This document shows, piece by piece, positions 1 through 64,000 of a DNA stretch of 64,000 bases. The stretch spans positions 20,531,127-20,595,126 of the forward strand of contig NC_088297.1 in NCBI RefSeq assembly GCF_032854445.1. The letters run 5' to 3'. The notes under the pieces are model-generated. The model worked only from the letters and a program-made list of their open reading frames with translations, made no database searches and was not told the origin of the DNA. Positions within the stretch are counted from its first letter, which is position 1. Every line of letters starts with the position of its first letter. Origin of the DNA: Liolophura sinensis. Its lineage: Eukaryota > Mollusca > Polyplacophora > Chitonida > Chitonidae. A program made the position numbers and the translations under genes.

Positions 1-584
1 GGATAGAACGCCACACATGTATTGCGGTGATGTTGCTAATTGTGGTGCTGAATGTTACTTTGTAGAAATCTCTCGTCCCGGATAGGGCGCCACACATGTA
101 TTGCGGTGATGTTGCTAATTGTGGTGCTGAATGTTACTTTGTAGAAATCTCTCGCTCCGGATAGAACGCCACACATGTATTGCGGTGATGTTGCTAATTG
201 TGGTGCTGAATGTTACTTTGTAGAAATCTCTCGCTCCGGATAGAACGCCACACATGTATTGCAGTGATGTTGCTAGTTGTGGTGCTGAATGTTACTTTGT
301 AGAAATCTCTCGCTCCGGATAGAACGCCACACATGTATTGCATTGATGTAGCTAATTGTGGTGCTGAATGTTACATTGTAGAAATCTCTCGCTCCGGATA
401 GGGCGCCACACATGTATTGCAGTGATGTTGCTAGTTGTGGTGCTGAATGTTACTTTGTAGAAATCTCTCGCTCCGGATAGGGCGCCACACATGTATTGCA
501 GTGATGTTGCTAGTTGTGGTGCTGAATGTTACTTTGTAGAAATCTCTCGCTCCGGATAGGGCGCCACACATGTATTGCATGTGT
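1..584. repeat. 79-bp tandem repeat array (array 1)
   Basis: Seven full units and one partial. Each unit begins GGATAG(A/G)(A/G)CGCCACAC and ends ATCTCTCGCTCC; starts fall at 1, 80, 159 and 238, and the last at 554, so the period is exactly 79. Units differ at only a few sites (AACGCC against GGCGCC, GCGGTG against GCAGTG). The array is cut by the window start, so its true length is unknown. No coding sense is visible. Confidence 0.95.
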
Positions 585-769
585 TATCATTAATTGCTGA
601 TATCGACTGATCGTTATATGATTCTACCCTTGTAGACCAAGCATTGTCAGTTTCCGACCTTTTGACGCCAGGACGTTGTATGGTGTCTTGCTACGAGACA
701 GACACTTCGCAGTGCATGTTAACAGTGTATGTAACACGGCAAGATACATTGCCAAGCCTTGATCAAGCA

Positions 770-1255
770 TCATGGTCTAGGGCTGCACCGGCATCGTTAT
801 AACACACAAGCACTGATAAAAAATATTAGGTCCTAGGGCTGCACCGAGATCGGGCTAACACGCAAACACTGATCAAGGATTAGGTCTTAGGACTCTACCG
901 AGATCGTGCTAACACGCAAACACTGATCAAGGATTAGGTCTTAGGACTCTACCGAGATCGTGCTAACACGCACTGATCAAGGATTAGGCCTTAGGGCTGC
1001 ACCGAGATCGTGCTAACACGCAAACACTGATCCAGGATTAGGTCCTAGGGCTGTACCGAGATCGTGCTAACACGCAAACACTGATAAAAAAAAATTAGGT
1101 CCTAGAACTGCACCGAGATCGTGCTAACACGCAAACACTGATAAACGATTAGGTCCTAGGGCTGCATCGAGATCGTGCTAACACGCAAACACTGATCAAG
1201 GATTAGGTCATAGGGCTGCACCGAGATCGTGCTAACACGCAAACACTGACCGAAG
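770..1255. repeat. 54-bp tandem repeat array (array 2)
   Basis: About nine units of the form GGATTAGGTCCTAGGGCTG, then CACCGAGATCGTGCTAACAC, then GCAAACACTGATCAA. Two successive GGATTAGG starts at 877 and 931 give a 54-bp period. Some units carry A-tract insertions (near 1085) or an 8-bp deletion (near 970). Bases 585-769 separate it from array 1 and look unique. Confidence 0.9.
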
Positions 1256-2215
1256 ATTAAAAAGCCTATTTTGCTTGCTTTTTCAGATGTTTTTTGGACT
1301 TGAATGTTTTCATCATTTGTTTTCCTAATAATTTGCTTTGTGAATATTGAGTTGAAATCGGTGTCTCTTGATTTTTACAAATCTGAGATCTGATGTCTCA
1401 CATTTATACAACATAAGGAATATCAAACCTTGTACTAAAATCGTATAGTGGATCCACTCTCTTAGTGGATATGAATATTATCAGCTTTATTCAGGACAAT
1501 CTATCTTGCACATATTGATTTCCAATCGGTATCTCTTGGCTTTTACAAATCAGTGATTTAATGTCTCAGATTTACACGACATAAGGAATGTAAAAATCGT
1601 ATGCCGTACTCTGTCTTAGTGGATATGAATATTTCCTGCTTTATTCTTGACAATCTGTCTTGCGAATATTGATTTCCAGTACCTGTTTAACCGGTATATT
1701 GATGAATATCCACTGGACATCTGAAGATTCATATAAAATATAGTATACACAGAACTGCCTCCAGGGGACAGTGTTACGTGCTGTGTCCGAGAATACAGAG
1801 AACGTTTAGTCTTTAGGGGAATATTGTGATCAATGGAGCCGTAGCCAGGCTAATATCCGGCATTAAGTCGCGTTGTTGGAGAGAAAGACAGAGGGCGTTG
1901 TCTTAGAACGAGGTCGGCTGGACGCTCTGCTTTGCCTTTGGCATGGTGCCAACTCGGTTTACTCCAGTTCGTATCGGGTATTGAAATATTTATCACGTTG
2001 AAGAGTCCGCATGATTTACTGTTTGGACTTCTTTGACATGTTAGTCACTTATCCTTTGGATAGCTTGAAGTAACAGGCTTATTTCTTGTAAGCCTGTCAC
2101 ATCCGGTAGATCTCTTATCCGCTATTAGCTGTACTACCTATTAGAAAACCTTTCGTTATTGACAATCACTTGAAAATTTCGTATAGAGAAACTGCTAGTG
2201 AAGTGGCAAAATTGG
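1256..2215. other. no gene seen
   Basis: Mostly unique AT-rich sequence. A loosely duplicated block occurs near 1330-1500 and 1500-1680 (TTTTACAAATC, GACATAAGGAAT and TTAGTGGATATGAATAT recur), suggesting an old local duplication. No exon is supportable. Confidence 0.5.
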
Positions 2216-2218
2216 CAG

Positions 2219-2251
<33 letters not shown>

Positions 2252-2272
2252 CTGTGTCTGTGTCTGTGTGTG
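2216..2272. repeat. (GT)n / (GTGTCT)n microsatellite
   Basis: An uninterrupted GT run passing into GTGTCT repeats, followed by T-rich low-complexity DNA to about 2355. Small ORFs over it on both strands are translations of the repeat. Confidence 0.95.
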
Positions 2273-2539
2273 TATTATTTTTTTGCTGTTGTTTTTTTTT
2301 GTAGGATTTGTTTTGTTTTTTGGATTTTGCTTTTTTTTTTACCCACAAGTTTTTTTTTAACCCACAAGATTAATTATGGGACAGCATTTATTTATATGAC
2401 TGGTATTTAATGTCATACTAAAGAATTATTCTTATTAACTTATACACTTATACATGTTCACAGCGTTCAGATTTATACATTAGTAGAACCGCCTGGAGTA
2501 AACTGCTGCATGCAGGTATACCGCACGTAACCGAAGCAT

Positions 2540-3765
2540 TCAGCGAAAGCCTGATCATTGTCAAGGGCCTGGTGGTATGTACGGACACCTCTTGCCTTAA
2601 TGTCGCAAATGAAGCCTTCAGCGAAAAATTGGATCATTGGTCTACGGCCTGATGGACTGTATAGATGCCTCTTGTCTTAATGTCGTAGTTGAAGCTTGAA
2701 GCGAATGCCAGATCATTGGACTACGGCCTGATGGTCTGTATAGATGCCTCTTGTCTTAATGTCACAGTTGAAGCTTGAAGCGAATACCGGATCATTGGAC
2801 TACGGCCTGATGGTCTGTATAGATGCCTCTTGTCTTAATGTCGCAGTTGAAGTTTGAAGCGAATGCCGGATCATTGGACTACGGCCTGATGATCTGTATA
2901 GATACCTCTTGCCTTAATGTCGCAAATGAAGCCTTCAGCGAAAAGCCGGATCATTGGTCTACGGCCTGATTGTCTGTATAGATGCCTCTTGTCTTAATGT
3001 CGCAGTTGAAGTTTGAAATGAATGCCGGATCATTGGACTACGGCCTGATGGTCTGTATAGATACGTCTTGCCTTAATGTCGCAAATGAAGCCTTCAGCGA
3101 AAAGCCGGATCATTGGTCTACGGCCTGATGGTCTGTATAGATGCCTCTTGTCTCAATGTCGCAGTTGAAGCTTGAAGCGAATACCGGATCATTGGACTAC
3201 GGCCTGATGGTCTGTATAGATGCCTCTTGTCTTAATGTCGCAGTTGAAGTTTGAAGCGAATGCCGGATCATTGGACTACGGCCTGATGGTCTGTATAGAT
3301 ACCTCTTGCCTTAATGTCGCAAATGAAGCCTTCAGCGAAAAGCCGGATCATTGGTCTACGGCCTGATGGTCTGTATAGATGCCTCTCGTCTCAATGTCGC
3401 AGTTGAAGCTTGCAGCGATTGCCGGATCATTGATCTACGGTCTGATGGTCTGTATAGATGTCTCTTGCCTTAATGTTGCAAATGAAGCCTTCAGAGAAAA
3501 GCCGGATCATTGGACTACGGCCTGATGGTCTGTATAGATGCTTCTTGTCTTATTGTCGCAGTTGAAGCTTGAAGCGAATGCCGGATCATTGGACTACGGC
3601 CTGATGGTCTGTATAGATGCCTCTTGTCTCATTGTCGCAGTTGAAGCTTGCAGCGAATGCCGGATCATTGATCTACGGTCTGATGGTCTGTATAGATGTC
3701 TCTTGCCTTAATGTCGCATTTGAAGCTTGAAGCGAAAGCTGGATCATTGGTTTATGGCCTGATAT
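2540..3765. repeat. 79-bp tandem repeat array (array 3) with two monomer types
   Basis: About 15 units of period 79 sharing GGATCATTGG(A/T)CTACGGCC, then TGATGGTCTGTATAGATGCC, then TCTTG(T/C)CTTAATGTCGCA. Two monomer classes alternate: class A carries GTTGAAG(C/T)TTGAAGCGAATGCC and class B carries AATGAAGCCTTCAGCGAAAAGCC. The order from about 2600 is roughly B A A A B A B A A B A B A A, so the array has higher-order structure. The sequence is unrelated to array 1 despite the identical period. Confidence 0.93.
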
Positions 3766-6700
3766 TTTTTTTAGAATTACCCTTGTCGTTTCATCACCGA
3801 CTTTATCTTTGACCTCGTTGTCATAGGTGTATTGCAAATAACGTTGTGATTGTTATCGCATTCGTGCTGATGTAACTGGAGAAATTTACGTTGGTTAGGG
3901 TCTTATTCTAACTGTTCATGTACATGCCTAAGTAAAGGAAAATTACACATCCCTAGATGATTTAGGCCTACATGATGTTTCCAACCATGTATTGTTGTTT
4001 GTTGTCGGGAAATTGGCTATTTTGACAGAAACAGCGGTACTCAGAATATAGGAATTCAAATCGTTGGCTGACTGTACACGCAAGTCTTGAACACTGTTTC
4101 CCGCATGTTTGAACGTCATTTGGGTTAACGGATTATCCACATTTGCTATGCAGTGACGTAATCAATCGTTCGATCGATGGATTCGTCCACCCGTTAGCTG
4201 AACTCCTTACTATATAACCGTTGTAATTGAAATGGTTTTGCCTGCCAGCTTTTCATTAATTGGCATCGAGACCTGAGAAAGCTGCTTGACGTTCTAGCGC
4301 GGACCTGAACGACAGCCAATCGATCGGCCCAATTTAATATGCCTAGGAAACTCGGCGAAAGCTGTTGGGAAACGTTTTTTAAAGTCGACGGTTTATTGTC
4401 CTGAGGGATTGCGCCGACAGCAATCTAACCCAGATAGTTTTTTCAGCATTTCTTCTTTTTCTTCATTTTCTTCGGAGTGGATATATAGGGATATGCCAGA
4501 CACGGGAGGGCTTCTACAAGACTGATTATTCTGGCTCTTACAAGTTCAGGGTCGAGGTCACCGAGCCCCGGCTTGAGGCGAATCGGGGGGTGGTGGTGGT
4601 TGGCTTCGGGTAGCAGAATCCTGTCATCACAAGTCCATACATACACTGATCTGTATTCTTGGTTACTTTCACCAGTGAAAATCCGGGTTCGAATCTAGTC
4701 AAAGCCGAATTATTTCGATATGTTTCCGCCCCTGATATCTATCACTAGTACAGGAAGAAATGGTACAGTACTGAAATGCTTAGAGCTAATCTGGGATTAG
4801 TTATTTTGTTGCAAAATATATTTTTTTATCTCTTTATTTATTTGATTCTTGTTTAGCGCTGTGCTAAAATTACTTTTTAACATTGTGTTTTATATTGTAA
4901 CAAAACTGACATGCCTTCTAAATGATGAATGGAGCCTGATGTTTCTGTGGTATCCAATAGTCCTGCCGTTCCTACAACAACCACATGTCCTTCTTACAAC
5001 CCCTCAGACGTCCTTCCTACAACCCCTAAAGTAAGATACCTCCATGTGTTGCCAACGGTTGGCATTTGATTGTGTCAAGAAATGCAGCTGCTCCTAAAAC
5101 CGAAAACCATCATTGTGATAATGCTGATTGTTTTATATGCATGGAATGAATTGGTTTCCTGGTTCTGCTGTTATAAACGCCAAAAAAAACAAAACAATGC
5201 AGGGCAGGAGTAAATAAATTGGCCTACAGTTGTAAATAGATTGTTAACATGTACAGAAAACTGTGTGCTCGCGCAGTGACGTCACAGGCTGTTTGGCGTG
5301 TCACCGGCAGGAAAGCCGTATATCATAACAAATTAATGGCTGCTCTGATTTAAGACGATCGGCGTAGGATTGATGTAGCTCCCTGTCTTACCCATAACCG
5401 ACACTATCATTGGTATATAACAGATCGACAGTAACGTGAGTGCTCTTCGTGTAACACGCCTAGATACTCTCTAAAAGCCTGTGTTTACAGACGTGCTACA
5501 ATGGGAGACTCGAGGACGAGCCACACAGAAGGTCCAAATGACTTTAGAACGCATCCTTTTCTGCTGTGACGTTGCAGTGCTTCATGTATGTTTAATGAGC
5601 ACACCGATATCTTTGACGTAACAAAGGAAAGAAAAAATGCGTTCTGGAGCTTTGGACCGTCTTGATACGGGGGGTTTGGGGAGGAGTTTTACGAATTTCC
5701 CATTGCTTACTAGTATCCGCCCTCGTGGGTGAGAGTTCGATCCCAGTTATTGTCACACTTGTTTCACATTCCATCATTGGTCATTCCTCGAGGAGCTGTT
5801 AAATACAAACAACAAAGCTAGAGGTTAGGTGAGATGCATGAAAACATTGACGACACTGTTGACACATGATTTCACATAATGAGTGATATACCACTTCTGG
5901 ATTATTTTTACTTTAGTCAAGCCTTTATTATTATTTTTGGTGACCATTGTTGATCACTGCTTTTAGCAGCTTGCCTTAAATGCTATATTATTGCCAATCA
6001 AGGTCGTATGAGCTAGCATCAAGCTTGAAGAAAGAATGTTGTTTATACTAGGGGTAAAATGTAATCGAATGGTATGTTACATTTGACCTTTTCAAGCCTT
6101 CACTCAAAAACACGCTATTGACCAATCATAAGTAGTATTTTTGCAAATGGGTCAACCGGATGTCCCACACATTGGTTACAAATGTTCAGTCCTTTTGGGA
6201 TCTAATTGCTGTCAGCGGGAATGGAATGAAAGTAAGGTTGTCACGAGAAGGAGTGGTGGGACATCGGATGTGTTGGATCCATGCATTGTTTACACTGATT
6301 TTATCTACCAGCTCTCGCTGCATGTATTTACTCTGGTACATTGCCATCAATTCGGATGTCAGCGAACTGAGATTTCATAATAATGTCACCACAGGCGTGG
6401 TATTTAATCTTGCATCGGTTACCTCGATGTTTGTGAGCGACAGACGGGAAAAGAGACAGGGTGTGTGTGATGTGGGTGATTGGGTGGGTGTTTTTGTGGG
6501 GTTGTGGAAATAGAATGTGCGGTAAGACCTTGGCTGTCTGACATATCAAAAGCCGACTTAACCCGCCTACGTGCTTCTGTCGCATTTAGTCCATCAAACT
6601 ATGCAATTACGTAAAACAAGCAAATGCGGGGTTGGTAAAGTACTGTCGGAGGAGACAGTAAATACCATGTTAAAGTTCATAGCTTCAGGTGAAAATCACG

Positions 6701-9226
6701 TCACGCGAGATAAATCGAAAATCACGACCGCTATTTTCCCCCCTCGAGGATTACCCTAGGTGATAATTCGTCGTCTGAAGTAAATGGTAGACAGGCGTTT
6801 GTTATTGACCGGGTACTCTGACACTAGACACGACGTCGAATCCCTCGAGGCGTGCCCAGATATAGCCAAAACAGACACGCTACTTTGGAATCACGCTAAA
6901 AAGGATAATCCACTGTCCTAATTCAGGGCCCGGGGGGAGAGGGTGGTGATTTCAAATCTCAGCTCTTTGGTGAACGGTTGAGCTATCTAATATATACCCT
7001 TTCATCCGATTTGCCGATTTGCCTCTGTGGATGAGATCAGATAATTTGCTCTGTGACCGGATATAATACAAGGCTCGTACATTTATCAGTAATTTGCGCC
7101 ATTCTTTGACTTAAATACTAAATCCCCGCTCACTCGCTGTTTGGTGTGGTGCTTTATTCCCTTTAGGATGGAAAAAGAGTGGTTTGCCCAACGCTATATT
7201 TAAAGTAGAATTATGCTAAAAGAAAGGAACATTTCCGTCTTTTCATGGCATTACAACTGCCATTATACCTGCAGTTATGGTTGCCATTATAGCTGCAAGC
7301 ATATTTGAAGAGCATTCTCCACTCCAGGGTCACCACATTTTGTGCAAAGCCTGTGATAGTTCCAATACTGAACAAGGGGTATTCAAGTTCCGTGGAAATC
7401 TCACGAGAACAGCAGCATTTTGCGAAACTGAACTTTCTGATTATTATTTACTCTTAACTCTATTCTACGCATATATCCCTATGTACAAATTCATCGGATA
7501 GGCCTACATGTAATTTGTGGAAACAAACCGAAGGAAAGTGGACATTTTTCATATTCTGGTTTACAACTGTTAAATACACTCACATCTATCAGGGAAAGTC
7601 AGGTGAAGATAAATCTGTCACCACTGCTGACCTAATCCAGTGGCTCTGATCTCGCGAGATTTCACGGGAAGTCGAATATCGCTTTTTTTCCTGTGTGTGT
7701 AATGCCGTTTCAGATTTCAATCAATCAATCAATCAATAGCCAAGACAACTTGTTCTTCATGTTATAGTACCGATTCTAACCTTTGTTCCACATGTTAACG
7801 CCCTCAAACTCTGTCGATTATATTTTACCCCAGTCCATTCTCGCCTTGTATCACATGAAGGCTACACTCTAAACAAAATTCTAATCTGCTGAATTCAGCG
7901 TGATATTATGTTTTCAGAATGAGGCTCGAGTATATTCAGTTACTACATAGTATTTTTATGCTTATTGTGTTATGAGTATTACCGTATCAGGTTACACCCA
8001 CAGAGCTTTTTCCCTGGAAGAACGGAGCAAATCTGCCATATATGACTTAATGTTTTGTAGCAATGACATAATCTATTCTGCCATCACTCAGAAAACACTT
8101 GACTTTTCCCCGTGTGTAGGAACACCTGGTCAAACTTACATAGGGAGTGGCGAGCTCACCGTGGCAGTTCATCAACAAGCTAGACGAGGTTCTACCTGAC
8201 ACAATCTCCGCCAGCTATCCCAGCGCTTGTCCAAATTCATCAACATCCCCGTAAAGAATTACCCACGCACTATTTATACATGGAGACGAGCAGGCCCGCC
8301 CTGCACATGCTACATGGTATAAACGCGATCGTTGCTGAACGCAAATTCGCCTGTACATAAAACTTCGCACACAGGAAGGAGGTAATATCGCGTTAGGTTC
8401 TTCGCTGGAGGAGTACTGAACCCTGATTGGCCACGCGCACATCACGCCTCATTTTCGTTATCCACTCCTTTTCGCTCTCGTGATGAATCCTTGGCGTCAG
8501 CTGCAGCAATCGCATGGTTTTCGCCATCGCAGAGAAGCCTGAAATTGTTGTTGTTGAAACTTCATACGGCTGTACGAGTTCCAGTCTCATTCCTCCGAGC
8601 AGGTGGCACGGTTGTGAATTTCACAACACGTGTGTTCTTTTCTTGCTTTAGAACTTTACGGACAAAACTTCATATTGTCAGTGAAACTTGAAAGAGAAAC
8701 GCATGATGGTTCGTTTAGATCATCAAATTCAACTAATACCGAGATGTAAATGTTACAAAACCGGTGGAATATTTTTTTTTACATTTGGCCTGCAATTTGA
8801 TATCAGGGCATTTGGCTTCATGGCCAACTTTACCTCTTCAAGCGTAAAACGCAATGTGTGGGCGTAAAATTATTTCCACGAAAGCTTGATCCATTAATGA
8901 TTTACATATATAAGTAAATGGTTAGCCTCTGATCAAATGTGATGATATACATATGAAAATAACCCACAGTAATTAAGTCAAATATTCCCTTTACTTATTC
9001 TTATTGTTATCGAATTACAATCAGCTGATCAGTCAATAATTTCACCGTCCTACTCAAGACATCAATCATACCATCACGCATGTGCCACGATATCATTTGA
9101 GTTTTATTTCCGGATTTGACGCTAACCTGTAATCTTGTTCTTTAATTCAGTCACGCGACCAGTCCCTCAGTCAATCAATCAATCCCGTCGCAATGACGCG
9201 TTTGGTTTTTGTTGTTGTGTAAGACA
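3766..9226. other. gene-poor region, no supportable gene
   Basis: I examined both strands and found only short ORFs without domain signatures or convincing splice contexts. Present are isolated tRNA-like B-box strings (GGGTTCGAATC near 4686, GAGTTCGATCCC near 5732), probably SINE relics, and a short (CAAT)n tract near 7716. The longest ORF (6160-6513, plus) has no recognisable features. Confidence 0.5.
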
Positions 9227-9230
9227 CTAA

Positions 9231-9461
9231 CCGCTGACGCCCGGCTGGAGAAGCTCTTCTCGGAAGGGACTATTATCCGTAATTCCATTTAAGAAGCAGA
9301 CCTGTGTTGTGAGGAAAGCACTTTCTGCGCCGCCTTGGGCCCTGAGGTTAGCAATCATCTCGAGAAAATAGGATGAACGATCTACCAGAGGTTGGATACA
9401 CTTGTCGGCGGGCTTACTCTCTCCTGTCATAGACCTCTCAACCGCGCTGACAAGCTGGTTC
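9231..9461 (-). CDS. orphan exon-like ORF (hypothetical)
   Basis: On the minus strand a stretch of about 75 codons follows a good acceptor (CTATTGCAG then AACCAGCTTG) and has protein-like composition, with residues NQLVSAVERS at the start and LLQPGVSG near the end. It ends either at an in-frame TAG or at a weak donor GTTAGT. I recognise no family and see no partner exon nearby. It could be a terminal exon of a gene mostly outside my recognition, a pseudogene fragment, or chance. Confidence 0.2.
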
Positions 9462-10276
9462 TGCAATAGATACTAAAACCCCAGCTTCAGATCCCATCTA
9501 TACTTTTATTCCCTATACATATACATGTATATAAAAGTCGTGTGGTTGTGTATATATACACTCAAAAAAATAATCTGTTGACTTTAACAGAAAGTCTGTT
9601 GTCTGACTGATGCTAGAATGTATTCTGTTATTATTACATAATACCGCGTAATATTCAACATAATGTCCTGTTCGTTTAAAAGAACCATTTTGTCGAAATA
9701 ATAGAATATATGTGTTATATTTAACGGAATAATCTGTCGCAATATTAGAATACATTCCAGCATCAATGGAAATAATTTTCTATATCGGATTCCAGACGAA
9801 ATACTATACTAACACTAGATTTACTCTCTGCGTACTTCCAGAAGTATAAAGATTCTTTATATAAGTTCAACAAATACTTAATGTATGGTTCTACTGTGTA
9901 TAATGCGGAAGTAGTTTTCTTTGTGAGATTCCAACAAATATGCATCTTGCTTCACTGAGGGAATTAAGGAATTATGATTTTGTAAAGGATGTTAACACAT
10001 ATAGTTCCACAATACGTATATTCATGCGTTGTGTAGGCCTATATGGATATGTCCGCATCACATGAATTAACATATAGAATTGCAGTTAAAATGCAGACAA
10101 TAAATGTATAAGTGAATAAGTGATATTTCTGATCTGAAAGAGTATCAACGTGAACTCATCATCTGATATATATAATGGTCTGTTTACTATGGTTTTCTAG
10201 TACTATACAATTTGCGCATCCATGTGGCGGACGGTCTGGTACGTGCAAAGTAACTTTTTATCGATTTCTTCGCGCG

Positions 10277-10320
10277 AGGTGGTGGTGGTGGTGGTTGGGG
10301 GGGGGGGAGGGGTGGGGTGA
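10277..10320. other. G-rich tract with quadruplex potential
   Basis: GGTGGTGGTGGTGGTGGTTG followed by an 11-G run, then GGAGGGGTGGGG. There are more than four closely spaced G-runs on the plus strand. No adjacent gene, so a function is not implied. Confidence 0.6.
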
Positions 10321-13011
10321 GGTACTGGCATTTATCAGTAGTTGATAACCTACATCATTTTACACCGTTGTACTAGACAACATGTGACTACTGAACAATC
10401 CGGAACGGTGATTTTAAAAGGTATACCTGATTTACTGTACGTACTGCTACCTAACGTGATTTAATATTCTTCCCCCACAAGAAAGGAATTCCGTTATTTC
10501 CGTGATAACTTCCGTGCATTGTGACGAAGTCAACGGAATTTATATTAACTGTAACATCTGTTTTGCATGCTTTGCCGGATATTACTTTATAATGATACAT
10601 CAGATTTGAACGGAACAATGTTTTTAAACGAGATGATAACATTGATTTTCAGACTTACGTATAGAATAATATCAAACCCGTACATTTGTTTGCATACCAC
10701 TTTTTAGGTAACTGTGATGAAGGATAGAGCCAAATCCATTGCCGTTTTTTTTAACAAAAGCCCTGGCTTTGCTATGTTAATGGCGTTCTTCTTGTATCCA
10801 TGGTGATATAGGAGAGTATTGTGCTTAGCTACAAACGACGGAGTTATTTGTATTATTGACAATGACCGAAGATATATTTGTTGTTGAAACTTATGGAAAG
10901 ATGCTATAAATTCTTATTTGTACATGAACTAAATCTGTAACGAAGAAAATTAGATTTGTCACTTACTATACCGAACCAGTTGAACTGACACTAAAACAAT
11001 ACCATAAATCTTAATTACCATGTGTAATTGATGAGAAAATCAATACCGTGCTTAAAATTGATATATGTCTCCTGATATAATTAAGGTCAAAATTTTTAAG
11101 CCGGAGTAGAAATAAAACCCAAACTAACGTAAACTGACTGAGGTGGTATTTTCGCTAGTTTCTTGTGACCATTGTCTCATTATCACATGGTCGTCTCTGC
11201 TTCTGGTTTTATTCTCTGTGCTGTAAGTATTTTATATTACTTAGCTTCAACATAACGGAAAGCTGTCCAGTGAATCATACAGACTACTGATGGAATTCTT
11301 TGTCATTACTTGACCAGGGTACGACCTCGGGACTTCTTTGACCATTATACTTGTACGTTCCATAAATGTGCACGCTTTTCACCTATCCCGTTATTGTGCC
11401 TGGGCCTTCGCGGTGGCATTATATACGTATAATTATATATACAAACCATACACCATGGCGTTTGTCCAAGTCACAGTACTCTTAATGAGCTTGAATGTTC
11501 CACATTGAAGGCCGTTGTAATAGAGTTCTATTTTGAAATTAGCCCTGTCAACGCCTGGGTGTTAAGAGGAGTTACGAGTTAAGAGGACTCTCCTCGCTGG
11601 ACACTGAGTGACCATATATGTAAGAGCCCGTAAGCTCTCGTATTTCCTGCCGGCCCTTTCCTAGGGTCGATTGACCAACGGTCAAGAAGACCTGGTGGTA
11701 CTGATTGAATCTTGACCAAGTGCTGTAACTTTGAGAAGATAAGAACTGACGAGGAGGGTGGAGTTGTGGGGGATGGGGGTAGGAGGAGGGGGTGACGGGT
11801 GAGATACTAAGACGGTTCCAGTCAGGCGCCCATGTTCCATAAGTGTGGACTGGCCAAAAATAGTAGAGATATCAAGCGAGGCTTGGAATTCTCAGTACAA
11901 CACCGGTCTGCTGCTGTGGAGTGCGGGGGAAAGGGCTTAGCCTACAGTTTGCACCCAAACGGTGTGGAGCTTAGTGGAATGCACTCCTGCACTAGCTTCA
12001 CCGTTACTGCTACCCAAGGGCTAACGGTATTTTAGCGTGCTCTTTATCTGTATGTATGTATATATGTACTGCGTGTTAGTTGGGTTATGCAGAGTGTTGG
12101 CTGCATCTACGCGTACGCTGAGCCAACCGATGATCGTTTGGACGACTGGAATAAAAAAACAATCCGATCGAGTTACTAGTATGTCCACGTTTTAAGTGGA
12201 AAACGAAGTTCTTGGCAACGTTTCTGGGAAATTTCTATTGGAATATCGATGTTGGTCTAGACAGGGCAAGTCGATCTCCCGACGATTTGGCCCGCAAAGC
12301 TTAAAAAAGGGTTTAATCGTCCAAAGTCTCTTTTATCAGCCGATGTTGGCAAGGCCATGTTTTTCTCTGGTTGGCCAATAATCGCTTGAGAGGTGCTATA
12401 TACACAACCGGGGCCTCGTTAACTGGCTTGTTGTGTTTTGTGTACCCAAGGACAGAATAATTGAAGAGGATTAGCAGAACGGAACAAAAGCGTCACAAAC
12501 TAGGCGTAGAAACTTGGAATGGACAAGTCCTGTTCTGGAAATATGGAAGGCCATTCGGGAAGATAACGGCAAAGTAGTCTGGAACTCTGTTCTCACTATC
12601 GTCTATATGTGGACTACATATATGTACTTGTTTACCAGCGCGGCAATTTAACACGCCATGGTACCTCCGTACTCTTCCAGGGAATTTACTTTCACACCAT
12701 TGGGTTCTCATTTTGCCTAAGTCTTTTCTGGTCCATGTACTACGGTCCGTTCTTCAGAATTTCCTAGAGGACAGAAGAACTTGCCCAAACACCCCCCCCC
12801 CCCCCCCCGTCTCCCCCCGATGTTTTCTGTCTCCGGCCTATTCACTGCTGCCAAATGGAAGTTTGACGAGTCACATCGCCCGGAAACCCCGGACAATCCC
12901 GGAGACCATGCACTAAGAACAGTGCGGAATTCACCCACCGGAACGATTAGTCCAGGGAGGATGACAACATGCTGCTGCTCTCCAGATTTACGGGTGTGCT
13001 TTTTTATCCTT

Positions 13012-13128
13012 TTTGATGGGTTGATATGTATACTGTTTTGGATAATCATGCAGTCACGACGAATTTTTTTTGATTGGTTGATATGTATACTGTTTTGTAT
13101 AACCATGCAGTCTCGACGAATTTTTGTA
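13012..13128. repeat. two-copy local duplication of about 58 bp
   Basis: GGTTGATATGTATACTGTTT, then TG(G/T)ATAA(T/C)CATGCAGTC and ACGACGAATTTTT, occurs twice in a row with few differences. Confidence 0.8.
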
Positions 13129-13433
13129 ACAATCATTTTATCTATACTCTACCCCATATTTTTCAACATTCTGCATACGTCTGACGTTTTCGGGCTTTTT
13201 CATGTACTTGCTTTATGAATTGAGATGGAGTTCATGTCTTATCGACGTTAATCTGCTACCCGTAAAATGCGACATTGCTGCTTTGAAACTCTGTACTGAT
13301 TTAGCTTCTTTTATACATTATGCAATTGGACGATTTTGATGCATTTAATTTGTTTTTCGTAATTTTGGTGTGTTCTCCACTCCTGTCACGAGAACGCTAA
13401 GCCTTCGATTCTTATTTTTTTATATATATATGT

Positions 13434-13512
13434 GATTGGTGTTTTACACTGTACTCAAGAATATTTCACTTACACGTCGGCGGCCAGCATTAGGGCGGGT
13501 TTCGATTCTTAA
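13434..13512 (-). mobile_element. SINE-2 3' fragment
   Basis: Reverse complement of the SINE-2 tail: GATTGGTGTTTTACACTGTA, then CTCAAGAATATTTCACTTAC and a GGCGGCCAGCATTA core. The tRNA-like head is absent. Confidence 0.8.
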
Positions 13513-14729
13513 GATGTCGTGATAATAGTTTTTGGGTTTCCTGCTTTTTTGTTATTACTACCTTTACATCGGAAATGCTGTTGACGCCTTGTATTCATCT
13601 CCTTGTGTTTTGTAAGGATTTATTATCACATCACTATACAATCCCATAAAGCACGGTCATGATTTAGCTCCTCCTTTACTTAGGACAGTCAATTTAGAAT
13701 ATGTACCTGGAAGTTTTCAAAAGGATATATGATAATGACTGAGCATATCGTTTATCAAGACTGTTTCTTCAGGATATAAGGCAATAATTGAGCATATCGT
13801 TTACCAAGACGTTTTCAAAGTATGCATCTAGTTCGAGCCATTTCAACTGCTGCCTTACGTCAGAAGATTCATCTGGTAAATGACGAGGAGCGGTGTAGTT
13901 TGCACTGAGCTGTGTCCTCTTGACCTCAGCAAATAAACTTAAGCGCCACCACAGAAATGAAATATTGGTAAGAACTGGCTAGATTACGAATGAAAGAAAT
14001 CAACAGAATGATGAGTACTTAGAGGAATGTGAGAATTATTGGTAGGGAAATGTCAGCTTTACCTCTCTTTGGAGAAACAAAATGCCAAAGTTACAGAATT
14101 TTGCGGAGGCAGTTTGCCCACTCATTTAAGTACGTTACCAAGCGGGTAGAATTAAGAGCTTTTATTTTGGGGTTAGAACTCGGAATCCTGTTGATTTCTG
14201 GCGTTTAATCCTTTAAGTGCAATTAGCAATATCGTCCCGAAAAAGAAAATCAAGGAATACGTGGGAGAGCATTTTATTGCGAAATACCTTTATGTAATGG
14301 ATTGTAGTCTGTGTAAAGGCTTATAAAAATGGTCCCAACGGCGCAGTTGAAGGGCTTTTTGCCGTCTAAATGAAAGGACCTTTGAATTTGGTTAAGAAGT
14401 TCATTTTGGACGCCCGAGGGAGATTTTCAGTACCAACACTGTAGCTTGATGTTAAGAATCTTGATATTTCAAATGTTAAACTGATCGATATTTGCTGCTT
14501 AAAACTTTATGCAGGTGTCCAGATTATGATTGGAGTATTCATTTTGCCTGAGCAGTTCAAGCATTCCTTATCTCCGCGTTTTAGCATTGATTCCAGCTAA
14601 CATTTGAGATGACATTCTGTTTGACATTTGAACAGATTTTCGGCAAGAAATTTAAGCCGTTATTCTATTTGAAGTTTAAGCAGTCATTCTGATCGGTGTT
14701 TGGGTGTTGATTCTGCTTAACATTTGAGT

Positions 14730-15061
14730 GAGTGAGTGAGTGAATGAGTGAGTTAGTGTGTTAGTGCTTGGGGTTTAAAGTCTCACTTAACAATTTTTTG
14801 GTCATATGACGACGAAGTCCTTTAAGTGTATGTAATGCGCCTCCTTGTTTCAGGACTGATTTCCACCGCTCTTTTATCTAGTGCTGCTTCACTTACCGAA
14901 GGCAAGTAAGCCGTCCCGCCCGAACCATTAACCATCAACCAGTCGTTGCATTATCCTCTTAATGCTGAACGCCAGGCGAGGAAGTTACAACACTTCCTCT
15001 GTTTTAAGGTCTTAGGTGTGACCCGACCCAGGATTCACCCTGGATCTCCCGCCCCCGAAGC
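14730..15061 (-). mobile_element. SINE-1 copy (5' truncated) with target-site duplication
   Basis: Minus-strand copy of the tRNA-headed SINE-1: its 3' tail (GAGTGAGTGAGTG, then CTTGGGGTTTAAAGTC) is at the left, its body follows, and the B-box region (reverse complement of GGATTCACCC) is near the right end. The first part of the tRNA head is missing. It is flanked by an exact 15-bp duplication, GCTTAACATTTGAGT, at 14715-14729 and 15062-15076; the duplicated sequence belongs to the surrounding minisatellite, so the SINE inserted into it. Confidence 0.92.
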
Positions 15062-15079
15062 GCTTAACATTTGAGTAGG

Positions 15080-16070
15080 CAGTTTGAACGATATTTGAAC
15101 AGATATCCTCTTTGTCATCTTACCAGACCCTCTCATTGGCATTTGACAAGATATTCGGACTGACTTTTCACTGGGCAGTTTTTTTTTTCAGTTTGTGCCA
15201 GGTATTTTGATTGACATTTAACTAGTTATTTTGACTGACATTTCCCCAGGAATTTTGAGTGACGTTTGACCAGGTATTTTGATTGAGATTTGACCTGTTA
15301 CTCTGCTTGACGTTTGACCTTGTACTCTGCTTGACATTTGACCAGGTATTCTTGTTGACATTTGACCAAGTATTCTGCGTGAGAGTTGGCCAAGTACTCT
15401 CCGTGACATTTGATCAAGTACTCTGCCTGACATTTGGCAAGTACGCTGCTTGAACATGCGCTCTGCGTGACATTGACCAGGGATTGTGCTTGACATTTGA
15501 CCAAGTACTCTGCGGGACATTTGATCAGGTATTCTGGTTGACATTTGACCACGTACTCTGCTTGACATTTGACCTTGTATTCTGCTTAGCATTTGGCCTA
15601 GTACTCTGGTTAGCATTTGGCCTGGTACCCTGCTTAGCATTTAGCCTAATACCCTGCTTAGCATTTACTAGGTAATCCTGCTTCACATTTGACCAGATAT
15701 TCTGCTTGAGATTTGAACAGGCATTCTCGTTCAAATCTGTCCGGACCTTATGGTTCATATCTGATCGGACCTTTTGGTTTACATCTGATCGGACCTTCTG
15801 GTTTACATCTGACCGGACCTTCTGGTTTACATCTGAGCGGACCTTCTGGTTCACACCTGACCGGACCTTCTGGTTTACATCTGACCGGACTTCCTGGTTT
15901 ACATCTGATCGGACCTTCTGGTTTACATCTGACCAGGCATTATGGTTCACATTTGATTAAGTATTGCCATTAACATTTTACCTAGTGCTCTGCTTTACAT
16001 TTGACCAAGTTATCCGGATTAACATTTGAGCAGAAATTCTGTTTGGCCTTTGTATAACCATTCTACTTAG
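15080..16070. repeat. 24-bp minisatellite, about 40 units
   Basis: Units such as TTGACATTTGACCAGGTATT plus CTGC. A homogenised sub-block at about 15740-15950 reads GATCGGACCTTCTGGTTTAC plus ATCT. Because 24 is a multiple of three, long ORFs of 8-residue repeats open on both strands (for example 15218-15640 and 15525-15950, minus; 15706-15960, plus). These are repeat artefacts. Diverged units extend left to about 14540, beyond the SINE-1 insertion. Confidence 0.93.
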
Positions 16071-19000
16071 TATCATTTAAACCGTTTTGTCCGACGTCTA
16101 TATAAAAACGGTCGTTCAACTTGGCAGTTGAGTGATAATTCAGGTAATAGACATTCTTTCAGTCCTTTGATGTTTGTGCTGAGATTCTGAAAACTTACAG
16201 ACATGCAGCAATAGCAGGACATTAAACAGTAACAGGACCCTTTGACATTTATTCAGGTCCAGTTATGAATCATCTTGCCGCTAGGAAAATCTTACATTTC
16301 ATAGATAATGAATTCGGCTTTTACGTTTGTCTTCATGCATGTTAAGTTTGAAAATGGTTCATTTTGATATGCGCTATATCCGACCGATTATTTGGGATGC
16401 AAAGGCGAGCATTTATCATTCTTACACTGGATATTATAACAGGTTCATTTGACACATTTTAACTTTATGAGCTCAAGATAGCTGAGGCGCTCCTTACTTA
16501 GCGCTCAGTTTCTATCCCATCCTCCTCTTTACGGAAAATCACTAACCTTGACAACCTGAAACAGCCCTTATAGTTGCCATACACTAATTCTCTAAGGCAT
16601 CAGAAATGTAGTCATATCAAAGCCTGCATTGGTAACAGTATTCCAAGTCATTTTTATCAAACCAACGTCCGCCATGTTTTGAATTCTAACCTTTGCAAGG
16701 TACGAGCTAGCTGTTTGAATGATAGATTGTTGACCAGTCTAATCAGATGACCAGAGTACCCTTATCAGACATGAAGGCAAAGCAAACAAATATAAAACAA
16801 AGTCTCTCAACGAAAACTCCAATGAGAAGAAATCTACGAACTGCCAGAACGTAACTTGGCAGACATTGGCGGAATTTCAGTTCAGGATATAGCGGAAAAT
16901 CAATTCAGAATATGGCAGAAATTCAATTCAGAACATGGCGGACGCTGGATTGACTTTTGGATTAAAAGTTTAAACGGCTGGATTGCTGTTAACAGATCTA
17001 GGAAATCAGTGTATACCAAATATGAAGACGCGTTTCAGTTTTGAAGGCTACTGGAGTGTTCCGTGTGGAGTAACATGTAGATATCACAAGGCCAGAGTGC
17101 TACGTAAGGACCGCCTAAGTCGACTTTAGCCGGCATACATGAAATGTTAGCGGTGTTAAACTGGATAATTCAAGCTTCAAATGAACAATATATGAAGTTT
17201 GATTTTTTTTTAAAAAACGGGTCTGAAAAATCCATGTACCTCTTTGTACTATAAGCTGTGTATTTGCTTTGGAGATACAGCTGATAAGCTCCGACCGAAA
17301 GTACATGTTGGCAGTGAAGGCTGACTGAAGCTACATCTTTGTGACTCAGGTATTACTGCCTCACTTAGGTTTGTTGAGTCTACCAGGACATCGGCTTTCC
17401 TTCTAAGTACCTCAGACCTGTGTTCTCTGGGTTCCTCTCCTCGCAATGCTGTATCTGTTCTTTTCATTTCGAAAGGGCTGTTTTTCTTTTTGCCAGTTCA
17501 ACACGGCGCCTTAAAATAGTTCCCAGTTAAAGTTGCAAGTGCTGGTTTTAAGTGTATACACCTCAGGCATAGGTCCGATTGACTAACACTTCTGTGTGGA
17601 CGCGCGCGTGCTTGGTGGAGGGTTACGAATGGGGGTGTCGCTTATCATCAGCTAGCCAGGAATCAATTTCCGAGGCAGGTTTTTTGAGAAACTTGATGTC
17701 TGGGATAACACTCTCATGAATGACCTTTAGTTCCGAGCTAATTTAGATCTTCCAACACGCGATGAGCTCACCAGCGCGGACGTGACAGAAACACTCGTTA
17801 TTCTTATCTGCGCGTTTCAGTATCTCAGGCTGCAAATCAGCTGTGCAAGTTTGGGGAGAGATTTTTTTTTTTTTTTTTTAGGAAAAGTTGAGATTGTTGA
17901 GAGAAACTAGCTACTGATCTTTTCTGGCTCGAAATGGGTACTCCAAGTGGATATGGGACATCGTAAAGCTTACACCGACGTAGTACAGTAAATCAGTCAG
18001 TCAAAAAACTTCGTCGAACATTTGAACAGTTTGATGTACGATTTTCTTTCTGCTCGCATTTTAAAACTGCCTACAGTTTTTCATGTAATTGTATGTTTGT
18101 GAAAAGTACTCTTGATAACTAATAACCCACAAATCCTGATTTGCTTACTCCCGATTCACTGCAAAAACCGCGCAATTGTTTATAACCACGTCATCAAAGG
18201 TTTGTTCTGCTAAGAAGGATTGGGAAAACCATCCCTGGTCCAATTCACTGCAAAGACGCCATCAATGTTTTAAAAGCCATGTGATCCGACTGCGATATAT
18301 CAATGGGCAAAGGTGTCTTGTATTAAGAACGATAGACAAAACGATCACCAATGAAAAGCCAAACAGGCACCAATCTAGTTCACCACAAAACTCCACTTTT
18401 GTATAAGAATCACGTGATCGACTGCAATTTCTCGCGCTTTCTCGAATTGTTCTTGATACTGAGACCGACAGACAAAACAAGCGGCAGTCAATCATATCCT
18501 TGCGCAAGTCGATAGTCTCATAAGCCATCTGGAAGAGCCATATTGATGTTAAAAACACCAGGTGTTATCTGTGGGATTGTATACGCCGACAGGTGAGCCA
18601 TTTGAGAGGCTTATTTCACGCGCCTTAATGGTATCTGACATCACCTGGTCACTTTGTTCCTAGATGACAGGTCATAACTCTTTACCTTGAAAATTAGACT
18701 TCCTTTGATGTTGTCTTGGGAGTTTTAAAGACCTCCGAGATTGAAGAATTGCCTAATATAATGCGATTGTGAATACTGACATTTAACAGATGAGTGCTAT
18801 AGTTTATCCTTAGTACTCAAACACGGGCGCCTTTTTGTACGTTGGATTTCAAAGATATATAATTCTTCTTGCGTTTTTTTATATTCGAACTGCATGTGGA
18901 GCCCAATCGCAGACAACTGGATGGCACTGAATTATACTTCGATGTGAAACTGTTTCATACAATACAGTTTGACAAATATTTTCAAGAAATAAAAACTTTG

Positions 19001-20060
19001 TTATAGCTTTGGAGACATGTAAATCATCAGTGTGGCGGTAAGCTGTAGAATCAGCCCTCTGGTGGACAATGACACGTAGCTCCGTCTTGCCATGTCCTCT
19101 AACCTCGACATAATTCATTTTCCATATTACTGAAGATTATACACATTATTGTAATACTCGAGGCATTTTGTACTTGGTTTGTTGTATAATTTTGGGCAAG
19201 CTTGCCCTAAATGCAGTGATATGATTAGATGGTATTTTTAGCATTAGTAATATGGTTGCAGAAAGTGGCAGGCAGGTCGTTGCCCATTGGTTATGATAGC
19301 AATCGCTGGAACACACGACGTGGTGGCTGAGTCCTGGACGCCCATTTTGGTCGACGGCAGGTATACGAATGTCTGTTTTGACGCATAGATTGCATGGGGA
19401 ATCATCCACATTCCCTGCCTAATAGCGTTCCTAATGCCATTTGGATAATATGAAAGTCGTTGGAAATAACTTGCCTTTCTACTAGTATTGCATACTCCTT
19501 AAGATCGCTCCACTGCCGACGAAAAACAAAAGGGTTAAAGTCGTCTAATATTTGCCCAAAGTGGTTTATTCTGCTTCCTCTTCTCGAAAACCTGTCTGCC
19601 TTAGTGAAAAGCTCTTGAGTACGGCGTAAATAAATAAATATGTAAGAGATGTGGTCTGAGGTCATTATTTTGTGGACGTCTCCTTACATATCACGTCATA
19701 GCACTAAACACACCATCTGCAGCATGATAAGGCAGAGTGCCAGCAGGGATGCATTAGGCCTGGTCGCTGTTTCGTGAAGAACAGCTATAGGCTCCAAGAA
19801 GTTCTTTGAACCTCATGGAACCGGATCTCGATGCTATCCTTTAGCTGAAACCGGGCCAAGTTTGATTTATAAACAAGTACACGAGCATTGCATTTATACG
19901 TCTTAGTCTGCTTGGTTTCCAGGCAGTACACGTATATGCTGTGTGTATGTCTTACATATTTATATATGTATATATAAAGTCGCTGATTGTATCATTCAAG
20001 CCAACCTAATCTTAATATCTTAATCGTTTTTATTAAGATCCGCTGCGCTACAAAACTATA

Positions 20061-20126
20061 TTGTCATATGACTGAAAAATTGTTAAGTATGACGTTAAAC
20101 CCCAAGCACTCAATCGCACTCACTCA
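20061..20126 (+). mobile_element. SINE-1 3' tail fragment
   Basis: TTGTCATATGACTGAAAAAT, then TGTTAAGTATGACGTTAAAC and CCCAAGCACTCA: the conserved SINE-1 tail alone, as expected for a severe 5' truncation. Confidence 0.85.
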
Positions 20127-21155
20127 AAGCTATATTGTCGACTTATTAAACAGATGATAACTTTCAAGCCAACATAGGTTCACGACAAACCTTTTCATGA
20201 TGAAAGTTTTAATTTATCATGCTAATTACATGTATCGTCACATGAGCTCTACACAACAGACGATACTTTTAGAGGATGCTGTTTACATGCGACAGGATTG
20301 GCTCTGAACATTGAGATGTGCTGAGAGACATAAGGCCTATGTCAGATAGACAAGGAGCTGAAACCAAAGTTGGGTTAGAACCTCATAAATATGAATTGTG
20401 AAACTTAAAACTCTCTGCGATATTGTTCAAACAATTTCTGGAAACTCAGGAGTACGGAATTTTTGAGGATCCCACTATTTCGTCTTGAATCATATTTCTC
20501 CTCTAAGCGTGTTTCGCCTGTATATATATTTCGCCTTTAAGTATATTTTGCCTTTAAACACATATTGCCTTTACGCACACAAGTAGGAGAAAAGCAGTTA
20601 AACTGGACGGTTATGTGGAGATTCTGGTTCAAAATGATTATTGTGGTGGGCATGAACTCAATACAGTGTAACTTTAACCCATGTAAGTGGTTTATTTTTA
20701 AACATGCTGTATTTGTGGAGATGAATTAAGTGCCTTGTGCAATTGCGAATTTATTTAATGACCCAGGTGTTTTTTCGTATGCAAAACTACGTCATCAACC
20801 TTGTAAGTTAGGCCTAATATCTGTTAAGATTTGACACAAATTCGATGATCTGTTTTAACACTGTTATATCGTTCGCAGTGAGAATTCTCCTAGCACAACC
20901 TGAATCCACTATACATAGGAAGTACTCCGTACGCTACAGCGTTATAGTGTATGTTGGTTTTCGTTTGGCTTTACACAGGCTTTAGTGATCTATTTTTAGC
21001 GCTTTATTAGAAGTACATGGATTCTTGTGCCGGGATTCTTTTAATTAAGCAATGAAAGAAGCCGTGTTTAAGCTCATAACGTAACTTTGTTCTTTTCGCT
21101 CGGCTAAAAAGAAATAACAACCTAGAACGTGTGCAACTCAGCGTGATTGAAGTTG

Positions 21156-21331
21156 TAACATCTCTGCTTAAAATCACGTATTACTTTTTTCTCTCGTACA
21201 GTCCTGTGAAGTGTGCCTGCCTTTGTCTTGTACGATGAGTTTTCTGCTGTCATTGAAGTTTGTTTGGGACAGCTGCCCGTGGCTAATGACGGCTGTTTAG
21301 ATTTGTAGATAGCCAGAGACTGACTTCCACT
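21156..21331 (-). CDS. orphan exon-like ORF (hypothetical)
   Basis: Minus-strand open frame containing NPSGSQSLAIYKSKQPSLA and ending near TVREKK. It is preceded by a possible acceptor (GGTGTTAG) and followed by a possible donor (GTAATAC). The composition is plausible for a disordered, basic protein segment, but there is no domain or neighbouring exon. Probably chance or an isolated exon of an unrecognised gene. Confidence 0.15.
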
Positions 21332-22921
21332 CGGGTTTACTAACACCGCTTATAAATAGACCGGGGGTAATGCAAACTAGGTTAGCGTCGCCCTCCTCGC
21401 AGGGGGGGCCTCTAATACGCTCACAACATGACTTGGCCCAAGTTCATATCCACACCCTCCATGTAGATGAAGCTGACAGCGCACTATGTGCCATTTATGT
21501 CAATGTCACATTTTCACTTAAACAGGCGTTACACGTTCGATTTCAACATTTTAGTTATATACAGACTGCAGCCCATAAAAAACTTTAAACTGTTGAGTAT
21601 CGTCGTGTGGTAATGAAATATGGGAATGGAGTTTGTTAAGAAATGTCTGGAAATTAAAAATTTGATACTGATAGGTGTTTGTGAAGTTTGAGTATGAAGT
21701 TTGATTATGAAGGGTGATAATGCAGTTTGATTTTAAGGGTTGATAATGAAGTTTGAATGATAAATCACTATTATATTTCATCATTATGTAAATCATGATC
21801 AGAATGTCACCATTTAACACCAGTTCCGTAATCTTCCTGTCTTCCTGTCGGGTCGTGGAGTGGTGCAAATCGTAAGCAGTGATAAAAGTTGTCGACAAAA
21901 CGTGTATGGAGAACGAAGCCGGGGTTAAATCGTAAAGGTATACATTTATACTTCCATGACAAATCAAAGATACAAAAAATGAAAAACAACCACATCACTG
22001 CATCTATTAATTGATATCTAGTGGCATGGAACCACCGGTGAAGGAAAACGAACCATTTAAGGAAAATGGCGATTGATGACCTCCTGCAGTGATCCCAATT
22101 TAGACAAGCCATTAGTCTTTGAACATAAATAGTTAATCAATTAGACACCAAACATTCAAGCTTACATTTGAGTATAAAAAAACGATGGTGGTTTTGAATA
22201 CTTTGCCTTGAGAAATGAAATTAAACGGGAATTTATCCAGGGGAGAAAATGTAGATTATATCCTTGAGGGCATCGTGCGTTGTAATTGTCACAAACATTT
22301 ATGTTGTTGTGCGCCCATGATGAAATATTACCGCTGACCACAAAGCTCTTGTTGGCTTCATTTGGTTAAGTTGACACCGTTCTCAGTTGTTTTGTCTGGG
22401 TCCCTCAACAAAGGGATCCCCTAGAGCGAGAGCAACTGTCTACTTCCTGTTAGGAAATGTTCTTCTGTTGTCCCTGAAATGAGAACTTGATTCATGTGAA
22501 TGTCCATCCTCCCTGTCTGAACAGTGTCAAATCGCAAACTCTTTTCGTCTACTCGCTGTCGAACACGTGTTTATCGCTTGCATTTAGTTCACAGTTTCCT
22601 TATTTACAATATATTTTCATCAAACCATCCCTTTATCACTTACTCATACACTATACATTCATCTATACACTCAGGCCCCAATCCCTTATTTTAAAGAAGA
22701 CCACTCATAAAACGATGACGTCACACACATGTATCCATAGTAACAGGTTCGCGGTGTGTGTCAGCCGTGTTATTTCGTGAGTTAAGCACAAATCCCAGCT
22801 CTTTGCGATAAACGTCTGAACTATTAACACAGGCTGTCGATGACTACGATACTTACATAAAGATAGATCTTTGTGGGAGGAAAGCAGATAATTTGTAAGG
22901 CTCTTCGTGGATATACGCATC

Positions 22922-22963
22922 ATGCCGGTCTTTGGGAAACGTCGGTCTGTCTCCATAAGCGAG
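22922..22963 (+). CDS. calmodulin-like gene, candidate exon 1
   Basis: Encodes MPVFGKRRSVSISE and ends at the donor GAG/GTAATG in phase 0, which fits exon 2. The ATG has an A at -3 and an in-frame TAA lies upstream at 22889-22891 with no other ATG between, which decides the start. It is short and has no homology signal of its own, so a different first exon remains possible. Confidence 0.5.
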
Positions 22964-25900
22964 GTAATGTGCAGCTTTTCTGTATGTTTCCTCTTTGTTT
23001 CCGCTGTGGTCAAATCTACTTTTCTGTTTGGGTATACTGAGTCCAGGTCATTGAACGGCATTTTGATCGTGGCAATCGGAACAGGCACGTAGGCCTGATC
23101 CTTGTACATCATTGTACTATTCTCGTTGGTTTCTTCATCACGTCAACACATCAGCCTGAGCCAAGCCATTAACACTATATTTGTCTAATAAAGCTGATGA
23201 CTCTTGAATTACAGCACTGAGCCACCATCGTTGCTAGATTTTACATCAGTCAGTCAGATTTTTTTTATGTCTTATTTGCTCCAAGTGAAATTCGCTCATG
23301 TTCCAATGAAATCGCCATGTAATTTCTGAAGACGGCGCTTTACAAATGTTTACGAACATACTTGTTTTTCACTTTATTACTTTTCAGCTGGCGTCTTAAA
23401 CTTGAAAACTTCATATATGAATAATTAGATATTACCTATAACAATGTTTGCAGTTCATAGCAACTTATTGTTTGACTGAATTATACGTCAAGCAAATATA
23501 GATCCTGTAATACCGACTTTTTTATCTTACATGGTATTGCCAAATTATAGATTCGATATTGGGCGACACGCCATGGTAGCCTGCATTGAATGCCAACAGA
23601 TGACAATAATTGCAGGCCAAATTCCACATAGTTCGATGAAATATGACGTCTAGTATTGCTGCATTTTATAATGACAGGAATAATAAACCTAACTATGACA
23701 ATTTTTGAGAGTGACTAATACAGGCCAAATCGTCGAAATGTAACAACGGTTCAAAATGTGAGCAAATTGTTTGACAATGTACGTCAGATGCCAAATTTGA
23801 CCGGCCCGGATAGCACAGTTGGTAGAGCGTCCGCTTCGGGACCGGTAGATCCAGGATCAATCCTTGGTCGAGTCACACCTAAGACTTTAAAAGAGGAAGT
23901 TGTAACTTCCTCGCTTGGCGTTCAGCATGAAGGGGATAGTGCAACGACTGGTTGACCCGTATCAGTATAATGGCTCGGACGGGGCGGCTTACTTGCCTTC
24001 GGTAAGTCGTCTCAGTGATGCAGCACATACACTAAGTCTTGTATGTGACAGTGTATTTTAAAATGTGTGCTATTGTTGTTGCAGTCGTCAAAATCGAAGA
24101 ACAAGAAAAAGCAGAAGGATACGTCACGACTGCACTCACCAGAGGGCGCTTCCGTCTCAGATATAGAGAGTTTCAACAGCGACATGTCGACCAAAAACGG
24201 CTTCACGGACAAAGAGACGTTAGGTAAGACTGACCAATTAAAAGGCAGTATACATTAAGCTTTTAATAATACCACTTTCTGAATTCCATTGTGTCCACGT
24301 GATGCAATGAAATGCTATGGTTGGCGGAAAAAAGTGCCCGGCATTAACCACCGGCCTTTAGTAAGTTATAGACGAACATTTCCACATGTGGCGTACACAT
24401 ATGCACATAAAGGGCTTAGTGGTTTTCAGCGAACGTTAGACTACACACAAATTATTGTACGAGCGTCATCGAGTGTTCATTGTCACCAAGTCCCCACAAA
24501 CGGGGTACACTTAGGTAATGCAGGTATTATTGAAGGAGATACTGTACAAGGTCAGGCAGTGATATAATCGATATATTACTGATTGTTAAACCGAAATAAC
24601 CGAAATAAGAAAAAAACACAAGAACACAATGGTAATGTGGTCTAACGGAAACCTTGTGCAAGAGGATTGGATTGATTTAGATAAAACGTGTATGAGTCCT
24701 TTCTTGCCAAACTTAAAATTTTCTTAATGCATAACGACTATCGTAAACAGGATTTTCCAGGTTGAAAAAAAATAAACATCGGTATGCCGAGGGTGTTTTG
24801 CAAAAAAAAACGATGGTATGTAGGATATGGCCGGCTTTGTAAGCTTTCCACGGTGCTAACTGGAATTCACCCAAAATTCATCGCATTTTCTGGCATGATC
24901 ATACAGTGATGATGAAAAACTGTAACACTGTATCTACCCGTGATACCCGTCTGATATGATACAGACAGAACTGCTTAACAAGCCACTGAGTGTGACACAG
25001 CAAGTGCAACCACAAGCCTATACCTTCAGTTTGTCATAACTTAGACCGACACTGAGTGCAGGATTAAGCTCTTTCAGTTTGTGTTATCAGATTGCCAGAA
25101 TCGCGTAAAACAGTATAGTGAGTCGTGGGCTAATGGTTAGAGGTGATTGTCATTCAATCCCTACAGGGCACATGAGATGCAGGTTAAATCCCGGCCTTGG
25201 GCAGGAAATTTGCATCCCCCCAACACCCCCCCCCCCACCTGTCACTTTTCCTGCATGGGGCCTTGGTGGCAATATTCTGTCCACAGTACGTGTAGGTCGG
25301 CTTACATGGTCTTTCTTGAACTTTGATCGATTTGTGGGTAAATATCTTTGAATATCATGAGGGAAAGTTCACCGTTTAGTAGTCAGAGGTCAGTGGTTTA
25401 CTCTTAGGCACCGTTGTTTTCACCAGCGATAAAATAGGGACAACATGATATAGGTGAAATATGTTTTAGTACTACGTAAGACCATAATCAAATAAATATA
25501 CCAAAAGCTGCAAAGACTTGTTAAGCTTCTCTGGCGTTTTTTTTTTTATAACCGATTTAATAGTATACGTGCAATCCCAACCGAATTTGTTACATTGTGA
25601 TTATTTCGGGACTATTTCGGAAAACAATTGTAAGCACGAATGAGAATCCATGCTCATTCAAGATGCTGTCATTCTAACTCTTCTGCTCAGCATAATCTCT
25701 GCTTAGAATTCTGTGATTGACATATTATTAAAAGCTTAGTGATTCGGGTTCGAACTCTGTATCTATTATCCATAAATCGTAATATTAAAAAGAAGCAGAT
25801 TCTTTATAATAAAGTGTATATGATATAAAAAAATGGTCAAGTCCAGCTCATGCTGGCTTCCCCTCCGTCTGTACGTGGAAAGGTCTGTCGGCAACCTGCG

Positions 25901-28900
25901 GATGGTCGTGGATTTCCCCCGGGCGCTGCCCGGTTTCCTCCCACCATAATGCTGGCTGCCATCGTATAAGTGAAATATTCTTAAGTACGGTGTAAAATAC
26001 GATTCAAATAATTAAATTTAAAAAAATGGAAAATAAAATGAAGGAACTAAAAACCGATGTGATATTTTGATTGTTTTTAACTATTTACATTAATTAATAA
26101 ATTAAGATTTAGATCTGTTGGTTAGGTGCTAGTATATACCGTTACTGGATGTGACGTGATAGAGAGTGTTTGTTGTGTAATGCTGTATCCAAACACCATT
26201 ATTAATATAGAGCTCACTGAATGCCATAGCTCGGAATCACACCATGTTGATACTGCGGAGCTAATTTCAATAATGACAGTAAATCACAAGAACAAACCTC
26301 ATGCATCCTTATTATTGGCGCAGAATCCAACCAAAAAACTTAATGCAAAATCCATTCCTGCACTTTGCGGTTCAACTCGGATTTCACTTGGGTAAAGCTT
26401 GAGTTTATTGACCTCCTTCACCGAAGATCTTTCATTTCCGGTCATTCGGGTTAGCATCATCTACGCGTCTGATTGGTGGAAATGACAGCGACCCAAAACA
26501 ACGTAGAAATAAATGTAAATAATTTATCTGGATTTTAGCCTGACATGATTCTCTAACGAGATTTGCCGGGATCCCGATCGAGCACTACAGCCATTCAACT
26601 CTGTTAAAGAGGTTCTGGTGTACGAGTAAGTCAAATGCTATATTCCGTCCTTCGTGTGGGTTGATCAATAGCAAAGTACGACGGTGTGACAATGGGAAGA
26701 GTCGGGTCGTTGGCAGAATTACAAGTATTGACCGTGTCCGTGCTTTGTGGCCGAATTCTGTTCGTCTGATATATTGCCTTCAGCTTGACATGTTGTCCAC
26801 GATCGAATTTCCCCGGACAATTTATTCGATCAGGCTTTAGTATATTACCAGTCTCTGGGTAAACAGGTATCCCTGATAAAGTCAGATGTAGGTAAACACA
26901 TTCACGACAAAGTGAACCGTAGGTAAATAGCAACACGCCGAAGTCAGCTATTGGTAACGGCCAAAGTGAGACATCAGACCCATCAAATAAGAAAGCGAGA
27001 GACAATCTGCGAAATAGGGCCATGTAAAATGTTACATTTTCACAATTTTAAGAAAATGGTTTGTATCTGTGATGCCTTCACGTAGGGACTCCATTTTAAC
27101 CTCGCTGACATGTTTATTCTTTGACCAAGGATTTTTTTTTTATGTTCATGATTTCAGTCATTTGGTATCATACCGTTCACTAAAGCTTTCAGACCATCAT
27201 TTTCCACAGATGTGACGACCAAAGTTATTTTGGTCGCATTGAGTAGGTTCGTTATCGATTTCATGAATCTAATATTAAGCAAGCCGATTTCAAAAATAAC
27301 GGGAAACAAGAACTTCTTAGTAAAATAGAAAATTAAGTCGATATCCTTGCTGTTAGTAAATATAGCAACGGTGCCAGAAAGACACGGGTGTGTTCTCAAC
27401 ATAAGATGTATAGTCTACAAACGTCGTATGAAATAACAAGGTTTTACTCTGTCTAGCGTTGTCTTTAAATTCCCATGGAAAAAATAACAGTAATACTATC
27501 AACAGCACATGCGTATGCAACCGTTAGCTGACCTTCATTGCCAGAAAGGTATAAGACATTGTTCCCATATGATGCCCGCTGTATCGGAAGCCTTTTCCTG
27601 CGCCATGGGGTTGTGTCTCCAAGACGGACTGGTCATTGTTCTCTTGTTACAATAATGCCGAGAACTAGCCCACAAATAGTCATCGCAATGAGAGAATGTA
27701 ACAAGAGAACCACTTGGCCGGAATTATTTTCAAACAGTTGACTTGATTTGGCGTTAGGTGTGTATTTTTCAATTCTTGAAATCAACCATTTTGTCTAGTA
27801 TTTCTATACAAATATTTCGCCAGAACGTCGAGCGTTTTCAACGTCTTCCGACGTAGAGCTCACTGAATGCCATTCACAACACTCTGTTGATTCCGACGGA
27901 GGTAGCTTTGTTTATTTATCAACGTTCACACCGTGTCTTGGCAGTTTACTGTTCCCAGGAAAACCGTTTGACGTGGAGGTAGTATACGCACGACGCCGCG
28001 GCCCGCTAAAGTGGATTTCCGCTCGCTTGTTAGTCTGCGCCTCTAAAGCTTCACAACACGCTGTTGATTCATCTGACCGTAATTTGTACCGCGGTTTCGG
28101 CGTGAATATAGACCTTGCTAATTTCCACCGATCACTCTTCTCCATTATCACCCTCTTTTCGCTGGGATAATGACTGCTGATAAACGGATACTTTGCTGAT
28201 TTCTCCAGCAGAACTAAACCGTTTACCAGACGAATCTGAAATGCGCAGCCGCCTGTCGGATGAGAAGTGTCGCACGTATTTTTTTCTTCTAGCGCACTGA
28301 TTGGACAATAATACCAGTCGGAGCGGCAAGATGCACAAAAACACAATTCCGACACCGAAAAGCTATTAGAATTTATTCTTGGCAATTATCTATATGGGCC
28401 GCGTGCACACACATGTCCACCTCATAATTTGTTTACACATTTCGCTCTGCCAAGTCCGACTGTTTAAGACGTCAAGTGATCAATTAGCTCCTCTGCAGCA
28501 AATATCAAGGTGCGAAACGCTGATGGTGAGTCTTGACTGGGTGGCTGTTCAATTCGAGCAGGTGGCCAGTTTGATTTTGTTCTTTTTATTTTTTTGGGGG
28601 GGGGGGGATATTTTCCTTGTTTTTTTTTTTTGTTTTTGTTTTTTTTCGTCATTCTGATGCGTTTTGTTGTTTTGGGGTATTTGTTCATGTCACTACACCC
28701 TGTTATATGTGGGAGTCCAACGCCACCAATGCCTAAAGTGTTTCTGCTTTTGCCATTTATTGTAATTTTTTGTAGAGGCTAATAAACGGCAAAAACTGAA
28801 TGGCGGTCACCATGACCTTGATGAACTCTAGCAATCAAATGTGTGCTGATTACTGAGATTATTCCTTAATAAAGCAGGATTAGTTAAACGTTAATTAAGA

Positions 28901-31900
28901 TGGGCCAGCAATGAAGAGTTTAGGATGATCTTATTTTTGGCGGACCGATGCAACCCTTACTCCATCTGGACTTATCCTACCCCAAATGTGACGCCTATAT
29001 CTGATCGATACAATACCTGAAAAACACCTGGCTGACAAGCTGTGCTTTGACAACTCTAACGTCGGTCGTTCTTTTAATTTGGGACAGAAAGACCCTAAAA
29101 GCAACATTATAATATAAGAATGGCGGATGTTTTCACTCGAGACTGTAACGAGATAATACGTGAATGTAGTTTTCTGTAATCTGATCGTATCCCGGGAACA
29201 GGGAAATTTTCTGCTAAAGTATGTCAAGCCTACCTTAAGCCTACTTCAAGCCCATGCCCTTCACTAATGAGATCTCACTTGTCTTCCACCGGTGACGTGA
29301 GAAAGTCCTTAAGTAGGTGGCCAAAAGTCGATGATCTTGTTCACCCTTTTCAGGCCATTTTGTTCTTCATAAAATTCACCGTTATGGTAAATAAAAATTA
29401 ACCAATCAATCAGTGAATTAATCGAGTGAGATTGCTTGTTATAAACTCTCTCTTCTGGGCTGTTCAGGGCATGTGGTACTTCGTTTTAGTCAATCCTGTG
29501 CTCAAAATTCGATTGGACTAGTCTGATTGATTCAGAACAGTAATGTAAAGGGACCAGAAATAATCAAACCATCGCCGTGATGGTTGATTTTGGGGCTCGG
29601 GGCAATTTCCACAAATTTGTAGAACACCGACGTCCGATTCTTAGCCTTCGGAAATGATGCACTTGTTGGCTTGGTTTTTGTTTGCTTTGTAAACCACGGG
29701 TTAGATCTCGAGCTCGTCGTTGTCCACGGTTGATTTCATTAGTTAGTACGTATATACCTCTGTTCACGCCTCCAATGACAAAAGAGTTCCTTCTTCCCGG
29801 CGACGTGCTGGTACCAGTAAGTTCACATGTCGAGCCTGAACTTTAGAATCTTAGCCAAGAACACAAAATTAATCATGAATCGATTAGATTGTTTCTTCGC
29901 ATGGTTGGGTGACTAGGACCAGATATTTGCAGACCAGGGCAAAGTAAGGACTAGATTCATTTGTTTAAGAGGCTCGGCTGTTGCGGACGCTCGTCCCAGA
30001 ATGGAGATGAATGGTGTAGCGGGTTTTTCCAGGAGGAGGTTTGGCGATTTCCGACCTCGTCCTGTCTCATTAAAACGGAACGTGCTTCAGAACCTTCATC
30101 AGCGGTTACTCGCCCACTCTTACCCGTGACTTTTAATCAGTTCGCCACGTTATCGAGTTACCTTCCAAGTTCGGATATATCGAGCTAGGCAAATTACCAA
30201 CCTTACCGACGCCATATTGAGTTTCACGGTGGCATTCCTGATCACTCAGTGGCCTGCTGTAAAGTTTCATTGGCCTCTCTAACACCTGATCTCAATCTCT
30301 CGTAGTTCACCATGTTTTTTTTTACGTTTGGATTTTACAAAATATATGAGAATTTGTTATAAATTCGGTTGCACTTTTGGAATAGCTAAATTCCCGATGG
30401 GATAGTTACCTGCTGTTACACGATTTGCAGGCTTGCTTTGTTTGAACATCAGTTTGAAGTTGAAGTGATGAACGGAAAGTGCGGAGTATTAAAACAGATT
30501 TTTTTTTTTTTTTTTTTGGTTTTTTTTGGGGGGTTTTTTTTTTGTTTGCTTTTTGGGGTTTTTTTTAGCGAGTTGTCGATATTCAACTGCCAATACAATT
30601 AGTCATATTCGCTACCAAAATTGCCTTTAGTCAGTGATACGTAACTACCCAAGCTCTCGGCATCCATATGTTCGAGATTCATATTCTTGCAAAGAAAATG
30701 AAGTTAGAACCCTTTTTCTGTTAAGCATTGACTAAAATCAATTTTTGTAGCAGGTATGATTTTACAGACAGGTGAATATAGGCGACTTGTTAAATGAAAT
30801 AGCCTGCAGTTTAGATACTCACAACGCATTATCGTTGGTCATCTAAAGACTGGATACAGCGCTTTGTTTATTCGATTAACAGGGTCAGGCGACAAATATT
30901 TTACTTAGATTGAAGATTAAATTTGTACACATGTATGTATCGTAAATCATCAGACATAAAGACTATGACGGTGAAAGAAAATTTCAAGAAAAGGATGCTT
31001 CGACAAATTGTAAACGGGGCCGTAATTATGGACTTAAATCAGAAGATTTACAACGTACCTGGCATGGCGCTGTTGTTTACGTTTGGCTCCTTCCGCCCAT
31101 CAATCCGACATATAAATGGGTACGTTTTTAAATGAGTAAATGAATTCGATTAGCCATTTCGCCTTGAAGTGGAGCGGTTTGTCAGGTATAAGGTCTGTGG
31201 TTTCCTCTGGGCACTAAGGTTTCCTCCGGGCACTCCCCTCTTATAAACTTGACCTTTGCCCTGAGTGAAAATTCTTGAGCATCGATCAGTAAATCAATCG
31301 ATCGATTAGCCAATTAACCATTGATTACTGTCGTTTCAGAACTGAGCCAAGCGTTCAGCCACTTTGACAAGAACCACGATGGCAAAATCTCCAGCGACGA
31401 GTTGGCAAGCGTTATCAAAATACTGCGATTTAACATCTCTGAATCAGAAGTGGAAGAAATGATCAGAATAGTGGATAAAAACGGTGAGTATCGATATATG
31501 GTTACAGTCGTCGATAAAAGGTGATTATGGAGAAATGATCACAATAGTGGATAAAAACGGTGAGTATCGATATATGGTTGCAGTCGTCGATAAAAGATGA
31601 TTATGGAGAAATGATCACAATAGCTGATAACGACGGTAAGTACAAGGAAATGATTACTATATTGGATAAAAACGGTGAGTATTCAGAAATGATTGTAATC
31701 GATGAAAAAACGGTGAGTATCCAGAAATGATTGCCATTGTTGATAAAACCGTGAGTATCCAGAAATAATTGCAATCGTTGATAAAACCGTGAGTATCCAG
31801 AAATGACTGCAATCGTTAATGAAACCGTGAGTACCGGAACATGATAAAGATATATTGGATAGAGGAAGTAATTGGGGAAAAACAAACCCGTTATCGGCTG

Positions 31901-34220
31901 ATTAAAATATTCCTTTAATGTTCAGCCTATTTATTCCTGTAATATTCAACTTATCGCGTTGAGTTCAAGCCCAGGGTCCAGTTTCACGAAGCTCTCTTAA
32001 CGTTACGAGCTAGCAACTGCAATGACGATGTAATGCGTACAGTACAAGGCCAGCTTGCACAAAGCCCTCTTAACATTACTTAGCACGTAACTACCATGGC
32101 AACCAGGACTGTAGGCATTACGTCGCCATTTAAATTACGTGCTCTTAACGTTAAGAGAGCTTCGAACAAGTGGACCCTGTTTGACAAGGTAGATAAGTGA
32201 ACGTAACGTTCAGAGTGCTTCGTGAAACCGTGCCCAGCCCTTGCTTGCTTCCTCTCCGATCGTACGTGGGAAGGTCTCCCAGTAGGATGCGGATGGTCGT
32301 GAGTTTCCCTGAGGCCCTACCTGGTTTCCTCCCAGCATAATGCTGGTAACCGTCCATAAGTGAAATATTTAGAAGTATGGCGTAATACACCCATCAAATA
32401 AATAAATAGATAAAGCCTACATTTTAGACATCCGTTTTAGATTCTCAAAGGCTCTAAAGGGTAGTGTTTTTGGCTTTTTCCTATGTTTTGCATGCTATGG
32501 TTCTTCCAATCACTATCAGGTCACGGCTTGAGACACTCCTAAATATGTCCAACCGCTAGTCACGTTTGCCTTGCTTCTTTTCAGAAAATGGCTTTGTTGA
32601 CTACGACGAATATTTAAGCCTGATGCGAAGGTTTTCCAAAAACACACCCAACCGAGACGTGGACGAAAAGACGCTGGAAGCGTTCCGGGTGTTCGATCTG
32701 GATGGGAACGGATTCATCGATCGACAAGAGCTACAATGTGTCATGAAGACTCTGGGCGAAAACCTCTCTGAAGATGACGTCAAAGAGATGTTCTCAGAGG
32801 CCGATTTAAACGGCGACGGCAAAATAGACTATAAAGGTATATATATATGCTGACAATTGCGATATGCAGTTTTAGCATCTATATAATTTCATTTTAACGT
32901 TTAAGACAATTACATTTTGGTAGATCGTTTCTATTGAAGCCACTTGTCCAATTATCCAACACCTTAGTAAAGCTCAGCAGTAAATTTTTATGTACTTCTA
33001 AATTTATTGAATAAATTATTGCAATTTTTGGAATTGATCTTCCATGACATACACCGGCCCCGATAGCACAGTTGGTAGAGCGTCTAACATGTTTACATGC
33101 ACTCTAAGGATTCCTTCGTCGTCATATGTCTGAAAAATTGTATAATACGACGTTAAACCCCAAGCACTCACTCACTCATTCCATGGCATACAGTGGATCT
33201 ACCATAAGTACTATTGGTTATCTATATGAGGTTTTTATTTTATTTTCTGACGAGTTCGAATCCATTTCTAGCTTGGATTCGCCCAGCCATAAACTCTCAC
33301 AAATGTGGTATTTAAAATTTCAGTGATATGAACCATAGTGCTGGCCGAGCGCTCTTCCGTGTCTCACTCAAAACCAATAAACCTTAACCCGTGAAGCTGT
33401 TATAGCTAAGCTGTAGTCTTACCTCAGGGATTTAACGAGTGTGTGGAGAGCTCTGCTGTGTTCTTATGACCCTGGAACGAAGACTACGAAGCTGTCAGAA
33501 TCAAGTCAAACTTAGGCTTAACTTAGGCAAAATTAGATACGGCGCAATACTTGGCTTTACCTTCGGGTATGTTTACTTCAATATTGAGAGTCGTTTCACT
33601 CCTTCACGACAAGAGTTTAAGTTCAAATGTAAGTTCATGAATAATGTCGAAAGTTGAGGCAAGTAAAATTGTTTTCTTGCAATACGTTGACCGTTTGCCC
33701 GCGACATAGCAAAGTCAGAATTAAACAATAGATTACACAGCTTATGTCCGAGTCGCTGTAGATGGGGAAAGGTTCTTTCTTCCTGTGCGGTTATACATGG
33801 GAAGCTCTACTGCAACCTGCGGATGGTCGTGAGTTTCCCCCCGGGCCTAGCTAGGTTTCCTCCCACCGTAATACTGGTCGCTGTCGCATAAGTGAATTAC
33901 TCTTGAGTATGGCATAAAACACTAGCCAAATAAATAAACAGATCGTCAATTAGATCTGTGGCGTGTGAACCATGAACTTGACCACCGTCATTAACACAAA
34001 AGGATAATTGCTCAAAAGTGTTTTAAAATCCAAGTCAGGCTTTGTATCTTAATACAATTGTTGGCCTAATACAAAACAAATGGGACCAAACCTAATACCG
34101 AGCTTATTAATACACTTTCGAATAAATGGAACCTGGAACTAAATAAGTAAATAAATGGTACATTTCTCCATTCTCCTTTTATTTGCAGAGTTTTCTCGAT
34201 TAATCTCCCACTTGTCATAA
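22922..34220 (+). CDS. calmodulin-like four-EF-hand protein (five exons)
   Basis: Exons 22922-22963, 24085-24223, 31340-31483, 32585-32836 and 34189-34220, all GT-AG, with phases 0, 1, 1, 1 matching throughout; about 202 residues ending in TAA. The first 60 residues are basic and Ser-rich. Four EF-hands follow with canonical loops: DKNHDGKISSDE, DKNENGFVDYDE, DLDGNGFIDRQE and DLNGDGKIDYKE, with D at position 1, G at 6 and E at 12 in each. EF-hand proteins of this layout are cytosolic calcium sensors, so it probably binds four Ca2+; any target is unknown. It is longer than calmodulin (about 149 aa) because of the N-terminal extension and diverged linkers. It is convergent with the minus-strand ankyrin/EF-hand gene, which has the same intron phases. 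The first exon is the least certain. A possible poly(A) signal AATAAA is at 35156-35161. Confidence 0.8.
23799..24026 (+). mobile_element. SINE-1 copy, 3' truncated, in intron 1 of the calmodulin-like gene
   Basis: Begins with the tRNA-like head: GACCGGCCCGGATAGCACAG, then A-box TTGGTAGAGCGTCC and B-box-like GGATCAATCC. It runs through the body (ACTTCCTCGCTTGGCGTTCA, GCTTACTTGCCTTCGGTAAG) and stops at TCAGTGATGCAGCAC, losing the conserved tail. Its end lies only 58 bases before exon 2. Confidence 0.9.
24085..24223 (+). CDS. calmodulin-like gene, exon 2 (Ser/Lys-rich N-terminal segment)
   Basis: Acceptor TTGTTGTTGCAG, donor TTAG/GTAAGAC; phase 0 in and phase 1 out. It encodes 46 residues: a lysine-rich start (SKSKNKKKQKD) and an acidic/serine part (SVSDIESFNSDMS). 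No known domain. The segment SVSDIESFNS resembles SLASLESYQS in the corresponding exon of the ankyrin/EF-hand gene. Confidence 0.72.
25118..25205 (+). mobile_element. tRNA-like SINE head fragment
   Basis: A-box-like GGGCTAATGGTTAGAGG and B-box-like GCAGGTTAAATCCC, spaced as in a tRNA-derived promoter. No true tRNA fold is evident, and a C-run follows directly. Confidence 0.45.
25837..26018 (+). mobile_element. SINE-2 copy (5' truncated)
   Basis: Starts in GTCCAGCTCATGCTGGCTTC, continues through the CCTGCGGATGGTCGTGG core and CCACCATAATGCTGGCTGCC, and ends in TAAGTGAAATATTCTTAAG and an AAATAATTAAAT tail. Confidence 0.9.
31340..31483 (+). CDS. calmodulin-like gene, exon 3 (EF-hand 1 and start of EF-hand 2)
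   Basis: Acceptor GTCGTTTCAG, donor AACG/GTGAGTATCG; phase 1 on both sides. Encodes LSQAFSHFDKNHDGKISSDE (helix E and loop of EF-hand 1), its F helix, and the E helix of EF-hand 2 up to VDKN. The intron splits the second loop after its third residue; the glutamate codon is completed by exon 4. Its 3' end together with the donor has been tandemly amplified in the following intron. Confidence 0.92.
31456..31850 (+). repeat. 38-bp tandem array made from the exon-3 end and its splice donor
   Basis: The unit is the last 28 bases of exon 3 (GAAATGATCAGAATAGTGGA, then TAAAAACG) plus the first 10 intron bases (GTGAGTATCC type). Besides the genuine donor at 31484, donor-like GTGAGT or GTAAGT sites begin at 31560, 31636, 31675, 31713, 31751, 31789 and 31827: spacings of 76, 76, 39, 38, 38, 38 and 38. 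The two 76-bp steps contain a further diverged unit. About ten units in all. The exon-proximal units are the most exon-like and the distal ones the most diverged. Confidence 0.93.
31974..32177. mobile_element. MITE-like element with terminal inverted repeats
   Basis: The left end GGGTCCAGTTTCACGAAGCT, then CTCTTAACGTTA, is matched by the reverse complement of the right end (TAACGTTAAGAGAGCTTCGA, then ACAAGTGGACCC). A further partial end with the same motif (GTGCTTCGTGAAACCGTGCC) lies at 32215-32235. No transposase is present and no target duplication is clear. Confidence 0.65.
32241..32412 (+). mobile_element. SINE-2 copy (5' truncated)
   Basis: CGTACGTGGGAAGGTCTCCC, then GATGCGGATGGTCGTGAG and CCCAGCATAATGCTGG, ending CCATCAAATAAATAAATAG. 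Lies in intron 3 of the calmodulin-like gene. Confidence 0.88.
32585..32836 (+). CDS. calmodulin-like gene, exon 4 (rest of EF-hand 2, EF-hands 3 and 4)
   Basis: Acceptor CTTCTTTTCAG, donor AAAG/GTATATAT; phase 1 on both sides. Completes the second loop (ENGFVDYDEY), carries a 25-residue linker, then EF-hand 3 (DLDGNGFIDRQE) and EF-hand 4 up to DLNGDGKIDYK. The intron falls just before the position-12 glutamate of loop 4, which exon 5 supplies. Confidence 0.93.
33053..33179 (+). mobile_element. SINE-1 copy with large internal deletion and target-site duplication
   Basis: The head ACCGGCCCCGATAGCACAGT, then TGGTAGAGCGTC, is fused directly to the tail (CTAAGGATTCCTTCGTCGTC, then CGTTAAACCCCAAGCACTCA). 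It is flanked by TCCATGACATAC (33041-33052) and TCCATGGCATAC (33180-33191), a 12-bp duplication with one mismatch. Lies in intron 4 of the calmodulin-like gene. Confidence 0.88.
33780..33944 (+). mobile_element. SINE-2 copy (5' truncated)
   Basis: GCAACCTGCGGATGGTCGTG, then TTTCCTCCCACCGTAATACT and TAAGTGAATTACTCTTGAGT, ending CAAATAAATAAACAG. Lies in intron 4 of the calmodulin-like gene. Confidence 0.88.
34189..34220 (+). CDS. calmodulin-like gene, terminal exon 5
   Basis: Acceptor CTTTTATTTGCAG in phase 1. It supplies the position-12 glutamate of EF-hand 4 and then FSRLISHLS and TAA, a short terminal helix as in calmodulins. The ankyrin/EF-hand gene ends with an equivalent short exon (FEKLFENLKPSLP) at the same intron position, which supports both models. 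Confidence 0.85.
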
Positions 34221-36038
34221 AACAACTCGAGCCTTCTAGACGAAAGAAAATAACCCTTGACCTTTAGAGAGAACAGCACAGAATGCTCTTGTTATTGATG
34301 TTGGAGATCACCCGAAGGTTGTAAACGTTTTTTTTCCGGGGAGAGATATCGGGGGGACTTCGGCAACAAAGGGAGATAATCGTGGAGAGGTGAGACAACC
34401 TGTGATTGCTCACGGATGTCGTGTGTCATCGTTGTGAGATAGGAACGTCTTTTTTCTATGTGATAAACAGTTTCTACGTTACAACCTGGCTCCTGCACCA
34501 ATGGTATAACTGTGATCCAATCTCTATTTGGACGGATGGGACTCTCTATTAGCGACCGGATGTGATGCTGTTCTGCATTATTTTCTGTAATGCGGAGGGA
34601 CTTAGAGGGAGTTCTCCGGCCCTCCCTTGGGCAGATCTCTCCATTCAGTATTACATATTCCTACGCCTGAGCGAAAGCGGTAGCAGAACTCACCATTCCC
34701 GCCATGCACATGTTCTGAAGCTGGGGACTTAGACAGATCACGGTACGGCTGGTTTCTCGTGAGATGTTGAAGGATGAATGCTCCCGCGCTGAGGATGCCG
34801 GTTATACATATATATCGGTCACTCCTGAATGACATTATGAGAGGATCTCGTCAGACCGGCGTGATTCTCGTGGACACATTCCTTAGGTCGCTGTGACTGA
34901 TGTCAAACGACGGCAGAGAAAAATTAAAAAAAAAAACTGTGTCTTTCAATTCAATTCAACTTGATCTAAGGCGTATGTCAGGTTACCAATTATTCGCACA
35001 TTGTTCTATGTTTTCTGCAGACAGCGTAATGAGGTTGCAAAGGGCTAAAATCAGTCAGCCACATGTTTTACACTACTGTCATTATCGAATTACTAACAGC
35101 ACTGGAGATTGGAAACATGCTCCCTAAAATCTTAAGAATTTCTTTATAATATTATAATAAAGCGATCAATAGTCCTTCTGCACTCCATTAAAATGTCCAT
35201 AAATATGCAGAAATTTTTTTTTCTTAACTTAGTTTCACTAATCTTTTTTATCTTTCTTTATGGAATTTAATACTAATTTCTTGTTTGCAAATACCCTGGC
35301 AGCCAATTTTCTTTACACAACAAAATTTTCTCACTTTTTCCAGTGAAATTTCTCATTGTCATAGCATTGTGCTTATATCGAATCTGACCATTATGGTTTA
35401 TTTGATTTTGTATTTGTGTTTTCCTTGTAAATGTGATATTTGTTAGAGAATTGCACGAAAGCAGGAAATAGGCACGACGCAGCACATGTCAGTAGTGTAC
35501 AACTTCGATATTTGTCGTTACCATGACAACCAAAATTTCCGGACTGACTTCAGTTAGATTGATGATACTTTGAATTTATTAAAACATTTACAAAAACATG
35601 TTTAAAAAATATAGAAAATCAAAGCAATGTGAATTTAAGCAAAAACTTTGTCGCTACGCATGCGCCTTAATCACGCTTATCAAAATAATGTTCGTTTGTG
35701 TCAGTGTGTTTGTTGACATTTTTATTGTTCGTTGAAGATCAAGTAATTTTTGTATTATGAGAAATTTTTTCTATGCCACACTCATCTTTTTGTACACGTT
35801 GGACACTGTTAAAAAGGATAAAAAAAAGGTTCGAGCAAAGCCTTTATGCACTTTTCTGACTACATTTGTTAGTATATGTACACTGTAAGAATTGAAATAT
35901 AGTTAATGGTTTATTCGGCTTGTTTGTTCGAGTTCTACTGTATTTACAGTGTAATTATATAAATGTCATCAAGGTAAAACTCCTGGGTATAGCTGTCGTT
36001 GCTTCTGGGGGTGGGGTCTGCGTGACCTGTAGTGGTTA

Positions 36039-36957
36039 GTGTGCCAGCACGGCGCAATGATCCATGAGCTTCTCACAAGTCCGGCTCATGCTAGCTTTCT
36101 CTGACGTGGGAAGGTCCTGCAGCAACCTCCGGATGATCATGGGTTTCCTCCAGGCTTTGTTTTTGGTGCCGTGGTGATAATAAGTTGTCAACGACGCTCG
36201 TGTGGGCGTGTGCACAGTCTTACTGCTCATGGCACCATGGTGACAAGCGGTCGACGACGCTCGTGTGGCCGTTTGACCAGTCTTACTGCTCGTGGCACTA
36301 TGGTGCCAATAAACGACCAACGATGCTCGTGTGGCCGTTTGCACAGTCTTATTGCTCGTGGCACCATGGTGACAACAAGCGGAAGACGACGCTTGTGTGA
36401 CCGTTTGCCCAGTCTTACCTCTCGTGGCGCCATGGTGACAACAAGCGGTCGACGACGCTCGTGTGGCTGTATACACAGTCTTACTGCTCATGGCACGATG
36501 GTGACGATAAGAGGTAGACGACGCTCGTGTGGCCGTTTGCCCAGTCTTACTGCTCGTGGCGCCATGCTGACAGTAAGCGATCGACGACGCTTGTGTGGGC
36601 GTTTACACAGTCTTACTGCTCGTGGCACCATGATGACAATAAGCGATCGACGACGCTCGTGTGGCCGTTTGCCCAGTCTTACTGCTCGTGGCACCATGGT
36701 GACAACAAGCGGTCAACGAAGCTCGTGTGGGCGTTTGCACAGTCTAGCCTTCGTTGAAAACCACTTGACTGTTTTCCTCCCATCTACTGTCTCTCCAGCC
36801 GTACGTGGAAATGTCCTGTAGCAACCTGCGGATGATCGTGGGTTTCCCCCGAGCTTTATTCGGTTTCCTCCTACCATAATGCTGTCTGCCGTCGTATAAG
36901 TGAAATATTCTTGAGTACCGTGTAAAGTACCAAAAAAATAAATAAAACAAATAAATC
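36039..36957 (+). mobile_element. SINE-2 composite carrying an internal 63-bp VNTR
   Basis: The left part is a tRNA-like SINE-2 head (GTGCCAGCACGGCGCAATGA, then CAAGTCCGGCTCATGC) with the start of the core. The tandem repeat follows. The right part is another SINE-2 core and tail (CAGCCGTACGTGGAAATGTC, then TACCATAATGCTGTCTGCCG, ending AAATAAATAAAAC). Either the VNTR expanded within one element or two elements flank it. Confidence 0.75.
36165..36745. repeat. 63-bp VNTR, about nine units
   Basis: Unit: GACGACGCTCGTGTGGCCGT, then TTGCCCAGTCTTACTGCTCG, then TGGCACCATGGTGACAA(T/C)AA plus GCG. Since 63 is 21 codons, long ORFs of 21-residue repeats open in several frames (36171-36821, plus, 216 aa; 36036-36491, minus, 151 aa). 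These are not genes. Related single units occur near 37230, 47600 and 61570. Confidence 0.93.
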
Positions 36958-37438
36958 CAAAATGGTGAGTATATCTGCATGTCAAATGTGAGAAAAGACA
37001 GCTTGTTCACTTATATTTGATTTACGTTTTATTCGAAACTGAAGAATGTTTCACCTGAACGTTTCACCTGAACGCTGTGAGGTAAGGGGAGTGGATCGTG
37101 GCTGAGTTGTTAAGAAGCCTCAAGGGGAGTGAATCGTGGCTGAGTTGTTAAGAAGCCTCTCTTTAAATCTCCAGGACACAGGAGATGAGTTTTCAGACTG
37201 GTCTTTGGAATCCCTCGCTTTGACTCTTCGTGGTGCTTTGCTCATGCAGGCCACTTGCACGTGCGTTGAAGACGTTCTCACGTGTAAAAGTTAGTTAGTA
37301 ACTTGCCAAATACCAATGGTTTATCCCGGGCACTCCGTTTTCTCCTACCAATCGTGTCAGTCAAATACTCTTGATTATGGCGTTAAACAATAATCAAATC
37401 ATTAAATGTATTAAATGCTATATATACCATATGCTTAT

Positions 37439-37535
37439 CCAGGGATCTGCCAGGTTTCATCCCACCATAATGCTGGCCGCCGCCGTATAAGTGAAATGTT
37501 CTGAAGTACGGCGTAAAACACAAAAATAAATGAGT
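37439..37535 (+). mobile_element. SINE-2 3' fragment
   Basis: CATCCCACCATAATGCTGGC, then CGCCGCCGTATAAGTGAAAT and GTACGGCGTAAAACAC. Confidence 0.85.
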
Positions 37536-37611
37536 GCTTAAAAAATATAGTACTTGAAGCGAGGTGAGCTGTTTCCAGTGCTGATACAAACACTATAGCT
37601 AGCTGGAAGTT

Positions 37612-37682
37612 CACTTTAGCTCGACTGATAAAGTGCTGGATCCGAATCAGCACATCCGAGTTCAAATCCCGGTGTGGCTCAA
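37612..37682 (+). mobile_element. tRNA-like SINE head
   Basis: A-box TAGCTCGACTGATAAAG and B-box GAGTTCAAATCCCGG with tRNA-like spacing. The would-be anticodon stem TGCTG/CAGCA closes a 9-base loop rather than 7, so this is a tRNA-derived element, not a functional tRNA. Confidence 0.5.
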
Positions 37683-37916
37683 AAAGTATTCCCCTTTCCC
37701 AAATACATCTGAGTTACGAACGGCTCGATTACGTCATCGTGATGATTTATCAGGACCGGATAAGGAAAGGCAGCAGTAAAATGCACGTGTTCATGAGTGT
37801 AATATGTGTTCATGGCTGTATATTTATCGTGTTAAATTATATCTCTATGATATATGAACAGTTGCAATCAAAGCGCAACTGAGATACATCTTTTGATATC
37901 AACAGCTTATAGTGTA

Positions 37917-38061
37917 ACAGGCCATACGTGGGAAGGTCTGTCAGTAACCTGCAGATGGTCGTGGGTTTCCCCGGTTTCCTGCCACCATAATGCTGGCTGT
38001 CGTCGTGTAAGTGAAATATTCTTGAGTGCGGCGTAAAACACCAATCAAATAAATAAATATA
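37917..38061 (+). mobile_element. SINE-2 copy (5' truncated)
   Basis: CAGGCCATACGTGGGAAGGT, then GATGGTCGTGGGTTTCCCC and CACCATAATGCTGGCTGTCG, ending CAATCAAATAAATAAATA. Confidence 0.9.
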
Positions 38062-38430
38062 TTCTAGCATGGCACAAGGTTTGAATACCGATTTCACTCA
38101 TTCGACTGGAACATTCTTTGAGTCTTTTCAGCAGCATTGAAAACTGTTTCTCATTGCATGATTCCGTCCTATTTCCTTACTTTATACACTTTCTTTGTTC
38201 TTTGGTGGTTTGTGTTATACGTTGTTTTAGAAATTTACCTTGCGATTATTTACCTCGAACTTTCATTTTATATACAAAAAATAACAATTCAAACGAGTGA
38301 GGAAAAGCAATTTATTAGTTTTATACAGGTGAAATGTCAAGATTTCCTTCACTGACAAAAGTGATATCTCACTGCCACAAGCAATCACTCACTCGCTCAC
38401 TTACTCAAAATATAAACAATAAATAGAAAG

Positions 38431-38524
38431 CTGCAAAGTGAAAGTTGAATATCATAAATGTTTTTCTCGTGAAAGGTGCCTCTCACTTGAAAAATATTTA
38501 TGATATTCAGCCTTCACTCTGCAA
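38431..38524. other. near-perfect 94-nt hairpin
   Basis: Left arm CTGCAAAGTGAAAGTTGAAT, then ATCATAAATGTTTTTCTCGT, then GA pairs along about 42 bases with the right arm ending TTCACTCTGCAA, around a 10-base loop. Only a few mismatches and G-T pairs break the stem. Size and shape resemble a miRNA precursor, but a small palindromic MITE is equally possible. It is intergenic. Confidence 0.75.
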
Positions 38525-39876
38525 CATCTTCTTTTTATTTTTCAACAATTGATTGCGTATTTCCATGAGATAAAAAAACAGATGAAATGATGAAAAAAAA
38601 AATTCTAACATTTTGAAATACTAAGGGAGGCACAATTACATAAAATAATATATAAAAAAAATGGTCCAAAAATGTTAACATCAATACAGTAAATATACAC
38701 CAGGCAAATGCTGAGAATAAATACGAACACACTAAACACCGAATGCTAGGAACAGCCCATTCTATCATAGAGACACAAGGTTATCTATTCGAGTATATTA
38801 GGATAACGATAGCAGCCAATGAGATGTGGACGTACAATCATGTGACAAGAAGTGGCTGTCGTCTCAAAAGTAGAGTTTTCTTCATATCAACAAATAGTCT
38901 TAACTTTCCGTTGTGTTAAAGTTAACACATTTACGCTTATAGTATGGCGTTTAAACGTACATGTAGTCACGTAATACCTAAAATTTCTGGTTGCCATGGC
39001 AGTTATCTTCATGTAGCATACACAGCATGCGCTTTAATAGGTGTGTTTTGAGTTCGAACTTTTTTTGACACTTAAGAACTTGTCAAAAATTTTAGGAAAC
39101 TTTTGTTGACATTAAGGTATTGATCACCTGTACCACTGTAATCCAGAGACACAAATAACATTTCGTCCAGAGACACAAATAACCTTTCGTTTCTTCAGTA
39201 AGTTCTTAAGTTCACACATGTTCAGCACGTTCATGATTTCCCATTTTTTATCTACTCCAAATAACTTTTGGTGAAACTTTTTGTCCGGCGCCTATGACTA
39301 CATGACTTATTTGCCTTTCGCAATAAAACAGTTCAAACTCGAAACTGTCCTATTGTAAAGGGGTATCTGTTGCATGTTTAATCAGTAAATATCGCCCTCT
39401 CTTTAATAGGCTGAAAAGTTGTGCGCAAATTATGAGTTAACTCAAATTGTCAAATGATCAAATGATCAAAATAAGACGAGAGATTAGCTTATACACCAAA
39501 CTATCTGATCTTAGAACGAATAGATAATTATGGTTTAAGGCCACATCGGCAATATTTCAGCCATATCGTGGCGAAACTGTGTTTCAGGGCAACCGTATTA
39601 AAACTGGCTGAAACCTAAGTTAAAATTTAAATTCTCTAATGACCGAACTTGACATAACCATCATAATTATAAAGATCTTTCCACAGCATAAAGACTGAAT
39701 CCCAGTTAGAGGTGTGAGAGCTCCAAAACTCAAAATGTGTAAAAATATACCAAAAAATATCAAATTCACTTTAAAATACATTCTAAGGTTGCGTAATTTA
39801 TGGAAATCATCCCATGACTGCTCATGCTTAAGTTCTCCGCCTTGTTTCCCCTGCCAATCACCAGGTAGCTGAACGA

Positions 39877-39920
39877 TCACGGTAAGGAAGGCTTGAGATT
39901 CTCAAACAGCTTCTCAAACT
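39877..39920 (-). CDS. ankyrin/EF-hand gene, terminal exon
   Basis: Acceptor CATTGTTTTGCAG, phase 1. It supplies the position-12 glutamate of EF-hand 4, then FEKLFENLKPSLP and TGA. The amphipathic ending fits the last helix of a calmodulin-type domain. Confidence 0.85.
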
Positions 39921-42900
39921 CTGCAAAACAATGACATGGTATACAGAAAATTATTATCTACTTATTCATTTATTTATTTATTTATTTCATTGGTGTTATA
40001 GGCTACACCTTACTCAAGAATATTTCACATCTACGACGGCAGCCTATACCAGGTTGCTGACTGACCTTCCCACGCAGGGCTGGACAGCAACCGCACGTTT
40101 ATTTCATATATACGACTGCGGTCAGCATTATGACAGGAGGAAACCGGACAGAGTGCGGGGGAAACCCATGACCATCCACAGGTTGTTTTCCGGTTGTTGG
40201 TGACAGACTTTCCCATGTACAACCGGACAGGGACTCACTTATACGACAGCGACCAGCATTATGATGGAGGAAACCGGGCAGAGCCCGGGAGAAACCCACG
40301 ACCATCAGCAGTAGGCTATACAGAAAATGAATGTAATTCACTCACCAATACCCAGAGAAGCAATTAAAAGGTACATGTTATAGCCCCAGCACATTAAAAT
40401 GGCAAACGTCTGAAATGCCAGAACTATAAGAACAGCTGTCAACATTGAAATTCATCATTATAATGCCTTTCGTATTTAAAAAATTTGCAACTTAACTGTA
40501 AAGATTTTTTACAAATAAAAAAAATAAAAATGTGTCACTTTATTAGAGGCTGAACACACGAGTCTTCTTTGGCATTACCTGTCTTGTCGATTTGGCCGTC
40601 GCCATTGATGTCAGCTTCTCGTAACATTTCCGTGAGATCTTCATCATTGACGGTGACCCCAAGGTTTTTCATCACGCGAGTTATCTCCCCTCGATCGATA
40701 ATTCCGTTTCCGTCGGCGTCAAATATGTCGAACAGGATGCCGGGAAGGTCGGAGGAGGGTGCGCTGAGATCTGTTTCATTGCGGTTGATAAGTTCCAAAA
40801 ACTCCTCGTAGTCCACCACTCCGTTCTCTAAAATTAAAACCACAAGAAAAAGTGAAAATAAATCATCTGCTAGTATACCGGTAGCATGTAAAGTCATTAT
40901 ACAGGGTGTCACAGAAGTCGTGCACCATCCTGATTTTCAATTTTTTTCTGTGTTTCAGATTTAATACTGATTTTGAATTCTTTTTCTCTCTTTCAGAGTT
41001 AATTATAGCTAATTAACTAACAGTACAAGAAAGAGCTGAATTGGTCTTTATGTTTGGAAAGATGGGGCAACACACCGATCTGTAGCTCAAGCATTCAACC
41101 TCAACATGGATGGTTCGCGACTTCTTGGACACCCTGTACATAGAACTATATGTAACAGACCACAGTTTATAGCTATTAGTCTAACAATAACGTTACAATC
41201 TAGCCTAGTGATGTAAACCATGACGCCACACAAATACAACTGCTCTTGCAGTAATGGCCGACAGTCTCAAGTGTTGTTATCAATGACTGAACCTCTATCA
41301 TTATTACACTATGTCCTTAACTATTTGGTTAGCTTGCCAAAAGGCTGTGGTTTACTAGTTACCCCATATTCCAGATTACTTCACCAACAAAATGACCGTA
41401 ATAATATACACCTAAGTAAGAAATGCATGGCCTTAAACAATAAATAGATAAACAAATAAATAGATAAATAAATAAATGGTTTTCAGGAGGTCCGCCCTGC
41501 CCCCACTCATAATCCTGGCCCCCGTCGTGTAAGTTAATTACTCTTGAGTTCGGAGTAAGAGGCCAGTGAAATAAATACTTGAATGTATTACTAAGTGTTG
41601 CTTCTTAACCTTTGTTTGGACATGCAAAGGCCATAAATCTATATGAAATAATCCAACATTCGTGTACGGAGCCAATGATCAAGTAACCAATTTTCAAAAC
41701 AGTACTGGCGATAAATTCACAAACATCAAGTAAAACAAATGATTACAAAATTTCAATATTGTTTATGAAAGTTCATTAGAAAACCTTAGAAACTCTCTTA
41801 GAAGAAAGACCTTAGAAATGGCGTACCATTAACATCCACAGCACGCACCATGGCTTCGATCTCCGCAGGGGTTGCCGGGATTTTCAAGAACTGAATCACT
41901 TCCGTTAGCTCCGCCATAGAGATTTTCCCATCTTTTGATCGGTCAAATAGTGCAAAGATTTCGTCAATTGCAGGAGACAAGACTGGAAATTATCAAAAAC
42001 GTTTTGTGTCAGATTGGAGTGAGAAATGGTGCATGAATGTGTATGTGTATAACGGAAACAGAGCACGTGGATATTAAAACAATTATGAAAGGATTCTGCA
42101 CAAAAACAACCTATATCGACAAATATTAAGCACTCACGGTTAACAAGGGTTCATCCTTTTCTTTTTTTGCGCTGTTTTCCATGGACAGTTGAAAACAAAA
42201 GTTGTAGATCTATACCTAATCTATTTATTTATTTATTTATTTTATGTTTTTCGCCGGGTAGGCCTACATAAGAATAGTTCAATATGACCGCGACCAGCAT
42301 TATGTTGGGAGCAAACCGAGCAGAGCATGGGGAAACCAACAACCACCCGCAGATTGCTGCTAGACCTTCCCACGTACGACCGGAGAGGAAGCCAGCATGA
42401 ACAGGACTTGAACACACAGCAATCGCTTTTGTGTCATTGCGCCGTGCTGGCTGGCACGCTTACGACTAAGCCACGGAGGCCTCCCTTTACTTAAAAATAC
42501 GCAGAAAGGTTTTTATCCACTAACTCAAATTTGTTAGACCAGTGCACCACTAGTTTGATATTTCGGTACCTGGCGTGGGCCTGTAAGTAGTTCAGTGTTT
42601 CTCGCCTCCAGAAGCTGATTGCTTAGGAATTGTAATGAAATTTAAAATTTAGTCAGGAGATGTGGGATCAAACCCGGGTCATATCATACCAAAAACTTTA
42701 TAAAATGCTATATATGTAGTCGTTGCCGCCTTGCTCGATGCCCAATACCAAGGGGTTAGGGCAAAGAAACAGTACTGGTTGGCTCGGTGTCAGTGTACTG
42801 TGAATGGGTGGAGTGTCATGTCTGGTGTCTTCATCATGATAGTTCAGTGTCGGCAGCATTTTGACGGCATGGACTCCCCCTGCTGCAAGAACACGTAGTA

Positions 42901-45900
42901 TTTTCACCTTCCTAAGATTCCTCGTCGTCAGATGACTGAAAAATTGATAAGTTCGAGGTGTTTACGCTACTCTATAATACAAAAACTCACACTTCTGACA
43001 CCATACTGTCACCTAATCTGCTGATAACAACCAGTCAGCCAGCCAGCAACCTAGTCTGCACCACTCTACAGTCCGGATTTTACTTTCACAATCCTGCAAA
43101 AATAGTATATCCTCGTATACTCACAGCAGTTGGCACCACACGTTCCTGCTGCTTGAGTAGCCCTATGTTGTGTGAAGGCCCTTCCGTACTTTCTCTTCAA
43201 GTCAGGAGGAGGTTTGCTGCTGCACATCGAGTGGTAACTTCCGGTGTAGCTGGACTGACCAATGGACTGATAGCTTTCTAGACTGGCCAATGACATTGTT
43301 TCCATTCTAACCTCGTTAATCTTTGGATGGACCTGCGTGGCAGCAGTTATGTGAAAACATTTAATTATTGGAACATTAGTGTACACGCATACTCAATTTT
43401 CCAAATAATCGAGAGTGCACATCTTAGGACACCTTGATATGCACACACAAAAAGTGTGATCTACATTGGATGAACGGTTGTAGAGAAAATCAAAAGACAG
43501 ACATACAGAGATTCCTCCCTTTACAACTAGATGACAAGAACACAGGTGAATGTCACGTTTCCTAAGAAAATCAATGGGATAAACAAAATAAGCGTTCCGA
43601 GGAATTATCACCAACATCAATCAATCAGTCAATCAAATATGAGTAATGGTAATTGAAGAAGAAATATACCTTCAGTAGTTCAAATATTCTTGCGACTCTG
43701 TCAAATCCTGACTGAGAAGCGTAATGTATGGACAACCAGCCATCTTTGTCCCGTTGTCCCTGGTCAGCCCCATGTTTCTGAAGAACTTGCACCATGTCCT
43801 TCCGGTCCAGCGCTGTAGCGATATGCAGTGGGGTAAGACCGTGTCTGTACGTGGCACAGTTCACATCTGAATCACAGTCCAGAATGGTTTGGAGCGCAGC
43901 CATGTTGCCGTCATAGACCGCCAGGTGGAGCGGCGTAAGCCCGTGGTAAGTTCTAGCACTGACATCGTGCCCAGAGTTCACAAGGTCATGGATAAGTTTG
44001 TCGTATTCTGTGAAATATGTCAGAGAAGGTCCCACTACTCTAGACAACGGGGTTATATTTTCGCTCTTTTCGTCTAAGAGGTTTGTTTGTTTGCAAACTA
44101 GTATGTAGACAAATGATAAACGGATTAAAGTGAAAAGGCAAAAGTCAAGCCATGAATTTACGAAAAGTGTTTAAAATTGCTTTTCTAGAGTATGTTGATA
44201 GGTGGCCTATCAACAAGGTTATACGTCCCTTGCTGACGTCAACCATTTACCCCACAGTGGGGCTAGAAAATAACTGCCATAATAGTTTCCAGGTATTAGT
44301 CAGCCTGTAGTATTCTTTTAATTATATAGCTATAAATGTGGTCCAGTGAAATCAGTCGGATCGTACTACGTGACCGCGCTGTACTTGGAGCGATATTGGA
44401 GAGCCGTAGTTTTTACATGCTAAAAGCATTGGACCGGGTTGGGGGTGGGGCTCTGCTATGTTTATCGTTTGCTTTCAGCCTTTCTGTAGACACTGACGAG
44501 GAAATGTGGACGCGGGACTAAATTTCATTATTAGCTGATTTCCAAATTCCGCCAAATACTAAAAGTGACCTAGGAATATATAAGCGCTGGAGTGAATTAC
44601 CCGCCGAGAACAGAGATCGAAAAACTTCCTCTAGAGCGGCTGAATCTGTCCGTGTATCTTCGATCGTTATTTTGCGCGAGTTTTAAGTCCTTTGCCAGGT
44701 TCAGCTATATAATAAATAGGTCATTGTGAAGTGTTTTGTACATCATGGAGTGGTGTGGTACTCCTTTATATCGTGTTGGAGATTAGCACTGGACTCGACG
44801 ACCTGTCTTGTCCAATACAGATTTTCAGTACAACATGGACTCGTACAATACCACGCCATGATGTACCAAACACTTCAAAATAACCTAATAATATTTACAC
44901 TTCATTACACCAAATCCATTGAAATAAATGATCATAAGATTACTGTCATCGATGAGAAATAATTAAGGCTACAATCTTATTACTATGTATATGTTTGCCT
45001 ATGTTATTTATTTGTATATATTTATTCTAGTAGCAACCGTTTACCTAAGTTGAAAGTCTGGACCCACTTTCACAAAGCTGCGTTCTTCAGATTTTCGTTA
45101 CAGTAACATTTCTCGTGAATGACGTCGCCTTTTGACGCTATCACCTAAACAACGTCTTGCTCGAAAAAAGTTCCGAGAAATGTGACTTACGAAGTTTTTG
45201 TGAAAGTGATTTCTGGTCCCAATTTAAAACTTACGTCACACCACTGTTTCACGAACTCGTACAGTATGTACCTATGCTTTACTATGTGCAATATAGCAAA
45301 AATACATAACTTGCAAAATAAGATTTACGACTTGACGCTTGTTCGTAAATGATGTCTTGGAAACAATTATTTTAATCCAAAAACGCTTAGCTACAGACGG
45401 CAACCTAAGCGCGTTTCATGAAACTGGCCCCTGGCCAATTCGTCAGCGCACCACTATTTTCATGTAAGAAAGGAAAAAAACACAAAAAAGTAAGCCTGAG
45501 ATCCGGTCTGGCCCACGAGCAGAAGAATGATAAATATAGACATTCCTGTAAGCAGAATTTCACGAATTTCATCCTTTTAAAAGATTTTTTTCCCCAAAGA
45601 TGCCTTATTATGAGTAGATAGTTTCCATCGGTAGAAGAGGTGCCAAGAAATAAAAGATACAAACCTTGGATATGTCTTTTCGGTGAAATATCTCCAAAAG
45701 AGCCTGGAGAAGAGGTGGAAAAGCGGTCGCTATCTGAACTGTGGAATCTGGAGACAGATGGAAATATGAAGAAATAAAACAACTGTATATAATATTCATG
45801 TCTTTATTTGACTGATGTTTTACACCGAGTTAAGCCAGCATTATCGGGGAAGGCTCCTGCGTCAATTGTTCTGATCTAATAGACTTGCCATTTGGCATCG

Positions 45901-46573
45901 GCTTAAAGATGGAGAAAACATAAAAATGACATATGGTTCAGATGAAAGAGTGCGAAAAGCTATTCGTAAATGTGGTCTTTAAGAGTTTTCTTAAGGAGAA
46001 AAAAAGACACCTGAAAATAACTTTCGTATGGTGAGTATTTGGGTCCAACTTTTGGTATTATAGTCTTGTTTAATAATGTCAGTAAAGAGGGTGTAACACA
46101 GGCTTAATAAATATTTTTGAACTGGAATTTGTTCTTTCAGCTAACAAATCTATTAAACCTCAATTTGGATCATATTTATATTTTAATATGTTCATAAATA
46201 TAATCATAATTTAGGTTAAATGCACATGTTTCGATATAAACAACAAATTTAATAATTTATTAGACAAGCATCACATCTTTATTTAGAACACTGTTATACA
46301 ACTACGATAAATACCAAAAGTTGTCCCAAATACCTACCATACAAAATATATTTCAAATACCCTTTTTCTCTTGAAAAAAAATCCCCAAAAATATGAAAGA
46401 TCATATTTGCAAATAAGTTTTGACGCTCTTTCATCTGACTTTTTTGGCATCATTTTTATGCTTTCTTCTCCTTTCAAGTCTGACCGACATCCAAACTTAC
46501 CGTAAATAAAATTGATGTTGTATTCTTTTTGGAATGTTGCACCACTATCCGGCCCACAAGCTGGTGACGTCAT
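39877..46573 (-). CDS. ankyrin-repeat / calmodulin-like (four EF-hand) fusion protein
   Basis: Secure exons in transcript order: 44007-43670 (ankyrin repeats), 43332-43125 (linker), 41982-41827 (EF1 and start of EF2), 40827-40579 (EF2-EF4), 39920-39877 (end, TGA). All are GT-AG and consecutive phases agree (0, 1, 1, 1). Two earlier exons, 46573-46501 (start) and 45747-45665, fit each other but leave one phase gap before 44007, so a small exon may be missing. EF loops are DRSKDGKISMAE, DVNENGVVDYEE, DADGNGIIDRGE and DINGDGQIDKTE, all with canonical Ca2+ ligands. Ankyrin repeats mediate protein contacts, so a calcium-switched scaffold is a fair inference. ANKEF1 also combines ankyrin repeats and an EF-hand, but with a different arrangement as I know it. 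The gene is convergent with the calmodulin-like paralogue and shares its intron positions. Confidence 0.72.
39966..40324 (-). mobile_element. SINE-2 cluster (partial copies in tandem or nested)
   Basis: Three successive reverse-complement SINE-2 segments: each repeats a TTTCA(C)ATCTACGAC- or ACTTATACGACAGCGACCAG-type core, GGAGGAAACCGGACAGAG and AACCCATGACCATCCACAGG. Suggests insertion into, or duplication of, an older copy. Lies in the last intron of the ankyrin/EF-hand gene. Confidence 0.85.
40579..40827 (-). CDS. ankyrin/EF-hand gene, exon for EF-hands 2 (end), 3 and 4
   Basis: Acceptor AATTTTAG, donor ACAG/GTAATGCC; phase 1 on both sides, 83 codons counting the split one. It starts ENGVVDYEEFLELI, carries EF-hand 3 (DADGNGIIDRGE) and ends in EF-hand 4 (DINGDGQIDKT). 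It aligns from end to end with exon 4 of the plus-strand calmodulin-like gene, with near-identical length and boundaries. Confidence 0.93.
40902..41136 (+). mobile_element. deleted Tc1/mariner-type element
   Basis: Terminal inverted repeats CAGGGTGTCACAGAAGTCG (left) and CGCGACTTCTTGGACACCCTG (right) flanked by TA on both sides (40900-40901 and 41137-41138), the target duplication of the IS630-Tc1-mariner superfamily. The interior keeps a plus-strand transposase N-terminal remnant (KERAELVFMFGKMGQHTD, then a stop). At 235 bp it is non-autonomous. It lies in the intron just upstream (in transcript sense) of the EF2-4 exon. Confidence 0.8.
41484..41575 (+). mobile_element. diverged SINE-2 3' fragment
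   Basis: CCACTCATAATCCTGGCCCC, then GTCGTGTAAGTTAATTACTC and TTGAGTTCGGAGTAAGAGGC: recognisable but aged tail. Confidence 0.7.
41827..41982 (-). CDS. ankyrin/EF-hand gene, exon for EF-hand 1 and start of EF-hand 2
   Basis: Acceptor GATAATTTCCAG, donor AATG/GTACGCC; phase 1 on both sides, 51 whole codons. Encodes LSPAIDEIFALFDRSKDGKI (EF1), its F helix, and EF2 up to AVDVN. It corresponds to exon 3 of the plus-strand gene (47 codons), with the same phase and the same split in the second loop. Confidence 0.93.
42220..42483 (-). mobile_element. full-length SINE-2 copy
   Basis: Reverse complement: tail TATTTATTTATTTATTT at left, core GACCAGCATTATGTTGGGAG, and the tRNA-like head at right with B-box complement GGACTTGAACACAC and A-box complement GACTAAGCCACGGAGGCC. 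Lies in the linker-to-EF intron of the ankyrin/EF-hand gene. Confidence 0.92.
42712..42957 (+). mobile_element. SINE-3 copy (shares SINE-1 tail)
   Basis: ACTGGTTGGCTCGGTGTCAG, then GGGTGGAGTGTCATGTCTGG, TGTCTTCATCATGATAGTTC and GCAGCATTTTGACGGCATGG, ending in the SINE-1-like tail TCCTCGTCGTCAGATGACTG, then AAAAATTGATAAG. Related copies are at 47172, 57186 and 61100. Confidence 0.75.
43125..43332 (-). CDS. ankyrin/EF-hand gene, linker exon
   Basis: Acceptor CTGCCACGCAG, donor GCT/GTGAGTATAC; phase 0 in and phase 1 out. Encodes 69 residues without a known domain: VHPKINEVRMETM, a Ser/Tyr-rich part (SLASLESYQSIGQSSYTGSY), then a basic part (PPPDLKRKYGRAF). It occupies the same place and has the same phases as exon 2 of the plus-strand gene, and SLASLESYQS resembles SVSDIESFNS there. 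Confidence 0.8.
43670..44007 (-). CDS. ankyrin/EF-hand gene, ankyrin-repeat exon
   Basis: Acceptor GACATATTTCACAG, donor CTGAAG/GTATATTTC; phase 1 in and phase 0 out, 112 whole codons. It opens with the end of one repeat (YDKLIHDLVNSGHDVS), followed by repeats with the signature GLTPLHLAVYDGN, then GLTPLHIATALDRKDMVQVL, and a weaker third (DGWLSIHYASQSGFDRVARI). The TPLH motif and GADQ/SDVN loops make the ankyrin call firm. Three and a half repeats are few for a stable domain, so more are likely encoded upstream. Confidence 0.93.
44728..44876. other. inverted repeat with 34-bp arms
   Basis: GAAGTGTTTTGTACATCATG, then GAGTGGTGTGGTAC (44728-44761) is the near reverse complement of GTACAATACCACGCCATGAT, then GTACCAAACACTTC (44843-44876), with an 81-bp spacer. 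It lies in an intron of the ankyrin/EF-hand gene and may be a MITE remnant. Confidence 0.8.
45059..45432. mobile_element. MITE-like palindromic element
   Basis: The left end TCTGGACCCACTTTCACAAA and right end (reverse complement of CGTTTCATGAAACTGGCCCC) are inverted relatives. Internal blocks repeat the CACTTTCACAAA/TTTCACGAA motif seen also in the 31974-32177 element, so both belong to one family or superfamily. Confidence 0.5.
45665..45747 (-). CDS. ankyrin/EF-hand gene, candidate exon 2
   Basis: Acceptor CATCTGTCTCCAG, donor CCAAG/GTTTGTATC. Read in phase 1 after the start exon it gives DSTVQIATAFPPLLQALLEI and then FHRKDISK, a helical stretch plausible before an ankyrin domain, but it then ends in phase 0 while the exon at 44007 needs phase 1. 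Read in another frame (SDSDRFSTSSPGSFGDISPK) the exit phase fits but the entry does not. The splice sites look real; the joining is unresolved. Confidence 0.45.
45795..45850 (-). mobile_element. SINE-2 3' fragment
   Basis: TCTTTATTTGACTGATGTTT, then TACACCGAGTTAAGCCAGCA: diverged tail in reverse orientation. Confidence 0.6.
46501..46573 (-). CDS. ankyrin/EF-hand gene, candidate first coding exon
   Basis: ATG with A at -3, in-frame TGA upstream in the same exon, and a good donor TTTACG/GTAAGTTTGG in phase 1. Encodes MTSPACGPDSGATFQKEYNI and then NFIY. The exon probably extends 5' to 46662, where an acceptor (GTTCATTTCAG) could join an upstream non-coding exon. No domain is visible; assignment to this gene rests on strand, spacing and phase agreement with the next candidate exon. 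Confidence 0.4.
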
Positions 46574-47171
46574 ATTCCAGCTGCTGATTTCGTGAGGTCA
46601 TAAATCCACTCGGCCTCCTGGAGTCCAGTGAAACGGAGAAGTTTTAAGGGATGGCAGCTGATCTGAAATGAACAACACATTTGTTGAACTTGTTGGTGTG
46701 CAGTCTTTGGTGTTAAGCCTTGACGTCACAGAAAAACAAAGACAAAGCTTCGTCGTTGGCCAGAGGTCCTGTGCCGGCATCACGAAGCGCTCGTACCTTT
46801 CCGTGCAACTACCACTGACAACCATTGCAACCAACACTGTAGGCATCACCATGGCACTTTAAGATTTAGACTTCCTGTATATAACGCACATCCTATTGAG
46901 GTAAATTAACTGAGATCAACGAAACTCAGATTTAGGCTTCGAATCGTCAGCCACACATTTTACTCTGCTCACTCACTTCAACAAGTGAATGGGCAGAGTA
47001 TAAATAGAACCCCCCCCCCCCGGCACATTTTTAAGTGGTTAGCTAATTTACGCATATATGTAACGCCGTTTGTGTATATTTAGACATATTCCTCTCTGAA
47101 AACAGAAATAGCTATAGGCTATGTAGGGAGTTATATTCACACATAGTCATTTTGATGTTTGTTTACTGTAC

Positions 47172-47300
47172 CATTGGTTGGCCCGGTGTCAGTGTAATGT
47201 GAGTGGGTGGAGTGTCATGTCTGGTGTCTTTAACATGATACTTCAGTGGCGGCAGCATTTTGACGGCATGGACTCGCCTATCGGTACGACGTGTATACGC
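47172..47300 (+). mobile_element. SINE-3 fragment
   Basis: ATTGGTTGGCCCGGTGTCAG, then GTGGGTGGAGTGTCATGTCT and GCAGCATTTTGACGGCATGG; lacks the tail present in the 42.9-kb copy. Confidence 0.75.
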
Positions 47301-48286
47301 TACTTGACCACTCTAGTAGATATGAGACATGTTTTTTATAAAGCACCAGTGTTTTGGAGAAAATGGAAATAATTTACAGAAGACTTGAATGCTATAAAAA
47401 GGGCGCCAGGCTATGTTGTAATAAAAACATGTGCGTGTATAATCACAACCATATACATGTAACGCGTTTATGGATAATACTTCTGTGTTCAAATAAAATC
47501 AGGAAGGCGTTTGCACATCAATGCGTTTGTTTTCATAAATACATGTATGCGTTGTTAATATTTGCAGTTTTGGACAGGCAATTCGTAGATTCCAAGGGTG
47601 TTAATGTCCGCGGGGCCTTGCTGACAACAAGCGATCGACAACGCCTGTGAAGCTCATTCCGCCACTTGACGTCCGTTGAAGACCACTTGCCTTACATCAC
47701 TTATTTGCCAAAGGGCGGTGGTTTACCCTCGAGAACACCGCTGTTTCACTTAATCGTAATAATTAACCAATATCATATAGTGAGAGATTCTTAGGTACAT
47801 GCAATCAAGCGTGGACATGTAGTGAACAAAAATACTAAAAACACTTCCTGATGTATACAGAATTGCGTGTTTCTACAGTCGGTAGAATGACGTCATTTAG
47901 AGGTCGGAATAAGATTCATAAAATAGGCCAGTTGTTATATGATTTTAAAGCCCTTTAATTGCTTGTATATACTCTGATACAATCACAGTTAAGTGGAGTT
48001 GTGAAGCACAAACTATTTTTGTACACGAATATATGTGGAGAGGTTCTCTTTATGCTAAACATGTACTGCGTGGAAAAAGAACCCTCAGGTTCAATTTTAA
48101 TATAGCCTAATCTTTGAATCTGAGGGTTATGTACCATGTTACTACATGCATAACTGAAATAGAATGTCTCTAAATGTGATCGTTTTCAAAAATATACCAC
48201 AGGCTTCGGGTTACCCATATTGGGTTGTATAATTTCAATTCCTATGAGCTCATCTATCAATGTTCTCAAAGCTGAAAATATCGTTT

Positions 48287-48425
48287 ATTTGATTTATTTA
48301 TTTGATTTATGTTTTAGGCAGTAATCAAAAATATTTCGCTTATACGAAGGCGGTCAGCATTATGGTAAGAAGAAACCACGTAGGCCCCGGGGGAAATATA
48401 CGACCATCTGCGGGCTCGAAAATAT
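48287..48425 (-). mobile_element. SINE-2 copy (partial)
   Basis: ATTTGATTTATTTATTTGAT tail, AATATTTCGCTTATACGAAG, GCGGTCAGCATTATGGTAAG and GACCATCTGCGGGC in reverse orientation. Confidence 0.85.
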
Positions 48426-49367
48426 CTTTTCCTTTGTAACGAAGACCTGTAATCTGCGAAAAAATATAGCATATTTCTACGACAGGGTTGTCGGCCATGT
48501 TTATGCACCCACAACCAGAAAGACACAGACCCCCATTATAACTTCCTTTTTTCGGTAGGGATGTACGAATTTAATTCTGTGTATTTTAGGGTATAAAGTA
48601 TTTTTTTTTTGCTCCCAGGCGGCCATTTTTGGTGTACATGTGCATGATTGATATTAAAATGCAGGAAACTGTCTAAACTTTGAGGAGTTATGAGCTATAT
48701 TTATGAAAGTTATGGAAATTAATGGGGGTCTGTGGCCAGAACACAAACCAGGCATGTTTTTGTTGCCCAGGCCTACATCTATATGTTACGCATGTGTTGT
48801 CCACATGTCCATATACAGCTCTATACACGTCACGCTCCATTTATTCATTGTTAAATTCCTGGCTTACCTGTGCTGATATCGTATTAACATAACATTGCCT
48901 TAGAAGTAAATTATATATGGAAGACGGTTTTGTTCATATACCATCACTTTTCAGTGGCAATGCAGTATCAACACCGACAGGTGTAGACATATTCCAAGAA
49001 CTGGCAACTATATTGATCTTCTAAAGAGGATTTCAGCCAACGACGAATGTTCATCCCAAAAATAAAGGTGTTCTCCAAGACTATACATCAGAAACAAAAA
49101 CTACAATGTCACCTTACACCCCCAAAGCAGAAGAGCTGTTACTTCCGCCCGTTGTTACAGGCGGTGGATCTGGGTTCAGTCCCCATTTCGTCATACTTAA
49201 GACCTTACAATCCATTTGCTGTAGGCCTACCTTCTAACTTTATTTATGCACGTAATACAGGGCTTTGTCTTCAAGAGTAAACTGCACAGTCTTTCTCGAA
49301 TTCCTTAAATAGCCACCTTCACGATGGCATACGATGAAACTGAAGGCCATTTCCACCAATATGGCGA

Positions 49368-49622
49368 GGGCCCACCGTGACCGAGGGGATAAGCACGCCA
49401 GCGCGGCGCAATATCCTTAAACCCTCCCATCGACGCGGTCGCTGATAGTTCAAGTCCAGCTCATGCTGACTTCCTCTCCTGCCGAAGGTCTGTCAGGAAC
49501 TTGCGGATGGTCGTGGGTTCCCGCCGAGCTTTGCTCGGTTTCCTCCCACCACAATGCTGGCCAGAGGTGTAGAAATGAAATATTCTTCACTAGTAAAACA
49601 CCAGTCAAATAAATAAATAAAA
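49368..49622 (+). mobile_element. full-length SINE-2 copy
   Basis: The tRNA-like head (GATAAGCACGCCAGCGCGGC, B-box TAGTTCAAGTCCAGC), core (TTGCGGATGGTCGTGGGTTC) and tail (CCAGTCAAATAAATAAATAA) are all present. Confidence 0.9.
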
Positions 49623-50101
49623 TAGCCAATATGGCGTGCATGAAGAAAAGTTCAAAGGTAATTTGCCAAGCATCGGTGGTTTACTCCGGGCAGTGCTGTT
49701 TGGTCAACGGACCGCTATTGTATCAACACTCACCATCTATGATTTTGATTTAAATACCGCTAATATGGAGTTAAACTATACATGTTTACCGGGTTATAAG
49801 GGAATTTAGTTAGAAGTTACAAGTTCAACTTGTATTTGTATATTTACAGCACTTTTGCTGCAAGTAAATATGACATACTGTTGCACTACACCTTAATTAT
49901 GTTTAGGTACCCAACGTGCTGTAAAAATACAAATATCTTATTACAGTGAAGTCAAAAGTTTAAAATATAATGCAAAATATACCTTCTTGCCTCCTGTTTG
50001 AAAACTTAGCACTTATATTATCTCCAGGTATTCCATGTAGGCTATGTTGTAAAATTACGCAAGGCCTTGCAGCCAGTGTGCTTTTTGCTAGAAAACACTA
50101 A

Positions 50102-50290
50102 TTTATTTTTTATTTATTACTCAAGAATATTTTCTTTGTACGACGGTAGCCAGCGTTAAAGTGTGAGTAACCGGGCAGAGCCCAAGGGTAACCCAGTATC
50201 GCATGTTGCTGGCAGATCTAACCACTTACGAGCCGAAAGGAAGTCAGCATGAACTGGACTTGAACTCACAACGATTACATTTGTGAATTT
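50102..50290 (-). mobile_element. SINE-2 copy
   Basis: Reverse orientation: TTTTTTATTTATTACTCAAG, GACGGTAGCCAGCGTTAAAG, GGAAGTCAGCATGAACTGGA, then a B-box complement TTGAACTCAC. Confidence 0.85.
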
Positions 50291-50394
50291 GTGAAAACAT
50301 GGTGAACTTGGAACAAAAAATATGAAAAACAATCAAGTTTCAAGGCTTTAAATATTACTGAAGAACATGACATGGGTACTGATTGGCAACACTG

Positions 50395-51170
50395 ATGGTG
50401 TTATTCTGTACATTTCCGATACAATATTCATCCCACGCGTTATATTAGATGCGACAATATGATATTCATCATACGGTGTCATATCCACAAAGCATATGAT
50501 ATTGACGACAATATGATATTCATCGTATGGAATATCCACAAAACATGTGGATATCCACAAAAACATGTGATATTGACAACAATATGATATTCATGACAAC
50601 ATGATATTCATCGTATGGAGTCATATCCACAAATCATATGATATTGACAACAATATGATATTCATCACACGGTGTCATATCCACAAAACATATGATATTT
50701 AAGATAATATAATCTCCATATTTATACGGTATGATACCACAAAGCTTTTCAAGTATATGATATTTCCTATAATTTAACCCCAAAAATTACTACATGCCTT
50801 GCTATGTCCATATATCATATAATATTTGCCACAATATAATATTCAACTTAAGTCCAATATCCACAAATCATGCGATATTTAAGTCAATATTATTTTCAAG
50901 TTAAGTTGCGATATTCACAAAACAAATGATACTTACGACAATGTAATATTCAAGGTGCGGTATCCTCAACTTACATGATATACGCAGTAATACAACATTC
51001 ACTATACTGTGCAACATCAACCAATAATATGATATATGCAAGAATTTGATATTCTCTATACTGTACGATAGTATATTACGATACTGTAATATACTACCCA
51101 CAATGCATCCGATATTAACGACATCTATATCTGTCATTATATCTATTGTACTGAGTACGCGATATCAGTA
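50395..51170. repeat. AT-rich diverged tandem region (ATATGATATTCA motif)
   Basis: Recurring ACAATATGATATTCATC, then GTCATATCCACAAA and CATATGATATTGAC, with a period of roughly 65 bp and about a dozen units; homogenous at 50445-50700, increasingly diverged afterwards. Short ORFs over it are repeat translations. Confidence 0.75.
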
Positions 51171-51262
51171 GCCATTCGGTGGTACATGTATATAACATGT
51201 AGTTATTCTCACAGTGGGGTGCAATAAAGGAACACATTCGTACAAAGGGAACTAATTGGTGT

Positions 51263-51390
51263 TTTCAGCCTGTGGATGGTCGTGGGTTTACCCGGGCACT
51301 GTTCGGTTTTCTCCCACCATAATGCTGGCAGTCGTCGTGAAAAATTCTTGCGTCGGGCGTAAAACACCGATCAAATAAATAAAGAAAGAA
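51263..51390 (+). mobile_element. SINE-2 copy (5' truncated)
   Basis: TGTGGATGGTCGTGGGTTTA, TCCCACCATAATGCTGGCAG, and tail GATCAAATAAATAAAG. Confidence 0.88.
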
Positions 51391-51578
51391 ATATATAAAT
51401 TAGTATTTTCCAGCAAACAGAACGTTAGCTGCATAGGGCTTACACTGTATATGGAATACCTGGATGTAACAGAAAAAATGTTTCTTAAAATAGCTCAGCT
51501 AATGACGACAATAAATGTGGTTGGCATGCTATGAACTAATGTTATCTTGTCAACATTCTAAAGTTTTAAAATTATACA

Positions 51579-51715
51579 GCTCTTGCAGCAACCTGCTGAT
51601 GGTCGTGCGTTTTCGCCGGGCTATGCTCGGTTTCCTCCAATCATAATGCTGGACGCCGTCGTATAAGTGAAATATTCGGCGTAGGCGTAAAACACAATCA
51701 AATAAATAAATAAAG
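51579..51715 (+). mobile_element. SINE-2 copy (5' truncated)
   Basis: TTGCAGCAACCTGCTGATGG, CCAATCATAATGCTGGACGC, and tail CAATCAAATAAATAAATAAA. Confidence 0.88.
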
Positions 51716-51851
51716 TTATACAACATCGTAAAATTTGAGCGCCAATATTTGGCAAATGTAACATAATGTCATGGCATCCGGCGTTTCTAATGCCGCACAA
51801 AAAAGTATTAGATTAAAACGTTTTCTAAAGTTTTAAATTTGTTTTTAAAAA

Positions 51852-52045
<194 letters not shown>

Positions 52046-52322
52046 AAGCAAGGAGAGAATGCGTACGTATACTGAAATCGTTAGCACCAAGCACTGCTCC
52101 CAAGTAATAATAGTGTGGCAGCTCTACACATTGTAATTACGTAATGGTCACAAGCAGAACTAACACCGGCTTCTTTACAACAAATTTTGAAATTAAATCG
52201 TCTTATTATGAGCTCATTTTAAATGTACTTTGTGACTTGCCAATGTCAAGAGCCTTATATATCAGAGTTTGGATAGTAGGTCTGTTACGCCTGTATCGCG
52301 TCGTGGCTTCATGATAACTGGG

Positions 52323-52638
52323 TTCCAGGATCAATCCTTGATCGAGTCACACCTCAGACTTTAAAAGAGGAAGTTGTAACTTCCTTGTTTGGCATTCAGC
52401 ATGAAAGTGATAGTGCAACGACTGGTTGACCCGTATCAGTATAATGGCTCGGGCGGGGCGGCTTACTTGCCTTCGGTAAGTCGTCTCAGTGAAGCAGCAC
52501 TAAATAAAAGAGCGGTGGAAATCCGTCCTGCAACAAGGAGGCACATTACACGTACATGCACTCTAACGATTCCTTCGTCGTCATATGACTGAAAAATTGT
52601 TGAGTACGACGTTAAACCCCAAGCACTCACCCACTCAC
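52323..52638 (+). mobile_element. SINE-1 copy (5' truncated)
   Basis: Begins inside the head at CCAGGATCAATCCTTGATCG; complete body (GGCATTCAGCATGAAAGTGA, GTATCAGTATAATGGCTCGG) and tail (CGACGTTAAACCCCAAGCAC). Confidence 0.92.
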
Positions 52639-52639
52639 G

Positions 52640-54140
52640 AATCCGACAGATGCACGCAGTGGTGTTCAAGCAGTGAACAGCATACATGCATAGGTCACGT
52701 GTAAACGTCAGTGAATTTCGTGTTAGAGGGGTCACAGTTTATAGCGAGATTTGCATGTTATTAGATACGACGTGATCACGTGATCAAGAATCAGGAATCT
52801 ATCATTTCACAGAAATTACACGTTTAGCAGCGAGATTTCGCATTACATGAATCCGTGTAATGTCCTGAAATAAAAATTGGAAACAACATTACACTCCATA
52901 AAATGCACATATTTTCTTGCCAAACATGGGCGACATTTTCTTGGAACCTCATCTGCACTTCGTGTCTCCTACCCCAATATACAAAAATGTCCTGTCCGAA
53001 AATAGTATTGAACCCACTCTGGTGTCACCTATAGCAGTTAAAACGGAAGCATCTCAACCACTCGGCCACAGCCTATTTCAATGTTCATCAAAATATTACC
53101 CGTTATAATTTTGTTCGTTCAATCCATAATCTTGTGGGAAAAGTATACCTCCTCACGCTATTATTACAATATACTCACCCCTCACCAACACAGATTGCAT
53201 TTTAATTTAACTTTTTTGTGAGAGGCCTCTAGTTAAGGTACGCAATAGAACGGAAAATATTGAGGACACTTAAAATCATACGGAGCAGAGATTTTGTTAT
53301 GTTTAAGCTTGAGAGAGGTATATATGTGATCGAAGTGGGACACACACATTAACGTAAAACCGCATGTGAACAGTAGCCTAGTGTGTTTTACTGGTTGCAC
53401 AGCCAGGCAACGCGCGTGTGTATTTTCGTCTCCGCTGGGTGTTGTGAAATACCTTCCATACGCGAGCATGTATAGCTGCTGAAACCATGTGGACTAGAAA
53501 AATATTTATCCATAAAACACGGGTTACATAGATCTCTACATAACGACGACTAAACATGTATCAAAGTGACATATTTAAAAAGAGCTACCAACTTACCAGC
53601 TACATTTTCTCTCCCTGCCACCCCCAGACGTGGTAAATACGTCCCCACCAACCTGTAAGTGACGCAGTCTTATCCGTGGTTCGGCGGAGAGGGACTACCG
53701 TTGTGCCTGGCACCTCCCCAGGTGTTCATCCCAAGGTACTTTACAGCCCTACACCTAACTTCTTACATACAAGTATGGGTTATTCCCCGCAGTGTGTCCT
53801 CTCTTTTACACGCATCGCTTACATTAACCAATGCCAGAAAACGAGCCTATTAAGTGCTGAAAAAGCCGCGCAGTGCTTTGTGAAAGATAATTTTTATATG
53901 CGAATTTATGGAAGCCGGGTGCGACCATTCAGTAATGCAACATGAGAGGGTGTCGGTCTAGTATACACTGATTTACCTCTTATGTAGTCGGCAGCGTGTG
54001 GATGGGCGAGGATTCATATGAAAGAAATAAGACGACAAAAATGATATGTACGCTGATGGCAACAGAACCAGGTATACATATACAAGTGTAAATATTACAT
54101 AAAGCGTTAAGTGTCTTTAATCATTTTGGAAAGACTCAAA
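52640..54140. other. no gene or repeat recognised
   Basis: About 1.5 kb of apparently unique sequence. The longest plus-strand ORFs (53659-53853 and 53676-53945) have no domain or splice support. Confidence 0.5.
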
Positions 54141-54829
54141 ACAATTGCCTCGTTAAGTTTTATACTGACATCATGTTGAAGTGTTAATTTTCCATCATAT
54201 TCAGACATATTTATTGTCTCCATCGTCACTTCCTGATGACCAACAAACAATGGACAGTGCATAAAAAGTGATCAGCTGACTCATCAAAATTACCACATTG
54301 ACATGCAGGGCAATCTGAGATGTGTTTAAGAAAGAGATCACTGTTCAATGAACTACATCCATTTCACACCTGGCCTAAGAGCATATTTAAATGTCTTTCT
54401 CCAGCATAGTGCTATTTTGGAGGCTTAAATTTGTAAAAGTAATTTTTAACCTTACATCTAAAGATATCTGTAACTAATTGATTTTATGTCATTAGGTAAC
54501 TTATTCCACTCAACCATCTTTTGAATAATCCTATCCTATAAGGGAAGGTTGCTAAATGCAGTGGATTCCTACTTGTATATAGACTGAGTTCAAGACTTGT
54601 TTGAGGAATATGACGAGAGAGACAGGGATATGATTTTTTTTATTATTTTATGGACAGTAGAAAGGCGGTGTATCTTACGACGTATATGAAGATGAAGTAG
54701 TGCAAATTCTTCATACAACAACTCTGTAGATGTACTTGAAGTTAAGCTGATTATTATTCGAATAGCATCTCTCTGAATTTTTTCCAGTCGGTTTACATCA
54801 GTTTCTATCAAGTTATTCCACACGACATC

Positions 54830-55195
54830 GACCGGCCCGGATAGCACAGTTGGTAGAGCGTCCGCTTCGGGACCGGTAGATCCAGGATCAATCCTTGATC
54901 GAGTCACACCTAAGACTTTAAAAGAGGAAGTTATAACTTCCTCGCTTGGCGTTCAGCATGAAGGAGATAGTGCAACGACTGGTTGACCCGTATCAGTATA
55001 ATGGCTTGGGCGGGGCGGCTTGCTTGCCTTCGGTAAGTCGTCTCAGTGAGGCAGCACTAAATAAAAGAGCGGTGGAAATCCGTCCTGTAACAAGGAGGCA
55101 CATTACACGTACATGCACCCTAATGATTCCTTCGTCGTCATATGACTGAAAAATTGTTGAGAACGACGTTAAACCCCAAGCACTCACTCACTCAC
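54830..55195 (+). mobile_element. full-length SINE-1 copy nested in the LINE
   Basis: Complete 366-bp element: head GACCGGCCCGGATAGCACAG, A-box TTGGTAGAGCGTCC, B-box-like GGATCAATCC, body, and tail GACGTTAAACCCCAAGCACT followed by CACT repeats. It is flanked by the 13-bp target duplication TCCACACGACATC (54817-54829 and 55196-55208). Removing the SINE and one duplicate rejoins the LINE reading frame across VVWNNL. This is the reference copy for the family in this window. Confidence 0.95.
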
Positions 55196-55641
55196 TCCAC
55201 ACGACATCTGCATATTCCAGGCTCCGAGGTATGAAACTTTTGTACATAATATAAAGACATTTTCTCTCCACTATATATACGCATGCCCTCCAAAAAGAAG
55301 TAACTTCCTTTTTTCCAGTGGTAAGGAACTGTTGGATTTTAACGTTCCATGTTCCCTTGCTATTTAATGTTACACTTAGATGTTTATGGGTTCTGTACGA
55401 CTTAATGATTGGACCGCCAAAATCATAGGTAATTGATGAACGATATCTGTGTCTGGAGACAAGGAGAGATTTGGGTTTTTGTGCGCTAAACGTAACGCAT
55501 GCAAAGAAGCCAGATTTGTCTGTAGGCCACTGAGGTCAACCATCTGCTGACGTCCAGTCAAGTAACTCTCAAACCGTGAGTGTAACCCTGTATTAAATGA
55601 CTTTAATTTGGCTAGTATGCCATCATCCCATACACGATCAA

Positions 55642-55838
55642 AAGCCTCTGAGATATCAAACATTACCAAATAAACTCCTTTGCTATTATCCAGTGCTTTA
55701 GCAATATCAATGTAGATATCGAGTAGTTGTATAACAGTAGGCCTTTGAGATATCAAAAATCACAAAATAAACTTCTTTGCTACTATCCAGTGCTTTAGCA
55801 ACATCAAAATAGATATCCAGTAGTTGTATAACAGTAGA
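55642..55838 (-). repeat. 98-bp tandem duplication within the LINE RT domain
   Basis: The segment coding STVIQLLDIY(I/F)D(I/V)AKALD and then FDIS occurs twice in tandem (55642-55740 and 55741-55838), about 85-90% alike by eye. It breaks the RT frame. Confidence 0.85.
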
Positions 55839-56117
55839 CCTGTTTGGCAGAAACCCATAGTGGGCTGGAGAACTAAGATTACGTAAGCATTCATAAACAT
55901 ATTTAAATATTGCCTTCTAAAAGATTTTACTGACACAGTTAAGAAGTGAAATTGGTCTATAACTAGGTGTAACATTTGCTATTTTCCATTCCGAAGTGAA
56001 CTGTTTGCTTTCCAGTGAATAATTAAAAGGATATCATTTCTCTGTTTTAACAGCTAACATTGCCAGGACCAACAGCTTTAGTAGCGTCAAGATTCTCAAG
56101 AATGTCCTCAACATCCG

Positions 56118-56550
56118 ACTTCTGTGTATGCAAATTGCTACGTGTTTCATCTTTCTGTATATGCAAGTCGCTAAGTGCTTCATCTTTCTGTATAAGCAGG
56201 TCGCTAAGTGTTTCATCTGCCTGTATATGCAAGTCGCTAAGTGCTTCGTCTTTCTGTATTTGCAAGTCGCTAAATGTTTCATCTTTTTGTTTATGCAAGT
56301 CGCTAAGTGTTTCATCTTTCTGTATATGCAGGTCGCTAAGTGCTTCGTCTTTCTGTATTTGCAAGTCGCTAAATGTTTCATCTTTTTGTTTATGCAAGTC
56401 GCTAAGTGTTTTTTCTTTCTGTATATACAAGTCGCTAAGTGTTTCATCTTTCTGTATATGCAAGTCGCTAAGTGCTTCATCTTTCTGTGTATGCATGTCG
56501 CTAAGTGTTTCGTCTTTCTGTGTATGAAAGTCGCTAAGTGCTTCATCTTT
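56118..56550 (-). repeat. 33-bp coding minisatellite, about 13 units, in the LINE ORF
   Basis: Unit (minus strand): CATATACAGAAAGATGAAAC, then ACTTAGCGACTTG, translating as the 11-residue repeat HIQKDETLSDL. Since 33 is a multiple of three, several frames on both strands stay open (for example 56047-56496, minus, 149 aa; 56128-56670, plus, 180 aa). The frame continuing into the RT entry (VEDILENLDATKA) is the meaningful one. An 11-residue period fits a hendecad-type helix. Confidence 0.92.
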
Positions 56551-56966
56551 ACAAACTTCTATTTCAGGGGGTTACACATTTACACTATTATAATTACTAG
56601 TTTTATGTTGGCCTTTTCTTGGTATCGCTTTCATATGCGCCATTGTTTAAAAGTAGAGGTATATAAGTGAAACTGCTGTCCGACTGCTTCAAAAATTCTT
56701 TGTCCATTTTCTACCATCGTTTTCTGTTTTTCAACATTGCTTGTTTGCTACTTGATCTACAGTTTTTTCCTTCAATTTCTCCTTTGCACATCTAATAAGA
56801 GACGTGACATGATTACGTTGTTTTTTGTAATTTCTAACATCTGCGCCTGAATTACATTATTGCTGAAAAACAAATGGTGTGCGTAAACAGTCATGGTGAA
56901 GAACGTCGTTCATGTCTTATCGGCACCTAAGAACAGTCGACATCAGGAGGATCTACAAATTTGCTC

Positions 56967-57035
56967 CTTTTTTTATTTATCTCTTTGATTGGTGTTTTAC
57001 GCCATGGTCTGGAATATTTTACTGTTATGTCCTAT
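56967..57035 (-). mobile_element. SINE-2 3' fragment
   Basis: TTTTTTTATTTATCTCTTTG, ATTGGTGTTTTACGCCATGG and GGAATATTTTACTG. Confidence 0.75.
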
Positions 57036-57185
57036 TTTACTGTAAGGATAACCAGCGAGTAATCCTTACTCTTTCAAAGACAGCTTAATTTTCCCATGAC
57101 ATGGATCCTCTCTTAGTAGGCCTTATCAGCATAACCTAAGCCATGTTTGACCCACAGCTGGTATAGGCCCATGATGTGCACGCCC

Positions 57186-57335
57186 CGGGTGGGTGGTCAT
57201 GTATGTATGGTGTCCTCGGCATGGCGCTCCAGTGAGGTAGCACAATATTACATCTGCGCTAAGACCGGTCCCATGCGAGGAGACACCGCTGGGTGACCGA
57301 AATACTGTTGAAAACGACGTGAACTCACTAGTAAA
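57186..57335 (+). mobile_element. diverged SINE-3 copy
   Basis: GGGTGGGTGGTCATGTATGT, GGTGTCCTCGGCATGGCGCT, then a decayed tail (ATACTGTTGAAAACGACGTG). Confidence 0.55.
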
Positions 57336-57809
57336 CTAATAGGCCAACAGTTAGGTCTTCGTCAACGGCGCTCATTTCTCTAAGCGTAACTTGATGGCAC
57401 CCTTTATAAGCTCTTTTATTTTTAAGGATCTTGGCTGAGGGCGGAAATTTCCACTGCTTTCTAGCTCATCGCCTCTATCCTTGAGTCTGACCACCGTCTT
57501 AAAGGCGAAAAATTCCTGAGCAAGCCTACAGACTGAAAACAAATCAACTAATTGAATTATTTGTTAAGCAGGCGTAAATTAAAATTTCAGACTTACTACA
57601 AGCATGCTCATTTCTGAAGTAGTTCAAATAGTGTCTTTTTTTTTTCTTTTTTTTTCTAATGCTCTATTGGTGTGTGACCAATCCAACATAAACCCGAAAA
57701 GCCTAGTTAAAGGGAGATAATGCTAATCGACTTCTGATCTATAATACTCACATCTCATCTAGAAATAAATTGATTGTCTCCACTTAGAAATTGGCGCCAC
57801 CATCGAAGC

Positions 57810-57853
57810 TGATCACGTGACATCTGCCTCTTTCCGCCATTACATTTAGAGAA
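57810..57853 (+). promoter_or_regulatory. RPLP0: candidate RPLP0 core promoter, 5'TOP start and first exon
   Basis: A pyrimidine run CCTCTTTCC at 57827-57835 has the form of a 5'TOP transcription start as used by ribosomal protein genes. The short non-coding exon would end at 57853 before the donor GTAAGCG. An E-box palindrome TCACGTGA lies just upstream (57813-57820). TSS and exon are inferred by pattern, supported by the acceptor at 59779 that opens the ATG exon. Confidence 0.5.
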
Positions 57854-60800
57854 GTAAGCGTGCGATTTACATGTGGCGAAATATTTTGTACCAGCTTTGA
57901 ACAATAGATAACTTTAGGGCTTGTCATTGGCCAATGGATGATAATTTAAATACTGTATTGCCTGAATTTGTAGAGTATTGGCTGTGTTTTAGCGATATTG
58001 TGAATCTACGGACAAAAAAGATGAAGGGGGATGTTACGTCGGAACTGAAGTATTGAACACGTGGTCAGGCTTGGTACTAGACACAGTAGACCGTAAACTA
58101 TTTTCTGTATATAGGATGGCTTGATTGTCGGCAGCGGGGTTTGCATGCAAACGTCCTTATATTTAGCATTTTCACCAAACCCGTACTGTCACAGCCCGCA
58201 TCATCTAGGCGTATAAACTAAGTGCAGGGAGTAGTAAACTATAGGTGACTGGTTTAGTCACGTGAACGACAACAGTTCTTCCAAGATTCCACATCCAGAA
58301 CAACATTTACAATGAAAATCCCGGCTGTGCGTGGGAAGGTCTACCAGCTACCTGCAGATGGTCGTGGGTTTCCCCCGGGGTTTGTCCGGTTTCATCTCAC
58401 TTTAATGCCGGCTGCCGTTGTATAGGCCCCTAAGTGAAATATTCTCGAGTACAGTGTAAATCACCAATCAAATAGGCCCTAAATAAATAAATACAGTGAA
58501 AATCTGATAACTAAGTTTAACTTTACATTTCACCAGGTGAACCTCTGACAGCTTTGGGGATTTGTGAGGACTACGGTTATACTTACATGCTCATTTCATC
58601 GTGCATTCTGACGTAATTTTTTCCCCCGACGGTCACATGCTTTTATTTATTTTTCATTGGTTAAAATTAAATGGGGAGATGTTCAATTAGCATACAAAGA
58701 AAAACAGGGTAAATAAGACATTTATCAATCTAGTTTTTGTCACCGTCGTTTATATGACAATTGTGCGCTGTATTATTCGAAATTTATACTTTTTTGAAAG
58801 GATTTACTTGTGAAATGGATTTGAACTTCCATCAGACAGCATGTCGGGCCCATAGCTGGTTGCTTACACCACTAGGGGCCTCCGAGGCTCAGTTGGTTAG
58901 CACGCTAGCGCAGCATAATGACCCAGGAGTCTCTCACCAATGCGGTCACTGTGAGTTCAAGTCCAACTCATGCTGGCTTCCTGTCTGTCCGTACGTGGGA
59001 AGGTCTAACAGCAACCTGCGGATGGTCATGGGTTTCCCCCAGGCTCTACCCGGTTTCCTCCCACCATGATGCTGGCCACCGTTGTATAAGTGAAATATTC
59101 TTGAGTATGGCGCAAAACACCAATCAAATAAATAAATAATAAATGCTTATACCACTACAACACTCAAATTATGTGCTAGAGAGTGGTTTGTAGACGCCAT
59201 TAACACAGGTAAGCATGGTAAGGGTTGAATGCCCATGTGCATGTGTCACATGCTTTTGTCATGTGGACTACATTTGAAAAGGGTCTCCTCTAAATTTGGC
59301 TAACCTCATTCAGGGAAGCTTGAATGAATTTATGCGATTGACATAGAAAGTTACATGTTAACCCTTGTCTTTACAACAGCCCAATTTTGTAATATGTGCG
59401 ATGATGTAAAGGCTTGTTGTGAGCTCTCTGTGACTGTGTTGGAGCCAGTAATGGCAGAACCCACCAATACTAACAGAGCGCAGAGATCAACACATTCCCA
59501 CGTGGGACGTCTGAGCGCAATATTTTCACCAATCACTAACAGAGCACCCTGATCTCAAGCGGGATGCCATATGTATTAAAAACATAGCGCTGAAAACTGC
59601 TAGCATATTCACACAACTTACCCATAAAAATGTTACCATCATAGATATTCAGGTATTTAACAAAAAATAATCCAAGAATTCAAATCGCCATAATTGGACA
59701 CATGAGTGTATTAGGTTGGGTAAGGTATGCAAATCACTGCCTGAGCCGTCTAAATTGTTCATGGTTGTTTCTCTTTTAGACAGGACCTATCTTTAAACTG
59801 CTGTGAGCAATCCCTGATTCACCAAGATGGTCAAGGAAGATAGGACCACGTGGAAGTCCAACTACTTCCTGCGTATTATCGTAAGTTTTCACGCAATTAT
59901 CTAAGGCCAAACTGGATCAGATGATTCTGATTGGTCTGATGCTATTTGACCCCTGAGGTTGTGTGTTCAAATCCAGTTCTTGCTGTACCAGCTTCGCCTT
60001 GTCAAGAGGTTTGTCAGGTACCTGACAAAGGTCAGTTTACCCAAGCACCCCACCGGTTTTCTTCATCCGTATGATGATAACCTGATCGCCTTCAGACTGG
60101 AAGGCCTTGTAAAATGTTACATCACCATCTGAAGTATGATGGCAGGGTGGATCTATTAGGATGATGAGGGAGGGGTCGAAGCCGAAAAATAATTGTAGGT
60201 GCGTTACTGGAGCAGGGTTGACACAGTGTGCGCACAGGTAAATGTTTGTGGGTACACCGACTGAGACCTAGCTGCGTATGTGCGCAGATGCACTCTTAAT
60301 TTGAAACCATGCTGGTACGTGAAGATGAATTTAGTACAGTACGTATGTGCGATGATGTAAAGGTTTGTTGTGAGCTCTCTGACTGTGTTGGAGCCAGCAA
60401 TGGCAGAACCCACCAATACTAACAGAGCGCAGAGATCAACACATTCCCACGCGGGACGTCTGAGCACAATATTTCCAGGTAAAGAATTTGAAAATGCCAA
60501 CTAGCGCGCGGAAACCCAACAAATGCCAACCTGGGATATCTGTGCACATTTATAGCATAATATTTGCTGTTCAAAGCCCTTACCAACACCAGTGGACCAC
60601 ATATATTGAAAGTTTGCAATTTCCCAAATAGACTGTCTATGATTTTGCCCAAACTCGATTTTGCGAGTGCACATTAAGTCACTGCTGTTGACCAATCTGC
60701 ATCTCACTTATGAACGTCATCAAATGTCCCTCTATATATACTGATTACAACCCATAACACAGTGACCTGCCTTCGACAGAGAATTCGTATGTTCACTTCC

Positions 60801-63626
60801 TCTCTGTGTCCGTGCAGCAGATCACTTCGGTGGCCTAATGGTTAGAGTGTCCGGCTCGAAGTTTCACAGAACTGAAATTATGTTTACAATAGGTCTGTTA
60901 ACAACCTGCGGATGGTCGTGGGTTTCCTCTGGGCTCTGCGCGGTTTCCTCCCACCATAATGCTGGCCGCCGTCGTATAAGTGAAATATTCTTGAGTACGG
61001 CGTAAAACACCAATCAAATAAATAAATAAATAAATGTTTACAATATGCACAAATAGCGATTGGTAGGGCTAGCACCGGAGAGGTCAGAGCAGGGAAACTT
61101 GACTGGTTGGCCCTGTGTCAGTATAATGTGAATGGGTCGGGTGTCATGTCTGGTGTCTTCGGCATGATACTTCAGTGATGACAGCACTTTGGCAGCATGG
61201 ACTTTAGCTGCCACAAGAAGATGTAGTATATGTGCACACACCTAATGACTCCTCGTCGTCAAATGAATGAATAATTTTGTTGAGTACAATGTTACATACA
61301 GTTAATCCCATTTTCTCAACCTTCTCGAATATAAAACAGTAACTGTCGATGCAGTTTACGCACATTTTTAAGTTGATTTTGGAGATAAAACTACAGCGGT
61401 TGGATTGACTGATTTCAGGGCTTCATGGAAAGTGCAATTTCATTAGTCTACACAGGCTAATACCTTGTATTATATGTATAATATGCTTGAACAAACACCT
61501 TACAAACAAGTGAAAAGGTTGAAGAATTACAGAAAAATGTATAACAGAACAAAAGTCTTGGAGAAAGTAAGCAGATGACGATGCTCATATGACCGTTTGC
61601 ATTGTCCATTACCTAATAATGAAGACCACTTGTGCATATTCGTGTGTCACACGTGGAAAAGTTTGTCAGTAATTTGTCTAAGGTGTGTGGGTTACAAGTA
61701 TGTCATTACACAACAAATACATAAATATGGCCAAATCCACAAATGAATGTCACGTGAATTTAATGGGAGTGGAATATATTACATTGTGGTGGTGTGAAAT
61801 TGAATAGATTCACGATGCAGTCGGTGTGAGTTCAAGTCCAACTTGTGCTGCCTTCCTCTCCGGTCTGTCAGTAACCTGCAGATGGTCGTGGGTTTTCCCC
61901 CGGGCTCTGCTCGGTTTCCTCCCACTATAATGCTGGCCGCCGTCGTATAAGTGAAATATTTTTGAGTACGGTGTAAAACACCAGTTAAATAAATCAATAA
62001 AATAGATTCACAAGGATGTGTGATGTGTTTTGCAGCAATTGTTGGATGAATATCCCAAGTGTTTCCTGGTCAACGCCGACAATGTGGGCTCCAAACAGAT
62101 GCAGAAAGTACGCCAAGCCCTTCGCAACAAGGCTGGTAAGTTTGAACTTCCAGGTGTCTGTTTAAGGCAACTCCTCCGTCGCATGAATTATTCTATACAG
62201 ATAATATCTTACCTCTTTCAACACTTTTCAAGCATCATATTCTTCGGCTGTGTTTGGAGAGGTTTGCCAGCAACCCGGTTGGGGTTTTCCCACTGACTCT
62301 GCCCGGTTTCCTCCCAGTATAATTCTTGTATGAGCAAAATATTCTTTGAGTTTTTGGCGTAAACACAAATGAAATAAATAAATAAATTTTTTGTGTTTAT
62401 CTCCCCTTCGGATGAGTATTGTGGTTCACTTATGTCTATTTGTGTATTCTCCTTGCAGTGGTGCTCATGGGAAAGAACACCATGATGAGGAAGGCTGTTC
62501 GTGGACATCTTGAGAACAACCCAAACCTGGAGAAGCTCCTGCCACACATCAAGGGAAATGTGGGGTTTGTCTTCACCAAGCTTGATCTCCTTGACATCCG
62601 TGTCATTCTCACTGAGAACAAGGTAAGGATGGGTTCACTGCACAATGGTGAGGGTATGAGTTCAGTCCTGGCATTGGGCACGGATTTATGTTGGTTTATA
62701 TGTCCCTAGGGGTGTCTAGATTGAAAGGAATAGCTTGGCATGAAAGGTGACTAACCCAGAGCTCTCCCATGTGAGCTTGGTGGATAAACTAAGACCTTTT
62801 CATTGATAACGTAAAGGCCATCTGGAGCTTCTAACCATTGTGGTCACTGTGAGTTCAAGTGCAGCACATGCAGGCTTCCTATCAGATTGCATAACGCTGG
62901 TTGCCATCATATCAGTGAAATATTCCTGAGTACGGCATAAAACGCCAGTAAAAAAAAGTTTACGAATCAGTTTTTCAAATTTTTCTTTTTGATCTTTTCC
63001 ATGTTCTGACTGCATTGCTGGTGATGCAGTAGTTGTTAAAGAGAATTATTTTTAAATATACTGGGATATTATGATATCTATGAACTGTATTTCTTGTGTT
63101 TTTTGGGTTTTGACTGATTTTTGTATACCACATAGGTAAAGCTTTTAGTATAGGAGAGAGCAACTTTTAGTGTAGTTTATGCACCTTTTTTGTCTACATT
63201 GAAGGGATTGGCTAATTTCAGAGCTACAAACATATTTCATCAGCCTACACAGAATAATGCCCTCAAAACATGCTTGAATCGACATCTGGCAAACATGGGA
63301 AAAGGTTGAAGAATTACAGTAGCTGGTGTTAGAAAGCCTTCCTTTCCTTCTGGTTTGGACTTTGGATGTTGTAATTCTCCGGAATCCGAGACGTTCTCAC
63401 CATGATATGACTGACACACTACCGGCTCAGTCATTATGCCCTGCTCATTCACACATTCTTTTTGTCTCTTTCCCTTCAGGTGAAAGCCCCAGCCCGTCCA
63501 GGTGCCATCGCTCCTCTGGACGTCAAGGTGCCCGCCCAGAACACCGGGCTTGGTCCCGAGAAGACCTCCTTCTTCCAGGCTCTCTCCATCCCCACTAAGA
63601 TCACCAAGGGGAGCATTGAAATCTTG
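57827..63626 (+). CDS. RPLP0: 60S acidic ribosomal protein P0 (uL10), 5' part
   Basis: Coding exons 59827-59880 (preceded in the same exon by UTR from 59780), 62036-62135, 62459-62622 and 63480-63626, all GT-AG with phases 0, 1, 0, 0; a likely non-coding first exon is at 57827-57853. They encode the first 155 residues of about 315. The sequence is typical eukaryotic P0: [57 protein letters not shown] and [20 protein letters not shown]0 binds 28S rRNA at the ribosomal stalk base through this N-terminal domain and holds P1/P2 dimers through its C-terminal part, which lies beyond the window. Introns carry SINEs and two copies of a snoRNA-like element. Confidence 0.97.
58319..58497 (+). mobile_element. 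SINE-2 copy in RPLP0 intron 1
   Basis: CTGTGCGTGGGAAGGTCTAC, CTGCAGATGGTCGTGGGTTT, and tail CAATCAAATAGGCCCTAAAT. Confidence 0.88.
58875..59142 (+). mobile_element. full-length SINE-2 copy in RPLP0 intron 1
   Basis: The best reference copy: head GGGCCTCCGAGGCTCAGTTG with A-box CTCAGTTGGTTAGCAC and B-box GAGTTCAAGTCC, core AACCTGCGGATGGTCATGGG and CCACCATGATGCTGGCCACC, tail TAAGTGAAATATTCTTGAGT, then CCAATCAAATAAATAAATAA. Confidence 0.93.
59393..59525 (+). ncRNA. candidate intronic snoRNA-like element, copy 1
   Basis: 133 nt in RPLP0 intron 1, sense strand, matching copy 2 in intron 2 with four substitutions and a 2-nt indel, and with sharp ends. A hairpin GTGTTGG/CCAATAC (7 bp, one G-U) encloses GCC/GGC; a second hairpin has TCCC/GGGA inside GCGC/GCGC. 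Between them lies ATACTA, which fits an H box (ANANNA), and the element ends ATATTT, as a variant ACA box three bases from the end would. A box C-like ATGATGT at the 5' end and CTGA at the 3' end make a C/D reading possible too. Ribosomal protein introns are common snoRNA hosts. Confidence 0.5.
59780..59880 (+). CDS. RPLP0: RPLP0 exon 2 (start codon exon)
   Basis: Acceptor TTTCTCTTTTAG, donor ATTATC/GTAAGTTT. 47 bases of 5' UTR, then ATG at 59827 (context CCAAGATGG) and 18 codons, [18 protein letters not shown], in phase 0. Confidence 0.95.
60344..60474 (+). ncRNA. candidate intronic snoRNA-like element, copy 2
   Basis: 131 nt in RPLP0 intron 2, same sense as copy 1. The differences are: GGC to GGT near the start, loss of GT in CTCTCTGTGAC, CAGTAAT to CAGCAAT in a hairpin loop, CACGTGGG to CACGCGGG in the apical loop, and GAGCGCAA to GAGCACAA near the 3' end. 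The last weakens the outer GCGC stem but creates an ACA. The flanking intron sequence is unrelated, so this is a discrete unit. Confidence 0.5.
60827..61034 (+). mobile_element. SINE-2 copy in RPLP0 intron 2
   Basis: A tRNA-like start (GGTGGCCTAATGGTTAGAGT) joins a consensus-like core (CTGCGGATGGTCGTGGGTTT, CCACCATAATGCTGGCCGCC) and a perfect tail TATAAGTGAAATATTCTTGA, then CAAATAAATAAATAAATAAA. The intact tail suggests recent activity. Confidence 0.9.
61100..61296 (+). mobile_element. SINE-3 copy in RPLP0 intron 2
   Basis: ACTGGTTGGCCCTGTGTCAG, GGGTGTCATGTCTGGTGTCT, then the SINE-1-type tail CTCCTCGTCGTCAAATGAAT and TTGTTGAGTACAATGTTA. Confidence 0.8.
61799..62008 (+). mobile_element. SINE-2 copy in RPLP0 intron 2
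   Basis: B-box TGAGTTCAAGTCC, core CTGCAGATGGTCGTGGGTTT, CCACTATAATGCTGGCCGCC, tail AGTTAAATAAATCAATAAAA. It ends only about 27 bases before the next coding exon, between branch-point territory and acceptor. Confidence 0.9.
62036..62135 (+). CDS. RPLP0: RPLP0 exon 3
   Basis: Acceptor GTGTTTTGCAG, donor GCTG/GTAAGTTTG; phase 0 in and phase 1 out. 33 codons: [20 protein letters not shown], then [13 protein letters not shown], the conserved rRNA-binding start of P0. Confidence 0.97.
62250..62385 (+). mobile_element. diverged SINE-2 copy in RPLP0 intron 3
   Basis: GGTTTGCCAGCAACCCGGTT, CCGGTTTCCTCCCAGTATAA, tail GAAATAAATAAATAAA; occupies much of this 323-bp intron. Confidence 0.75.
62459..62622 (+). 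CDS. RPLP0: RPLP0 exon 4
   Basis: Acceptor TTCTCCTTGCAG, donor AACAAG/GTAAGGAT; phase 1 in and phase 0 out. Begins [20 protein letters not shown] and includes [20 protein letters not shown]. Confidence 0.98.
62815..62957 (+). mobile_element. diverged SINE-2 copy in RPLP0 intron 4
   Basis: TCTAACCATTGTGGTCACTG, GAGTTCAAGTGCAGCACATG, then a shortened core and GTGAAATATTCCTGAGTACG, GCATAAAACGCCAG. Confidence 0.75.
63480..63626 (+). CDS. RPLP0: RPLP0 exon 5
   Basis: Acceptor CTTTCCCTTCAG, donor ATCTTG/GTAAGTCT; phase 0 on both sides, 49 codons. [20 protein letters not shown], then [20 protein letters not shown] and ITKGSIEIL, the highly conserved middle of P0. The next exon lies outside the window. 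Confidence 0.98.
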
Positions 63627-63812
63627 GTAAGTCTTCCACACCACTCCATTTTGTTTGTGTCGTACTAATTGTTTTCCCCTGAAAAGGGTTGTCATGTGTA
63701 TTTCTCGAGTGCATGTGTCCTCGGGGATATGTACTAAAATTTCGGATTTGTGACATGATAGAGAATTACACCGTAATACTTCTTGATAAAATGGTCTTTC
63801 TTTTTTGCTGAT

Positions 63813-63870
63813 TCGCTGTCACATCAGTGAAATATTCTTGAGTAAGGCATAACGCACCAGTGAAATCTTG
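63813..63870 (+). mobile_element. SINE-2 tail fragment in RPLP0 intron 5
   Basis: CTGTCACATCAGTGAAATAT, then TCTTGAGTAAGGCATAACGC and ACCAGTGAAAT. Confidence 0.65.
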
Positions 63871-63947
63871 CAGTTGGTTAAAATGTTTTGGAGGTGGATG
63901 GAAAGGAGACAATGTGAGGAAGTAATGGAATTATTCTTTAGAATTCT

Positions 63948-64000
63948 GACCGGCCCGGATAGCACAGTTGGTAGAGCGTCCGCTTCGGGACCGGTAGATC
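63948..64000 (+). mobile_element. SINE-1 copy, cut by window end
   Basis: GACCGGCCCGGATAGCACAG, TTGGTAGAGCGTCCGCTTCG and GGACCGGTAGATC: the exact head of SINE-1, identical over this stretch to the 54.8-kb copy. Confidence 0.95.

Follow-up and report, generated by a model that had tools for sequence, protein, structure and literature searches.

The analysed stretch of DNA (hereafter the window, 64,000 nucleotides in full) belongs to a chiton genome first published as that of Liolophura japonica (PMC11068029, in part), a species assignment later corrected to L. sinensis by the authors (PMC12441733). It carries three coding exons of a calmodulin-like gene, referred to here as exons 3−5; neither exons upstream of exon 3 nor N-terminal start exons were found, and the numbering is nominal. 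Joined, exons 3−5 encode a calmodulin-like protein in which the loop of EF-hand 2 is complete. With a query containing one extra glycine, Pfam EF-hand models match this protein far above the cut-off, and among the best 60 of 604 solved relatives calmodulins and calmodulin fusions are the closest. Four EF-hands in a calmodulin-like order and the shared intron in EF-hand 2 place the gene in the calmodulin family. The window also harbors an inverted EF-hand paralog (L015), which has the same intron position, lacks an array of the kind described below and is the sister of the window gene in the tree (support 99/98). Coordinates of all features are collected in Table 1.

Table 1. Genes, repeat arrays and splice donors in the window and in the two paralogous loci (a slash marks the splice junction or the split of a codon).
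Feature	Position	Strand	Details and source
Exon 3, EF-hand 1 and start of EF-hand 2 loop	31340−31483	+	acceptor TCGTTTCAG, donor ACG/GTGAGT, last codon split G/AA
Exon 4, rest of EF-hand 2, EF-hand 3, most of EF-hand 4	32585−32836	+	frame reading
Exon 5, coding part, TAA end	34189−34220	+	sequence, frame reading
38-bp minisatellite, 10 units, exon 3 end into intron 3	31455 to about 31860	+	TRF, unit split; one genomic place found
76-bp higher-order repeat, 2.5 copies, across exon/intron junction	31455−31642	+	TRF; identities of units 1/3 and 2/4
Authentic 5′ splice site, unit 1, ACG/GTGAGTAT	31484−31489	+	GTRAGT scan, donor scores, frame
Degenerate donor, unit 2, AAG/GTGATT	31521−31526	+	donor scores
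In-frame TGA on read-through from exon 3	31522−31524	+	frame reading
Extra donor, unit 3, sequence as authentic donor	31560−31565	+	GTRAGT scan, scores
Extra donor, unit 5, ACG/GTAAGT	31636−31641	+	GTRAGT scan, scores
Extra donor, unit 6, ACG/GTGAGT	31675−31680	+	GTRAGT scan, scores
Extra donor, unit 7, ACG/GTGAGT	31713−31718	+	GTRAGT scan, scores
Weaker extra donor, unit 8, ACC/GTGAGT	31751−31756	+	GTRAGT scan, scores
Weaker extra donor, unit 9, ACC/GTGAGT	31789−31794	+	GTRAGT scan, scores
Weaker extra donor, unit 10, ACC/GTGAGT	31827−31832	+	GTRAGT scan, scores
Inverted EF-hand paralog L015, same intron position, no array	39877−43305	−	last exon from sequence only
L036 array, 25-bp unit, behind exon 3 of calmodulin paralog	contig C6:9392500−9402000, locus positions 7183−8253		tandem-repeat analysis
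L039 (also L025) array, 41-bp unit, across corresponding donor of calmodulin-like gene	contig C3:11896000−11905900, locus positions 3047−3700		

The end of exon 3 and the beginning of intron 3 are occupied by a minisatellite, for which Tandem Repeats Finder (TRF) reports a 38-bp period with 10.2 copies (score 287, 31455−31845), an overlapping 76-bp period with 2.5 copies (score 320, 31455−31642), and additional 115-bp and 39-bp periods. The array starts 29 bp upstream of the real donor, inside exon 3. Cutting it at the donors yielded ten units, nine of them 37−39 bp long and the last with an arbitrary end, each consisting of about 29 exonic and 9 intronic bases. The first-pass annotation had described a row of duplicated donors formed by about ten copies of a 38-bp minisatellite unit with 28 exonic and 10 intronic bases. 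The minisatellite at the genuine donor, its period and the number of units stand; the partition of the unit had to be adjusted, and in place of a single 38-bp unit there are units of 37−39 bp plus a higher-order repeat of 76 bp. Identity is 97% between units 1 and 3 and 95% between units 2 and 4, which suggests that a block of 76 bp including the end of the real exon has probably undergone a recent duplication. The array does not appear to be a dispersed element, as a search of the genome (609,464,459 bases in 632 contigs, with common words skipped) found it at a single place. It is also unlikely to be an artefact of assembly, given that HiFi reads averaging 8,347 bp underlie the published genome (PMC11068029, in part) and the array is about 400 bp long.

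GTRAGT is present in eight of the ten units, the donor hexamer being absent from the other two, so that the authentic donor at 31484 is followed by exactly seven extra ones; at least seven had been expected from the first reading. A check of donor strength over the array, also proposed at that stage, was made with a human donor matrix, applied here to a chiton, and with U1 pairing energy: the donors at 31560, 31675 and 31713 are predicted to equal the real one and that at 31636 to be about as good, pairing energies of the four being −11.3 or −10.7 versus −11.3 kcal/mol for the real donor. The donors at 31751, 31789 and 31827 score lower because they have C instead of G at position −1. Out of 4092 plus-strand GT sites in the window, those scoring at least 8 are most densely clustered in the 400 bp that begin at 31484, which contain 6 of them.

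Reading through from exon 3 into the array meets a TGA at 31522, as the first-pass annotation had it, and its claim that distal donors truncate the protein within EF-hand 2 holds in that every alternative donor checked ends the frame in or just after the loop. Use of the degenerate donor at 31521 would shift the frame and lead to a stop shortly past the junction. All predicted extended isoforms thus contain a premature stop, one of the features expected of a poison extension (AS-NMD). Because only the first donor leaves the frame intact, its productive use is likely the reason why the window gene survives. We also considered whether the units could be read as micro-exons (CAG...GTGAGT) and rejected this by eye, as CAG lies about 12 nt after the donor in the later units and a pyrimidine tract is absent. 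Nor did inspection by eye reveal a donor in one copy paired with an acceptor in the next, the arrangement expected of intron gain by tandem duplication.

Searching the genome with a protein query returned at least 62 exon matches, and a survey of splice junctions was carried out for the calmodulin-family genes of this one chiton genome. Exon 3 was located at 29 loci and exon 4 at all of them but L040; L028 and L033 were excluded when the script recognised no donor, which left 27 scored exon-3 donors. Arrays lie across three of the 27, namely those of the window gene (the index case), L039/L025 and L036, a fraction that would become 3/26 if L045 were set aside, its donor following a shorter exon piece and probably belonging to a different intron. 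At the remaining 24 donors there was no repeated exon end, and the probe score was not above the shuffled maximum. No arrays were found at the 3′ splice site of exon 4 (0/26), the 5′ splice site of exon 4 (0/26) or the 3′ splice site of exon 3 (0/27), 0/79 in total, with edges of these junctions taken from the ends of tblastn matches and hence approximate. The exon 3 ends of L011 and L028 have probable GC-AG donors (GATG/GCAAG in L011 and a similar one in L028), in the intron corresponding to intron 3 of the window gene.

The two arrays beyond that of the window gene are new, and units, lengths and intronic parts of the arrays are unlike each other. In L036 the unit is the exon end followed by GTAAGA, present in 3.9 copies at 7183−7279 and in 30.9 copies at 7482−8253, and exon 3 is also partially copied over longer stretches, at 7300−7377 and 7401−7483; together with the authentic one, there are 22 donors of the form [AG][CT]GGTAAG. 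In L039/L025 we recognised 13 copies with five GTAAG donors, the authentic one counted, and the array is interrupted by a dispersed repeat that is also present in the window. The exon 4 acceptor lies at about 8880 in L036 and at about 4300 in L039. In a tree of 27 rows, placing the three array-bearing genes takes three changes, and starred branches force no fewer than two of them. This placement, taken together with the differing units, lengths and intronic parts, favours the view that the three arrays arose separately.

Donor-bearing arrays were also sought genome-wide. A triple GGTGAGT/GGTRAGT pattern occurs at 3745 places versus 2490 in the reversed control, and a triple GACGGTRAG pattern at 115 versus 208; since these place counts are inflated by long arrays, no clear enrichment is claimed, and as the two patterns disagree with respect to their reversed controls, we rejected a general rule that minisatellites carry donors. 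Among the matches listed for the GACGGTRAG triples, L036 was the only one of the examined calmodulin loci. In the 260,120 bp examined, the consensus donor score reached at least 8.5 in 3 of 45 distinct arrays versus 1.35 expected, two of the three being the halves of the L036 array; consensus units of the window and L039 arrays score 5.2 and 5.6, respectively.

Other repeats are common in the window, where arrays with a period of at least 15 and at least 2.9 copies make up 7.6% of the sequence; further long minisatellites were detected by TRF at 2533−3763, 36172−36745 and 56120−56550. A dispersed repeat starting with AAGGATTCCTTCGTCGTC is found at 33110−33178, 52569−52637, 55126−55194 and 20063−20122. 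A SINE-like repeat with a AAATAAATAAA tail, recognised by eye, lies at about 32290−32410, 33820−33940, 36820−36940 and 37900−38060, and its copy in intron 3 contains AATAAA signals and a GTGAGT at 32299. At L044 (7863−8879) there is an 84-bp array, the units of which contain AAGGTAGGT/AAGGTAAGT, with no exon recognised beside it.

The recurrence at the exon-3 junction is suggestive, not proven. The contrast between 3/27 and 0/79 corresponds to a hypergeometric P of 0.015 (calculated by hand), or about 0.06 without the index donor, from counts that are small and post hoc. A rate of 45 arrays in 260,120 bp predicts 0.30 cases of an array edge lying no more than 59 bp from one of 29 donors, so that at least three arrays have P = 0.003 and at least two without the index gene P = 0.03, in a test that is likewise post hoc, relies on regions chosen for EF-hand genes and assumes 29 donors where 27 were scored. 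Three arrays at one junction therefore exceed the simple rate, which hints at a bias there: the EF-hand 2 loop end plus donor might be prone to tandem duplication, with arrays recurring at this site. Despite the two tests we regard this explanation as a possible but doubtful one, given not only the nature of the counts but also that GACGGTRAG-type arrays are not enriched genome-wide and that the 24 negative donors are without trace of small duplications. Moreover, tolerance at 5′ but not 3′ splice sites could yield part of the contrast. At an acceptor, an array would introduce false AGs ahead of the true one and is hence expected to be less tolerated, which would fit the 0/53 acceptors, but not the 0/26 exon 4 donors.

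A second explanation is the one put forward in the first-pass annotation, a tunable donor-competition or poison-extension device, in which the row of U1 sites would direct an adjustable fraction of splicing towards transcripts with a stop and thereby set the level of a calcium sensor. Consistent with it, the U1 pairing energy of four extra donors is equal or close to that of the real one, all extensions are truncating, the design is common to three genes of one family, and conservation is slightly higher in the donor columns than elsewhere in the unit in all three arrays (mean conservation of the donor 7-mer versus the rest 0.90 vs 0.82 in the window, 0.912 vs 0.878 in L036 and 0.868 vs 0.864 in L039). 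However, in none of the arrays is the donor window the most conserved one, its rank being 9th of 38, 11th of 25 and 25th of 41 circular windows, respectively; the hexamer is absent from two of the ten window units, C occupies position −1 in the last three, and 24 of the 27 donors do without an array. Judged from the copies of one species, conservation within units gives no clear sign of selection on the donors. With donor columns so little better kept, neutral slippage, which the same annotation had named as the alternative, seems to fit better, and the device appears unlikely. Still further from probable is its extended form, according to which rows of EF-loop-plus-donor cassettes would have evolved repeatedly as U1 landing platforms, copy number setting the amount of calcium sensor in a convergent, length-tunable splicing attenuator.

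The region of the window array folds better than 100 shuffled sequences (z = −3.62). Secondary structure hiding the extra donors was nevertheless rejected as a general explanation, because the first donor stands out in predicted accessibility in L039 only (0.039 vs 0.0008−0.025 for the others), but not in the window (0.032 vs 0.0007−0.10) or in L036 (0.020 vs 0.006−0.21).

Stops are absent from the exons read, that is, exons 3−5 of the window gene and exons 3−4 of L036 and L039. In simulations that ignore indels, the chance of no stop near the divergence of the copies (0.17, 0.116 and 0.135 per site for the window, L036 and L039) is 0.082, 0.243 and 0.196, respectively. It rises to 0.44, 0.53 and 0.52 at 5% substitution, and the argument from open frames thus hinges on the age of the arrays. 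That the arrays reside in genes losing function, where truncation by read-through would be harmless and where open frames prove little if the arrays are young, is nonetheless highly improbable in view of the frames being open in the exons read of all three genes and of the EF-hand model scores of the window gene, obtained with the query noted above.

We therefore turn to the reading that we prefer, with a probability of about 0.6, namely that these are recurrent passive minisatellites, presumably tolerated because the exon-anchored donor is the one selected, some truncated transcripts arising by leakage. In this scenario, small tandem duplications over the exon-3/intron-3 junction would seed a minisatellite at the 5′ splice site, which would subsequently grow into the intron by slippage or unequal exchange. 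The anatomy of the arrays, their units and their places in the tree suggest that a similar event took place separately in at least three calmodulin-family genes. The arrays would be mostly passive, the first copy leaving exon and donor intact, and from the intact reading frames we infer that the spliceosome mostly uses the exon-anchored donor. Leakage to downstream copies may produce early-stop transcripts to be removed by nonsense-mediated decay, and copy number may thus slightly lower the output of the gene. When equal donors compete, the intron-proximal one is reportedly often favoured, a rule credited to Eperon and colleagues and to Reed and Maniatis, so that tolerance of the arrays needs explanation. 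SRSF1 shifts the choice to the intron-proximal donor, and hnRNP A1 is cited for choice of the intron-distal one (PMC5585400, in part).

The closest precedent appears to be the minisatellite of human IFI6 (6-16, G1P3), reportedly described by Turri, Cuin and Porter in 1995, the units of which are 12 bp long and keep the frame. Like it, the window array spans an exon/intron junction and has consensus donors in its units, and the chiton units hold several donors. By contrast, the chiton units are 38, 41 and 25 bp long, read-through in the window gene truncates the protein, three paralogs have separate arrays, and the copies are predicted donors. In IFI6, two units further downstream in the repeat serve as donor sites, so that three mRNA species arise (PMC4526556, in part). 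Intron gain by tandem genomic duplication, as treated in part of PMC4974935, also involves tandem duplication of splice-signal sequence, but in the chiton it is a donor already present that has been multiplied, within a shared intron, and no new intron is seen. Human EF-hand loop exons have strong splicing enhancers, with enhancers in loop codons and introns that split the loop (PMC9177970, in part). The chiton intron likewise splits the N-terminal half of the EF-hand loop, and the donor-bearing 38-bp units comprise the first codons of the loop plus the donor, whereas tandem donor arrays are not reported for the human exons in the available part of that paper. The CeRep25B minisatellite of C. 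elegans, linked to multiple splicing decisions (PMC4039745, in part), is similarly intronic and associated with alternative splicing; unlike the arrays of single chiton genes, it occurs in many introns and, in that part of the source, is not described as splice donors. In the open-licence literature we found no paper on calmodulin-gene or VNTR arrays at splice junctions, nor for molluscs.

These loci suggest that a minisatellite can originate across a 5′ splice site and remain there. In three natural genes, between a few and about twenty donors of similar or identical sequence come after the real one. The arrays thereby constitute a natural experiment on the choice of an exon end when donors are equal, in a species for which RNA-seq data from five tissues (SAMN35319765 to SAMN35319769) have already been published (PMC11068029, in part). 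If minisatellites do arise and persist at 5′ splice sites, the output of coding genes would be open to rapid length mutation.
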